Assembly: GCA_027490225.1 (NCBI GenBank)
Contig: JAIXYK010000064.1
Location: 1-44,175, forward strand
Origin: Bacteroidota bacterium
Lineage (GTDB): Bacteria; Bacteroidota; Bacteroidia; M30B66
Direction: 5' to 3'
DNA: 44,175 bases
Of this stretch, positions 1 through 44,175 are shown one piece after another. The position numbers were made by a program, and so were the translations under genes. The notes below the pieces were generated by a model that worked only from the letters and a program-made list of their open reading frames with translations, did not search any database and was not told the origin of the DNA. The stretch's first letter is position 1. Every line of letters starts with the position of its first letter.

Positions 1-234
1 GAAAAAGTCTTGAGCGGGTTTCACAACATGAACTTCGCAACCGTAGCCGTTCGCAGTGATGAAACCGTGCATAGGTTCCCATTCCATTTCGCCCAAGTCG
101 GAATGTACGATTACAACGCGCCCCTTGAAGCCTTGACGCATGATGTACGCGAGCATTGCCTGAGAGTCTTTGCCCCCGGAGTGGTTTACGAAGATTACTT
201 CTGCGTTGTGTGCGGTGGTTAGTGCGTCGTTCAT
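1..234 (-). CDS. PAPS reductase-like protein, 5' part (cut by window edge)
   Basis: The first 78 codons of an adenine-nucleotide alpha-hydrolase / PAPS-reductase family protein read leftward off the window. The start ATG (232-234) is preceded by an AAAGGAACCACTT leader. The PP-loop motif SGGKDSQAM that binds the ATP/PAPS phosphates lies at residues 19-27. The translated product differs from the N-terminus of the complete gene at 43399-44145 at only one of 78 residues (Asn10 here, Gln there), although about 19 of 234 bases differ. This is therefore almost certainly the same locus from a second strain, left at the other end of a circular or redundant map, rather than an independent truncated gene. 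Confidence 0.85.
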   Translation of the reverse strand, partial: MNDALTTAHNAEVIFVNHSGGKDSQAMLAYIMRQGFKGRVVIVHSDLGEMEWEPMHGFITANGYGCEVHVVKPAQDFF

Positions 235-263
235 AAGTGGTTCCTTTCAAGTGTTAAAGTCAA
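1..263. repeat. Imperfect terminal repeat, left copy
   Basis: Positions 1-263 align with 43912-44175 in the same orientation with about 8 percent substitutions and a one-base indel in the leader. The right copy ends exactly at the window end. Most substitutions fall at synonymous codon positions of the PAPS-reductase-like gene. Confidence 0.9.
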
Positions 264-277
264 CGGTCAAGTACAAG

Positions 278-306
278 ATTATATCACGGCGCCCTAGAGT
301 GCAAGC
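278..306 (-). promoter_or_regulatory. Leftward sigma70-like promoter
   Basis: On the minus strand a perfect TATAAT (278-283) lies 15-17 bases downstream of GCTTGCAC (299-306), whose TTGCAC resembles a -35 box. The first gene downstream is the PAPS-reductase-like gene, 44 bases away, so this is the probable start of the long leftward transcription unit. The spacing is slightly short for a classic promoter if TTGCAC is the -35. Confidence 0.5.
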
Positions 307-1146
307 CCCAAGTGAAAATATTTTACAACGCCTTACCGGAGCCGCTTAATCGGGAACACCCGGAACACCCCCAAGCACAACCCCAAGACCGAATTCACAA
401 AGCCCCTCAAGCCCTTACAGGCAAGCCCCGGAGTCTACTATACCGAACGGGCTGGAACCCCTCGCAGTTGCCCAAGGCAGCGCATCTCAGGGGGCGGGAA
501 CGCTTGGGTATGGGGGGGAAGGGGGAACCCGAGAACCAAACGCCTAAGCGCGCTAGGTGTGCCAGGATCTGTAAGGGGCGCAACTCGTGGGAATCATTCA
601 GGATTCTGGAGTATGCAAGGTGCGTGCCGCAACCGAGTTCACTGCGGGCCTCAACTAGACAAGTTCTGTGCCAGAGTCCGGATTATAGAAACTTTTTTTG
701 TTTAGCTGAAAAGTAACCCTTCCGCAAATCTCTACCATTTTTGCCCACTTGACTAATTTGCTTAACTACTCAATCCGTTTTCTATTACCGGGGATTTTCT
801 TATGAGGTAGGGGAGGGGGGCATCACTTTTGCTTCTCAGGCTTCCAATCGGTTCAGATTCGAGCCAGAGGACAGGGAGGGGATTCTAAGATACAATTCTA
901 GAATAGATTGGTGATCCCTTCACCTATCCTCTAACGATTAAGTTCCCATCTTCCAATTCGGACGAGTTCTCACCTTCGTTACAGGGGTAGTCCTAGATTC
1001 CGTTTGCAACGTCTAGGTGTGTTCCCTCGCTCACGCGCTTTAGCCCTGCGGTCTATGAGAAGAACGATTATCTTCTCTGGAGTGCAATCTCCACTTTACC
1101 CGCGACAGACAGGATGTTCCTACCCGAACATATTGTGTTGATTTAA

Positions 1147-1182
1147 AATAAAGAACCGGATACATTGATCCAGTTCTTTATT
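1147..1182. terminator. Long hairpin terminator, both strands
   Basis: An inverted repeat of about 14 paired bases with one mismatch (left arm 1147-1161, loop 1162-1167, right arm 1168-1182) has A-rich and T-rich flanks on opposite sides. It could therefore stop transcription in either direction. It lies just 3' of the structured-RNA hairpins. Confidence 0.7.
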
Positions 1183-1185
1183 TAT

Positions 1186-1199
1186 CACACACACACACA
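1186..1199. repeat. (CA)7 dinucleotide run
   Basis: Seven perfect CA units lie between the two terminators. It looks like a simple sequence run; no function can be inferred. Confidence 0.9.
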
Positions 1200-1209
1200 A
1201 TACCGAAAC

Positions 1210-1256
1210 GAGCGATTGGTTGCAATAACTGATCGCTCTTTTCTTTTGTTTTTTAT
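1210..1256 (+). terminator. Rho-independent terminator
   Basis: GAGCGAT (1210-1216) pairs with ATCGCTC (1232-1238). The stem continues inward with wobble and Watson-Crick pairs to a GCAAT loop and is followed by a long T-rich tail. It stops plus-strand transcripts before the terminase genes, so the latter need their own promoter or read-through. Confidence 0.85.
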
Positions 1257-1302
1257 CTGCGAATTATTTGCATCTATTCGATTAACGGATTAACTTTGTT
1301 TT

Positions 1303-1731
1303 ATGTCAAACTCGAACGTGGCGACGCGTTGGCGCAAAGGAGAATCTGGTAACGCGGGAAACCGCAAAGTGGATCGCGCCGTTCAAGCCTTAAAGAAAAT
1401 GGGAACCCAAGAGCTTGCAGAAACCTGCGAGATGATCTTGAAAGCCAATCGCAAAGAGCTTGCCGCTATTCTGAACGATCCCAATACTTCCATTCTCCAA
1501 GTAAATCTAATATCAGCCATTCTTGCAGATACTCAAAAAGGGTTGACATACACTCTAGATAAGTTACTTGAGCGAGTCGTTGGAAAGCCCAAAGAACGCA
1601 TCGAGCTTTCTGGCGACCCGGATAACCCAATGACCATGCAAGCCGTTCAAGTATTGATCTCGTTGCCGGACAATGGAAGATCAGAACCGTCAACCGTGGT
1701 GTTTGAGCAACCCTCCGAGAAGATTGAATGA
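1303..1731 (+). CDS. Putative terminase small subunit (DUF5681-like)
   Basis: This 142-residue protein lies immediately upstream of TerL and overlaps it by ATGA, the usual position of the small terminase that recognises phage DNA and hands it to the motor. The N-terminal motif RWRKGESGNAGNRK (about residues 9-22) matches the basic WxxGxSGNxxGR motif of DUF5681 proteins, many of which sit in this place. The rest is predicted helical with no clear helix-turn-helix. No good Shine-Dalgarno precedes the ATG. A weak TTGCAT/TAACTT promoter pair lies at about 1267-1296. The function rests mainly on position; the coding status is secure. Confidence 0.75.
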   Translation: MSNSNVATRWRKGESGNAGNRKVDRAVQALKKMGTQELAETCEMILKANRKELAAILNDPNTSILQVNLISAILADTQKGLTYTLDKLLERVVGKPKERIELSGDPDNPMTMQAVQVLISLPDNGRSEPSTVVFEQPSEKIE

Positions 1732-3092
1732 GCGCCGCGCCCAAAGCGAATAAAGTTTTATCTCCTCAGCCCGGTCCCCAATTACAATTCTTATCCACCA
1801 AAGCCGACATTGCCATATATGGCGGAGCCGCCGGAGCGGGTAAATCTTTTGCCCTGCTCTTGGAACCACTGCGACACTTCCACAATCCCCGTTTTGGGGG
1901 CGTTATCTTCAGACGTACTTCCGTTCAAGTTCGGAACCAAGGAGGGCTGTGGGACGAATCTGCGGACATATACACCCCATTGGGAGCTGTACCCCGGCAA
2001 TCCTACTTGGAATGGCTATTCCCGTCCGGCGGTAAGCTCAAGTTCGCGCACCTTGAGACCGAACAAAACATCTATGACTGGCAAGGCGCCCAAATCGCGT
2101 TCATCGGGTTTGACGAAGTTACCCATTTCACCGAAAAGCAGTTTTTCTATATGCTCTCCCGGAACCGATCCATGTCCGGTATCCCCGGATACGTTCGCGC
2201 TACCTGTAACCCAGATACCGACTCTTGGGTCAGGCGGTTCATTGATTGGTGGATCGACGAACACGGATACCCAATCCCCGAGCGATCCGGAGTCCTGCGA
2301 TACTTTATCCGAGTCGAAGATGAGATCCGTTGGGGAAGCTCACGCCAAGAGCTTATGGATAAATACGGCGCAGACGTTTTACCAAAATCCGTTACCTTTA
2401 TCCCCGGAAAGATTTACGACAACCAACTACTCCTCGAAAAAGATCCCTCGTATTTGTCTTCACTGAAAGCTCTATCCCGAGTTGAACGCGCTCGACTCCT
2501 CGAAGGGAATTGGAACGTGCGCTCCGCCGCGGGACAATACTTTCAGCGCACTTGGTTTGAAGTAATTGAAGCCCTGCCCGCTCGCCCAATCATGACCATT
2601 CGATATTGGGACCGCGCCGCAACCAAGCCCTCCGAAACAAACCGAGATCCGGATTATACCGTCGGATTAAAACTGCACCGATACGAGGACGGTACTTGGG
2701 TAGTCGCAGACGTTGTGCGAGTCCGTGAATCCCCTCTTAACGTGGAACGAATAGTGCGGAATACCGCTACCCAAGACGGGTTCGGATGCCTCGTTGCAAT
2801 TGAACAAGATCCCGGCTCTGCGGGTGTCGCAGATGCTGATAACTATGTGCGGCTCTTGGCAGGATTCAATATCCGAGTCCGTAAACCCGCTAAAGACAAA
2901 GTAACCCGCGCACTCCCCGTATCCGCCCAATGTGAACACGGGAACATTAAAATTCTCAAAGCCTCATGGAATGATTCTTTTTTAAATGAACTGGAAAATT
3001 TTCCCGATGCAAGCCATGATGACCAAGTAGACGCATTTTCGGGAGCTTTTAACGAACTAGCGACGGGGTATTCAATCCTCGATGTGTTATAG
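1728..3092 (+). CDS. terL: Terminase large subunit
   Basis: ATP-driven packaging motor and DNA-cutting nuclease, 454 residues, a normal length. The Walker A motif GGAAGAGKS lies near residues 32-40. A Walker B-like segment, IAFIGFDEVTHF, lies near 120-131, with the acidic pair DE. The C-terminal RNase H-like nuclease starts with IRYWDRAAT (about 290-298, first metal-binding Asp) and ends with the HDDQVDAFSGAF motif (about 431-442). The ATG overlaps the stop of the preceding gene (ATGA), with GAGAAG as ribosome-binding site. It packages DNA into the prohead through the portal encoded next. Confidence 0.96.
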   Translation: MSAAPKANKVLSPQPGPQLQFLSTKADIAIYGGAAGAGKSFALLLEPLRHFHNPRFGGVIFRRTSVQVRNQGGLWDESADIYTPLGAVPRQSYLEWLFPSGGKLKFAHLETEQNIYDWQGAQIAFIGFDEVTHFTEKQFFYMLSRNRSMSGIPGYVRATCNPDTDSWVRRFIDWWIDEHGYPIPERSGVLRYFIRVEDEIRWGSSRQELMDKYGADVLPKSVTFIPGKIYDNQLLLEKDPSYLSSLKALSRVERARLLEGNWNVRSAAGQYFQRTWFEVIEALPARPIMTIRYWDRAATKPSETNRDPDYTVGLKLHRYEDGTWVVADVVRVRESPLNVERIVRNTATQDGFGCLVAIEQDPGSAGVADADNYVRLLAGFNIRVRKPAKDKVTRALPVSAQCEHGNIKILKASWNDSFLNELENFPDASHDDQVDAFSGAFNELATGYSILDVL

Positions 3093-3100
3093 GGAGAGGT

Positions 3101-5077
3101 ATGAAAAACAAAAAGCCGACAGCGGCAAAAAAACCAAAGATTGTAAAAAACACCAAAGAGCGAGTTCCGTTCCCGAACTCCGTTTCTAACGGGTTGTCCG
3201 AAGCCATCATGGGGTTTACTCCGGGCGGGATTGGCACGCAACTTGACCAAGTAGATACAACCTTTATCAACAACCGTTGGTATCTTGTTTCCAATATGCG
3301 GCAACTCCTCTCCGAGTTGTACGCAGAACACGGACTCATTCAAACCGTTGTTGGCGTCCCGGTCGATGATGGACTTCGCGGCGGCGTTGAAATCAAGACC
3401 AAGCAACTCTCCGAAGATGAGTTGTCGGAACTCATGAACTGCATTGACCGAAACGACGATATTAACACCGTCGGGCAAGCGCTTAAGTGGAACCGCCTGT
3501 ATGGTGGCGCGGGCGTTGTGGTGATTACTGACCAAGACCCAATGACTCCACTCGTAACAACCGCAATCACAAAAGATACCCCACTTGAGTTTCGCGCAGT
3601 CGATATGTGGGAATTGTTTTGGGATAAACAAAACACCGAATCGTATGATCCAAGTTTGCAAGAAACAAAATTCGAGTATTACGCGTATTACGGAACCAAA
3701 CTCCACAAATCCCGCGTATTCCGCATGAAAGGTATCCAACCGCCATCCTTCATCCGCCCACGACTTCGAGGTTGGGGATTGTCAGTTGTGGAATCCTTGA
3801 TCCGCTCAATTAACCAATACTTCAAGACCAACGATCTTTGCTTTGAAGTCCTAGACGAGTTCAAGCTCGATATTTTCAAGATTAAGAACCTGACAACCAC
3901 GTTGCTATCCTCCCAAGGGACGCAACAAATCCAACAGCGCGTGCAACTGGCAAACCAACAAAAGAACTACCAAAACGCGATTACGATGGATTCCGAAGAC
4001 GACTACGTTCAAAAGCAGTTGTCCTTCTCCGGGATTGCGGAAATCTTAGAACAGATCCGGATTCAGATTGCATCCGATCTTCGTATGCCGATCACCAAGA
4101 TTTTTGGGATCAGCGCCTCCGGATTTAACTCCGGCGAAGACGATATTGAAAACTACAACGCCATGATCGAGTCGGAGATTCGGTCAAAGTGTAAGTATGA
4201 CATTTTGAAAGTGGTTGAGATTCGTTGCCAACAGTTGTTTGGGTTTGTGCCAAATGACATCTCGGTAACATTCAAGCCGCTTAGAACTCTATCGGGTGAA
4301 CAGGAGCAAAACGTAAAAACCCAAAAGTTTAACCGCTTGATCGCGGCTCGCCAAAGCGGGGAGATGGATTCAGTGGAGTTCCGGAAAGCCTGTAACAAAG
4401 ACGATTTGTTGCCGCTTAAGCTCGAAGACAAAGACCTTATGGTTGGCGATTACGACGAGGATTCCGCGCACGATGGTAGCGATCAGATTCCCGGACAACA
4501 GAAATCATACTCTCGCGCCGCAACCTTGGAGTCCGAAAAGCGATACGAGCGCAAACTGAACTACTTTAAAGAATCGGATAATATCAAAATCCCATTCGAG
4601 AAGGAAAAACACCCACGCGATAAAGATGGCGTATTTCGGACCGCGGGGAAAACCTCGAAAGAAGTAAAAGAACGCGAGCAGTACGAGCGCAGAAAAGAAA
4701 AGATCGAGGATAACGAGCGCCTGTTTGTCGTTCTTTGGAAGCAAACCGACGAGGGCGATAAGGCGATCTTGGTGAAGAAGCTCACCCCGGCGGCGCGTGA
4801 CCGTATAAAGGATCATTTCGGTAAAGGGTACTTGGTTGAAAGCTATTCCGAAAGCCCAAGCGTTGAAGAGGGGCAGATTCGCAAACACCAAAACGATATT
4901 ATTCCAGAGGACGCGGAAACCGTGTTGCCACACATCACCGAAACCGCAATTCAAAATCCGGGGGGAGTTGACGAGGAAGCATGGGAAAAAGCAAAAGAAG
5001 AGTGCGTAAAAACCTACGGAAAATTAAAGTATCCGGTAGTAATGACGATTTACAAAAAAATGAAAGGAATCGAATAA
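3101..5077 (+). CDS. Portal protein (DUF1073-like) with C-terminal extension
   Basis: Dodecameric vertex channel through which DNA enters and leaves, 658 residues. The first ~450 residues fit the DUF1073/anti-CBASS-like portal family: an early LSELYAEHGLIQTVVGVPVDDGLRGG segment, GWGLSVVESL, and the DLRMPITKIFGISASGFNSGEDDIENYNA stretch near residues 325-355. Beyond about residue 500 there is a basic HPRDKDGVFRTAG motif, typical of phage head-processing proteins. The last ~35 residues (EAWEKAKEECVKTYG...YPVVMTIYKKM) resemble the short ChaB-like tail module seen on phage head proteins. A strong GGGAGAGG site precedes the ATG. The extension makes it about 150 residues longer than a plain portal. 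Confidence 0.9.
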   Translation: MKNKKPTAAKKPKIVKNTKERVPFPNSVSNGLSEAIMGFTPGGIGTQLDQVDTTFINNRWYLVSNMRQLLSELYAEHGLIQTVVGVPVDDGLRGGVEIKTKQLSEDELSELMNCIDRNDDINTVGQALKWNRLYGGAGVVVITDQDPMTPLVTTAITKDTPLEFRAVDMWELFWDKQNTESYDPSLQETKFEYYAYYGTKLHKSRVFRMKGIQPPSFIRPRLRGWGLSVVESLIRSINQYFKTNDLCFEVLDEFKLDIFKIKNLTTTLLSSQGTQQIQQRVQLANQQKNYQNAITMDSEDDYVQKQLSFSGIAEILEQIRIQIASDLRMPITKIFGISASGFNSGEDDIENYNAMIESEIRSKCKYDILKVVEIRCQQLFGFVPNDISVTFKPLRTLSGEQEQNVKTQKFNRLIAARQSGEMDSVEFRKACNKDDLLPLKLEDKDLMVGDYDEDSAHDGSDQIPGQQKSYSRAATLESEKRYERKLNYFKESDNIKIPFEKEKHPRDKDGVFRTAGKTSKEVKEREQYERRKEKIEDNERLFVVLWKQTDEGDKAILVKKLTPAARDRIKDHFGKGYLVESYSESPSVEEGQIRKHQNDIIPEDAETVLPHITETAIQNPGGVDEEAWEKAKEECVKTYGKLKYPVVMTIYKKMKGIE

Positions 5078-5079
5078 TC

Positions 5080-5376
5080 ATGAACTGGCAACCCGGCATT
5101 AGTTTAGAGGAAATCGAAAGAGAAGTTATCATTACCGCCCTCCGCTTTTATCAGTGGAACCGGACAAGAACTGCGGACGCGCTCAAGCTATCCGTTCGCA
5201 CTATTCAAAATAAAATCTCTCAGTATGTGGACGAGGGTTACTTGGAGAAGATCCAACAGGAGCCGTTCAAGGTAGAACTTCCCGAAGAAGTTGAGCCGGA
5301 ACCCGATCCGTACATGAAGCGCCAAATGGACGCGAGCCGTAAGAAACTCGTCCTTCGGGATCGCAGAGAGTCTTAA
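5080..5376 (+). CDS. Fis-type helix-turn-helix protein
   Basis: 98 residues. Residues ~10-52 (LEEIEREVIITALRFYQWNR followed by TRTADALKLSVRTIQNKISQY) match the Fis/NtrC C-terminal helix-turn-helix, a DNA-binding dimer fold. The tail is acidic then basic (ELPEEVEPEPD, then RKKLVLRDRRES). The start ATG at 5080 has AAAGGAAT upstream inside the portal gene's end, and its stop overlaps the next start (TAATG). Within the head operon it could bind DNA in the capsid, regulate late genes or act as an accessory packaging factor. None of these can be chosen from sequence. Confidence 0.85.
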   Translation: MNWQPGISLEEIEREVIITALRFYQWNRTRTADALKLSVRTIQNKISQYVDEGYLEKIQQEPFKVELPEEVEPEPDPYMKRQMDASRKKLVLRDRRES

Positions 5377-6335
5377 TGTTAAAGCTAAAGCCCGTAGACG
5401 CCGACGTTCAGGATGAGGAGCGGCTTGCAAAAGAAATCGAGGCACTGCTTGAGAGTGAGGTCTACTTACCTCTCTTGGGGATCATTGGGGTAAAAAAGCG
5501 TTCCATAAAAAACGCGAAGGAAGATGTAATTTCCGCGTTACGTTCTGGAAAGATTTTTTATTCTAGGGGAAAATTCAGAGGTAAGTTCGACTCCACTCTC
5601 ACAAGGGAACTTCGGAGTCTCGGCGCCGAATGGGATAGGCGGCAGGAAGCGTGGTCTATCCCAATCTCCGCAATTCCGGTAGTAATGCGGGTGGAGATTG
5701 GATTGGCGGTTGCACGAACGGAAGAGAAAACGAAAAAGCTACTCGACGCCCTCTCCAAGTTCGACACCGCAAAAATTTCCGAAAAGCTCAATGCCGACTC
5801 AATTTTTGACGCATCGCTCTCTAAAGCAGAGAAAAAAGTTAAACGCTCCCTCGGTCCGCTTGGGATTACCCCAACTTTGACCGAGGAGCAGAAAAATCTA
5901 ATTATCCGCGAATATACTGCCAATACCCAAAAAGACATTAAGGGTTGGTTAGACGAAGAGCTTGTTGCTCTGCGAGCTAAGATCACCCGATTAACCTTGC
6001 AGGGCGTCCGATATGAGAACCTCATAGATGCCCTCCAACAAAGCTACGGAGTTAGTAGGGAAAAGGCTACGTTTTGGGCGCGCCAAGAAAACAACCTTAT
6101 GACCGCCAAGTTCCGTGAATCCCAAATGCGGGACGCGGGCGTTATGCAATACGAATGGCGAACGGTCGCGGGATCACCCAATCACCCGGTAAGAGATTCG
6201 CACAAAGCCCTAGATGGCAAAATTTTCTCATGGGACGATCCACCAATCACAACCATGCCCGGCAAGCCGCAACGGAGAAACCACCCCGGAGAAGATTATA
6301 ATTGCCGTTGCATTGCGGTTCCTGTGATAGAATAA
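5376..6335 (+). CDS. MuF-like minor head protein
   Basis: 319 residues. The C-terminal ~60 residues carry the phage Mu gpF / SPP1 gp7 signature: YEWRTVAGSPNHPVRDSH, a GKIFSWDDPP segment and a terminal HPGEDYNCRC with the invariant Cys pair. Such proteins are minor capsid components found next to the portal and often ejected with DNA. Residues ~55-103 (FDSTLTRELRSLGAEWDRRQ then EAWSIP) look like a separate small domain, reminiscent of the GARWD module of DUF5710-like proteins, not usual in MuF proteins. Starts with TAATG overlap to the HTH gene, with AGAGAG as ribosome-binding site. Confidence 0.85.
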   Translation: MLKLKPVDADVQDEERLAKEIEALLESEVYLPLLGIIGVKKRSIKNAKEDVISALRSGKIFYSRGKFRGKFDSTLTRELRSLGAEWDRRQEAWSIPISAIPVVMRVEIGLAVARTEEKTKKLLDALSKFDTAKISEKLNADSIFDASLSKAEKKVKRSLGPLGITPTLTEEQKNLIIREYTANTQKDIKGWLDEELVALRAKITRLTLQGVRYENLIDALQQSYGVSREKATFWARQENNLMTAKFRESQMRDAGVMQYEWRTVAGSPNHPVRDSHKALDGKIFSWDDPPITTMPGKPQRRNHPGEDYNCRCIAVPVIE

Positions 6336-6343
6336 TCAAGAGA

Positions 6344-6763
6344 ATGAAATTTTCATTGCAAAACGGTCAAGAGAAGTACGGAAGCGTTGAGAACGCCGAG
6401 TATCAAGGAAAGAAAGTTGAACTTGATAAGCCGTTCCGCACGCCCGACGGTCCCAAGAAGTTTTCCGTTTATGTAAAGAACCCAAAAGGGAACGTGGTTA
6501 AAGTTAATTTCGGCGATCCCAATATGGAAATCAAACGGGATGATCCGGAGGCAAAGAAGTCATTCCGGGCGCGCCATCACTGCGATTCCCAAAAAGACAA
6601 AACCACTCCCGCGTATTGGTCCTGCAAAATGTGGTCAAAAGAATCAGTTTCAGACATGACCAAAAACGAAGAAGAAGATTCAATGGACAACAGGTGTTGG
6701 GAGGGTTACGAGCCAGTTCCGGGCAAAAAACCATACGAAAAAGGATCTTGTCAGAAAAAATAA
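6344..6763 (+). CDS. DUF6321-like head-region protein
   Basis: 139 residues from the ATG at 6344. The core (about residues 20-85) reads GKKVELDKPFRTPDG, FSVYVKNPKGNVVKVNFGD, IKRDDPEAKKSFRARHHCDS and YWSCKMW. This pattern is shared by DUF6321-type proteins encoded near capsid maturation proteases of many large phages. The C-terminal RCWEGYEPVPGKKPYEKGSC is a second small Cys motif, also recurrent in phage head proteins. The function is unknown; the two Cys/His patches could bind metal. Close coupling to the protease gene (one base gap) suggests a head-assembly role. Confidence 0.75.
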   Translation: MKFSLQNGQEKYGSVENAEYQGKKVELDKPFRTPDGPKKFSVYVKNPKGNVVKVNFGDPNMEIKRDDPEAKKSFRARHHCDSQKDKTTPAYWSCKMWSKESVSDMTKNEEEDSMDNRCWEGYEPVPGKKPYEKGSCQKK

Positions 6764-6764
6764 T

Positions 6765-7886
6765 ATGAAAATAGAAAACGCAAAAACCATGCCAAAAGTA
6801 TTTTACGGTTTGCACATGGTCGAAGGTGTAGCCGAATACAAAGAACCCCAAATCAATAATGGGCAGCCGTACCGCATTTTCGTTGGCGAAAACTGTATTA
6901 AGAACATGGACACAACTTTCACCGGGCGCCCCCTGTACGTCACCCATGTTGATGATGTAAACCTCGACAATCTCCAAGCAGAGGCAGACGGGTACGTTGT
7001 CGAATCATTCTTTAATAAGTCCGATGGCAAACATTGGGCAAAGTTTATCGTCGTTTCGGATCGCGGTCATGAAGCAATCCGTTCAGGTTGGAAGTTGTCC
7101 AATGCTTATATCCCTAAAAAATTTTCCGGTGGGGGATTGTGGCATGGCGTTGAGTATCTCAAGGAGGTTGAGGAAGCCGAGTACGAACATCTTGCGCTCG
7201 TTCCAAACCCTCGTTACGAGGAATCAATTATTTTGACACCGGAAGAGTTTAAGAACTACAATGACCAAAAAGAGTCTGAATTGAAAAAATTTTCAAACTC
7301 GATAACCAAAGGAGCAAAATCAATGTTCAGCTTTTTCAAAAAATCTAAAATTGAGAATGGCGCTGATTTCGACGAAATGAGCGTAATTCTCCCCAAGAGC
7401 AAAAAAGAAAAGACTCTTGCACAGGTAATCAACGAGTCCGACGAGATGGAAATGAACGCCAAAGAAGAGCACCCAATGTGCAACATGGAACACTATGTGA
7501 ACTATGGCGGCAAGAAAATGAAGCTGAACGAGATCATGTCAATGCTCGAAGGCATGACCAAGAAGCAAGAAGCGGAAAAGAAGCCAGAAATGGAAGAGAA
7601 GAAAGAAGAAGCCGCTAAGAACGAAGAAAAAGAAATCCACGTTGATATTGATTCCCACAAGGGAAAAGAAAAGATGGAAGATGCTATGAGCGACGAGGAA
7701 GCTAAGAAAAAAGCCCTTGCACTTGCCGAGCATGAAGAGAAAGAAATCGAAGAGGAGAAGAAAGAAAAGAAATCCAACCACTTCGATATTTTGAAAAATG
7801 CTGAACTGGATGCCATCACATCGGAAAAAGCCATTGAGCTTTCCGCCGATAAAGTGGCTAGAGGGAAAGCTAGGTACGGATCATAA
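6765..7886 (+). CDS. Prohead protease (DUF2213-like) fused to scaffold
   Basis: 373 residues. Residues 1-~170 look like a DUF2213-type prohead protease: FTGRPLYVTHVDDV (~46-59), a GYVVESFF segment and EHLALVPNPRYEESI (~142-156), resembling the conserved core of such maturation enzymes. From about residue 185 the chain becomes highly charged and coiled-coil (long Lys/Glu stretches to the end), typical of internal scaffolding protein. An in-frame ATG at 7323 (Met187) has its own AAAGGAG, so the scaffold part is probably also made separately. The scaffold is presumably digested by the protease and leaves the capsid. Protease assignment is by similarity of pattern; catalytic residues cannot be named with certainty. 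Confidence 0.8.
   Translation: MKIENAKTMPKVFYGLHMVEGVAEYKEPQINNGQPYRIFVGENCIKNMDTTFTGRPLYVTHVDDVNLDNLQAEADGYVVESFFNKSDGKHWAKFIVVSDRGHEAIRSGWKLSNAYIPKKFSGGGLWHGVEYLKEVEEAEYEHLALVPNPRYEESIILTPEEFKNYNDQKESELKKFSNSITKGAKSMFSFFKKSKIENGADFDEMSVILPKSKKEKTLAQVINESDEMEMNAKEEHPMCNMEHYVNYGGKKMKLNEIMSMLEGMTKKQEAEKKPEMEEKKEEAAKNEEKEIHVDIDSHKGKEKMEDAMSDEEAKKKALALAEHEEKEIEEEKKEKKSNHFDILKNAELDAITSEKAIELSADKVARGKARYGS
7308..7314 (+). promoter_or_regulatory. Internal ribosome-binding site for nested scaffold
   Basis: AAAGGAG lies 8 bases before the in-frame ATG at 7323 inside the protease gene, a better Shine-Dalgarno than that of the full-length protein's own start. Confidence 0.7.
7323..7886 (+). CDS. Nested scaffolding protein (internal start)
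   Basis: In-frame internal product of 187 residues sharing the C-terminus of the protease gene, starting MFSFFKKSKIENGADF. It is composed almost entirely of Glu/Lys-rich coiled coil, as expected for capsid scaffold. The arrangement is the same as lambda C/Nu3, where scaffold is produced in excess from an internal start. Evidence is the strong Shine-Dalgarno at 7308-7314 and the abrupt change in composition at this Met. Expression has not been shown. Confidence 0.65.
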   Translation: MFSFFKKSKIENGADFDEMSVILPKSKKEKTLAQVINESDEMEMNAKEEHPMCNMEHYVNYGGKKMKLNEIMSMLEGMTKKQEAEKKPEMEEKKEEAAKNEEKEIHVDIDSHKGKEKMEDAMSDEEAKKKALALAEHEEKEIEEEKKEKKSNHFDILKNAELDAITSEKAIELSADKVARGKARYGS

Positions 7887-7912
7887 TAACCATTTAAAAA
7901 GGAGAAAAACAA

Positions 7913-8377
7913 ATGGCACTTAGTATGAACCAATTTGCCCTCGAAGCCATCAAGGGCATGATTGACTTGAAAGTTGGTCCCTCAAACGTGATTTCCTGCG
8001 AGATTGATTCAAGCTCTGCGGGCGGTCTTGTTCCGGGACAAGCGGTTAAAATCGTAAGCACTGCGGGCGGTATCCCTAACGTGGTGGAATGTTCTGCGGC
8101 ATCCGATGATGTATTCGGATTCATCGCATACGACATTAAGGACATCTCTTTTGCAGCCGGAGATAAAGTGGAAATCGCTTTCTCTCGCTCAACTGCAATG
8201 TATATGGAAGCGTCCGCGGCTATCGCTGCAAACGCATCCGTAATGATCGTTCTTTCTGGTAACAAAGTTGCAACTGCAACTGCAACCAATCGTATCGTTG
8301 GTCGCGCTCTTGATCGCGCAGGAGCATCTGGAGAACTGATTCGCGTAATCATCGACCTTCCGGGCGCAATCGCTTAA
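7913..8377 (+). CDS. Putative capsid decoration/stabilisation protein
   Basis: 154 residues, directly before the major capsid gene, a standard place for decoration proteins that trimerise on the capsid surface. The sequence is Ala/Ser/Val rich with beta-type patterning: GLVPGQAVKIVSTAGGIPNVV and a GDKVEIAFSR segment, as in the beta-barrel of lambda gpD-like or DUF2190-like proteins. Strong AAAAAGGAG ribosome-binding site, suited to high expression. No catalytic motif. Assignment is by position and fold-like pattern. Confidence 0.65.
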   Translation: MALSMNQFALEAIKGMIDLKVGPSNVISCEIDSSSAGGLVPGQAVKIVSTAGGIPNVVECSAASDDVFGFIAYDIKDISFAAGDKVEIAFSRSTAMYMEASAAIAANASVMIVLSGNKVATATATNRIVGRALDRAGASGELIRVIIDLPGAIA

Positions 8378-8404
8378 CAACTAACCACATAGGAGAATAA
8401 AACA

Positions 8405-9418
8405 ATGTCAAAAATCCTGAATAGCAAAGGCGAGCCAATCCTCCTGAATAAGCGGGAAGAATTGGTTGCAAATCACCTTCAACGCCAAGTGAACGCACTT
8501 GGGTATGAAATCAACATCACCACTCTGACTACCATCGTAAAGAAAGTCACCGAGCAAAAGTTTTTTGAAATTGCTCCGGCAGACTATCTCCCGGTGCGCG
8601 TTGGCGAAGGCGCTTGGTCTTCTAACCTCGTGACCTATCGTTCTTACCAACTCGGTGAAGATTTCTCGACTGGTGTTATCAACACTGGCGGAAACTCTTC
8701 CCGACTTGCACAAGGCGACGCGGGCGTTGACTCGGTAACTGTGAAAGTTCGCAATTGGGCGAAGGGTATTTCTTGGTCAATCTTTGATCTTGAGCTTGCC
8801 GCTAAATCCGGCAATTGGGATCTCGTGACTGCAAAAGAAAAAGCTCGTAAGCGCAATTGGGATCTTGGTATTCAGAAAGTTGCTTTCCTTGGGCTTTCTG
8901 GCGACTCTTCCGTACTTGGTCTTTATAACCAAGTTGGCGTTACCAACAACACCACTGCGATTACTGCCCCAATCAAGGGCTTGACCGCTGCAAACCTCAA
9001 TACCCTTCTCGGAACTCTTGTAGAAGCGTATCGAGCAAACTGTAACCGCACTGCATATCCGACTCACTTCATTATCCCTGAATCGGATTACAACGGACTT
9101 GCATCTCTCACCGATGCAGCGTTCCCAATCAAGACCAAGTTGCAAGTTCTTGAAGAGGCTTTCCAGTTGGTTTGCCGCAACAAAAACTTCAAGATCCTTC
9201 CAAACGCTTACGGCGACAACGCGTACAGCGGACTTGGCGTTCAGCGCTACGCTCTTCTCAACTATGACGAAGAGTCTCTCCGCATGGATATTCCGGTTGA
9301 TTACTCGAATACCCTTGCAAACAGCATTGATAACTTCAACTTCCAGAACGTAGGTTACGGCCAGTTCACCGGAGTTCAGGCTTATCGCCCTGCTGAATTG
9401 CTCTACTTCAGCTACTAA
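8405..9418 (+). CDS. Major capsid protein (DUF2184-like)
   Basis: 337 residues, the usual size for HK97-fold capsid proteins. The N-terminal part contains FFEIAPADYLPVRVGEGAW (~57-75) and a SWSIFDLELAAKSGNWD segment (~120-136). The protein resembles the DUF2184 family, which serves as capsid protein in myoviruses of this type. It follows scaffold and decoration genes, has a good AGGAG site and is followed by a strong terminator, so it ends the head transcript. A low share of rare codons and preference for C-ending codons fit high expression. Confidence 0.88.
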   Translation: MSKILNSKGEPILLNKREELVANHLQRQVNALGYEINITTLTTIVKKVTEQKFFEIAPADYLPVRVGEGAWSSNLVTYRSYQLGEDFSTGVINTGGNSSRLAQGDAGVDSVTVKVRNWAKGISWSIFDLELAAKSGNWDLVTAKEKARKRNWDLGIQKVAFLGLSGDSSVLGLYNQVGVTNNTTAITAPIKGLTAANLNTLLGTLVEAYRANCNRTAYPTHFIIPESDYNGLASLTDAAFPIKTKLQVLEEAFQLVCRNKNFKILPNAYGDNAYSGLGVQRYALLNYDEESLRMDIPVDYSNTLANSIDNFNFQNVGYGQFTGVQAYRPAELLYFSY

Positions 9419-9438
9419 TTACTCGTAGCAACCACAAG

Positions 9439-9474
9439 CGCCCCGGCATTTAATGAGTGTCGGGGCGTTATTTT
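9439..9474 (+). terminator. Rho-independent terminator after capsid gene
   Basis: A 10-bp GC-rich stem (9439-9448 with 9458-9467, one G-T pair) has a 9-base loop and is followed by TTATTTT. It separates head from connector/tail genes. Confidence 0.92.
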
Positions 9475-9488
9475 AAAGAAAGGGAATC

Positions 9489-9920
9489 ATGGCGTTCGTT
9501 ACACCGACAGTTAGCGATTTTAAAATGCACTTCACCCGTGATTTCCCATACGGAACCGCGAACAATACCGTATTGGATTCCGACATTAGCAAAGCGATTG
9601 CAGAGGCGGGCGTAAACTTCAACGAAGCCCTTTTCTCTGATCAAAATACATATTCCATCGCATACCTTTATTTGACCGCGCATTACCTCGTAATGGATCT
9701 TCGGGCGTCCACCCAAGGTATCGCGGGCGACTTCCCTTGGTTGACCAACTCCAAGTCCGTTGGCTCAGTTTCCGAGGGATTGGCTATTCCTGATTTTATG
9801 CTTCAAAACCCCATGCTCAGTCACTTCGGCAAGACGTATTATGGGGTAAAGTATCTTTCATTGGTATTCCCAAGAATTGTTGCCCCAATGTTTTCAACTC
9901 CGGGCGGGACACAACCTTAA
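9489..9920 (+). CDS. Head-tail connector (DUF4054-like)
   Basis: 143 residues. The pattern fits DUF4054 adaptor proteins: helical N-terminal half (DFKMHFTRDFPYG, DISKAIAEAGVNFNEALF, IAYLYLTAHYLVMDL), then SVGSVSEGLAIPDFMLQ and PMLSHFGKTYYGVKYLSLV near the end. Such adaptors form the ring that joins portal to tail. GAAAGGGA ribosome-binding site; its stop overlaps the next ATG (TAATG). First gene after the capsid terminator, so either read-through or a local promoter drives it. Confidence 0.82.
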   Translation: MAFVTPTVSDFKMHFTRDFPYGTANNTVLDSDISKAIAEAGVNFNEALFSDQNTYSIAYLYLTAHYLVMDLRASTQGIAGDFPWLTNSKSVGSVSEGLAIPDFMLQNPMLSHFGKTYYGVKYLSLVFPRIVAPMFSTPGGTQP

Positions 9921-10429
9921 TGGCTATCGTTTTTGACTTCAGAAAAATGAAAGAGTTTGAAGAGAAGTTAAAATCCAAAACAAAGGTTAAACTTGGAATA
10001 TTGCATGACAACAGGCAAATGGCTTTAGAGGCAAACTCTACCAAAGCATTAAACGGGAAAAATGCAGTTACAAATGCTGAGATTGGCTATAAACATGAGT
10101 TTGGTAGATATTCCCCTGAATTAAACAAACGACTTCCAGTCCGATCATTTCTCAGGATGCCTTTAAGATTAAAATTCCAAACCGAGTTAGAGAAAAAGAA
10201 ATTTTACAAAGAAGAAATGAGTAAACTGTTTTTTACAAAAACAAACGATCCTGCATTTTTTAAAATGATTGGTCTTGTTGGGCAAAAAGTTGTTTTAGAT
10301 GCCTTTAAGACTGGAGGATATGGTCAGTGGAAGCCATCCGTAATGTCATTTAAACAAAACCATCAAACGCTAGTAGAGAGCGGACAGCTTCAACGATCTA
10401 TTGCGTATGAAGTCATTTGGATGGCATAG
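9920..10429 (+). CDS. Tail completion / virion morphogenesis-like protein
   Basis: 169 residues. The signature NAEIGYKHEFGRYSPELNKR followed by LPVRSFLRMPLR (~61-90) is that of Mu gpG-like / HK97 gp10-like proteins needed to finish the tail or connector. The C-terminal part, FKTGGYGQWKPSVMSFKQNH then LVESGQLQRSIAYEV, is the matching conserved end. The gene is noticeably more AT-rich than its neighbours and prefers A/T-ending codons, suggesting separate acquisition. Coupled by TAATG to the connector gene. Confidence 0.8.
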   Translation: MAIVFDFRKMKEFEEKLKSKTKVKLGILHDNRQMALEANSTKALNGKNAVTNAEIGYKHEFGRYSPELNKRLPVRSFLRMPLRLKFQTELEKKKFYKEEMSKLFFTKTNDPAFFKMIGLVGQKVVLDAFKTGGYGQWKPSVMSFKQNHQTLVESGQLQRSIAYEVIWMA

Positions 10430-10431
10430 AT

Positions 10432-10815
10432 ATGAAACCTTTAATAACCAATGCCAATAGCAGATCCCTAGACCAAATATCCCCGACGCTGCCCCAAATG
10501 AATTTGACGTCTTGGTTTCAAACAATCACTTTTACGGTTGTCAAAAAAGTTATTGTGAATTTTGAAACGATTGAAACGCAAACCAAGGTAGTATTTCAAG
10601 GGATCGTTGAAACGGTCGATCCATCAAAGCTAACCGTATTGCCAGTTGGGGAACGCCGATGGAACATGATTAGCGTTTGGACTTCAACGGACCTTGAGTT
10701 AAGCCCGGACGATTTGTTTTATTACAACAATGCCCCTTATAGGGTTATGCAAAAATACGATTGGCAGCCGTATGGGTACATTCAATACGAGTGTTCGGAG
10801 GACTTTAAGAAATGA
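10432..10815 (+). CDS. Putative head-tail connector/stopper
   Basis: 127 residues from the ATG at 10432, two bases after the previous stop; an upstream in-frame ATG at 10417 would overlap that gene. Contains FQGIVETVDPSKLTVLPVGE then RRWNMISVWTSTDLELSPDD and YRVMQKYDWQPYGYIQYE, a beta-rich pattern shared by small neck proteins in contractile phages. No family can be named with confidence. It lies between tail-completion and neck-terminator genes and overlaps the latter by ATGA, which supports a neck role. Confidence 0.7.
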   Translation: MKPLITNANSRSLDQISPTLPQMNLTSWFQTITFTVVKKVIVNFETIETQTKVVFQGIVETVDPSKLTVLPVGERRWNMISVWTSTDLELSPDDLFYYNNAPYRVMQKYDWQPYGYIQYECSEDFKK

Positions 10816-11528
10816 GTCTCCAAATCTTATCCAATAGCACCAATGTTGCGATGGGCATTAGTATGCCAGTAATGGGCGCGGGCGGCGTTGCCCCATATAC
10901 CTATTCGGTATTGGGTAACGGAAGCATTACCAATTCCGGAGTTTATTCGTCGGGATATAAGGTTGGTAAGGACGTTATTCGCGTCGTCGATTCTACGGGC
11001 AAGAGTGCCGTTCTGGACGTCTTTGTTGGAACCCCACTGCATCTATTGGCCGACATCATTCAAAGGCAATTGGGGCTTCCTGCGGGGCGTGTATGGCTTT
11101 GGGATCAAAAGGTTATTATGCCGACGGATTACGATATGTTCGTGGTCATTGGCGAAAGCATGGTTAAACCGTTCGGGTCTGCGAATTATTTTGACGCCGC
11201 ATCAGATTCGCAGGTCATTTCCACTAATTGCTACGCGGAGGCTCAGATTGATATTTACAGCCGTGGACCGGAAGCAAGGGACCGTAAAGAGGAAGTGATT
11301 TTGGCATTGGCGTCGAACTATGCCGAAACCCAACAAGAATTGAATAATTTTCACATTGCCAAGCTGCCCAACAGTTTTAATAATTTATCGGTATTGGAAT
11401 ATGATAGTGGAACCGCAATTCCTTATAGATTTACAATAACGGTAGGAATACAATATCAAGTAAAGAGAATTAGCTCGACTCAATACTTTGATGATTTTGA
11501 TGAACCGAGCGTAATAACGAATCCGTAG
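10812..11528 (+). CDS. Neck/tail terminator protein with N-terminal Ig-like domain
   Basis: 238 residues. The C-terminal two thirds (from TPLHLLADIIQRQLGLPAGR through FVVIGESMVKPFG and the AEAQIDIYSRGPEARDRKEE segment) matches tail terminator proteins that cap the tail tube and sheath. Residues ~1-75 (GVAPYTYSVLGNGSITNSGV and then VGKDVIRVVDSTGKSAVLDV) look like a bacterial Ig-like domain, as found on exposed virion proteins, here fused to the neck. Overlaps the previous gene by ATGA. Confidence 0.75.
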   Translation: MSLQILSNSTNVAMGISMPVMGAGGVAPYTYSVLGNGSITNSGVYSSGYKVGKDVIRVVDSTGKSAVLDVFVGTPLHLLADIIQRQLGLPAGRVWLWDQKVIMPTDYDMFVVIGESMVKPFGSANYFDAASDSQVISTNCYAEAQIDIYSRGPEARDRKEEVILALASNYAETQQELNNFHIAKLPNSFNNLSVLEYDSGTAIPYRFTITVGIQYQVKRISSTQYFDDFDEPSVITNP

Positions 11529-11537
11529 GAGGATTAA

Positions 11538-12962
11538 ATGGCACAATTACCACTTTCAACAGTGATCAATGTATCGGTTTCTCAAAGTCCCGCAGGAATT
11601 GGGCAGCTTAATACTTCAAACATCGCCTTGTTTTCTGACGAAGTAGCGGCAGTGTCTTTCGGCGTTGATGGATACAAGATTTATTTTAGCCCGGATGAAG
11701 TAGAAACCGACTTTGGAACCGCTTCAAACACCTACAAAATGGCGCTTGCGGTTTTCTCCCAACAGCCAAATATTCTTGCAAACGGCGGTTACTTGGTTGT
11801 GATTCAACAGGTCAAAGAAGTTCAAACCATCGCCTTTGGTGGAACTCCGGTATCCGGAAGTTTCAAACTTAACTTTGACGGTACTGATACCGCCGCCATT
11901 CAGTACAACGCTACCGCCTCCGCAGTTCAAACCGCACTTCAGGCGATCCCGGCACTTGCCCAAGTTCAAGTTACTGGATCAATTCCTGCGGGTCTGACAA
12001 TCACCTTTGTTGGCGTTCAAACAAACGCTCCGCTTCTTACCTCAAACACCAACACGATGGTTGATGGAGCTTCCGCGCCAGTCACAATCACGATTGCAGC
12101 ATCCACCAACGGGGAAACTCTTGGGGCAGCAATTACTAGAACAAAAGACACCGTTCAATACTTCGGCATTATGGGAACATCTATCTTCTCAAGCGCCGAT
12201 ATGTTGGCGGCAGCGGCAGTGGTTCAGACGCTCAACAAGGTTGCGTTCTTCGTTACAAAAACTTCAGCCGATGTTGCTCCGGGTGGCATGATGGACCTCC
12301 TCAGAACTGGCGGATTCGATCAGTCGCGCGGGCTGTACTACGGGTCTGCGGCTGAAATTGATGCGCTTGTAATGATGGCATCATACGCAGGACGCGGACT
12401 CTCAACAAACTTTAGCGGTAGCAATACTACCCAAACCATGCAGCTAAAGGATTTGATTGGGGTTCAGGCGGACACCTCTATGACTGGAACGATTTACACT
12501 AACTGCCAAAACGCAGGGGTTGATGTTTACGCATCCATTCAGGGCGTTCCAAAGGTTCTGACTTCAGGAGCTAACAGCTTCTTCGATCAGGTTTATAACC
12601 TTCAATACTTCGTTATCGCGCTTCAGGTTGCAGGGTTTAACTTTCTTGCTCAAAGCTCTACCAAGATTCCACAAACCGAAAACGGGATTTCTGCACTGAA
12701 GGCAGCATACCGCGCCGTTTGTCAGCAAGCCGTAACCAATCAGTATTGCGCTCCCGGACAGTGGACTAGCGCAAGTACGTTTGGCGATCTTAATGATTTC
12801 TTGGATAACATCGCGCAAACCGGATTCTACATTTACAGCGTTCCGGTTGCTCAACAAACCGCAGCTTCTCGCGCAGCAAGACAAGCGCCATTGATTCAGA
12901 TTGCGCTTAAAGAAGCAGGAGCGGTTCATAGCTCTAACGTAATTGTAAACGTGAACGCATAA
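11538..12962 (+). CDS. Tail sheath protein (DUF3383-like)
   Basis: 474 residues, contractile outer sheath. The N-terminus LPLSTVINVSVSQSPAGIGQ and early ALFSDE / FSPDEVETDFG segments, plus the C-terminal half with DVYASIQGVPKVLTSGANSF and a terminal LIQIALKEAGAVHSSNVIVN strand, fit the DUF3383 sheath family. Residues ~105-200 contain an inserted Thr/Ala-rich beta domain (FKLNFDGTDTAAIQYNATAS, VQVTGSIPAGLTITFVG) likely exposed on the sheath surface. GGAGG ribosome-binding site; followed directly by the tube gene. Confidence 0.9.
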   Translation: MAQLPLSTVINVSVSQSPAGIGQLNTSNIALFSDEVAAVSFGVDGYKIYFSPDEVETDFGTASNTYKMALAVFSQQPNILANGGYLVVIQQVKEVQTIAFGGTPVSGSFKLNFDGTDTAAIQYNATASAVQTALQAIPALAQVQVTGSIPAGLTITFVGVQTNAPLLTSNTNTMVDGASAPVTITIAASTNGETLGAAITRTKDTVQYFGIMGTSIFSSADMLAAAAVVQTLNKVAFFVTKTSADVAPGGMMDLLRTGGFDQSRGLYYGSAAEIDALVMMASYAGRGLSTNFSGSNTTQTMQLKDLIGVQADTSMTGTIYTNCQNAGVDVYASIQGVPKVLTSGANSFFDQVYNLQYFVIALQVAGFNFLAQSSTKIPQTENGISALKAAYRAVCQQAVTNQYCAPGQWTSASTFGDLNDFLDNIAQTGFYIYSVPVAQQTAASRAARQAPLIQIALKEAGAVHSSNVIVNVNA

Positions 12963-12974
12963 GGGAGAGGAAAG

Positions 12975-13430
12975 ATGAGTACAGTAGCACTTTCGGGACA
13001 AGATACGCTAGTAATCAACAACCGCATTTTGTCTGACTTGGCAGACGGAGATGTTGCGGTTTTGGAATACCCAAACAACATTGCCGACGTAAAAACAGGC
13101 AAAAACGGCAACAGCATTTATGCACTCAATGAAACCGGAAAGAACGCGGAGCTTACCCTTCGCCTAATCCGAGGATCGGCAGACGATAAATTTCTGAACG
13201 CATTGTTGGTTGCCCAAGAACAAAACTTTGCCGGAACTGTTTTGATGATTGGTGAATTCATCAAAAAGATCGGTGATGGAACCGGGCAAATCAAGAGCGA
13301 TACCTACTTGGTTTCTGGCGGTATTTTCATCAAGCGAGTGGCAGCTAAGAGCAACGTCGAGGGGGATGTTGGGCAAAGCGTTTCTGAATATAAACTGAAA
13401 TTCAGCAATGCACCTCGAATCATCACCTGA
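12975..13430 (+). CDS. Tail tube protein (DUF3277-like)
   Basis: 151 residues, inner tube of the contractile tail. The start LSGQDTLVINNRILSDLADG is the typical opening of Mu-like tube proteins of the DUF3277 group, followed by beta-rich sequence (ELTLRLIRGSADDKFLNALL, DTYLVSGGIFIKRV) and a final EYKLKFSNAPRIIT. Strong GGGAGAGGAAAG leader. Position straight after the sheath is diagnostic. Confidence 0.9.
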   Translation: MSTVALSGQDTLVINNRILSDLADGDVAVLEYPNNIADVKTGKNGNSIYALNETGKNAELTLRLIRGSADDKFLNALLVAQEQNFAGTVLMIGEFIKKIGDGTGQIKSDTYLVSGGIFIKRVAAKSNVEGDVGQSVSEYKLKFSNAPRIIT

Positions 13431-13442
13431 TCGGAGCCGTAA

Positions 13443-13832
13443 ATGAAAGAAGTGCAGTTGCCTAGTGGCGCAATCCTGAAGATTACACTATCCCCATTCG
13501 CAGTAGCCAAGGAGCTATTTCAAGCCGTTTCGGAAGAAGCGAAAATCTTGAAGCTAAACGCCGAAATGGAGATAGACGTAAACCTGATTAAAGACATTGT
13601 GGCAACTGGACTTGCTTCAAAGAAAATTGAGGCTTGCATTTGGGAGTGCATGAAAAAGGCGACCTATAATGGGCTTAAAATTACCGATGAAACCTTTGAG
13701 CCGGAACAGGCGCGACAGGATTATCTGACGGTTATTTTGGAGGTTGCCAAGGAAAACATCATGCCTTTTACGAAAAGCCTCTTTGCACAGTACGGGGATA
13801 TTTTGAAAAAAGCCATTCCCGGCCAAGCATAG
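13443..13832 (+). CDS. Tail assembly chaperone, short form
   Basis: 129 residues. Located between tube and tape measure, where tail assembly chaperones are encoded. The sequence is helical and charged, beginning MKEVQLPSGAILKITLSPFA and ending GDILKKAIPGQA. Chaperones of this class coat the tape measure during tube polymerisation. A second open frame without its own clear start continues past the stop in the -1 frame (see the next entry), as in the classic G/GT arrangement. Confidence 0.78.
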   Translation: MKEVQLPSGAILKITLSPFAVAKELFQAVSEEAKILKLNAEMEIDVNLIKDIVATGLASKKIEACIWECMKKATYNGLKITDETFEPEQARQDYLTVILEVAKENIMPFTKSLFAQYGDILKKAIPGQA

Positions 13833-13993
13833 AGGCAAAAGAGGACAACTTATTGATTTATTTCCGCTTGGTGCGTGGAGGCTATGGGTCACTGGCGGAA
13901 GCGAAAGAAATGAATGTTCGAGAGGTGATTCAAGCGTTACACTATGAGCAGTTCGTAAATAATTACGAATCTGCATATTTGGAGATGGAATGA
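13443..13993 (+). CDS. Tail assembly chaperone, -1 frameshifted long form
   Basis: A run of six A bases (13806-13811, context TTG AAA AAA GCC) lies 18 bases before the stop of the short form. Slipping back one base there opens a frame that runs to a TGA at 13991-13993 and adds about 60 residues, including EDNLLIYFRLVRGGYGSLAE and EAKEMNVREVIQALHYEQF. That segment looks fully protein-like, and its stop overlaps the tape-measure ATG (ATGA), which shows the frame is in use. Mu- and P2-type phages use the same mechanism. A less likely alternative is a separate gene from the TTG at 13853, which has AGAGGA upstream. Confidence 0.72.
13805..13811 (+). promoter_or_regulatory. Probable -1 ribosomal slippery site
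   Basis: GAAAAAA in register G AAA AAA, located at the end of the chaperone's first frame and upstream of the protein-like -1 frame. The exact slip position is inferred from the only long homopolymer in the overlap of the two frames. Confidence 0.6.
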
Positions 13994-15120
13994 AGATTGG
14001 TGAAATGTTTGTTGAAATTGGTCTGACTGGACAGGCGGCTTTCACAAAAACCATCGGAGCCGTAACCAAATCATTTGGCGCAGCCGCAGACGGGGCAAAC
14101 GCATTTCTTGGGGTTTCTAAAAAAGTATATGGCGCAATTGATGGCTACGTTGCCCCAATAGCAAAAGCCGGGGCGCAGCTATATCAGTTTGAACAAGCTA
14201 CGGGCATTTCAATGGTCACGCTTCAAAAGTGGCAAAAGGAAATGCTTAACTTCGGCGTTCAGGGCGATGTTGTCCAACAGAGCTTCATGAATTTACAAAG
14301 AGCCGTAAACACAATGATCATGGGCGGCGGAGTGCCGAAAAACATGGCACTTATTTTCCAACGCGCCGGGGTTGATCTAAACAGAATCCGCGACACCACA
14401 TACCTCATGGAAAAAATGATGGGTATTGCCAAAACAATGGACGTTGGGATTGGGCAAACTCTATTTGAAAACCTTGTTGGTCCGGAGATGTACCAAGCCA
14501 TGCGGCGGTCTACTGCGGACATTCAAAAGATTACTGGAGACTTTTATACACCGGAACAAGGCAAGGCGCTAGAGCGCGTAAATGTAATGTGGGACAAGAT
14601 GAAGTATCGCGCAGAAAAGGCTTTTGGCGGTATCATTGCGAACCACGGCCCAAAGCTAATTCAGCAAATCACCGTGATTATTGACAAGCTCGTAAAAATG
14701 ATTGATCAGCTCGTCATTCTTGGCGAAAAGCTAGGAGTTTTTAAAATACTTGAAAAAACCTTTGATGGCATCAGCATGGCGATGCAAGCAATGAAAGCAT
14801 TTTTTGAATACCTAGATGGAATGTTGGGTAAAGGAAAAGGGAGCTTGTTTGAAAAGGGATTGAAGTTGCTTGATCCATTTTTGGACAAATGGACAGAAAA
14901 AGTTGCAAAAATGATATATCCAACCCCGGAACTGCTTCCAAGTCCGGTTGCGGGCATGGCGGTTCCATTCAAGGGATCACAGTCAAACACAATGACATTT
15001 AACCAAACCATTACCGCAACAGGAGATGCAGAAACGGTCAAAAAAGCGGTTGCGAGCGGAACAACGTCGGGTATCAGACAGGCGGGCGCACAAATGCCAT
15101 CGGTGACTCGGAAAAACTAA
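13990..15120 (+). CDS. Tape measure protein (short)
   Basis: 376 residues; the longest helical protein in the tail block. N-terminus MKIGEMFVEIGLTGQAAFTK, with amphipathic and hydrophobic helices at ~215-290 (LIQQITVIIDKLVKMIDQLV, KTFDGISMAMQAMKAFFEYL). The C-terminus is Thr-rich (TFNQTITATGDAETVKKAVA, SGIRQAGAQMPS), resembling tape-measure ends. At roughly 0.15 nm per residue it would set a tail of only about 55 nm, short for a contractile phage. Start overlaps the chaperone frameshift stop (ATGA). Confidence 0.8.
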   Translation: MKIGEMFVEIGLTGQAAFTKTIGAVTKSFGAAADGANAFLGVSKKVYGAIDGYVAPIAKAGAQLYQFEQATGISMVTLQKWQKEMLNFGVQGDVVQQSFMNLQRAVNTMIMGGGVPKNMALIFQRAGVDLNRIRDTTYLMEKMMGIAKTMDVGIGQTLFENLVGPEMYQAMRRSTADIQKITGDFYTPEQGKALERVNVMWDKMKYRAEKAFGGIIANHGPKLIQQITVIIDKLVKMIDQLVILGEKLGVFKILEKTFDGISMAMQAMKAFFEYLDGMLGKGKGSLFEKGLKLLDPFLDKWTEKVAKMIYPTPELLPSPVAGMAVPFKGSQSNTMTFNQTITATGDAETVKKAVASGTTSGIRQAGAQMPSVTRKN

Positions 15121-15123
15121 ATT

Positions 15124-15939
15124 ATGACAAACGCTCAAAACATTTTAAGTGGCACGACAGGGATTACAACGGGGATTACATCTCTCAATAATCTCATTTT
15201 TATTAGCCCACAAAATGATATTGGGTATTGGGCGCAGTCAACACCAATTGCTCCGGGGACACCAACCCCCGCCAAGCGAAACGTAGGGTTGTTGTTTCAT
15301 TATGAAGGCGAAAACACGGCGACACTTGAAGCCGACATCACCGATCACTTTGTTGAATCGAACAACAGTATTTCCGATCAGATCGCAATTAAGCCGGATA
15401 CCATTACGGTTCAAGGCTTTGTTGGAGAGCTTACGGATTACATTCCAGACGTAACTAGCATTGTAAATCTTGTCCAATCAAAACTCACCGTATTAACACC
15501 CTACGCGCCAGAACTAACAACAAGCGCGCTAATTAACATTAACAACGCGATTCTGGCATATCAGGTATTGGCGAATACGTTATCAACCGTTCAACAGGTT
15601 TTTGGCGAGGAGAGGCAAAAAACTAAACAACAAGTGTACTTTGCTAGGTTCTACGGGTGGTTTTATCAAAGGGCGCTATTCACAGTGCAAACGCCGTGGA
15701 GGATTTGGGAAAACATGGCGATCAAAAGCCTGAGAGCAATTCAAAATGCCGACACTCGAATGATTACGGATTTTGAAATTACTTTTAAACAAATCAATTA
15801 TGTGAATCCCGTGTACGTTACCAATCCATATCAAGAGCGGGCGGCGGTTCAATATATAGATACGGTAAATCTTGGAACAAACAACTTGGCGTTATCCACC
15901 GAATCGGCGGATGGCGTTATTACCAACATTGTAGGATAA
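15124..15939 (+). CDS. Baseplate Dit-like hub protein
   Basis: 271 residues. The N-terminal half has the pattern of Dit-like N-terminal domains of Mu-type phages: ATLEADITDHFVESNNSISD followed by IAIKPDTITVQGFVGEL (~60-100). This domain forms the ring around the distal tube. The C-terminal half repeats a related split-barrel pattern (FYGWFYQRALFTVQTPWRIW, NADTRMITDFEITFKQINYV). No strong Shine-Dalgarno; it starts three bases after the tape-measure stop, so translation is probably coupled. Confidence 0.72.
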   Translation: MTNAQNILSGTTGITTGITSLNNLIFISPQNDIGYWAQSTPIAPGTPTPAKRNVGLLFHYEGENTATLEADITDHFVESNNSISDQIAIKPDTITVQGFVGELTDYIPDVTSIVNLVQSKLTVLTPYAPELTTSALININNAILAYQVLANTLSTVQQVFGEERQKTKQQVYFARFYGWFYQRALFTVQTPWRIWENMAIKSLRAIQNADTRMITDFEITFKQINYVNPVYVTNPYQERAAVQYIDTVNLGTNNLALSTESADGVITNIVG

Positions 15940-15942
15940 CCC

Positions 15943-16287
15943 ATGTTCGACGTGCAAAACATCACTTCCGACGGTAAACAAAAACAGCGGCTTGTTTTGC
16001 AAGATGGAACACAAGTGGACATTGAAATGGAATACTTGCCGCTTCAATCGGGGTGGGTTTTCAATTTGATCCGGTATCAAGATTTCGAGATTCGCGGTTT
16101 GAAGATTTGCGTAAGCCCTAACCTACTGTACCAATATAAAAATGTAATACCATTTGGGATAGCGGTAACTAGCAGGACCGGATTTGAGCCAACCCAACAG
16201 CAAGACTTTTCCTCCAACGAAGTTAAAATGTATATTTTAACCCAAGAAGAACTGCAGATTTACGAGGACTATTTAAGTAATGGATAA
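15943..16287 (+). CDS. Baseplate plug-like protein (DUF6983-like)
   Basis: 114 residues. The order of beta elements, RLVLQDGTQVDIEMEYLPLQ, SGWVFNLIRYQDFEIRGLKI and SPNLLYQYKNVIPFGIAV, fits the small plug protein (DUF6983) that sits between hub and wedge in minimal myovirus baseplates such as Pam3. The position between Dit-like and hub genes agrees. It overlaps the next gene by 8 bases. Confidence 0.7.
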   Translation: MFDVQNITSDGKQKQRLVLQDGTQVDIEMEYLPLQSGWVFNLIRYQDFEIRGLKICVSPNLLYQYKNVIPFGIAVTSRTGFEPTQQQDFSSNEVKMYILTQEELQIYEDYLSNG

Positions 16288-17179
16288 GTTGTTTAGAAAT
16301 TACAACTTATTGGTGCAAGGGCTTGATGGGGAGTTTCAAGCGTTTACATTGCCATATACAATGGAGTTCGACATTCGCCGCAGCAAGTTTGGTGACGCAA
16401 ATCAATGCAGCATTAAGATTTATAACCTAAATCCAAACACTCGGAACAATCTTCGCAAGGATTCTACTGATTTTGACATTAACCGGAGGCTAACGCTTTC
16501 GGTGGGATACGGCAAAAGCCTATCCACCATTTTTGATGGGACCATTTTTAGATGTTATTCCTATCGAGATGGCGTCACGTTTGTTACTGAAATTGAAGGT
16601 ATGGACGCCGGGTTTGCGTTCGTAAATGCCGAAGTACAAATCGACTATTCCGCAGGAAGTACATACCAAGCCATTGTTGAAAAAATAGCAAAACAACTAG
16701 AGCCTTTTGGAATTACTAGAGGCGCAATTGGCAGGATACCGGGCGTCACAGAGAGAGCGGGTAGCTACGCGGGCAACGCCATTGAAATCCTTAAAAATTT
16801 AACTGGAAGAACATTTTTTATTGATAATCAAAAGCTCTTTGTTCTTCAAGACAACGAAACATTTGATGGTACATTTAACTTAATTAGCGCCGAAACGGGG
16901 TTGATTAACACACCAATCCTTCAAGAAACCTTGGTCAATTGCGAGATGATTATGGAGCCGAGAATCCTAATTGGGCAAAAGATTACCCTAGATTCTCAAA
17001 CCGCATCTAACAACAATACAACAACGGATCGACTTCTTATCAATAACTTTAACGGGGAATACAAGGTCGTTGGGTTAGAGCATAAGGGAACGATCTCGCA
17101 AACGGTTGCGGGAACCGCAATCACCAAATTATCGCTTGCCGGGTCTTATACCATTGGGCAGTTATCGGGGGTATTGTAA
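16280..17179 (+). CDS. Baseplate hub protein (gp27/gp44-like)
   Basis: 299 residues. Starts MDKLFRNYNLLVQGLDG. Features RRSKFGDANQCSIKIYNLNP (~34-53) and RLTLSVGYGKSLSTIFDGTI (~72-91), the beta-barrel opening of gp27/gp44-type hub proteins that form the trimeric ring holding the spike. A GAGGA site lies upstream inside the plug gene. Overlaps the spike gene start by TAATG. Confidence 0.78.
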   Translation: MDKLFRNYNLLVQGLDGEFQAFTLPYTMEFDIRRSKFGDANQCSIKIYNLNPNTRNNLRKDSTDFDINRRLTLSVGYGKSLSTIFDGTIFRCYSYRDGVTFVTEIEGMDAGFAFVNAEVQIDYSAGSTYQAIVEKIAKQLEPFGITRGAIGRIPGVTERAGSYAGNAIEILKNLTGRTFFIDNQKLFVLQDNETFDGTFNLISAETGLINTPILQETLVNCEMIMEPRILIGQKITLDSQTASNNNTTTDRLLINNFNGEYKVVGLEHKGTISQTVAGTAITKLSLAGSYTIGQLSGVL

Positions 17180-17907
17180 TGCCAACAGGAAAAGTAACAG
17201 AACCAACACCGTTTAGTAGGATTACCCCGGCGGCGGAAATGTCACTGGCGCAACTCTTGGATGAGCGATTGCGGGGGTTGAAGCTCGATTTCAACTGCCA
17301 CGCGATTGCCAAAATTCAAACCTTTAACTCTGCAAACCTTACTTGCACCGCAAGCATTAACTACACCAAGACGTTTCTTAAAAGAAACGAAGATGGGACA
17401 TATTCAGACGAGTATATAGAATACCCGGTATTGGCGGACGTTCCAGTTGTGGTTATGAGTGGCGGAGCGGGATCTCTTACGTTCCCAATTGCCGCCGGGG
17501 ATGATTGCCTTATTCTTTTTAATGACCGAGATATTGATAATTGGTTTGCGACCGGACAGGCGTTGCCGCTTAACTCCAATCGACTTCACAGCCTTAATGA
17601 TGGAATTGCCCTTGTCGGCATTAGATCGTCTAATAATCCAATAGCCGGATATGATTCCACGAGGGTTGTATTAAAAAACAATCAAGCATCGGTGGGCGTC
17701 GGAGCGAATAAAATTCAAATTAAAAATCAAACCAGAAATCTATATACAATTTTAAATAATTTAATTACCGCGCTACAAACCTTCGCACAAACCACAAGCA
17801 CCGCAACAACGGCTCCGCAAATTGCTACGGCTGCATTAACTCTTGTGGCAGCAATTAAAACAGTGCCTAACGATTTATCAGCACAACTCGGGGAGTTAAT
17901 GGAATGA
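17179..17907 (+). CDS. Baseplate central spike (gp138 N-terminal-like OB domain)
   Basis: 242 residues. Residues ~35-140 (ATIQ-type strands, VLADVPVVVMSGGAGSLTFP, AAGDDCLILFNDRDIDNWFA) resemble the OB-fold of Gp138/gpV spike proteins that pierce the outer membrane. After it come SVGVGANKIQIKN-type short beta repeats and a C-terminal Ala/Thr-rich helix (TLVAAIKTVPNDLSAQLGEL). The beta-helix needle is shorter than in P2 gpV. Located after the hub, as expected. Confidence 0.8.
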   Translation: MPTGKVTEPTPFSRITPAAEMSLAQLLDERLRGLKLDFNCHAIAKIQTFNSANLTCTASINYTKTFLKRNEDGTYSDEYIEYPVLADVPVVVMSGGAGSLTFPIAAGDDCLILFNDRDIDNWFATGQALPLNSNRLHSLNDGIALVGIRSSNNPIAGYDSTRVVLKNNQASVGVGANKIQIKNQTRNLYTILNNLITALQTFAQTTSTATTAPQIATAALTLVAAIKTVPNDLSAQLGELME

Positions 17908-18269
17908 TTGTACGAGCATTGGATTCAAACCACGATTGGACTTACGGCAAGGGGCGAAACAATTACAGGAGAGACAACGACGCAATTGTTCAAAACATAG
18001 ATACCCGACTATTATGCTTTGTAAATGATTGCTTTTTTGACAAAGATGGGGGCATTGATTGGTGGACTTTGCTTGGCGGTAAAAACAGGTTGGCGCTAGA
18101 GCTTGCCATATCCGGCACAATTCTTAATACTGACGCTGTAACGGCTTTGCTTGCTCTTTCTTTGAATTTGAACCAAGATAGACTTATAACGATTTCGTAT
18201 CAGGTGGTTACTGACTATTCCACCAATAAGAGTCTAAATGGTACGGTCACTTTGGGCGGAGGGATATAA
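17904..18269 (+). CDS. Baseplate wedge protein (gp25-like)
   Basis: 121 residues. The opening ALDSNHDWTYGKGRNNYRRD and QNIDTRLLCFVNDCFFDKDG followed by GIDWWTLLGG match Mu gp46 / T4 gp25-like wedge proteins that initiate sheath assembly. ATGA overlap with the spike gene; GGGGAG ribosome-binding site. Confidence 0.82.
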   Translation: MIVRALDSNHDWTYGKGRNNYRRDNDAIVQNIDTRLLCFVNDCFFDKDGGIDWWTLLGGKNRLALELAISGTILNTDAVTALLALSLNLNQDRLITISYQVVTDYSTNKSLNGTVTLGGGI

Positions 18270-19489
18270 TGCCAAACATAATTACCTCATCAGGATTACA
18301 AACCGCCACATCATCGGAATTGATTGCCCAATTCACAGCGGATTTCCAAGCAATTTACGGCGCAGACATTAACCTCGATCCGGATACCCCGGACGGGCAA
18401 ATGATGATGATTTTCATTCAATCCGTATTGGATTTGGAAAGTCTTCTTACCCAAATCTATAACGGATTTGATCCGGACCTTGCCGTAGGTAATGTACTCG
18501 ATCAGAGGGTTGCAATTAACGGGATTCAGCGTCTTGGTGGTACATACACTATTACGCCAGTTTCAATCACAACCACGCTCTCCCCAAGCCAAAGCATTAC
18601 GCTCAAGGGGTTAGATTTACACCCTGACGATCCATACACGGTTTCGGATTCCGCGGGAACTCAATACTTTTTGCAAATTACAACCACGATTTCTACGGTT
18701 GGAACTAGCACTACATCTCTGTCTTTTAGAGCGGCAGAGCCGGGGGCAACGCTTACACAGCAAAATACCATTAACACTCCGGTCACAATTGTAATTGGTG
18801 TCACTGGCGTTATTAACCCTTTGCCATACACATCGCTTGGTCTTAACCAAGAAACGGACGCACAACTTAAAGTACGGCGTCAAAGATCGGTTGCGTTGGC
18901 ATCTAAAGGGTATTTGTCCGGATTGCTTGCCGCGCTTCAAAACATTTCAGGGGTAGAAACCGCAATTGTTTACGAGAACACGGGCGATGTTGTTGACGCA
19001 AAAGGCATTACCCCTCATGCAATTTGGGTAATCGTTGGCGGAACCGTGGCAGACGTCGATGTTGCAACCGCTATTTACAACAAAAGAAATGCCGGGTGCG
19101 GTCTTTATACAATTCTTGGACCGAGCTTAAAAACCTACAACATCACCCAAGATGATGGGTCTATTTTTACGGTAAAATGGAACACCGTAATTAGCCAACC
19201 CATCTTCCTCAAGGTTGGCTTAACATCTATTGATGGCATTACTCCCCCGTTGTCTGCGGCGATTGTTGCGGGACTTCCTTCCAAGTTTGTTCTTGGGGTT
19301 GGGGAAACCGTAGATATTAACGAAGTGGCAACTTGGATTCAAGAAATTGATCCGAATTGCTTGGTTACATTCCCTGCAACTTACGGGCTTTCAGCTAATA
19401 ACGTGACGTTCTTTAACATCCTTTCGCCTAGTTCATTCAACGGTCAAATGAACCTTCCAAGCGGAAACATTAGCTTCACTATATTCTAA
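18269..19489 (+). CDS. Baseplate J-like wedge protein
   Basis: 406 residues. N-terminal AQFTADFQAIYGADINLDPD then TPDGQMMMIFIQSVLDLESL, GNVLDQRVAINGIQRLGGTY and the central INPLPYTSLGLNQETDAQLK VRRQRSVAL region are the standard Baseplate_J (gpJ/gp47) features. It builds the wedge together with the gp25-like and gpI-like neighbours. GGAGG site, TAATG overlaps on both sides. Confidence 0.9.
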   Translation: MPNIITSSGLQTATSSELIAQFTADFQAIYGADINLDPDTPDGQMMMIFIQSVLDLESLLTQIYNGFDPDLAVGNVLDQRVAINGIQRLGGTYTITPVSITTTLSPSQSITLKGLDLHPDDPYTVSDSAGTQYFLQITTTISTVGTSTTSLSFRAAEPGATLTQQNTINTPVTIVIGVTGVINPLPYTSLGLNQETDAQLKVRRQRSVALASKGYLSGLLAALQNISGVETAIVYENTGDVVDAKGITPHAIWVIVGGTVADVDVATAIYNKRNAGCGLYTILGPSLKTYNITQDDGSIFTVKWNTVISQPIFLKVGLTSIDGITPPLSAAIVAGLPSKFVLGVGETVDINEVATWIQEIDPNCLVTFPATYGLSANNVTFFNILSPSSFNGQMNLPSGNISFTIF

Positions 19490-20103
19490 TGACAACAAAC
19501 GACATTATTAACTATTACGCCAATCTTCTGATTATACAATACGCCAACAAGCCAAAGGCGTATGCCACGATTCAGGCGTTGGTAAAAATGGTTGTAATGG
19601 ATCAATTGCCAGTTGCCGTTCAAGGCGCGTTTGATTTATCAACTGCCTCCGGGGTTCAGCTAGACGTATTGGCTAAGTATGCGGGAGTTACCAGAACCTC
19701 ATCAGGATTGGGCGTAACCGTAACTTTGACCGATGCAGAGCTTAGAACCTTGATTCAATTTGCAATCATCGTGAACAATAGCGGCTCTGCCCTTGGGGAT
19801 TTTGTGCCGCCACTGGCGGAGTTCTTCCCCAATTCCATTTATATTTTCGATCATAAGACCATGAGAATTTCATTCTTATTGGATTCGGACATTGGAAGTA
19901 TTGCGCTTATCCAAGCGGTTTTGATTCAAAATTTGTTGCCGAAGCCGATGGGCGTTAGAAAAACGGTTATTTATACATCGGATATATTGTTTTTCGGGAT
20001 GCGGACATATTTGGCAAACACAACGAACATTAGACCATTTAATAGCTATGCAAGCTCGCCACAGCCAACTTGGAAGTGGCTATCTTATCAAATGGCGGTA
20101 TAA
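19489..20103 (+). CDS. Baseplate protein gpI-like (DUF2612)
   Basis: 204 residues. Contains QLPVAVQGAFDLSTASGVQL then DVLAKYAGVTRT (~43-75), the DUF2612 pattern of wedge proteins that connect baseplate J to tail fibres. The C-terminal part, SIYIFDHKTMRISFLLDSDI and LLPKPMGVRKTVIYTSD, fits too. Starts with TAATG overlap and no strong Shine-Dalgarno, thus translationally coupled. Confidence 0.82.
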   Translation: MTTNDIINYYANLLIIQYANKPKAYATIQALVKMVVMDQLPVAVQGAFDLSTASGVQLDVLAKYAGVTRTSSGLGVTVTLTDAELRTLIQFAIIVNNSGSALGDFVPPLAEFFPNSIYIFDHKTMRISFLLDSDIGSIALIQAVLIQNLLPKPMGVRKTVIYTSDILFFGMRTYLANTTNIRPFNSYASSPQPTWKWLSYQMAV

Positions 20104-20112
20104 GGAGAATAT

Positions 20113-20799
20113 ATGCCAAGGTACACAAGATATTTACAAAAGATTTTCGGATCAACGGCGGGCGGAACGGAGATAGCGCAATACGGATCTTTGGCAAACG
20201 GAACGCCAAACTATACAACAAACCCCCTGACGATTCAGGGGTTGGGACAATATCTCCAAGGATGGTTTGCCGGGGTAGTTGGTGGAAACAGCCCTGCAAT
20301 CGAAGACATGAACGCGTTGTTTTATTTAATGACATACCAACTTGCATACATCATGCAGCTTGGAACGCCGGAGTATGATGCGACAACGGAATACTTTATC
20401 GGCTCAATCGTTCAGGACGGATTTGGAGTTACCTACGTTTCATTGACTGACAACAACTTGGGTAACGCTCTTTCAAACGCGACTCACTGGAAACGTGCGG
20501 GAAGCGGGATTAGCGGAACCACGTTAATTTCTACAACTACAACCTTGTCGAATACTAATGCTAACCAAGTAATTAAAGTGGACACTACCGGGGGCGCGTT
20601 TACAGTAACAATGCCCGCCACTCCGCCAAACTTTGCCGTATTTTATTTCAAAGACGTTGGCGGAGCGTTGGCGACAAACCCGTTGACAATCAATCCGAAC
20701 GGAAAAAATATTGAGGGGTTGGCATCTAACTATGTTGTATATGCTCCGTATTGGAGCCGCGGTGTGTTTTACGATGGAACCGCATATTGGTTGATCTAA
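20113..20799 (+). CDS. Tail fibre / fibre adaptor protein
   Basis: 228 residues. The N-terminal ~110 residues (FGSTAGGTEIAQYGSLANGT, YLQGWFAGVVGGNSPAIEDM, LFYLMTYQLAYIMQLGTPEY) are an attachment domain often seen at the start of phage fibres. The C-terminal half is a small beta domain (GGAFTVTMPATPPNFAVFYF, NPLTINPNGKNIEGL, SRGVFYDGTAYWLI). It follows the last baseplate gene, so it probably links the baseplate to the RCC1-type proteins encoded next. AAGGAG site. Confidence 0.7.
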   Translation: MPRYTRYLQKIFGSTAGGTEIAQYGSLANGTPNYTTNPLTIQGLGQYLQGWFAGVVGGNSPAIEDMNALFYLMTYQLAYIMQLGTPEYDATTEYFIGSIVQDGFGVTYVSLTDNNLGNALSNATHWKRAGSGISGTTLISTTTTLSNTNANQVIKVDTTGGAFTVTMPATPPNFAVFYFKDVGGALATNPLTINPNGKNIEGLASNYVVYAPYWSRGVFYDGTAYWLI

Positions 20800-20806
20800 G
20801 GAGCTT

Positions 20807-22345
20807 ATGGCAACAGCGATACAAACATTTACAGCAACGGGGACATGGACAGCGCCCGCCGGGGTAACAACGGTTGTTGTAACGCCAACGTATGCGCCAT
20901 TTGATCAATATGCGGGGTTGGTTGCATTTGCCTTTAATGCAACAAATGGGAGTGTATATGGGTTTGGACAAAATGCGGCAGGGGCATTTGGAAATGGAAT
21001 TGGAACACTTGTAGATTCGACGTCACCAATCGTTATTGCTCAAGGATTAAAAACGTACAAAGTTTTTTCAGGAGTCAATACGGTTGCTTCCTTTTTTTAT
21101 ATTGGAAAGGATGGAATTACATACGCTGCGGGGAGCAATTTAGAAGGGTCTTTAGGCATTGGTGATACGACTCCGCGATCCGTTCCAACCGCAGTATTGG
21201 GAGGGCTATCTTTTAAAGAAATAATCAGCGAAAACGATCAAGGGGTTCCAAACCGAACAACCACATTTGGACTTACAACCAATGGGGATTTGTTTGCATG
21301 GGGAAACAATGCGATTGGGCAACTTGGCGACGGAACGACTGTTTCAAAATCGTCGCCTGTTAGAGTTCTTGGCGGGTTAAAATTTAAAAAAGTACAAATT
21401 GCAGTTGCACCATCCAACATTGCGGGAGTCCAAACGTCCTGCTTTGGGCTTACAACAACAGGGCAAATTTACGCTTGGGGCGGCAACGTCGATGGGCAAC
21501 TAGGAACGGGGGACACAACAAATAGAACCTCGCCCGCATTGGTGATTGGCGGTCAGACTTGGACAGATTTTAGCGCGATTGGAACTGGATCACAGGTCGC
21601 GGTTTTGGCACTTAACTCAAGCGGTGTGGCATATTCTTGGGGCGTTGATATTAGCGGGATCAGAGGGGATGGTGGAGCGGTTTTTAAAACAAGCTCTCCC
21701 GGATTGGTTTCGGGCGGACACACGTTTGTGAAATTGGTAGCCGTAGGCAAAGGTTCGTCGGCTTATGGTTTAAAGTCAAATGGAGAAGTTTGGAGTTGGG
21801 GACAAAATATAAATGGTCAACTCGGACTTAATGACACCACATTTAGAAATGTTCCAAATCAAATAATTGGTGGATTAACCGCAACGAATGTGTTTAGCGA
21901 TGGGCTTGGATCAGCATTTATTACAACACAATCAAATCAATTATATGCACTAGGAAGAAACATTTATGGGAACCTTGGCGTTGGTGATGTCACCCCAAGA
22001 AGTTCTCCCGCATTGGTGTTAGGGGGGTTTTCTTGGAAAAAAATGATTGGAGGTGTGGGAGGAAACGGATTTCCGAAAGCGGTTACAAATGGAGGGGCAA
22101 TATATTTTTGGGGCGCGTTTTATAGTAGCGTTACAGACACAAGAAGTTCTCCAGTTATTATGCCGGGTGGATTAACCTTAAAAGAAGACGCAGAATCTTT
22201 TGGTCCAATGCCAAGCAGGACGCAAATCACGGTCGTTCCCGGAACGAGCTATGCCGTGACAATCAGCGACAAGATTTCAACCTTTGGCAAGGTTTCAGTG
22301 TCAAGTGGGGCGATTAGCTCATTAACCATAGAGTACGATCAATAA
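20807..22345 (+). CDS. RCC1 beta-propeller fibre protein 1
   Basis: 512 residues. Residues ~8-30 (FTATGTWTAPAGVTTVVV) and the final ~45 (TQITVVPGTSYAVTI and following strands) are the two halves of a small fibre-tip domain that in many phages are joined by a Gly-rich loop. Here eight RCC1-like repeats of ~50 residues lie between them, each with a core like LFAWGNNAIGQLGDGTTVSK then SSPVRVLGG. One (AYSWGVDISGIRGDGG) is irregular. Such propellers bind ligands or proteins, so a receptor-binding role is inferred. AAGGAG site. First of three paralogues. Confidence 0.82.
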   Translation: MATAIQTFTATGTWTAPAGVTTVVVTPTYAPFDQYAGLVAFAFNATNGSVYGFGQNAAGAFGNGIGTLVDSTSPIVIAQGLKTYKVFSGVNTVASFFYIGKDGITYAAGSNLEGSLGIGDTTPRSVPTAVLGGLSFKEIISENDQGVPNRTTTFGLTTNGDLFAWGNNAIGQLGDGTTVSKSSPVRVLGGLKFKKVQIAVAPSNIAGVQTSCFGLTTTGQIYAWGGNVDGQLGTGDTTNRTSPALVIGGQTWTDFSAIGTGSQVAVLALNSSGVAYSWGVDISGIRGDGGAVFKTSSPGLVSGGHTFVKLVAVGKGSSAYGLKSNGEVWSWGQNINGQLGLNDTTFRNVPNQIIGGLTATNVFSDGLGSAFITTQSNQLYALGRNIYGNLGVGDVTPRSSPALVLGGFSWKKMIGGVGGNGFPKAVTNGGAIYFWGAFYSSVTDTRSSPVIMPGGLTLKEDAESFGPMPSRTQITVVPGTSYAVTISDKISTFGKVSVSSGAISSLTIEYDQ

Positions 22346-22346
22346 T

Positions 22347-23852
22347 ATGGGAAAAATAGCGCAACAAATTATTACAGCAAGTGGATCATGGACCGCCCCG
22401 GCGGGAGTGGCGTCGATAAATGTAAAAGCCGAATACTCGTTTCTGGAACCGGAATTGGTAAACTCCACGTTCTTATTGAGTCAACAAAACGCTTTGTATG
22501 CTTGCGGATTGAATACTACAGGAAGATTGGGCGTTGGCGATAACGCAAACAAATCGGCATTAACTCCGATAGCCAATACCACATATTTAAAAATTTGTTC
22601 GTCATACAATACAGCCGATACCAATTATGCAATTGCTTCTAGCGGGGTTTCCTACGCTTGGGGAGCAAACGCAAACGGACAAATCGGAGACGGAACGGTT
22701 GTGCCTAAAAGCGTACCGACAATAGTTTCAGGCGGGCTTTTATTTGATGTGATTAGAAGTTCGGGACTGACTGCGGCGGGAGTTACCAAAAACGGGAATT
22801 GGTATTCGTGGGGGCTTAATAACTTAGGGCAACTTGGGGTTCTGGATATTGCTCCAAGAAGCGTGCCTACCTTGGTTCAAGGCGCAGTATCATTTCAAGA
22901 CGTCGTTGTTGGACGAGATGCCGTATGCGCTCTATCGGCAGCGGGGCAAGTATGGTGCGTTGGTTCTAATGCCGTGGGACAGCTTGGCGATGGAACGACA
23001 ACAACAAGGAGTTCTCCCGCGGTAGTAGCCGGAGCGGTTACATTTAAAGCTCTGTATGGCGGGTATCTTAACACTACAGACGAAAGTTTTTACGCAATCG
23101 CAACCAATGGCGACACATACGCGTGGGGAGATAACGATTCCGGGCAACTCGGGGTAGGTGATTTGCTCAACAAAAGTTCACCAACCTTGATTCCGGGCGG
23201 GTATCAATTTCTCAAAATTTGGGACACAATCGAAAACTCAACCTATGGGATTACCTCCGATGGGACGCTGTATGCGTGGGGATCGAATCAATACGGGCAA
23301 TTGGGGACCAATGAAGATCCTGCAACCATACCGCGTAAAAGCTCCCCAACGCTTGTAGTTGGTGGATTAAAGTTTGTATATTTTAGCCCCGGAAGTCTTG
23401 GGCAGAACGCGTATGGGATTACGGCGGACGGTAGTTTGTATGCTTGGGGACGTAACCAAGGCGGACAGCTAGGGCAAAACAACATCACGTCTATAAGCTC
23501 TCCGGCGTTGGTATTGGGGACTTCAGGTCTTGGATTCCGCAGAGTGGCGGTTATTGGAAACTCCGTTCTTGCGTACACCACAAGCGGAGATATTTACGGG
23601 TGGGGATTAAACGCCAACGGGGAGTGTGGATTGGGAGATACGACAGCCCGAAGCAGCCCGGTTTTATTGGCGGGGGCAATCTTCCCACAAATTGTAACAC
23701 CACCCGAAGCGCCGTTCCCAAGCTCAGTGGATATAACGGTTATTCCGGGGACTACATACAGCATTGTGTTTTCTTCCCAATACTCTACATTTAATGGAAC
23801 GCAAGTTGGATACGGGGACATTGAGCGTTTAATTATCACATACGAGCAATAA
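22347..23852 (+). CDS. RCC1 beta-propeller fibre protein 2
   Basis: 501 residues, paralogue of its two neighbours. N-terminal ITASGSWTAPAGVASINV and C-terminal FPSSVDITVIPGTTYSIVF frame eight repeats, e.g. LYAWGSNQYGQLGTNEDPAT (with a small insertion), TYAWGDNDSGQLGVGDLLNK and IYGWGLNANGECGLGDTTAR. Separated by one base from the previous stop and lacking a Shine-Dalgarno (context CAATAATATGG), so it is expected to be translated by reinitiation. The loops between conserved cores vary most, which would suit variable receptor contacts. Confidence 0.82.
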   Translation: MGKIAQQIITASGSWTAPAGVASINVKAEYSFLEPELVNSTFLLSQQNALYACGLNTTGRLGVGDNANKSALTPIANTTYLKICSSYNTADTNYAIASSGVSYAWGANANGQIGDGTVVPKSVPTIVSGGLLFDVIRSSGLTAAGVTKNGNWYSWGLNNLGQLGVLDIAPRSVPTLVQGAVSFQDVVVGRDAVCALSAAGQVWCVGSNAVGQLGDGTTTTRSSPAVVAGAVTFKALYGGYLNTTDESFYAIATNGDTYAWGDNDSGQLGVGDLLNKSSPTLIPGGYQFLKIWDTIENSTYGITSDGTLYAWGSNQYGQLGTNEDPATIPRKSSPTLVVGGLKFVYFSPGSLGQNAYGITADGSLYAWGRNQGGQLGQNNITSISSPALVLGTSGLGFRRVAVIGNSVLAYTTSGDIYGWGLNANGECGLGDTTARSSPVLLAGAIFPQIVTPPEAPFPSSVDITVIPGTTYSIVFSSQYSTFNGTQVGYGDIERLIITYEQ

Positions 23853-23853
23853 T

Positions 23854-25359
23854 ATGGCGAATACAGCAACTCAAACAGTAACCTCTAGTGGAACATGGAT
23901 AGCCCCGGCAGGGGTTCGGCAGATTGTTGTAACTCCAAAATACAAAACTAATATTGGAAATTACACGGGCAGCTTAGGGGCAAATTTCAGTTGTTGGTTA
24001 AATAAGTCAGGCGCGTATTTTGCATTTGGACAAAACAACCTTGGGCAATGCGGAACTAGCGATTTAACTTATCGAAGCACGCCAACAATAATCACCTCAG
24101 TTCAATTGAAAAAATTATTTAAAGCAGACATGGTGGTCAACCTAAATCAAACATGGGGCTTAGATAATTTAAATCGTTTGGTTTCTTGGGGACAAAATTC
24201 GCAAGGGCAAATTGGAGCAAACGACACGGTTGTTGCAAAAAGTTCACCCACTATTGTGTTAGGGACTTTTACGGCAAAGCAAATAGCAACGGTTGCGGAC
24301 TCCACTCAAATCGTAACCACTTTAGGGCAATCTTATGCAGCCGGACACAATCAAGACGGAGAGGGCGGGACGAGCCAACTTCCCGGAGTTGGGGGAGTAA
24401 ATCAAATTTCAAGCCCCACACTTGTGGTGGGAGGACTAACTTTTTTAAGCATCAGGTCTAATAGCAATACTTCCGGGGGCGCTTTTTACGGGATAACAAC
24501 ATCCAACGTAGGTTACGCATGGGGATGGAACTCTTTTGGTTATCTTGGGACAAATGAAAATCCTGCAACCGTTCTTAGCAAAAGTTCTCCAACCATTATT
24601 GCCGGAGGATTATCTTGGAAAGAAATAGCAATTGGGGCGGGGATTACTACCGCGGGGAAATTATACACTTGGGGTCCGGCATCTAACGGGGGTTTGGGCG
24701 ATGGCACTACGGTTAATAGATCAAGTCCGGCTTTGATCGCCTCTGCTTTAAACTTTTCTAAGTTCGCAGAGGGAACGCAGCAAATTGTATTAGACGACAC
24801 GGGGAATATTTATGCGTGGTCCTTCGGCGGAACTTCGGCGTTTTACGGCTCATCGGCTGTAATGATAAGCAACGGGACCGCAAAGTTTGTCTCGGTAAAA
24901 GCATATACAAGCGTGGGTTTTGCTTTAGCGCTTACAACTGACGGAAAACTGTACTCTTGGGGGGCAAATGCTTCCGGACAACTTGGGCAAGGAGATACAA
25001 CGGCACGATCTTTTCCAACTCTTATTTCTACACTTTCAGATGTGGTGGATTATAAAATTGGTAACGCTATAGGATACGCTGTAACAAGAAACGGAAATGT
25101 ATATGCTTGGGGTTCAAATTTATCGGGAGAACTAGGGACAGGAGATAATACTCCAAGAAGCACGCCAACACTGGTTGCAACAATTAAATTACCGATTGTG
25201 GAAACCTCAGATCTACCCAATTTCCCAAGCTCCACACAAATTAATGTAACTCCGGGGACTTCCTATACGATTACATTCTCGACCGCATACAGCACATTCA
25301 ATAGTACAAATGTGGCGTTCGGCGAGCTTGAAAGCCTAGCAATTTCGTACTCCCAATAA
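23854..25359 (+). CDS. RCC1 beta-propeller fibre protein 3
   Basis: 501 residues, third paralogue. N-terminal VTSSGTWIAPAGVRQIVV and C-terminal FPSSTQINVTPGTSYTITF frame eight repeats, of which the sixth (IYAWSFGGTSAFYGSSAVMI) has lost the GQLG core and the third (SYAAGHNQDGEGGTSQLPGV) is expanded. Same no-Shine-Dalgarno start context (CAATAATATGG) as gene 2. Ends the first fibre block. Confidence 0.82.
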   Translation: MANTATQTVTSSGTWIAPAGVRQIVVTPKYKTNIGNYTGSLGANFSCWLNKSGAYFAFGQNNLGQCGTSDLTYRSTPTIITSVQLKKLFKADMVVNLNQTWGLDNLNRLVSWGQNSQGQIGANDTVVAKSSPTIVLGTFTAKQIATVADSTQIVTTLGQSYAAGHNQDGEGGTSQLPGVGGVNQISSPTLVVGGLTFLSIRSNSNTSGGAFYGITTSNVGYAWGWNSFGYLGTNENPATVLSKSSPTIIAGGLSWKEIAIGAGITTAGKLYTWGPASNGGLGDGTTVNRSSPALIASALNFSKFAEGTQQIVLDDTGNIYAWSFGGTSAFYGSSAVMISNGTAKFVSVKAYTSVGFALALTTDGKLYSWGANASGQLGQGDTTARSFPTLISTLSDVVDYKIGNAIGYAVTRNGNVYAWGSNLSGELGTGDNTPRSTPTLVATIKLPIVETSDLPNFPSSTQINVTPGTSYTITFSTAYSTFNSTNVAFGELESLAISYSQ

Positions 25360-25395
25360 CCTTGCAAATTTTGCACAATCAGTTATGGTTTGTTT

Positions 25396-26382
25396 ATGGA
25401 AAAAACAAACTATACGAAAATGGATTCCTTGCAGATTCCTGCAATGATGTTGCCGGGATTTCGCACGACTTTGGCGGTTCAAAACGGAGTTGAAAAAAAC
25501 TTATTGTTTAGGACTTGGGGCGGTCTTGGCGATCAGATTTGCGCGGAGCCGACTTTGCGATATGCGATCAACACTTTCAAGGGAAGATGTAAGATTAGCC
25601 TTGAGAGCGAGCGCCCGGAGTTTTTTCAGCATTTGGAATTTGAAAAGGTGTACGACTTAAGCAAAGGGCAAAAGGCTAATCCGGACAAATATTTGACGTT
25701 CGAGACAATTACGCCGCCAAACGACACTAACCTTGTGTGGCAGTTCTTCAGTCATATGCTAACCAATTGTGTTGATTTCCCTTCAATGTGCGCGCTTCGC
25801 CTTACTCTGCCAATCGCGGACAAAGAGGTGCGGTTGCATGATGTTGGGTACAAGCCGGAGTTCGATTTGGGTAATGCGGTAATCATTCACGCGGGCAGAC
25901 ATTGGCAATCAAAAACATTTCCAAAAGAGTTTTGGGATTCGGTTGTGAACGAAGTCCTACACCATCAAGCCATACCCGTTCTGATTGGGGGAAATGCGGA
26001 TGACAACAGGGGTACGGTTGACGTGGATACGCGGGAATGTATTGATCTCAGAAACAAGCTCTCTTTGATGGAAACCGTATCGCTTTTGAAACAGTCAAAG
26101 GTTTTGTTGACCAATGACAGTTCGCCTTTGCACATGGCGGTTGATTCCGACGCGTGGATTGGGTTTGTTGCCACTTGCAAGCACCCGGATCATATTGGGC
26201 ATTGGCGGCGTGGGGAGTGGATGTGGCGAATGGTAAATCATGGCAAAGGCGGCATTTGGGACATTATGGATTACTGCCCGAATGTTGAAAACGAAGTGTC
26301 GGCTGAAAACGTGGGTGATCACCTAGAGAAGTGGTTGCCTGATCCAAAGGAGTTTGCAAAATGGGGAATCTCGAAACTATGA
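25396..26382 (+). CDS. Glycosyltransferase family 9-like protein
   Basis: 328 residues from ATG 25396 (a TTG six bases upstream is also open). Pattern of ADP-heptose-type GT9 enzymes: RTWGGLGDQICAEPTLRYAI near the start (nucleotide-sugar enzyme N-terminal fold), VIIHAGRHWQSKTFPKEFW (~165-183), PVLIGGNADDNRGTVDV and the late SKVLLTNDSSPLHMA motif (~237-251). It would transfer a sugar, either to a virion protein or to host surface glycan. No clear ribosome-binding site; a TTGCAC-like -35 lies in the 36-base gap. It is followed, with ATGA overlap, by an FkbM-like methyltransferase. Confidence 0.8.
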   Translation: MEKTNYTKMDSLQIPAMMLPGFRTTLAVQNGVEKNLLFRTWGGLGDQICAEPTLRYAINTFKGRCKISLESERPEFFQHLEFEKVYDLSKGQKANPDKYLTFETITPPNDTNLVWQFFSHMLTNCVDFPSMCALRLTLPIADKEVRLHDVGYKPEFDLGNAVIIHAGRHWQSKTFPKEFWDSVVNEVLHHQAIPVLIGGNADDNRGTVDVDTRECIDLRNKLSLMETVSLLKQSKVLLTNDSSPLHMAVDSDAWIGFVATCKHPDHIGHWRRGEWMWRMVNHGKGGIWDIMDYCPNVENEVSAENVGDHLEKWLPDPKEFAKWGISKL

Positions 26383-27068
26383 ATCTTTCACAAATCAAGG
26401 TAGGCGATCGCACGATTTACTTCAGAGATGGCACAAGCGATGCGGTGATTATCAACGCCAATCTTTATTGCGGGCAAAAGAATTGGAAGCCGGAATACAC
26501 TTTCCCGGACTTGCCGCTTAACCCGGAGATCATTTTTGATATTGGGGCAAACATTGGGATTACGGCGCTAGTGCTGGCAAACAAATACCCTTACGCGACG
26601 GTGTACGCGTTCGAGCCGGAGGCGGAAAATTATTCGATACTGCAAAAGAATGTTGAGGGCTTTGATCGGATAAAGACGTTTAACTTTGGGTTGTCGAATG
26701 AGACTAAGGGGCTATCCCTGAACAAGTCCTCGGATGCGAACAATTTTGGCGGCTACACGACGTTTGATGTTGGGGCAGGGGAAAAGCATCAGGACATCCA
26801 AGTGCGCTCAATTTCGGAGTTTATGAGCGAATACGGCATTGATAAGATTGACCTAGTAAAGATCGACTGCGAGGGAGCCGAATACGACATTTTAACGACG
26901 ATTGACTTGGCAAATATTTCGTGGATCGAGGGCGAGTGTCACGGGATTAAAGATTACGAGCTTTTGGGGCATATCGCCAAAACGCATGAATTGGGCATTT
27001 CAAAACCCTTGGGGCAGCGTAATTTCAATTTTCAGGGCTTGAATAAGAAGTGGACGCGAGTAAAATGA
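26379..27068 (+). CDS. FkbM-like SAM-dependent methyltransferase
   Basis: 229 residues from ATG 26379, which overlaps the previous stop as ATGA (an ATG at 26361 is also open). SAM-binding loop IIFDIGANIGITALVL (~47-62), then VYAFEPEAENYSILQKN (~73-89) and the FkbM hallmark IDLVKIDCEGAEYDIL (~152-167). FkbM enzymes O-methylate sugars or small molecules. Pairing with GT9 suggests a two-step glycan modification, probably of fibres or of the cell surface. Confidence 0.85.
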   Translation: MNLSQIKVGDRTIYFRDGTSDAVIINANLYCGQKNWKPEYTFPDLPLNPEIIFDIGANIGITALVLANKYPYATVYAFEPEAENYSILQKNVEGFDRIKTFNFGLSNETKGLSLNKSSDANNFGGYTTFDVGAGEKHQDIQVRSISEFMSEYGIDKIDLVKIDCEGAEYDILTTIDLANISWIEGECHGIKDYELLGHIAKTHELGISKPLGQRNFNFQGLNKKWTRVK

Positions 27069-27072
27069 TGGA

Positions 27073-27324
27073 ATGAATCTGCCTCTTGATCTTACAGGTT
27101 TTATTCTTTCTGGAACTGCGGCATTGATTTGGCTTGTACGGCTAGAGGGGCGGTTGATTACAGCCCTTGAAAAAGTGAAAGACTTATCGTCCCAAGTTTC
27201 AAACCAAGAAAAAAAGCACGAAGCGCTAGATAACAGGATCATGGAAAAGCTCTCGTTTATTGAGAGAAGTCTTGCTAAGATCGAGGGACAACTGATTATT
27301 ACCCGGAGGGAAAATGAACAATAA
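27073..27324 (+). CDS. Small membrane/coiled-coil protein, possible holin
   Basis: 83 residues: an N-terminal hydrophobic segment (LDLTGFILSGTAALIWLV, residues ~5-22) followed by a long charged coiled coil (EGRLITALEKVKDLSSQVSN to the end). This layout is like small phage lysis or XhlA-type membrane proteins. It opens a group of small genes lying between modification enzymes and the second fibre block. A lysis role is inferred from the neighbours only. Confidence 0.65.
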   Translation: MNLPLDLTGFILSGTAALIWLVRLEGRLITALEKVKDLSSQVSNQEKKHEALDNRIMEKLSFIERSLAKIEGQLIITRRENEQ

Positions 27325-27592
27325 AGAGTTGAAAGAAGTGTTGGGCGGATTGATTTCGATTGCAGGGCTTCTTGCTGAAGAATTTAAAGATGGCGTGCAA
27401 GCTACCGACTTTCTCCAAATCGTGACCAAGATCCAAGCAAACGAGGCGCTCAAGGCTAAGTTGCTCGAAGCGTACAACGGGATCGACCAAGTTCCATCCG
27501 AAGTTAAAGACCTCAGCGTTGCCGAGACAGTGGACATCATGGCGCACATTGGGCCAGAATTGTTTAAACTGATCGCGGCGGTTAAGAAGTGA
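27314..27592 (+). CDS. Small helical protein of unknown function
   Basis: 92 residues, no transmembrane segment, helical (LKEVLGGLISIAGLLAEEFK, DFLQIVTKIQANEALKAKLL, AETVDIMAHIGPELFKLIAA). A strong GGAGG precedes the ATG inside the end of the previous gene, and its stop overlaps the next GTG start. Similar-looking small proteins are common beside phage lysis genes. I do not recognise a family. Confidence 0.75.
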   Translation: MNNKELKEVLGGLISIAGLLAEEFKDGVQATDFLQIVTKIQANEALKAKLLEAYNGIDQVPSEVKDLSVAETVDIMAHIGPELFKLIAAVKK

Positions 27593-27783
27593 TTTCTCTC
27601 GTATTGCAAACCATTATTGCGTTGCCTAAAATTGCAAGTTTAATCATATCTCTGATTAAATTGGTCAAGCAAGAGCAGGAACGCGTAAAGGAAAACAATT
27701 TAAAAAAAGCAGTTGATGGTCTACAAGGGGGGAATGATGACCTTCAAAGCCTTAACGAAACTATCACTCGCAACCTTCCTTAG
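27589..27783 (+). CDS. Membrane-anchored coiled-coil protein, Rz-like candidate
   Basis: 64 residues starting at GTG (GTGA overlap). Hydrophobic residues ~2-24 (SLVLQTIIALPKIASLIISL) are followed by KLVKQEQERVKENNLKKAVD, the layout of an inner-membrane spanin or a small holin. The following lipoprotein gene starts inside it in another frame, the classic Rz/Rz1 overlap. Its shortness (64 residues) is unusual for an i-spanin, so this is tentative. Confidence 0.6.
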   Translation: MISLVLQTIIALPKIASLIISLIKLVKQEQERVKENNLKKAVDGLQGGNDDLQSLNETITRNLP

Positions 27784-28042
27784 CTTCTTGAGCAGTTGCG
27801 CGGAGCTACCCAAGCACCCGCAGGGATGGTCCTGCACGTTGTCTTACAATCACGGGACTCCGGGCGATTCTGTTTTTGTTTGTAATGAGATCGTAGCGCC
27901 AAATACATCGAAAACTTTTCCGATTGGCGATCCGATGTTCAAAAATGCTCATTGCATGGACTTAAAAAGTTTTAGGGCTTATTCTGAATATGTTTTTAAA
28001 CTACGGGACAGGCTTATCGCTTGTGAATTGAGTGGACTATGA
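27734..28042 (+). CDS. Lipoprotein, o-spanin (Rz1-like) candidate
   Basis: 102 residues from ATG 27734, preceded by AAGGGGGGA. Signal sequence LTKLSLATFLSFLSSC with lipobox LSSC (Cys22) gives an 81-residue mature outer-membrane lipoprotein with Pro-containing start (AELPKHPQG). Three or more further Cys residues follow (WSC, FVCNE, HCMD, ACEL), unlike lambda Rz1, so it may be disulfide-bonded. Overlaps the upstream membrane gene by 50 bases in another frame. It disrupts or bridges the outer membrane at lysis if the spanin reading is right. Confidence 0.65.
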   Translation: MMTFKALTKLSLATFLSFLSSCAELPKHPQGWSCTLSYNHGTPGDSVFVCNEIVAPNTSKTFPIGDPMFKNAHCMDLKSFRAYSEYVFKLRDRLIACELSGL

Positions 28043-28416
28043 GCGCAGGGATTTACGATCTATACATCGAGCAGGGGGCGACTTTTTTCCGGGAGTGTAC
28101 CTATAAGGACGCATCCGGAGCGCCGATCAATTTGACGGGCATGACTCTCGCCGCGCAAATCAGGCGTTCGTATTCTGATCCCACAATTGCTCAAACCATT
28201 ACTTGCACAATTCTCAACCAAGCCGTTCCTGCTAACTTGGGCAAGTTTACCTTGGAGATTTCAGCCGTGAACACAGCCGCGATGGTTGTGAATCCGGCGG
28301 TAGACTTCACCAACACGATTACAAACTACACTTGGGATATTGAACTGAATACCGGGTCGGCAATTAAACGACTGATGCAGGGGACGGTTTACTTATCTCC
28401 GGAGGTGACTAGGTGA
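28039..28416 (+). CDS. Virion protein, BppU-N-like fibre adaptor
   Basis: 125 residues. Pattern IYDLYIEQGATFFRECTYKD, INLTGMTLAAQIRRSYSD and YTWDIELNTGSAIKRLMQGT, then VYLSPEVTR, matches the small beta-sandwich adaptor domain (BppU N-terminal type) used to plug receptor-binding proteins into baseplates. ATGA overlap before, GTGA overlap after. Together with the next gene it forms a second fibre unit. Confidence 0.7.
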   Translation: MSAGIYDLYIEQGATFFRECTYKDASGAPINLTGMTLAAQIRRSYSDPTIAQTITCTILNQAVPANLGKFTLEISAVNTAAMVVNPAVDFTNTITNYTWDIELNTGSAIKRLMQGTVYLSPEVTR

Positions 28417-29534
28417 GCGAGAATGTCATTGTCGCGGATCAGGTTCAAACGACCATTGAAGTCCTTACCGCTGATGGCGTTACCGTTGTACCCGTTGTCG
28501 AACAAAATGTTGTTGAGATTATAACCGAAGGCACGCAGGGTCCGGTAGGACAGGGCGTACCAACTGGCGGAACGGTTGGGCAAGTCCTTACCAAAAACTC
28601 ATCCACCAATTACGATACGTCTTGGCAGACACCAACCCCCGCCCCGGTCACTTCCGTAAACGGTTACGTTGGCGCGGTTGTATTGACCAAATCGGATGTT
28701 GGTCTTGGGAACGTCGATAACACAAGCGATTTGAACAAGCCGATCTCTACAGCTACCCAAACCGCTTTGAACGCCAAGCAGGATCTTTTGGGGTACACGC
28801 CCGAGAACGTAGCGAACAAATCCACAAACACATCTCTTGGCACGTCCGATACGCTCTACCCTTCGCAAAACGCGGTAAAGACTTATGTGGATAGCGCCAT
28901 CGTCGCGGGAGCTACGCCGGACGCAACCACCCTTATTAAGGGTAAAATTCAGCTTGCGGGCGATCTTTCCGGAACTGCGGCGCTACCAACCGTCCCGGCA
29001 CTTGCAAACAAGGTAAATACAACAACGACTATTAGCACAACCGCTCCGCTTTCAGGCGGCGGTGATCTTTCTGCAAACAGAACCTTGTCGATTACCCAAT
29101 CCTCAGGATCGACTGATGGGTATTTATCGAGCGCAGATTACAACACATTTGCAGGGAAACAGCCCGCCGGGAACTATATCACTGCTCTTACTGGCGATGT
29201 AACTGCATCGGGTCCGGGATCGGCTGCGGCTACGCTCTCAAACACTGGCGTAACTGCGGGCGCGTACACCAACGCAAACATTACCGTAGACTCCAAGGGA
29301 CGCATTACGGTTGCATCAAATGGAACAGGAGGGGGCGTATCATCGGTAAACAGCGCGGACGCATCTATTACGGTCAGCCCCACGACTGGCGCGGTAGATG
29401 TTAGCTTGCCCGCTACCGGAGTAACGGCGGGTTCGTATCTTGTTACCGGGGCGACGATTGATGCAAAGGGAAGAGTAACGGCGGCTCAAGAAAACTATTA
29501 TTTGACCATCGTCAATGCTTTAATATTTGGATAA
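28413..29534 (+). CDS. Tail fibre protein with repeat motifs
   Basis: 373 residues from a GTG with GGAGG upstream. The central part has typical fibre-shaft and chaperone-free repeat motifs: VNGYVGAVVLTKSDVGLGNV, DNTSDLNKPISTATQTALNA, LYPSQNAVKTYVDSAI, then GDLSGTAALP and GDVTASGPGSAAATLSN, and DSKGRITVASNG / DAKGRVTAAQEN twice. The end (YLTIVNALIFG) is short. Such strings are widespread in long fibres of environmental phages. Confidence 0.82.
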   Translation: MSENVIVADQVQTTIEVLTADGVTVVPVVEQNVVEIITEGTQGPVGQGVPTGGTVGQVLTKNSSTNYDTSWQTPTPAPVTSVNGYVGAVVLTKSDVGLGNVDNTSDLNKPISTATQTALNAKQDLLGYTPENVANKSTNTSLGTSDTLYPSQNAVKTYVDSAIVAGATPDATTLIKGKIQLAGDLSGTAALPTVPALANKVNTTTTISTTAPLSGGGDLSANRTLSITQSSGSTDGYLSSADYNTFAGKQPAGNYITALTGDVTASGPGSAAATLSNTGVTAGAYTNANITVDSKGRITVASNGTGGGVSSVNSADASITVSPTTGAVDVSLPATGVTAGSYLVTGATIDAKGRVTAAQENYYLTIVNALIFG

Positions 29535-29543
29535 GGTAAACCC

Positions 29544-32486
29544 ATGAAGATTACATTAGACCCAATACAGTTTGTTTTTACACCAAGCACCAATACAGTC
29601 AGCTTTGTGCCTATGAGTGGGGCTTTCAAGCCTGAACGCTTGTTGGCAGTAATCAACACTACTACTGGCAAACTCGTTTATTCTGCGGCTTCGCAACCCG
29701 CCGGATTCGGTGGGACATTCTCTACCACAACATTTCCAAACGACACGCTTACCTACTTCAGCTCAAACGCAGGGCAATCAGCCTCTGACATTCTTCAGGT
29801 TTTGTACGATAGCGAAACTCAGCCGCAAATTGTATCAGGAAACGTTTCTTCGTACATTTTAGAATCTGGAGGAAATACGATAGGAGGAGTTCAAGACGCT
29901 GCTTCAGGGGATTACAAACTCCTTACAGCATCTAACACCTACGCGGCGGATGGTACGCCAATTCTCTCTACCGTTGATCCAATGACGGGTGGAGATGGGC
30001 TAAACATTCATTTGCAAAGCTCGTCCTACGGTGGACAAGTTGGAAATCCGATTCCTGTCCCAAACAATAATAACGCTCTTTCCGTGGGGTTTTTGAACAA
30101 TAGCGTGTTGGTCAGTCCAGCTATGGACCCCGTTACGAACCAACTGATTGTGCAGTCATCTGGCGTACCCCTTCAAGCTGTTGACCTTACTTCAGTAGAT
30201 GGCGCACCAATCGCTCTCGGGTCAGCCCCAATGGGTAGCTCGCTTCCCGTAACCATTGCTTCAGACCAAACAGCAATCCCAATCACAAGCTCAAGCCCTA
30301 TCAATGTGAATGTCACGCAGTCCGTGTCCCAAGACATCCTCGGTGTGGCTATCGGTGGAAACAGAAACAATCAAATTGAAATCGCATTTAATACGGCTCC
30401 GGGCGCGGCTCTGATCACCAACACATTTACAGGCTCTGGCTCCGTAAATATCACGAACGGTCACAGCATTTATCAAACGGGGACAAGCACATCATCTAGT
30501 GCTCGGGCTGTATCGGTTCAGACCACTACATATCGTCCGGCTCATGAGATTTATGCAGCTTTTACTGCGGCTTTTCAAACCCCACAAGCGTCTTGCCAAT
30601 CACGAATTGGATTATTCGACGCAAGCAACGGTTTTGCTATTGGATATAATGGCGGAACGTTTAGCGTTTTTGTTAGGAATGGCGGCGTTGAAACAAGCAC
30701 ACCTCAAAGCAGTTTCAACACAGACACGCTTACCGGGCTTTCTACTTCAAAATTTAAAAGAAATGGCATCCCTGAAAGCATTAGCTTTGCAGTATCAAAT
30801 CTTTTTAGAATCAGATTCGCATGGCTTGGGTCTGCTAACATCTTTTTTGAGGTGTTCAGTCCGGACGGTGAGTGGGTTCTCTTTCACAATATCCGACAGC
30901 CTAACACTTCGTTTAATCCATCTATTCAAAATCCTAACTTGCCCATGACTTTGGAGCTTGTAAAAACAGGTGGAGGCTTAACCAATTCAACGCTTACCAC
31001 GGCTTGTTGGGGAGCGGGAACCACGAGCGCATACAGTCCCATCACGGACACACTGAACGATAAGAGTTTAGCAGCCCTTACCAGATCAGTTATTACCGGA
31101 GTGACTACTGGCGGTGGGGGAGGCTATGTCAATGTAAAGGTGAACCCGAGCGGAGCATTGGTAACTGATTCAACGATCAGCGGGACCGTGGCAACCAACA
31201 TAAGCCAGTACGGTGGAACAGCCACTACATTAGGCCAAAAGGCTATGACTGCTTCAATGCCTGTCGTTTTGGCATCTGATCAATCCAGTGTAAATATCGG
31301 GCTACCGGATCTTTATACTGCCGGTGCAATCAACACGGCTATCGGCAACAACCTTTTCAACGCTGTTGCCGGACCTACCGGAACAGACGCAAGCGGGTAC
31401 AAGTCGGCAGCGGTTCAAGTCTTCCTTACTGCTGCGGGCGGTTCGATTGAATTTCAGCACTCAAGTGACAATACCAATTGGGTCACCATACCAGTTTTCA
31501 GAGTAGACTCAGTCTCACCAAACCCGATCACTGGTGTGATTGCTGGTGTGATTTCATCGAACGTGTACCACTTCCCCATCAAGCAAAGGTATATCCGGCT
31601 CAATGTGACGGCTACCCTCTCAGGATCCCCAAGAGCTAACTTGCGTTTGAGCCAAGAATCATGGTCGCCCATTATTCCTGTAAGTGTTCAATCCGTAGCG
31701 GGGAACCTCAACGCTACTGTCAGTGGCTCGCTTACTTCGGCAGGAACAGTTACACAAGCAACCGCAGCCAACCTTAACTGTACTGCGGTAGTAGCAGGAG
31801 CAACTCTAGCAAGTACAGCCGTGGGAGATATGGTTTCCGTTTCTACAGTAGCAAGTGGAAACAGCGGTGCTACGGGAATTTCTACTTTGAACTCTCATGC
31901 TCACTCTTTTCAAGTTACTAATTTAATTACCACGGGTACAGGCTCTATTGATGCGGTGATTCAAGAATCATACGATGCGGGCGCTAACTGGATTGATATA
32001 TTCCATCTTGATCGAGTTACTGGAGTGGGAACAGTACGACAGCAGATCCCATCGTTAAAAGTTAATGGCGATAGGATTCGGTATGCTTGGACTGTAACAG
32101 GAACGCTCACAACAGCGACAATGAGTGTTATTAGGATTCCAAGGCAAGTAACGTCAGGAAACTTGCGTAGAATTTACAATAGAACCCTTGATCCTAATAC
32201 TCTCGGCTCTTCTACCGCATCACTTTTTACAGAAGGCTGCGAATATACTGACCTTATTGTTAATATGGCGGCTAGTGGTACGGCTCCCGTGATTCAACTG
32301 CAAGGATCGGAAGATAATACTAACTGGTACAATATCGGAACTGCACTAACCGCAACTGTAGGATCGACCACAGCACTAAGCCTTGCGGATGGATCTGTTC
32401 CAAAATTTTGCAGAGCAACCGTGGCTACCGCAGGAGCCGGATCGACATTGAACTATATTGCAATTAAAGCAAAGGGAGCTTCGTAA
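29544..32486 (+). CDS. Large virion structural protein
   Basis: 980 residues, the largest protein here. N-terminal KITLDPIQFVFTPSTNTVSF; two copies of a SLPVTIASDQTAIPI-type motif (near residues 233 and 572; the second is SMPVVLASDQSSVNIG), recurrent in phage surface proteins; and a central concanavalin-like region with FKRNGIPESISFAVSNLFRI. The C-terminal half has repeated beta domains with SSDNTNWVTIP, DAGANWIDIF and SEDNTNWYNIG (three tandem related modules). Probably a side fibre or baseplate-attached protein. AGGT site. Confidence 0.75.
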   Translation: MKITLDPIQFVFTPSTNTVSFVPMSGAFKPERLLAVINTTTGKLVYSAASQPAGFGGTFSTTTFPNDTLTYFSSNAGQSASDILQVLYDSETQPQIVSGNVSSYILESGGNTIGGVQDAASGDYKLLTASNTYAADGTPILSTVDPMTGGDGLNIHLQSSSYGGQVGNPIPVPNNNNALSVGFLNNSVLVSPAMDPVTNQLIVQSSGVPLQAVDLTSVDGAPIALGSAPMGSSLPVTIASDQTAIPITSSSPINVNVTQSVSQDILGVAIGGNRNNQIEIAFNTAPGAALITNTFTGSGSVNITNGHSIYQTGTSTSSSARAVSVQTTTYRPAHEIYAAFTAAFQTPQASCQSRIGLFDASNGFAIGYNGGTFSVFVRNGGVETSTPQSSFNTDTLTGLSTSKFKRNGIPESISFAVSNLFRIRFAWLGSANIFFEVFSPDGEWVLFHNIRQPNTSFNPSIQNPNLPMTLELVKTGGGLTNSTLTTACWGAGTTSAYSPITDTLNDKSLAALTRSVITGVTTGGGGGYVNVKVNPSGALVTDSTISGTVATNISQYGGTATTLGQKAMTASMPVVLASDQSSVNIGLPDLYTAGAINTAIGNNLFNAVAGPTGTDASGYKSAAVQVFLTAAGGSIEFQHSSDNTNWVTIPVFRVDSVSPNPITGVIAGVISSNVYHFPIKQRYIRLNVTATLSGSPRANLRLSQESWSPIIPVSVQSVAGNLNATVSGSLTSAGTVTQATAANLNCTAVVAGATLASTAVGDMVSVSTVASGNSGATGISTLNSHAHSFQVTNLITTGTGSIDAVIQESYDAGANWIDIFHLDRVTGVGTVRQQIPSLKVNGDRIRYAWTVTGTLTTATMSVIRIPRQVTSGNLRRIYNRTLDPNTLGSSTASLFTEGCEYTDLIVNMAASGTAPVIQLQGSEDNTNWYNIGTALTATVGSTTALSLADGSVPKFCRATVATAGAGSTLNYIAIKAKGAS

Positions 32487-32656
32487 TGATTCAGATCTTT
32501 AAAAAGGTAGTGGATGAAAACGAGTATTGGACTCTTGTGGAAGAGATGCAAGATGATCTCGCTTTAGCTCAAAGGCTTCTTGAGCTTCGTCAAGACGGAA
32601 ACCAATACAGAGCCGAAAAGCGTGACGGAGGCTTTAGCTCCGTTTTGGGGGTATAA
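32486..32656 (+). CDS. Small protein, 56 residues
   Basis: Starts at ATG 32486, sharing an A with the previous stop (TAATG), with AAAGGGAG upstream. Sequence MIQIFKKVVDENEYWTLVEE followed by MQDDLALAQRLLELRQDG, then a Gly/Ser tail. Acidic helix; no known family. Ends one base before the next ATG (TAAATG), which supports translation. Confidence 0.7.
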   Translation: MIQIFKKVVDENEYWTLVEEMQDDLALAQRLLELRQDGNQYRAEKRDGGFSSVLGV

Positions 32657-32920
32657 ATGCCAAATTATGCAACAATAGCAGGACAACTTACAGCCGAAAG
32701 CGTGGACATTCTTTCAGCGTTTGCCGACGCAAGAACCGAATTGATTACCCAAGGTGCGGGGGACACATACTTCTTAGAAATCAATTATACCAGCAGCAGG
32801 ATCAAAAGAACTTTTGACGATGTTGAGGTCATAAGTCTTTCAGATGCAGAACAGCTCAGGCTCTACCCACAGCTTGGTGGGCTTTTTAACCTAGCGATGA
32901 GAAATCTGCTGTATCCATAA
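32657..32920 (+). CDS. Small virion-region protein of unknown function
   Basis: 87 residues, MPNYATIAGQLTAESVDILS, then DTYFLEINYTSSRIKRTFDD and QLRLYPQLGGLFNLAMRNLL. No recognised motif, no membrane segment. Its position in a tightly packed run after the large virion protein suggests a structural or assembly role. Confidence 0.75.
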   Translation: MPNYATIAGQLTAESVDILSAFADARTELITQGAGDTYFLEINYTSSRIKRTFDDVEVISLSDAEQLRLYPQLGGLFNLAMRNLLYP

Positions 32921-32933
32921 GGAGAATTGAAAA

Positions 32934-33260
32934 ATGGCGGTTTTTAACACAACAACTATCGAATCTCAAATTCTCGAAGCGCACAATGTAGAACTTCAAA
33001 ATAAATTGAATCGTGCGCAAAGTGCATTTACTGATTTGAACAATTACGATTTTAATAGCACTGGACCAATGCCAAGCCCTATTGACTGGACTGCTCCCAC
33101 TGGAGTTGTTTTTAGATTTGATAGCGCAGCCTCTGAATTGCAATACGGCGGAAACCCATACACCTCGCTTACTCCGGCTCAAAAGCGGGAATTTTTTTTG
33201 TACCTTCCCAAGTTTATTTCGGTGTGCATGAAAACTTATGATGACACCTACAATTTGTAA
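32934..33260 (+). CDS. Small virion-region protein of unknown function
   Basis: 108 residues with AAGGAG site. An N-terminal coiled coil (TTIESQILEAHNVELQNKLN) is followed by a beta-type segment (IDWTAPTGVVFRFDSAASEL) and a helical end (LTPAQKREFFLYLPKFISVC). Last gene before the endolysin leader. No family recognised. Confidence 0.75.
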   Translation: MAVFNTTTIESQILEAHNVELQNKLNRAQSAFTDLNNYDFNSTGPMPSPIDWTAPTGVVFRFDSAASELQYGGNPYTSLTPAQKREFFLYLPKFISVCMKTYDDTYNL

Positions 33261-33276
33261 TGTATTGTAGTTTACA

Positions 33277-33334
33277 GGAACCGAGCCGGAGCGTTCGATA
33301 AAACCCTCCGCTATGACACGGCGGGGGGTGTTCC
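33277..33334 (+). promoter_or_regulatory. Strong stem-loop in endolysin leader
   Basis: 33303-33311 (ACCCTCCGC) pairs with 33321-33329 (nine pairs, one G-T). The outer pair GGAAC (33277-33281) / GTTCC (33330-33334) closes a larger structure. It ends only a few bases before the GGGGGA ribosome-binding site of the endolysin, so it could delay or tune lysin translation. No T-tract, so it is probably not a terminator. Confidence 0.55.
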
Positions 33335-33346
33335 TAAAGGGGGAGT

Positions 33347-33730
33347 ATGATTTCACCAAAAGAATTAAATCCTCGCGGCCATCCGACTACGCCAATCATC
33401 GACAAGAACTTACTTATCTTGTTGCAGAGAATGAACGAGTTGCGTTCCATTTGGGCAAAGCCAATGATTGTAACTTCCGGGCTACGCTCCGAAGAAAAGC
33501 AACAGGAATTGATAGCTCAGGGGAAATCAACTGCCCGAGTCTCCAAGCATCTCTCGGGTAACGCGTGTGACATTCTCGATAAGGACGGATCGCTTGGGAA
33601 GTGGTGTTTAGACAACGCAAGCGTACTTGAAAGAATCGGGCTTTGGTGCGAGCATCCGGACTACACAAAGGGTTGGGTACATTTTCAAATCATGCCCCCT
33701 CTTAGTGGAAAGCGGTTCTTTATCCCGTAA
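33347..33730 (+). CDS. Endolysin, M15 peptidase (L-Ala-D-Glu or D-Ala peptidase type)
   Basis: 127 residues. Zinc peptidase of the M15 group: VTSGLRSEEKQ (42-52), SKHLSGNACDI (66-76) giving ligands His68 and Asp75, and GWVHFQIMPP (109-118) giving His112. It cuts peptide stems of peptidoglycan at the end of infection. No signal peptide, thus dependent on a holin. AAAGGGGGA site just after the stem-loop leader. Followed almost at once by the tRNA-like element. Confidence 0.9.
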   Translation: MISPKELNPRGHPTTPIIDKNLLILLQRMNELRSIWAKPMIVTSGLRSEEKQQELIAQGKSTARVSKHLSGNACDILDKDGSLGKWCLDNASVLERIGLWCEHPDYTKGWVHFQIMPPLSGKRFFIP

Positions 33731-33731
33731 C

Positions 33732-33812
33732 GGGAGGGTAGCTCAGGGGCAGAGCGGACACAATTGGTGCGCGCCCAATCGGTCGTCGTTGGTTCGATTC
33801 CAACCCCTCCCG
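33732..33812 (+). tRNA. tRNA-like gene with abnormal anticodon arm
   Basis: Acceptor GGGAGGG (33732-33738) pairs with CCCTCCC (33805-33811), TA at positions 8-9, D arm GCTC/GAGC (33741-33744, 33752-33755), and a textbook T arm GTTGG-TTCGATT-CCAAC (33788-33804). Between D and T arms there are 32 bases instead of the usual ~23. The best hairpin is ATTGG/CCAAT (33763-33767, 33775-33779) with loop TGCGCGC, flanked by a GAC/GTC pair. The loop lacks T at position 33 in standard register, so no anticodon is assigned. CCA is not encoded. It may be a modified tRNA, a decaying one, or an attachment-site-like copy. Confidence 0.6.
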
Positions 33813-33814
33813 CC

Positions 33815-34552
33815 CTATAACGGGAAGAACACCGGGCAGCGCCCGTAATCGAAGATCACCACGCATCCAATCTGCGGCTTGATCCGGTTGTACTTTTCGT
33901 ACTTGAAGGCAAACGCGTCGTTGTCGATCAGGCTTCCGGAATTGCAAGACCACATACGAGCGCCGCCGTTTGTTTGAATCCAATTCACCCCGGCATGGGA
34001 ATGGAGATGCCCCATGATCGTGCTTATTTGCCCATCTAGGGCGGCGTTGCGATGCCCGAGGATTCCGCTGTAGCCCATTCCGTGAATCATTCTAAACGGC
34101 ATTTTAAGCCCCGTAGAGAACCGCCATTCCTCTTTGTGAACCCACCCCTCCGGGAGCTTAAAGATTTCGTTGTACGCTTTAAGAACGTGGGACGGGATTG
34201 CCGCCTCGCTTGCCTTTTTAACCCAACGCAACCCGTGATTGGAGATGGCGAGTTTCATGATTGGGAACTTGCGCCTCCACATATCAACTTTTGATCTCAC
34301 CAAGGCAAACTCGTTCACTGCGGAGTCCGGGGCGTCCGGATCTTTTGGGTACGCCGAGCCGTGAAAGTTGTCGATCTCATCGCCTACATTCAGAATGTTT
34401 TCGTCGGGTATGTCAAACCTTTGGCGGAGTGAATAACAAAACTGTAAAGCGTTTTTGTGTTCGTAGGGTAGTTGAAGATCCGAGATAACCAAGATTGGCT
34501 TATCCGGAACAAGATTTGGCGCGTTTACTTTTTCGTCAACCAAACGCAACAT
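33815..34552 (-). CDS. Calcineurin-like metallophosphoesterase
   Basis: 245 residues. Metal-binding motifs ILVISDLQLPY (~20-30), LNVGDEIDNFHG (~54-65), LAISNHGLRW and STIMGHLHSHAG. The first motif has Gln in place of the usual His (D-x-Q rather than D-x-H), a variation that may alter the metal site. The family hydrolyses phosphodiesters, nucleotides or protein phosphates; the substrate is unknown. It lies convergent to the endolysin/tRNA-like end and divergent from the HExxH gene. Confidence 0.85.
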   Translation of the reverse strand: MLRLVDEKVNAPNLVPDKPILVISDLQLPYEHKNALQFCYSLRQRFDIPDENILNVGDEIDNFHGSAYPKDPDAPDSAVNEFALVRSKVDMWRRKFPIMKLAISNHGLRWVKKASEAAIPSHVLKAYNEIFKLPEGWVHKEEWRFSTGLKMPFRMIHGMGYSGILGHRNAALDGQISTIMGHLHSHAGVNWIQTNGGARMWSCNSGSLIDNDAFAFKYEKYNRIKPQIGCVVIFDYGRCPVFFPL

Positions 34553-34598
34553 GGATTTAGTATTTCACACATTTCGTTTAATGCGAGAAGATTTTGAC

Positions 34599-34880
34599 AT
34601 GAAGATCCCGGCTAAAGTGAAGATCAAGAGAGGCGTTTATTACAAAGTGCTTTGGCAGGAAATTATTGCCGATGACCATTCCTGCATGGGGATCACCATT
34701 AAAGAAGACCGCACAATCATTATCAAGATTGGGATGAGCAACACAGACACCGCGAAGACATTTATTCACGAACTCATCCACGCGATTGAGTTTGAATACC
34801 ACGAGCCAATCCCGGAGCGTATCGTGTACGCGCTCGACGAAGGAATCTTTAAGGTTTTAAAGCTAAATAAGTGGCTCTAG
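34599..34880 (+). CDS. Small HExxH putative metallopeptidase
   Basis: 93 residues from ATG 34599 with GAGAAG upstream (ATG at 34581 and 34551 are also open in frame). The motif TFIHELIHAIEFEY (~62-75) is a zincin HExxH signature preceded by a basic N-terminal half (KIPAKVKIKRGVYYK) and two beta strands (CMGITIKEDRTIIIKIGMSN). It resembles small phage SprT-like/ImmA-like peptidase cores, but is too short to assign. The substrate is unknown. Confidence 0.7.
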   Translation: MKIPAKVKIKRGVYYKVLWQEIIADDHSCMGITIKEDRTIIIKIGMSNTDTAKTFIHELIHAIEFEYHEPIPERIVYALDEGIFKVLKLNKWL

Positions 34881-34996
34881 GTGAGTAGCTTGATCAGCAT
34901 GATTCTGCCAAATTCGGCGGACACACCGAAAAAGAAACCCGCAATCATAATCTCAAGAGCAGTCAGGACAATCTTTACCTTGGTCAATTGTTGCAT
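34877..34996 (-). CDS. Membrane microprotein, 39 residues
   Basis: MQQLTKVKIVLTALEIMIAG followed by FFFGVSAEFG; one hydrophobic segment (~8-25). A GGGGGG run lies just before the ATG as Shine-Dalgarno. Its end overlaps the end of the HExxH gene on the other strand by 4 bases. One of a run of tiny genes; unknown function. Confidence 0.55.
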   Translation of the reverse strand: MQQLTKVKIVLTALEIMIAGFFFGVSAEFGRIMLIKLLT

Positions 34997-35023
34997 ACAA
35001 TCCCCCCCGGTAAAGTTTACCCA

Positions 35024-35158
35024 TTAGCCCGCAAGAAACAACCCAATAATTAGCCCGATGATACCGCCCACGATTCCACCAAGCCAGAACCCAATAACGG
35101 CGAAGATCATTGGGGGGAACACAACACACGCAAAAGCACCAATAATAAATGTCAGCAT
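35024..35158 (-). CDS. Membrane microprotein with glycine zipper, 44 residues
   Basis: Almost wholly hydrophobic: MLTFIIGAFACVVFPPMIFA then VIGFWLGGIVGGIIGLIIGL. Two membrane segments, the second with GxxxG-type spacing that favours packing or oligomer formation. AGGA upstream. Could be a superinfection-exclusion or lysis-timing factor; no evidence decides. Confidence 0.6.
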   Translation of the reverse strand: MLTFIIGAFACVVFPPMIFAVIGFWLGGIVGGIIGLIIGLFLAG

Positions 35159-35167
35159 AACTTATCC

Positions 35168-35278
35168 TATGTAAAACTCGTCGAACAACCAAATGGCGAT
35201 GGCAAAGAATACGACCGCCACAAATCCCGCAACAAAGTAAAACCCAAACTCTTTATAGTTCATCTTGTTCATAATCAT
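35168..35278 (-). CDS. Membrane microprotein, 36 residues
   Basis: One membrane segment (FYFVAGFVAVVFFAIAIWLF) after a short polar N-terminus. Starts at ATG 35278, 35272 or 35263 are all open; the Shine-Dalgarno is distant. It overlaps the coiled-coil gene upstream in another frame, as expected for coupled translation. Confidence 0.5.
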
Positions 35279-35432
35279 CTAGCTTGTCTAAAGCCCTCTC
35301 CAATCTTTCAAGTTCTTTCTCGTATCTGAGAATACCCTCGTCGTCTAATTCCCACTTGGGGTCTTGGGAGTTCGCCATACGCAAATGTTTTTCAACATTC
35401 CTTAAACGGCTTTCCAGTTCACGCCGCCCCAT
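35253..35432 (-). CDS. Charged coiled-coil protein, 59 residues
   Basis: ATG 35432 with GGGAGAG upstream (a later ATG at 35378 lacks one). Sequence MGRRELESRLRNVEKHLRMA, then EGILRYEKELERLERALDKL and an acidic end; nearly all predicted coiled coil. Overlaps genes on both sides in different frames. Unknown function. Confidence 0.6.
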   Translation of the reverse strand: MGRRELESRLRNVEKHLRMANSQDPKWELDDEGILRYEKELERLERALDKLDDYEQDEL

Positions 35433-35616
35433 ACAGCTCTCCCAAGCCCAAACGCTTCGCCGCTTCCTTTGCGGCTAACTCCGCCTCATGCAACTCTTTG
35501 TAACACCCGATGTACTTGCGCTCTTTCTGTACGGTAAACCGCACAACATACCGATACGGTTTCCCGTTGCGCTTATACACGAACACGCATTGGTGTTTAT
35601 TCTTGTTTCGGTTCAT
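35419..35616 (-). CDS. Small AP2/Arm-type DNA-binding protein
   Basis: 65 residues. The pattern KRNGKPYRYVVRFTVQKERK, YIGCYKELHEAELAAKEAAK then RLGLGELYG is that of AP2-like or integrase-arm-type DNA-binding modules (three strands and a helix). Free-standing, so a regulator or an accessory to a homing or recombination enzyme. Its ATG overlaps the preceding small gene's stop (ATGA). Confidence 0.7.
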   Translation of the reverse strand: MNRNKNKHQCVFVYKRNGKPYRYVVRFTVQKERKYIGCYKELHEAELAAKEAAKRLGLGELYGAA

Positions 35617-35699
35617 AAGTATTTTAAACCCTCAATCGTGCAGTAGACATAGGACGCAAAGACAAAGAAAGCCATGAACCGCTCAAGACGCATAACCAT
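35613..35699 (-). CDS. Membrane microprotein, 28 residues
   Basis: MVMRLERFMAFFVFASYVYC followed by TIEGLKYL. One short hydrophobic stretch; GAAAGA upstream; ATGA overlap with the AP2-like gene. Very short, so coding is likely but not certain. Confidence 0.45.
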   Translation of the reverse strand: MVMRLERFMAFFVFASYVYCTIEGLKYL

Positions 35700-35721
35700 T
35701 CTTTCGCCCCATCCCAATTTC

Positions 35722-35898
35722 TTACATCCCCTTCTCGTCTAGCAACGAAGCCAATTCCTCTTCGAGCTTCTCAAGGTGCAAAATGTAATTGTCGTGGGTG
35801 TCTTCACTCCAAGACATAGCCGCATCTTTCTTTCGTGCCGCCAACAACATGCGGCTTACCCTGTTAATTTCGTTTTCGATCTTTTTGATTTCGTGCAT
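35722..35898 (-). CDS. Helical protein, 58 residues
   Basis: MHEIKKIENEINRVSRMLLA, then SWSEDTHDNYILHLEKLEEE: two amphipathic helices forming a probable hairpin coiled coil. GGGAGT lies seven bases before the ATG, and the ATG overlaps the stop of the upstream membrane microprotein (TAATG). Confidence 0.65.
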   Translation of the reverse strand: MHEIKKIENEINRVSRMLLAARKKDAAMSWSEDTHDNYILHLEKLEEELASLLDEKGM

Positions 35899-35990
35899 TA
35901 GATGACTCCCAAGTAGTTAAAAAAATAAACTGGCAAAACAAACAGCGCTAAAAAACCGTACACCAACATCATTTTCTCATCCCAATTCAT
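35898..35990 (-). CDS. Membrane microprotein, 30 residues
   Basis: MNWDEKMMLVYGFLALFVLP then VYFFNYLGVI; one membrane segment. Preceded by AAAGGGGGAAC. Coupled to the following helical protein by TAATG. Confidence 0.5.
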   Translation of the reverse strand: MNWDEKMMLVYGFLALFVLPVYFFNYLGVI

Positions 35991-36000
35991 AGTTCCCCCT

Positions 36001-36129
36001 TTAGTTTGCATTTTTAAAAACCGATTTAACCCACGCGAACACAGCAATTCCAAGTAAGCCGCCAAACACTATGCACAACCCCAAGGTAATGCACATCCCA
36101 CATAAGAATAAAAACTCCTCAAACATCAT
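36001..36129 (-). CDS. Membrane microprotein, 42 residues
   Basis: MMFEEFLFLCGMCITLGLCI then VFGGLLGIAVFAWVKSVFKN; one or two membrane segments with three Cys residues. GAGGGG from the end of the zinc-ribbon gene serves as Shine-Dalgarno. A longer upstream reading is open but overlaps the zinc-ribbon gene fully and is not preferred. Confidence 0.6.
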   Translation of the reverse strand: MMFEEFLFLCGMCITLGLCIVFGGLLGIAVFAWVKSVFKNAN

Positions 36130-36341
36130 TCTACACCCCTCTTTCGCACGCACAAACGGCATACGCGCCCTGAAAAGTAACTGATGGTTTTCTTTTCCTT
36201 GCACACCGGACATTCCCGGCGTCGACACGGCAAACAAATATCCTCCTTAGAAGATGTTAGCGTGCCGCACTTCTTACAAGGCACATACATTGATGAGCGT
36301 ACTTTGTACGCCATATCCTGCTTGGTCGAATTCACTCCCAT
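36126..36341 (-). CDS. Zinc-ribbon protein, 71 residues
   Basis: Three to four Cys pairs: PCKKCGTLT, ICLPCRRRE, CPVCKEKK and VCRLCVRK, forming two treble-clef/ribbon zinc sites. Basic C-terminus. Strong GGAGG site. Such small phage zinc proteins often bind DNA, RNA or RNA polymerase; no partner can be named. Confidence 0.75.
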   Translation of the reverse strand: MGVNSTKQDMAYKVRSSMYVPCKKCGTLTSSKEDICLPCRRRECPVCKEKKTISYFSGRVCRLCVRKRGVE

Positions 36342-36350
36342 AATTCCTCC

Positions 36351-36548
36351 CTAGTGTTTAGTTTTATCGTCTATCAAATTGTGGTCACTCAAGACCGCTT
36401 CCAATACCGCCTCGAACTCTGAATTGATTCGGTACACATCCCCAAATGCTAATGGGTTTATTCCGGTCAATTCCCTTAGCAAGACATTGGCTTGCTGCAA
36501 CAGATTGTGCAGTTGTAGAACTTTGTGTTTCTTATCTTCGAGTTTCAT
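36351..36548 (-). CDS. Small helical protein of unknown function
   Basis: 65 residues, MKLEDKKHKVLQLHNLLQQA then NVLLRELTGINPLAFGDV and SEFEAVLEAVLSDHNLID. Helical, soluble. AAAGGGGAA site. Located between the zinc-ribbon and RecT genes. No family recognised. Confidence 0.65.
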   Translation of the reverse strand: MKLEDKKHKVLQLHNLLQQANVLLRELTGINPLAFGDVYRINSEFEAVLEAVLSDHNLIDDKTKH

Positions 36549-36565
36549 AATTCCCCTTTATATTT

Positions 36566-36589
36566 GGGGGCGATCTTTCGACCGCCCCC
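36566..36589. other. GC-rich hairpin after recT
   Basis: GGGGGCG (36566-36572) pairs with CGCCCCC (36583-36589), loop of ten with further TC/GA pairing. It lies between the RecT stop and the next small gene on the minus strand. No T-tract, so it is more likely an mRNA-protecting or processing hairpin than a terminator. Confidence 0.6.
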
Positions 36590-36614
36590 CGGACGCGAAA
36601 AAGGAACCACCCAA

Positions 36615-37508
36615 TCAACGCGCCCGTTGTTGTCTGATGAAACTCTCAACCTTGGTTACGAACTCCGCAGATTGCCCTTGGAGTGGTTTGTTTTCTTCTT
36701 GAGCTTTGTTCTGCAACCACATTGCAAAGCTAGCCAACTCGTCAATCGGGACATCCTTTAAACTCATTCCCTTGAATTTTTTGCCGATTGGTATAACATA
36801 GGAACCGGGGTCTTCATTATTTGCGGGAACGTCCCAAGATGCTTGGGGGGGGATGTCGGCATCTTGGGGCGCTTCCGCTTGTTCTGCCGTTGGATATGTT
36901 GGCATTACTTCCGGCATCACAACTTTAGTAATCTGCTTCTCTTGAACTGGCGTTGCTTGCGCCATTTCCTCTTGGGTATACAACCCCGACAAATCGTTGG
37001 GGAACGCTTTTCTAAGAGCCAATGATTCGGCAACCTTCGAGATCATCAAGGCGCTCATCTTCGCCCACATGAACGCGAGAGAGCCATCGGCTTTGCGTTG
37101 CGCGTATTCGTCGAACACAGCAATCGCATAAAGAGCTTCCCGGAATCCGCGCTTGTAAACGCCAACCTTGCACGCGGCGGGTGGGGTTTTCTTCAGCCAT
37201 ACCTCAACCCACTTTCCGTCCTGATCGCACCATTGAGGAACGGTCTGCCCTTCGTACAGCCCGGAGCGCTCCGCTACCAAGCGGAATCCGTCAATCGAGG
37301 TTTGCACCTGAACCTTGCCGCGATGATCCTTGATGAAATAGATTTGGCGAGTAATCGGATCTAGTCCGGTACGCTTGCATTGCTCGATGAACAATTGCAG
37401 TTCCATATCCGTTGCGCCTTGAGCAACTGTATTCTTGATCAGTGCAATTTTCTCGGCGTTGAAGTTGGTGGAGAGGGATTTGTTTTCGACAACTGTAACT
37501 TGATTCAT
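36615..37508 (-). CDS. recT: RecT single-strand annealing recombinase
   Basis: 297 residues from ATG 37508, with leader GAAAGGAACCACT. The RecT/Bet core runs from about 20 to 180: TDMELQLFIEQCKRTGLDPI, TRQIYFIKDHRGKVQVQTSI, DGFRLVAERSGLYEGQTVPQ and WAKMSALMISKVAESLALRK, the last being the typical ending. It anneals complementary single strands produced by the exonuclease encoded just upstream. A Pro/Gln linker leads to a C-terminal ~65-residue domain (IGKKFKGMSLKDVPIDELAS) similar to the small exo-X C-terminal-like module, an addition seen in some phage RecT proteins. Confidence 0.93.
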   Translation of the reverse strand: MNQVTVVENKSLSTNFNAEKIALIKNTVAQGATDMELQLFIEQCKRTGLDPITRQIYFIKDHRGKVQVQTSIDGFRLVAERSGLYEGQTVPQWCDQDGKWVEVWLKKTPPAACKVGVYKRGFREALYAIAVFDEYAQRKADGSLAFMWAKMSALMISKVAESLALRKAFPNDLSGLYTQEEMAQATPVQEKQITKVVMPEVMPTYPTAEQAEAPQDADIPPQASWDVPANNEDPGSYVIPIGKKFKGMSLKDVPIDELASFAMWLQNKAQEENKPLQGQSAEFVTKVESFIRQQRAR

Positions 37509-37519
37509 AGTGGTTCCTT

Positions 37520-38383
37520 TCATTTCAGTGTTACTTTAATAAAACGACTACCGCGCTTGCGATATTTTGACAAGTCAATTTTTTCCAGTTCCGGAATTTT
37601 TTTGTAGTCAACAGATCCTTCGCGCTCGACCCACTGAATCGTGATGTGCGGAGAGGTAAGTTGAAGGGCGTTATTTTCGGTCAACAATCTTTCGGAGATT
37701 GCTTTAATCTCTGATTCGATTTCATCAAGGCGCTTCCCCAATTCGACCGCGCCATACTTCAACCCAATCAGACGCTCAACATCCGAGTTGTAAACTTCCT
37801 TTACTGGCATTGGCATCATGCCTGATCGAATCCCGGCAAGATCGCGCAGGAAATCTTTTGCAGCCGATTCCAATTTCAATTGCACTTCTTTGTTGGCTTC
37901 CACCACGCGCACATTCAATTCGCCATCATGAACGATTGCGAACATCGTCTTGGTGTATCCCGTGATGAACATTGCCCATTGCATTTGGGCGTTGTAATGC
38001 TCCGGGATCTTTTCGCAGTATTCCGCGAAGCGTTCTTTTGAAGAGCAGGACTTCACCTCTAACAACATTTCCTTGGACACATCAGCCCCGTCAAGACTGG
38101 CGAACATTCCCTCCTCGCCAACCGCAACACATGGGGCAAAGTTGAAGCCCTGCTCATTCAGCCGATCACGCACGACGGTTTCCCATTCGTGCCCCTCATT
38201 AAAAAGTTTCTTTTGAAAGTCCGTAAGCGGCTTTTCAAACCCGAGCTTTGAAAGCATTACTTCCTCGCGGTTTTGAAATGATCCCTCGGCATTTACAATC
38301 GAAGCAATGTCGCTACTACCTACGCCGTTCTTGCGGAACTCTACCCACTCCGGACTACCTTGTACGAGATTCTTTGTAATCAT
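37520..38383 (-). CDS. YqaJ/lambda-type exonuclease
   Basis: 287 residues from ATG 38383 with GGAGG upstream. PD-(D/E)XK nuclease: GSPEWVEFRKNGVGSSDIAS near residues 9-28, GHEWETVVRDRL (64-75), then FASLDGAD and LLEVKSCSS with catalytic Asp98, Glu109 and Lys111. It chews 5' ends and loads RecT, giving a Red-like recombination pair. The C-terminal ~90 residues are coiled coil (LGKRLDEIESEIKAISERLL). Overlaps the upstream gene by ATGA. Confidence 0.92.
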   Translation of the reverse strand: MITKNLVQGSPEWVEFRKNGVGSSDIASIVNAEGSFQNREEVMLSKLGFEKPLTDFQKKLFNEGHEWETVVRDRLNEQGFNFAPCVAVGEEGMFASLDGADVSKEMLLEVKSCSSKERFAEYCEKIPEHYNAQMQWAMFITGYTKTMFAIVHDGELNVRVVEANKEVQLKLESAAKDFLRDLAGIRSGMMPMPVKEVYNSDVERLIGLKYGAVELGKRLDEIESEIKAISERLLTENNALQLTSPHITIQWVEREGSVDYKKIPELEKIDLSKYRKRGSRFIKVTLK

Positions 38384-38757
38384 TGCAGCACCTCCAAGAA
38401 GTCCATAGTTTCCCCGAGAACATAATATCCTTTTCCCGCACAGTGTTCGCATTTCACTTTCGCTTTCTTTGGCGGTTCCTTGGGAAGATTATTTGTTGTT
38501 GCCCAAACCATACAGCGCCGCCCGGTCACGCGACATACGCGTTCCCCAACACTTGCGATAACTCCGCGAGCTTCCAGTTCTGCAAAGCGTGGTGCAACGT
38601 CGTGGCGTTGGCGATGCGGAAAGTAAGTTGCCCAACATTCTCCTTGGGTAATTGGTTCGCCCGCCCGGAAGATTGCAGAGTACACCTCAAAGCGCAAAGC
38701 ACTGAGAAGCCCCTCCGATTCAATTTGTCGATAAGTTTGTAGTGATGTTTTTCTCAT
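38380..38757 (-). CDS. Small protein with winged-helix-like and CxxC parts
   Basis: 125 residues from ATG 38757 (leader GAAAGGAACCACT). Residues ~20-75 (LSALRFEVYSAIFRAGEPIT, HDVAPRFAELEARGVIASVG then RVCRVTGRRCMVW) read like a winged-helix domain. The end has CEHCAGKGYYVLG, a DnaJ-type CxxCxGxG zinc motif. First gene of the recombination cluster, so possibly its regulator. ATGA overlap with the exonuclease gene. Confidence 0.72.
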   Translation of the reverse strand: MRKTSLQTYRQIESEGLLSALRFEVYSAIFRAGEPITQGECWATYFPHRQRHDVAPRFAELEARGVIASVGERVCRVTGRRCMVWATTNNLPKEPPKKAKVKCEHCAGKGYYVLGETMDFLEVLQ

Positions 38758-38831
38758 AGTGGTTCCTTTCGTTTCTTTAGAGCTACCCAACTCAATTTAT
38801 TTGTGCAAGCATTTTTTTCGGAGGGCATAAA

Positions 38832-39116
38832 ATGTTGCAATGTAGTCGCTGCAATTCATCAGGCACAATCGTAGCTGAACACCGGGAATCAAAAGCGCTG
38901 TATGCTTTTCTTTGTGGGTGTGACATCTCAAGACGCCGGGGACTCTCCGCTTCAATTCCAGTTTGGGGAAATAAGTACCGCGAGAAGTACGCAACCGAGT
39001 TTGATACCGAGTACACCCCGGCTCCCAAGCCCGTTCCCGCGCCCGCGATCAAGCCCAAAGAAGATTTCAGAATGAAACAAGCAAACGACTTTGACGAAGA
39101 GGAGATACCTTGGTGA
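38832..39116 (+). CDS. Cys-rich small protein upstream of RusA
   Basis: 94 residues with strong CGGAGG site. The N-terminal half has LQCSRCNSSGTIVAEHRESK and FLCGCDISRRRG, a likely zinc site. The C-terminal half is Pro/Ala then acidic. Its stop overlaps the RusA start (GTGA), so the two form a short plus-strand operon divergent from the recombination cluster. Similar Cys-rich proteins accompany replication genes in phages; the function is unknown. Confidence 0.75.
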   Translation: MLQCSRCNSSGTIVAEHRESKALYAFLCGCDISRRRGLSASIPVWGNKYREKYATEFDTEYTPAPKPVPAPAIKPKEDFRMKQANDFDEEEIPW

Positions 39117-39493
39117 AAGAGATTACACTGAAATTTGAAATGCGCCCGGTCCCAAAGGGACGCCCACGCTTTGCGCGAGGGAGAGTGTTTACTCCCAAGA
39201 GTACATCGGACTTTGAGCGGGCGATCCGCCGTAGCACCAAGCTACAACTTGAACTCGCGGGCATGGAGCCGTTTGCGGGTACGCTCGATATTGGAATCAT
39301 CTTTGAGTACAAGCGCCCTAAACAAAGTACGCTGCCCGTACCGAGGGCGGACTTGGATAATTTAATCAAAGCGGTACTTGATGGGTTGAACGAGATTGCG
39401 TTTGTTGATGACAAACAAGTTGCTCTTATCAGCGCCTACAAGAAATGGTCCGATAAAGATTTGATTACGGTCACTATCAGCGAGCTACCCTAG
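39113..39493 (+). CDS. rusA: RusA-like Holliday junction resolvase
   Basis: 126 residues from GTG 39113 (a TTG at 39110 is also open). RusA pattern: RPVPKGRPRFARG (11-23), PRADLDNLIKAVLDGLN (78-94) with catalytic Asp80, Asp82 and Asp90, and AFVDDKQV (96-103). It cuts four-way junctions before packaging or after recombination, complementing exonuclease and RecT. Ribosome-binding site GAGGAG. Confidence 0.93.
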   Translation: MKEITLKFEMRPVPKGRPRFARGRVFTPKSTSDFERAIRRSTKLQLELAGMEPFAGTLDIGIIFEYKRPKQSTLPVPRADLDNLIKAVLDGLNEIAFVDDKQVALISAYKKWSDKDLITVTISELP

Positions 39494-39494
39494 G

Positions 39495-39517
39495 GGAGCC
39501 TACCATCCAAAATTCTA
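39495..39517. repeat. 23-bp direct repeat, copy 1
   Basis: Exactly identical to 40284-40306, begins GGAGCCTACC and ends AATTCTA. Lies between the RusA stop and the zinc-ribbon gene stop. The two copies flank a block of two to three minus-strand genes. Confidence 0.95.
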
Positions 39518-39694
39518 CGCCTGATCTAGAAACAGTTCTTCGCACCCGCACTCCGGGCAACACGAAGGTTCGCGCATAATCGCGTGCATTTTTGTTTGTG
39601 CTTCCTCACTGCACCAATCGCAATTGGGACAGGCGTAAAAAAACACTGGCGGCATTTCGTAAAAACTATCCGGCATACTGTAATTATCCAACAT
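39515..39694 (-). CDS. Zinc-ribbon protein, 59 residues
   Basis: ATG at 39694 with GGAGT upstream. Contains ACPNCDWCSEEA (~21-32) and CCPECGCEELF (~45-55), a four-Cys zinc ribbon, after an acidic N-terminus. Its stop lies inside repeat copy 1. A sigma70-like promoter and a possible operator lie upstream. A regulator or nucleic-acid-binding role is likely. Confidence 0.7.
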   Translation of the reverse strand: MLDNYSMPDSFYEMPPVFFYACPNCDWCSEEAQTKMHAIMREPSCCPECGCEELFLDQA

Positions 39695-39758
39695 TGCAAC
39701 TCCTTTTTCGTTCCCGGTTTACCATATCCGAGAAACCTTGATTAGCGCCTGAACGGAT

Positions 39759-39833
39759 TTAGTTGATAAACGAGGTCCGTTACAACACGATTCTAGTCGA
39801 AATTATAAACAAATCTAGTAGATAATCAACTAA
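39759..39833. promoter_or_regulatory. Inverted-repeat pair around promoter (operator-like)
   Basis: TTAGTTGAT (39759-39767) and its exact reverse complement ATCAACTAA (39825-39833) flank the promoter, the second overlapping its -35 box. This could be a DNA loop or repressor site. Confidence 0.5.
39802..39829 (-). promoter_or_regulatory. Minus-strand sigma70-like promoter
   Basis: TTGATT (-35, 39824-39829) and a perfect TATAAT (-10, 39802-39807) with a 16-base spacer. It drives the zinc-ribbon gene 108 bases downstream. Confidence 0.65.
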
Positions 39834-39838
39834 GTCAG

Positions 39839-40273
39839 TTACTTTTTTAAACGGTTCCGGTAGTAGCGGAGAGTCGTTCTGATAACCCAAAACGCTTTTT
39901 CCGGGAACGGGATACCATATAACCCAATGTTTTCTTGTATCTTCTCGCGCCAATACTTCGTAAGAATAATGCCCTCAAAGTTCTGCCCGCGCCTATGACT
40001 GCGGTTCACTTCGCGATAGAATCCCGATAGGTATTCGAGCCGCAGGATTTTAACCTGTATTCGGTCCACGAAAAACGGGTCATGCTCCAAGATATACGGC
40101 GACTCTTCAAAGTTCTGCAAAGTCTTACGGACCATCTCAAGGCGCTTTTCCCATACGGGGCGCTGTAAGTCTTGGGGGCGGTCCGCAATGTAGAACTTGA
40201 GCCGCGTTTCAAGGCGCTTCAATCTTTGTTCGCGCTTCCATCGCCGCTGTTTAATTCTGCCCTTGTAAATCAT
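39839..40273 (-). CDS. Highly basic protein of unknown function
   Basis: 144 residues, very rich in Arg/Lys with few acidic patches: MIYKGRIKQRRWKREQRLKR, RPVWEKRLEMVRKTLQNFEE and FREV-like stretches, ending TLRYYRNRLKK. It probably binds nucleic acid. It is the first full gene inside the block between the 23-bp repeats and overlaps a smaller basic protein upstream by ATGA. Confidence 0.7.
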   Translation of the reverse strand: MIYKGRIKQRRWKREQRLKRLETRLKFYIADRPQDLQRPVWEKRLEMVRKTLQNFEESPYILEHDPFFVDRIQVKILRLEYLSGFYREVNRSHRRGQNFEGIILTKYWREKIQENIGLYGIPFPEKAFWVIRTTLRYYRNRLKK

Positions 40274-40491
40274 AACCCCCCCCGGAGCCTACCATCCAAA
40301 ATTCTATTGGGGGCGTTTGCGCGCCTTGGGCGTCGCGTTTTGTTGTGGCGTTTGGTGCGAGGCTCTTGTTTTGTTTCTTGGGGCATTGAATCCGGCGCGA
40401 GTAAGCGGGCGCGTTCGATATACACCGGGCGCCCCGCCCCGGAATATATTTCCACTATTTTTGTGCAAGCGTTTTTGTAATGTATTGTCAT
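40270..40491 (-). CDS. Small basic protein, 73 residues
   Basis: ATG 40491 with GGAGT at seven bases. N-terminal half MTIHYKNACTKIVEIYSGAG then RPVYIERARLLAPDS, C-terminal half strongly basic (KQEPRTKRHNKTRRPRRANA). ATGA overlaps on both sides support translation. The repeat copy 2 lies within its 3' end. No recognised family. Confidence 0.6.
   Translation of the reverse strand: MTIHYKNACTKIVEIYSGAGRPVYIERARLLAPDSMPQETKQEPRTKRHNKTRRPRRANAPNRILDGRLRGGL
40284..40306. repeat. 23-bp direct repeat, copy 2
   Basis: Exact match to 39495-39517; located inside the 3' end of the small basic gene. Flanking bases differ on both sides, so the match is a defined 23-bp unit. Confidence 0.95.
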
Positions 40492-40853
40492 GAGTTTAAC
40501 TCCGTGTAATGTTGAATATGAAACCTTGAGTTTTGGCCTAAACGAACGTGGTTGATTCTACTGGAATAGTGGAACTTTGCGTAATCATTGAGGAATTTGG
40601 CGCGGTTCCGCCTAGAATCCCGCCAGAAAATTTTTCTGCCCCCCCTAGACTCACCCACGCACACCCGCGCCCAAGCGCTTAAAACGCGTTTTAAAGCGTA
40701 TGGCAGCCCGTCAATTCTAAGCGCCCTAGCGCTCGATTTCCCGCGTTCTATCGCGCCCCATAGCTTGAGGCGGCCAGCGCCGCCCGGCGCGCTCAAATCG
40801 GCGGCTAGGCGGCTTTCCGGCGTTGTTTGGGGGCGGCGGCTTGGGGCGGTCAC
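40488..40853 (-). CDS. Putative basic protein, overlapping starts on both sides
   Basis: 121 residues from GTG 40853, which overlaps the stop of the upstream gene (GTGA); its own stop overlaps the next ATG (ATGA). The sequence is basic: LKLWGAIERGKSSARALRID, GLPYALKRVLSAWARVCVGE, RRNRAKFLNDYAKFHYSSRI. No known family; the overlap geometry is the main support. The stretch is GC-rich and also open in other frames, so confidence is moderate. Confidence 0.45.
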   Translation of the reverse strand: MTAPSRRPQTTPESRLAADLSAPGGAGRLKLWGAIERGKSSARALRIDGLPYALKRVLSAWARVCVGESRGGRKIFWRDSRRNRAKFLNDYAKFHYSSRINHVRLGQNSRFHIQHYTELNS

Positions 40854-42031
40854 GCACTCACCGCTTCGAGTGCCTTGATGACCGTGACCCGTGTAAGCGA
40901 GGTCTGCGCGGTCCCCTCGTACGAGTCGTGCGCCTTGACGGTTGCCTTGACCCGGTACGTTGTTCCGACGTCGAGCGACCCGCGCCCCGTGAACCACTTC
41001 GCGACGTTGCCTGAATCGTCTTTCATGATGAACACGGTCGACAACCCGAACGACGTTTCGAAGGTGTGTTCCTTGATGACGGTCAAGGTGAACTCCTCGC
41101 GCTTGCCGACTTCCCCAAAGTGCTTCGACTCGCCGCGAGTCTTCGCGCGTTCTGCGAGCAACCCAAGCGCGCGGGCGTGCGCCGCAACTGCCGAAGCGAG
41201 GATTCCCGCTTGACGGTGTTCGATGAACTCAAGCGCCGCACTCGCGCGAAGGTTCCACTCATAATCACTTCGAGGAGTCATTGACTCACGCACCCAAGCG
41301 AGAACTTGGGCGGCGCGCTCTTCGGACTTGGGGGACACTCGGAGCCGTTCGCTTTCTTTCATGTCTTGACCGGGGAACAACTGCCGCCACGCGATGCCCG
41401 CAGTTGTCGTGCCGCCGTTGTCGGCTGCACTCTTCGCGGACAGATAGCCGAAGCGCTCGACCGCCTCGCAAGTCATTTCGAGGAACTCAAGCGGAGTCAC
41501 AACTTCGGAACCCGCGACTCGAAAGCGTTCTTCGTCTTCGCACTCGCGAACGGTCTTGATGACTTCAGCGCAGTAGCCGATTTGCTCAAGCGAGGTGTGC
41601 CCCAAATAATTCGCAACGCATGAGTGGCCGACTTGCTTCCACGCGCCCAAGGCGTCGCGGACAAGGTAAGTATCTTTGCGCGAGCGGGTCAGGTTGCAGT
41701 GATCACAACGCGGCTCGACGGTGCGGAACTCTTCGGGCACTTCCACGCCCGGAACCGCTCGAATGATGTTTCCGGTTGTGTGATGTTCGAGGGTGGCGCA
41801 GAACACGAAGCCGCCGGGCAACTTGGGGGACACGCCGAGAAGTTCCACGAGTTGCAACTTGCGGGCGCGCTTGATGACTTCGCCCTGCGAGTTGCGAACG
41901 GGCGGGAAGAGTTGCACGCCGGGTGAGTGAGTTCCGGGCGGCTCAAGCCCAAGGCGAACGGCGGCGCGTTCGAGCTTTGCGAGTTTATCGGCGAGGGTTG
42001 CGAGATTGACTTGGGGGATTGCAAATTGCAT
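40850..42031 (-). CDS. Conserved phage/plasmid-type protein, unknown function
   Basis: 393 residues from ATG 42031 (leader AAAAGGAACC). Central RCDHCNLTRSRKDTYLVRD (108-126) with a further GHSCVANYLGH (135-145) forms a CxxC...C zinc-binding module seen in proteins of actinophages and mobile plasmids. The C-terminal ~100 residues (REEFTLTVIKEHTFETSFGL, NVAKWFTGRGSLDVGTTYRV, ATVKAHDSYEGTAQTSLTRV) look like an OB-type beta barrel. Possibly a nucleic-acid-binding or replication accessory protein. GC content is higher than in the virion genes. Confidence 0.75.
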   Translation of the reverse strand: MQFAIPQVNLATLADKLAKLERAAVRLGLEPPGTHSPGVQLFPPVRNSQGEVIKRARKLQLVELLGVSPKLPGGFVFCATLEHHTTGNIIRAVPGVEVPEEFRTVEPRCDHCNLTRSRKDTYLVRDALGAWKQVGHSCVANYLGHTSLEQIGYCAEVIKTVRECEDEERFRVAGSEVVTPLEFLEMTCEAVERFGYLSAKSAADNGGTTTAGIAWRQLFPGQDMKESERLRVSPKSEERAAQVLAWVRESMTPRSDYEWNLRASAALEFIEHRQAGILASAVAAHARALGLLAERAKTRGESKHFGEVGKREEFTLTVIKEHTFETSFGLSTVFIMKDDSGNVAKWFTGRGSLDVGTTYRVKATVKAHDSYEGTAQTSLTRVTVIKALEAVSA

Positions 42032-42048
42032 GACTTGGGGTTCCTTTT

Positions 42049-42378
42049 CTAGTCGTTCAAGATTGCGTTGCAGTTGTCGCAAGTGGTTAGCGCGAAACCT
42101 TCGGCTTCGCCGTTTTCTTCGATCCACTCACGCCCCTCAAGGCTTTGCGCGCACTCGATCGCGATGACACACCACTCACCGCGCGCGTCGTTCTTGCGGT
42201 CCCATACAACCGCTTTAAAGTTCGCTTTCATGCAAGGCACACAAAGGCAGCCGCCCGAAGCGGTCACGCCGAAGAGCGTATACCCGCCCGGCCACGCGTA
42301 GCCCTGACGAATAGCGGTTTTAATTTGCGCACTCACTTGGGCGCTCTTGCTTAAAAATTCTGTTTTTGTCGTGTTCAT
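42049..42378 (-). CDS. Small Cys-motif protein, unknown function
   Basis: 109 residues, leader AAAAAAGGAACCC. Contains GGCLCVPCMKANFKAVVWDR (~42-61) and a C-terminal TTCDNCNAIL, two CxxC sites likely to hold zinc. Central GEWCVIAIECAQ. Member of the GC-rich early block; no family name available. Confidence 0.75.
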   Translation of the reverse strand: MNTTKTEFLSKSAQVSAQIKTAIRQGYAWPGGYTLFGVTASGGCLCVPCMKANFKAVVWDRKNDARGEWCVIAIECAQSLEGREWIEENGEAEGFALTTCDNCNAILND

Positions 42379-42410
42379 GTTCTTGGGTTCCTTTTTTCTT
42401 GGGGGGTTAT

Positions 42411-42740
42411 TTAGAGTTGACCGTAAGCGTACTCGCGTTCTGCGATTGAGCCTATGTCAGTGATCAAATACTGCCCGCGCTTGCGCGAGTAGACAACGGT
42501 CAAGCGGTATGAATCGCCCGTGTTGATGTAAAGATAATCGGGGCGCGCAACCTCGCGCACGACGTCGTACGCTTCAACGCCGAACAACCCAAGCAAGTCC
42601 GAAACGTGTTCGAGAATGTTCTCGCACTGCGAGGCGGGGTTGTACGTGTTGTGCTTGCGGTCGTAATAGCGCACGCCGTTTGAGTAGTGGCGCTTTGCTT
42701 TCCGGAGTGCTGCTTTCAGTTGTTTTTTTGTTGGGTTCAT
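42411..42740 (-). CDS. Small basic protein, unknown function
   Basis: 109 residues from ATG 42740 (leader TAAAGGAACCC). N-terminal basic helix MNPTKKQLKAALRKAKRHYS; middle ENILEHVSDLLGLFGVEAYD; C-terminal beta segment YLYINTGDSYRLTVVYSRKR. Unknown; coupled to neighbours by position and shared leader. Confidence 0.75.
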   Translation of the reverse strand: MNPTKKQLKAALRKAKRHYSNGVRYYDRKHNTYNPASQCENILEHVSDLLGLFGVEAYDVVREVARPDYLYINTGDSYRLTVVYSRKRGQYLITDIGSIAEREYAYGQL

Positions 42741-42771
42741 GTTCTTGGGTTCCTTTACTTGGGGGAGTTGA

Positions 42772-43302
42772 TTACAGGGAGTTGATGTCAATGGACTTAA
42801 TCTTGAAAAACTTCGCGAGCGTCTCGAAGTTCCAACGCGCAGTGAAAAACACGGTCGGTCCTTGCGAGTTCATGCCCGTAACATTGAAGCCCGCCGCCTT
42901 GAGCATTGCCTCGCCTTGCTCTTCAGTTCCGTAAAACTGATGGTCAAAACTAACGGTGCGAGTGTGCGCCTTGCCGCCTTTGTAGTGTGAACCGTCGAAG
43001 GTGCGGAACTGCACGCGCGAGCCGCGTGAGTTCGTGGGCGCAAGATACCGGACTTCGATCAAGTGCGTTTTGAGAACGCGCTGTTCAAGCCCAAGCCCGG
43101 CGAAAAAGTCCCCAAGCGCTTCGATGGACTCGGCGTTGACGCAAAGGTTCTTGGTGGAGTTCCCGGAGTCGTCAACAACCTTGAGAGTCAGGTTCTCGCG
43201 TGCGTTCAACTTCGAAAGCTCTTCGGTGTAATAGAACTTCGAGCCGAAGTCGAAAGCGGGTTGTACGGTTGCGGTGTTTGCGTTTTTGGTTTTGGTGTTC
43301 AT
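42772..43302 (-). CDS. Protein of unknown function, 176 residues
   Basis: Leader AAAAGGAACCACTC before ATG 43302. Beta-rich sequence with NARENLTLKVVDDSGNSTKN, RVLKTHLIEVRYLAPTNSRG and GMNSQGPTVFFTARWNFETL. No catalytic motif recognised; soluble. Between tandem hairpins (43359-43394) and the small basic gene. Confidence 0.75.
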   Translation of the reverse strand: MNTKTKNANTATVQPAFDFGSKFYYTEELSKLNARENLTLKVVDDSGNSTKNLCVNAESIEALGDFFAGLGLEQRVLKTHLIEVRYLAPTNSRGSRVQFRTFDGSHYKGGKAHTRTVSFDHQFYGTEEQGEAMLKAAGFNVTGMNSQGPTVFFTARWNFETLAKFFKIKSIDINSL

Positions 43303-43358
43303 GAGTGGTTCCTTTTGCCTTGCGGCGTTTCAAGTTCTGATTTGGTTGTCCTCTTCAG

Positions 43359-43394
43359 TCACCGCCTAACGGTGAGACGCCCTCGCGGGCGTTT
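43359..43394. other. Tandem hairpins between two early genes
   Basis: Two adjacent perfect stems: TCACCG/CGGTGA (43359-43364, 43370-43375) with loop CCTAA, and ACGCCC/GGGCGT (43377-43382, 43387-43392) with loop TCGC, extendable by two pairs. They follow the PAPS-reductase-like stop on the minus strand. No T-tract, so an mRNA processing or partial termination function is plausible. Confidence 0.65.
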
Positions 43395-43398
43395 CGGA

Positions 43399-44145
43399 CT
43401 AGCAGAAAGTCTCGTCAAGATACTTGGGCAACTTTACGCCGTTCACTTGCTTCAAGCGGATTGTCTTGCCCAAGTCGCGTTCGAGCTTCGCGAGCTTTGC
43501 GAACAACTCGGGGCGCATCTCTTTTGCCATGCGATGCTCTTCAACGCGACCGAACACGCAGAACACGCACGACAACCGGGAGAACCCCTTCGAGTAAATC
43601 TCGTGCGGTTGTTGCCCGGCTTTCTTGATTTCAAACCATACATCGCCCAAGGTGTAATTGAAGATTGGGAACCACTCCCAAACCTGCACACCGTCGCGCT
43701 TGGTGGACAACTTCGCGGACAAGGTGAACGGGTTCTTTTTCGCGCGGCTTGGGGACTCCTCAGCGCGGATACCGATAGCGTTGATCGCGCGGGTGAACCC
43801 GTGGGCTTTCATGTACGCCTTGATGAACCGGGCAATGGGGGCGGTCTTGAGTTCTGAGGTGCAGAACCGTGCCATACCCGAAGGGAGGCGATTGAAGCGG
43901 CGGCAAAGCTCGAAAAAGTCTTGAGCGGGTTTCACGACATGGACTTCGCAACCGTAGCCGTTCGCAGTGATGAAACCGTGCATCGGTTCCCACTCCATCT
44001 CGCCCAAGTCGGAGTGAACGATAACGACGCGCCCTTTGAAGCCTTGGCGCATGATGTACGCGAGCATGGCTTGGGAGTCTTTGCCCCCGGAGTGGTTTAC
44101 GAAGATTACTTCGGCTTGGTGGGCGGTGGTCAGTGCGTCGTTCAT
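43399..44145 (-). CDS. PAPS reductase / adenine nucleotide alpha-hydrolase family protein
   Basis: 248 residues from ATG 44145, leader AAAAGGAACCACTT (an upstream TTG at the edge is open but lacks the leader position). PP-loop SGGKDSQAMLAY (19-30), LGEMEWEPMHGF, then MARFCTSELKTAPIARFIK near 98-116, GIRAEESPSRA near 134-144 and the C-terminal RLSCVFCVFG Cys pair. Phage members of this family are linked to nucleotide or DNA sulfur/thio-type chemistry rather than sulfate assimilation; the real substrate is unknown. First gene of the leftward unit driven from the 278-306 promoter when the map is closed. Confidence 0.88.
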   Translation of the reverse strand: MNDALTTAHQAEVIFVNHSGGKDSQAMLAYIMRQGFKGRVVIVHSDLGEMEWEPMHGFITANGYGCEVHVVKPAQDFFELCRRFNRLPSGMARFCTSELKTAPIARFIKAYMKAHGFTRAINAIGIRAEESPSRAKKNPFTLSAKLSTKRDGVQVWEWFPIFNYTLGDVWFEIKKAGQQPHEIYSKGFSRLSCVFCVFGRVEEHRMAKEMRPELFAKLAKLERDLGKTIRLKQVNGVKLPKYLDETFC

Positions 44146-44175
44146 AAGTGGTTCCTTTTCAGTGGTTAAAGTCAA
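43912..44175. repeat. Imperfect terminal repeat, right copy
   Basis: Aligns with 1-263 in the same orientation, about 8 percent divergence. See the left copy. Confidence 0.9.

Follow-up and report, generated by a model that had tools for sequence, protein, structure and literature searches.

What lies in the roughly 0.8 kb that separates the leftward genes of this phage from its rightward terS/terL module, a segment that holds no credible protein? The window (the whole stretch of 44,175 nucleotides analysed here, contig 54 of its assembly) comes from a tailed phage with a contractile tail. Rightward genes run from 1303 in the order terS-like, terL, portal, head morphogenesis and major head protein, and a tail sheath gene lies further downstream; the leftward genes lie to the left of the element, and those at the far end of the contig include RecT, a YqaJ recombinase and a PAPS reductase-like protein. 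The earlier note had placed about 800 bases without a credible protein between two transcription directions and had read them as a large structured phage RNA, and both the frames and the gene directions agree with the first part of that description. The open reading frame at 312-716 was rejected as a gene (no Pfam match and no conservation in the related phage introduced below). We put the probability that this segment encodes a large (about 0.7-0.8 kb) structured noncoding phage RNA, probably acting in trans in the manner of GOLLD and ROOL, at roughly 0.55.

Several features of the contig are recorded here in their own right. Its two ends (1-270 and about 43900-44175) carry near-identical but non-identical copies of the start of the PAPS reductase-like gene. 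It looks as though two strain variants had gone into the assembly of a genome of about 44 kb that is circular or terminally redundant; the alternative is a partial duplication. ARAGORN finds a single tRNA-Asn-like gene (anticodon ATT, 33731-33815). Clear GGAG Shine-Dalgarno motifs precede many gene starts (for example 7913, 8405, 10812, 11538 and 20113), whereas genes of Bacteroidia, the class to which the assembly seems to belong judging by the sequences of class members, usually lack such motifs, and given this difference the phage contig may have been misbinned.

A terminase search of IMG/VR recovered one phage, here called L003, whose TerL is 92% identical and which carries the same element at the same place. 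The core of the element (840-1131) is 94% identical between the two phages, whereas nucleotide identity is 71% in terS and 80% in terL. Indels relative to L003 of 2, 1 and 1 bases exclude a protein in the core, and none of the reading frames of the window extends across it. Conservation is uneven elsewhere, with 53% identity in 660-719, 51% in 766-839, 48% in 1132-1204 and 81% in the terminator (1205-1246). The parts of the element are listed in Table 1. A covariance model of the 5' domain (R2) matches the window and L003, and weakly a second relative, L071, at 3841-3986. The extent of 450-1245 given in the earlier note holds from near 578, where the conserved part begins; 450-577 is not conserved in L003. 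There, some 130-140 nt lie between a weak promoter-like hexamer and the conserved block, and a TACTAT hexamer lies similarly far upstream in the window. A promoter for the RNA was not identifiable by promoter scan, as candidate sites in the window and L003 occur at chance level. Further upstream, the element is bordered by a block that is 82% identical over 51 bases to L003 3431-3481. Its promoter-like hexamers on the minus strand (TTGCAC 299-304, a 15-nt spacer and TATAAT 278-283) would serve the leftward genes.

Table 1. Features of the element and its borders, in window coordinates. Alifold helices were picked with both sequences (window and L003) in view.
Feature	Position	Strand	Basis or comment
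Conserved block with leftward promoter-like sequence; upstream border of the element	275..324	-	blastn, L003
Putative variable 5' extension of the RNA	442..577	+	Length similar in L003, sequence not conserved
5' domain	578..765	+	Alifold helices; 65% identity in 578-659, 85% in 720-765
Hairpin in 5' domain	613-616/622-625	+	Alifold
GCCGCA, able to pair with 1047-1052	626-631	+	Alifold
Hairpin in 5' domain	724-728/740-744	+	Alifold
Invariant motif CCACTTGACTAAT	about 745-757	+	In 5' domain
Hairpin	809..836	+	Both sides changed at 818/827 and 819/826; several one-sided pair-keeping changes
Conserved core of the RNA	840..1131	+	94% identity to L003; four compensatory pairs
Stem 866-871/927-932 around 875-881/915-921, 882-886/900-904, 888-890/897-899	866..932	+	
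Stacked-helix arm: 963-966/1026-1029, 971-975/1015-1019, 977-980/1008-1011, 982-985/1003-1006	963..1029	+	
Hairpin GAGAAGA-ACGAUUA-UCUUCUC	1057..1077	+	Compensatory A-U to G-C at 1058/1076
Hairpin UGGAG-UGCAAU-CUCCA	1078..1093	+	Compensatory A-U to G-C at 1081/1090
Invariant inter-hairpin linker CUUUACCCGCGACAGACAGG	1094..1113	+	
Hairpin AUGUUC-CUACCC-GAACAU	1114..1131	+	Compensatory U-A to C-G at 1117/1128
Long AT-rich hairpin	1146..1183	+	Position, not sequence, common to L003
Intrinsic terminator, RNA 3' end	1205..1246	+	Hairpin 1210-1238 and T-rich tail
Conserved promoter-like stretch	1247..1302	+	TTTG 1267-1270, 20 nt, TAACTTTG 1291-1298
terS (small terminase-like)	1303..1731	+	Position and likeness to genes at the terS position in relatives; phrog_15125 (unknown function)
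terL (terminase large subunit)	1728..3092	+	phrog_979, 3e-169

The pattern of substitution within the core is that of a paired RNA. Eight of its 18 substitutions relative to L003 make up four compensatory pairs (985/1003, 1058/1076, 1081/1090 and 1117/1128), against a mean of 0.18 (P<=5e-5) when the substitutions are reshuffled over a structure folded from the window alone. In an alignment of 950-1131, all 35 listed pairs are paired in both sequences, and sliding the partners by 1-3 columns leaves no double changes; the shuffle control on the same alignment returned 34/500 and is weak with two sequences. The stem at 866..932 is almost invariant, with one pair-keeping change (876), and the arm at 963..1029 has one double change (985/1003) and two single changes that keep pairing. 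Outside the core, the hairpin at 809..836 has double changes at 818/827 and 819/826. The terminator has another (1211/1237) together with three one-sided changes, and its 13-bp stem stays paired in L003. One-sided changes at 854, 876, 963, 972, 1215, 1217 and 1238 retain pairing on the plus strand by way of G-U. The antisense fold has the same main hairpins, so the assignment to the plus strand is made mainly on these G-U-type changes and on the T-tailed terminator.

Folding energy adds less to the case. The many local stems described in the earlier note are present, and 450-1245 folds better than shuffled sequences (z -5.5). This score is carried mostly by the two ends, because 578-1140 alone reaches only z -1.5 and 6 of 100 shuffles fold equally well; the element of L003 scores z -2.3. 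Two multi-helix junctions had been proposed, and they fared differently: at 866-932 the outer stem encloses 875-921 in both phages, and at 582-639 the stem breaks in L003 with the loss of 3 of 7 pairs. Conservation and covariation, not folding energy, thus make the case, and on comparison of the two loci the segment is judged to be a real conserved structured RNA rather than a chance set of hairpins. The large structured phage RNA of the earlier note is upheld, since the noncoding sequence is better conserved than the genes on either side and covaries significantly; the covariation was seen in the kind of homologous locus in which that note had proposed to look for it.

Homologues were sought by motif scans of IMG/VR and GTDB contigs, by terminase and TerS protein scans, by BLAST of phage and plasmid records, and by BLAST or covariance models on two draws of 395 related genomes. 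Among the matches listed, none of these sources gave a clear homologue beyond L003. The nearest relative after L003 among the terminase matches listed is L071 (TerL 73%), which has a 925-nt noncoding gap (3190-4116) at the corresponding place. Its match to the 5'-domain model is weak (E 0.21 overall, 7e-4 within the syntenic gap), the 3' core has no detectable match there, and a chain alignment with the element is not significant in a shuffled-alignment test; on its weak 5'-domain match, L071 is a possible homologue only. A further phage, L075 (TerL 61%), has motifs alike by eye and was rejected, as neither the shuffled-alignment test nor the covariance model was supportive. It nonetheless holds about 0.8 kb of structured noncoding sequence of its own between TerS and TerL (963-1755, z -3.6), where GCCGCA comes after an AUGCC-ACUA-GGUAU hairpin, as it does in the window, and this gap could be another large RNA. 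The remaining candidates were set aside: three exact 17-18-mer pattern matches in IMG/VR (coding or G+C-rich chance matches), two BLAST matches of 38-41 bases in class genomes (chance), four weak model matches in related genomes whose numbers fit chance (two of them inside reading frames), and six loci sharing a single 16-mer each and lacking a model match.

The 3' border bears on whether the RNA is a unit of its own. Of the two consecutive terminators claimed in the earlier note, the hairpin at 1210-1238 with its T-rich tail stands as the sole plus-strand terminator that passes the scan; the hairpin at 1146-1183 was not scored as a terminator and its sequence is not conserved, the counterpart in L003 being an unrelated inverted repeat (4325-4338/4371-4384). 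Beyond the terminator, TTTG-N20-TAACTTTG is present in both phages and ends 4 bases upstream of the terS ATG, and terS lacks a Shine-Dalgarno motif, although many other genes of the phage have one. This arrangement points to a promoter belonging to terS itself, with a leaderless start. Since the conserved promoter-like sequence is placed after the terminator and right at terS, the RNA probably forms a separate transcription unit.

The same border would be read differently if the element were a cis-acting leader of the late operon, whose fold lets polymerase pass the terminator by antitermination, as in lambda Q/6S or HK022 put. A leader between promoter and terminator is typical of lambda-like late operons, and the lambda late leader (6S RNA) and the HK022 put RNA are small noncoding leaders that end in a terminator before phage genes. 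The element shares these properties, being noncoding and closed by a terminator, with the packaging genes following immediately on the strand from which it is read. We consider this explanation rather unlikely, however, since the known leaders are far smaller, the promoter-like sequence (1267-1298) comes after the terminator and abuts the region of the terS ATG, and L071 retains terS and terL although no 3' core is detectable there.

A position beside terS is common for packaging sites, and the conserved element adjoins terS/terL; it might therefore be a pac or cos site, with its conservation due to terminase binding and its hairpins serving as protein-binding inverted repeats. That, too, is unlikely, and slightly more so than a leader, given that compensatory changes preserve pairing in several separate hairpins, that the one-sided changes are of the G-U type tolerated only by RNA, and that a covarying transcription terminator closes the unit. 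An RNA encoded near packaging functions has a precedent in the phi29 pRNA, which is known from phi29-like phages; that RNA is about 174 nt long, however, and the phage of the window has a tail sheath and a phrog_979-type terminase, and the element gives no Rfam match.

The comparison to be weighed most closely is with GOLLD and ROOL, two phage RNAs whose function is unknown; they form cages made of RNA alone and often occur near tRNA islands (PMC12286853). GOLLD has a conserved 3' part and a less conserved 5' part, and ROOL is a large, complexly folded phage RNA for which no protein partner is known (PMC12286853). The window RNA resembles GOLLD in size, phage origin and the conserved-3'/variable-5' pattern, and ROOL in being a large phage RNA. 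Unlike GOLLD, often near a tRNA island, it adjoins terminase genes, and unlike ROOL it is not beside tRNAs. Neither covariance model matches it: GOLLD (RF02032) gave no match at E<=10 in window positions 200-1320, nor at E<=1 in the records of L003 and L071, and with permissive filters ROOL (RF03087) likewise matched none of the window, L003 and L071. Against the assembly that contains the window, the GOLLD model produced only a 13-bit chance match, on another contig; 14 control genomes gave no GOLLD or ROOL match either, so that the whole-record searches stand without a positive control. Across all 4227 families of Rfam 15 there was no credible match in the window, L003 or L071. Matches to ncr1015, NrrF and Yfr10 were rejected as far under their gathering scores; they sit on the 3' hairpins.

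The element could still belong distantly to GOLLD or ROOL and escape the Rfam models, as its similar size, phage origin and conserved 3' and variable 5' parts would allow, but with no match to either model under permissive filters in any of the three phages, and the only tRNA of the contig about 32 kb away, we regard this as very improbable. The earlier note had left the choice between a new class and distant membership open, and had named a search with these two models as its check. With that search negative, the new class appears the better option, on two good sequences and one weak. That the segment is a noncoding spacer with chance hairpins is scarcely credible: taken by itself the core folds with an energy close to that of shuffles, but conservation above that of coding genes and the covariation test contradict it.

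Our best reading is accordingly that the locus encodes a candidate for a rare, new class of large phage noncoding RNA, not a detectable member of GOLLD or ROOL. The RNA would be read from the plus strand as a variable 5' end, a 5' domain and a highly conserved 3' core closed by its own intrinsic terminator. It would be transcribed independently, with the late packaging and structural operon beginning just downstream from an apparently separate promoter. Folded into a fixed three-dimensional object, it would act in trans and, by analogy with the phage RNAs GOLLD and ROOL, may self-assemble or bind protein during infection. GOLLD is a 14-mer RNA nanocage whose expression goes up at lysis, and ROOL an RNA-only nanocage with a very abundant transcript. 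More tentatively, the class may be a narrow and so far unrecognised one of giant phage RNAs, with a separate fold that arose independently of GOLLD and ROOL, which assembles a large RNA particle or serves the packaging or late stage whose genes it adjoins.

The importance of such an RNA is set by the context of GOLLD and ROOL, whose RNA-only cages have no assigned function. If the reading is correct, an unrelated RNA of GOLLD/ROOL size in a different phage lineage, next to the terminase genes, would suggest that such objects evolved more than once, and the phage would offer a new system in which to ask genetically what large phage RNAs do. Catalogues of RNA families lack rare RNAs known from only one or two sequences, and this one would be among them.
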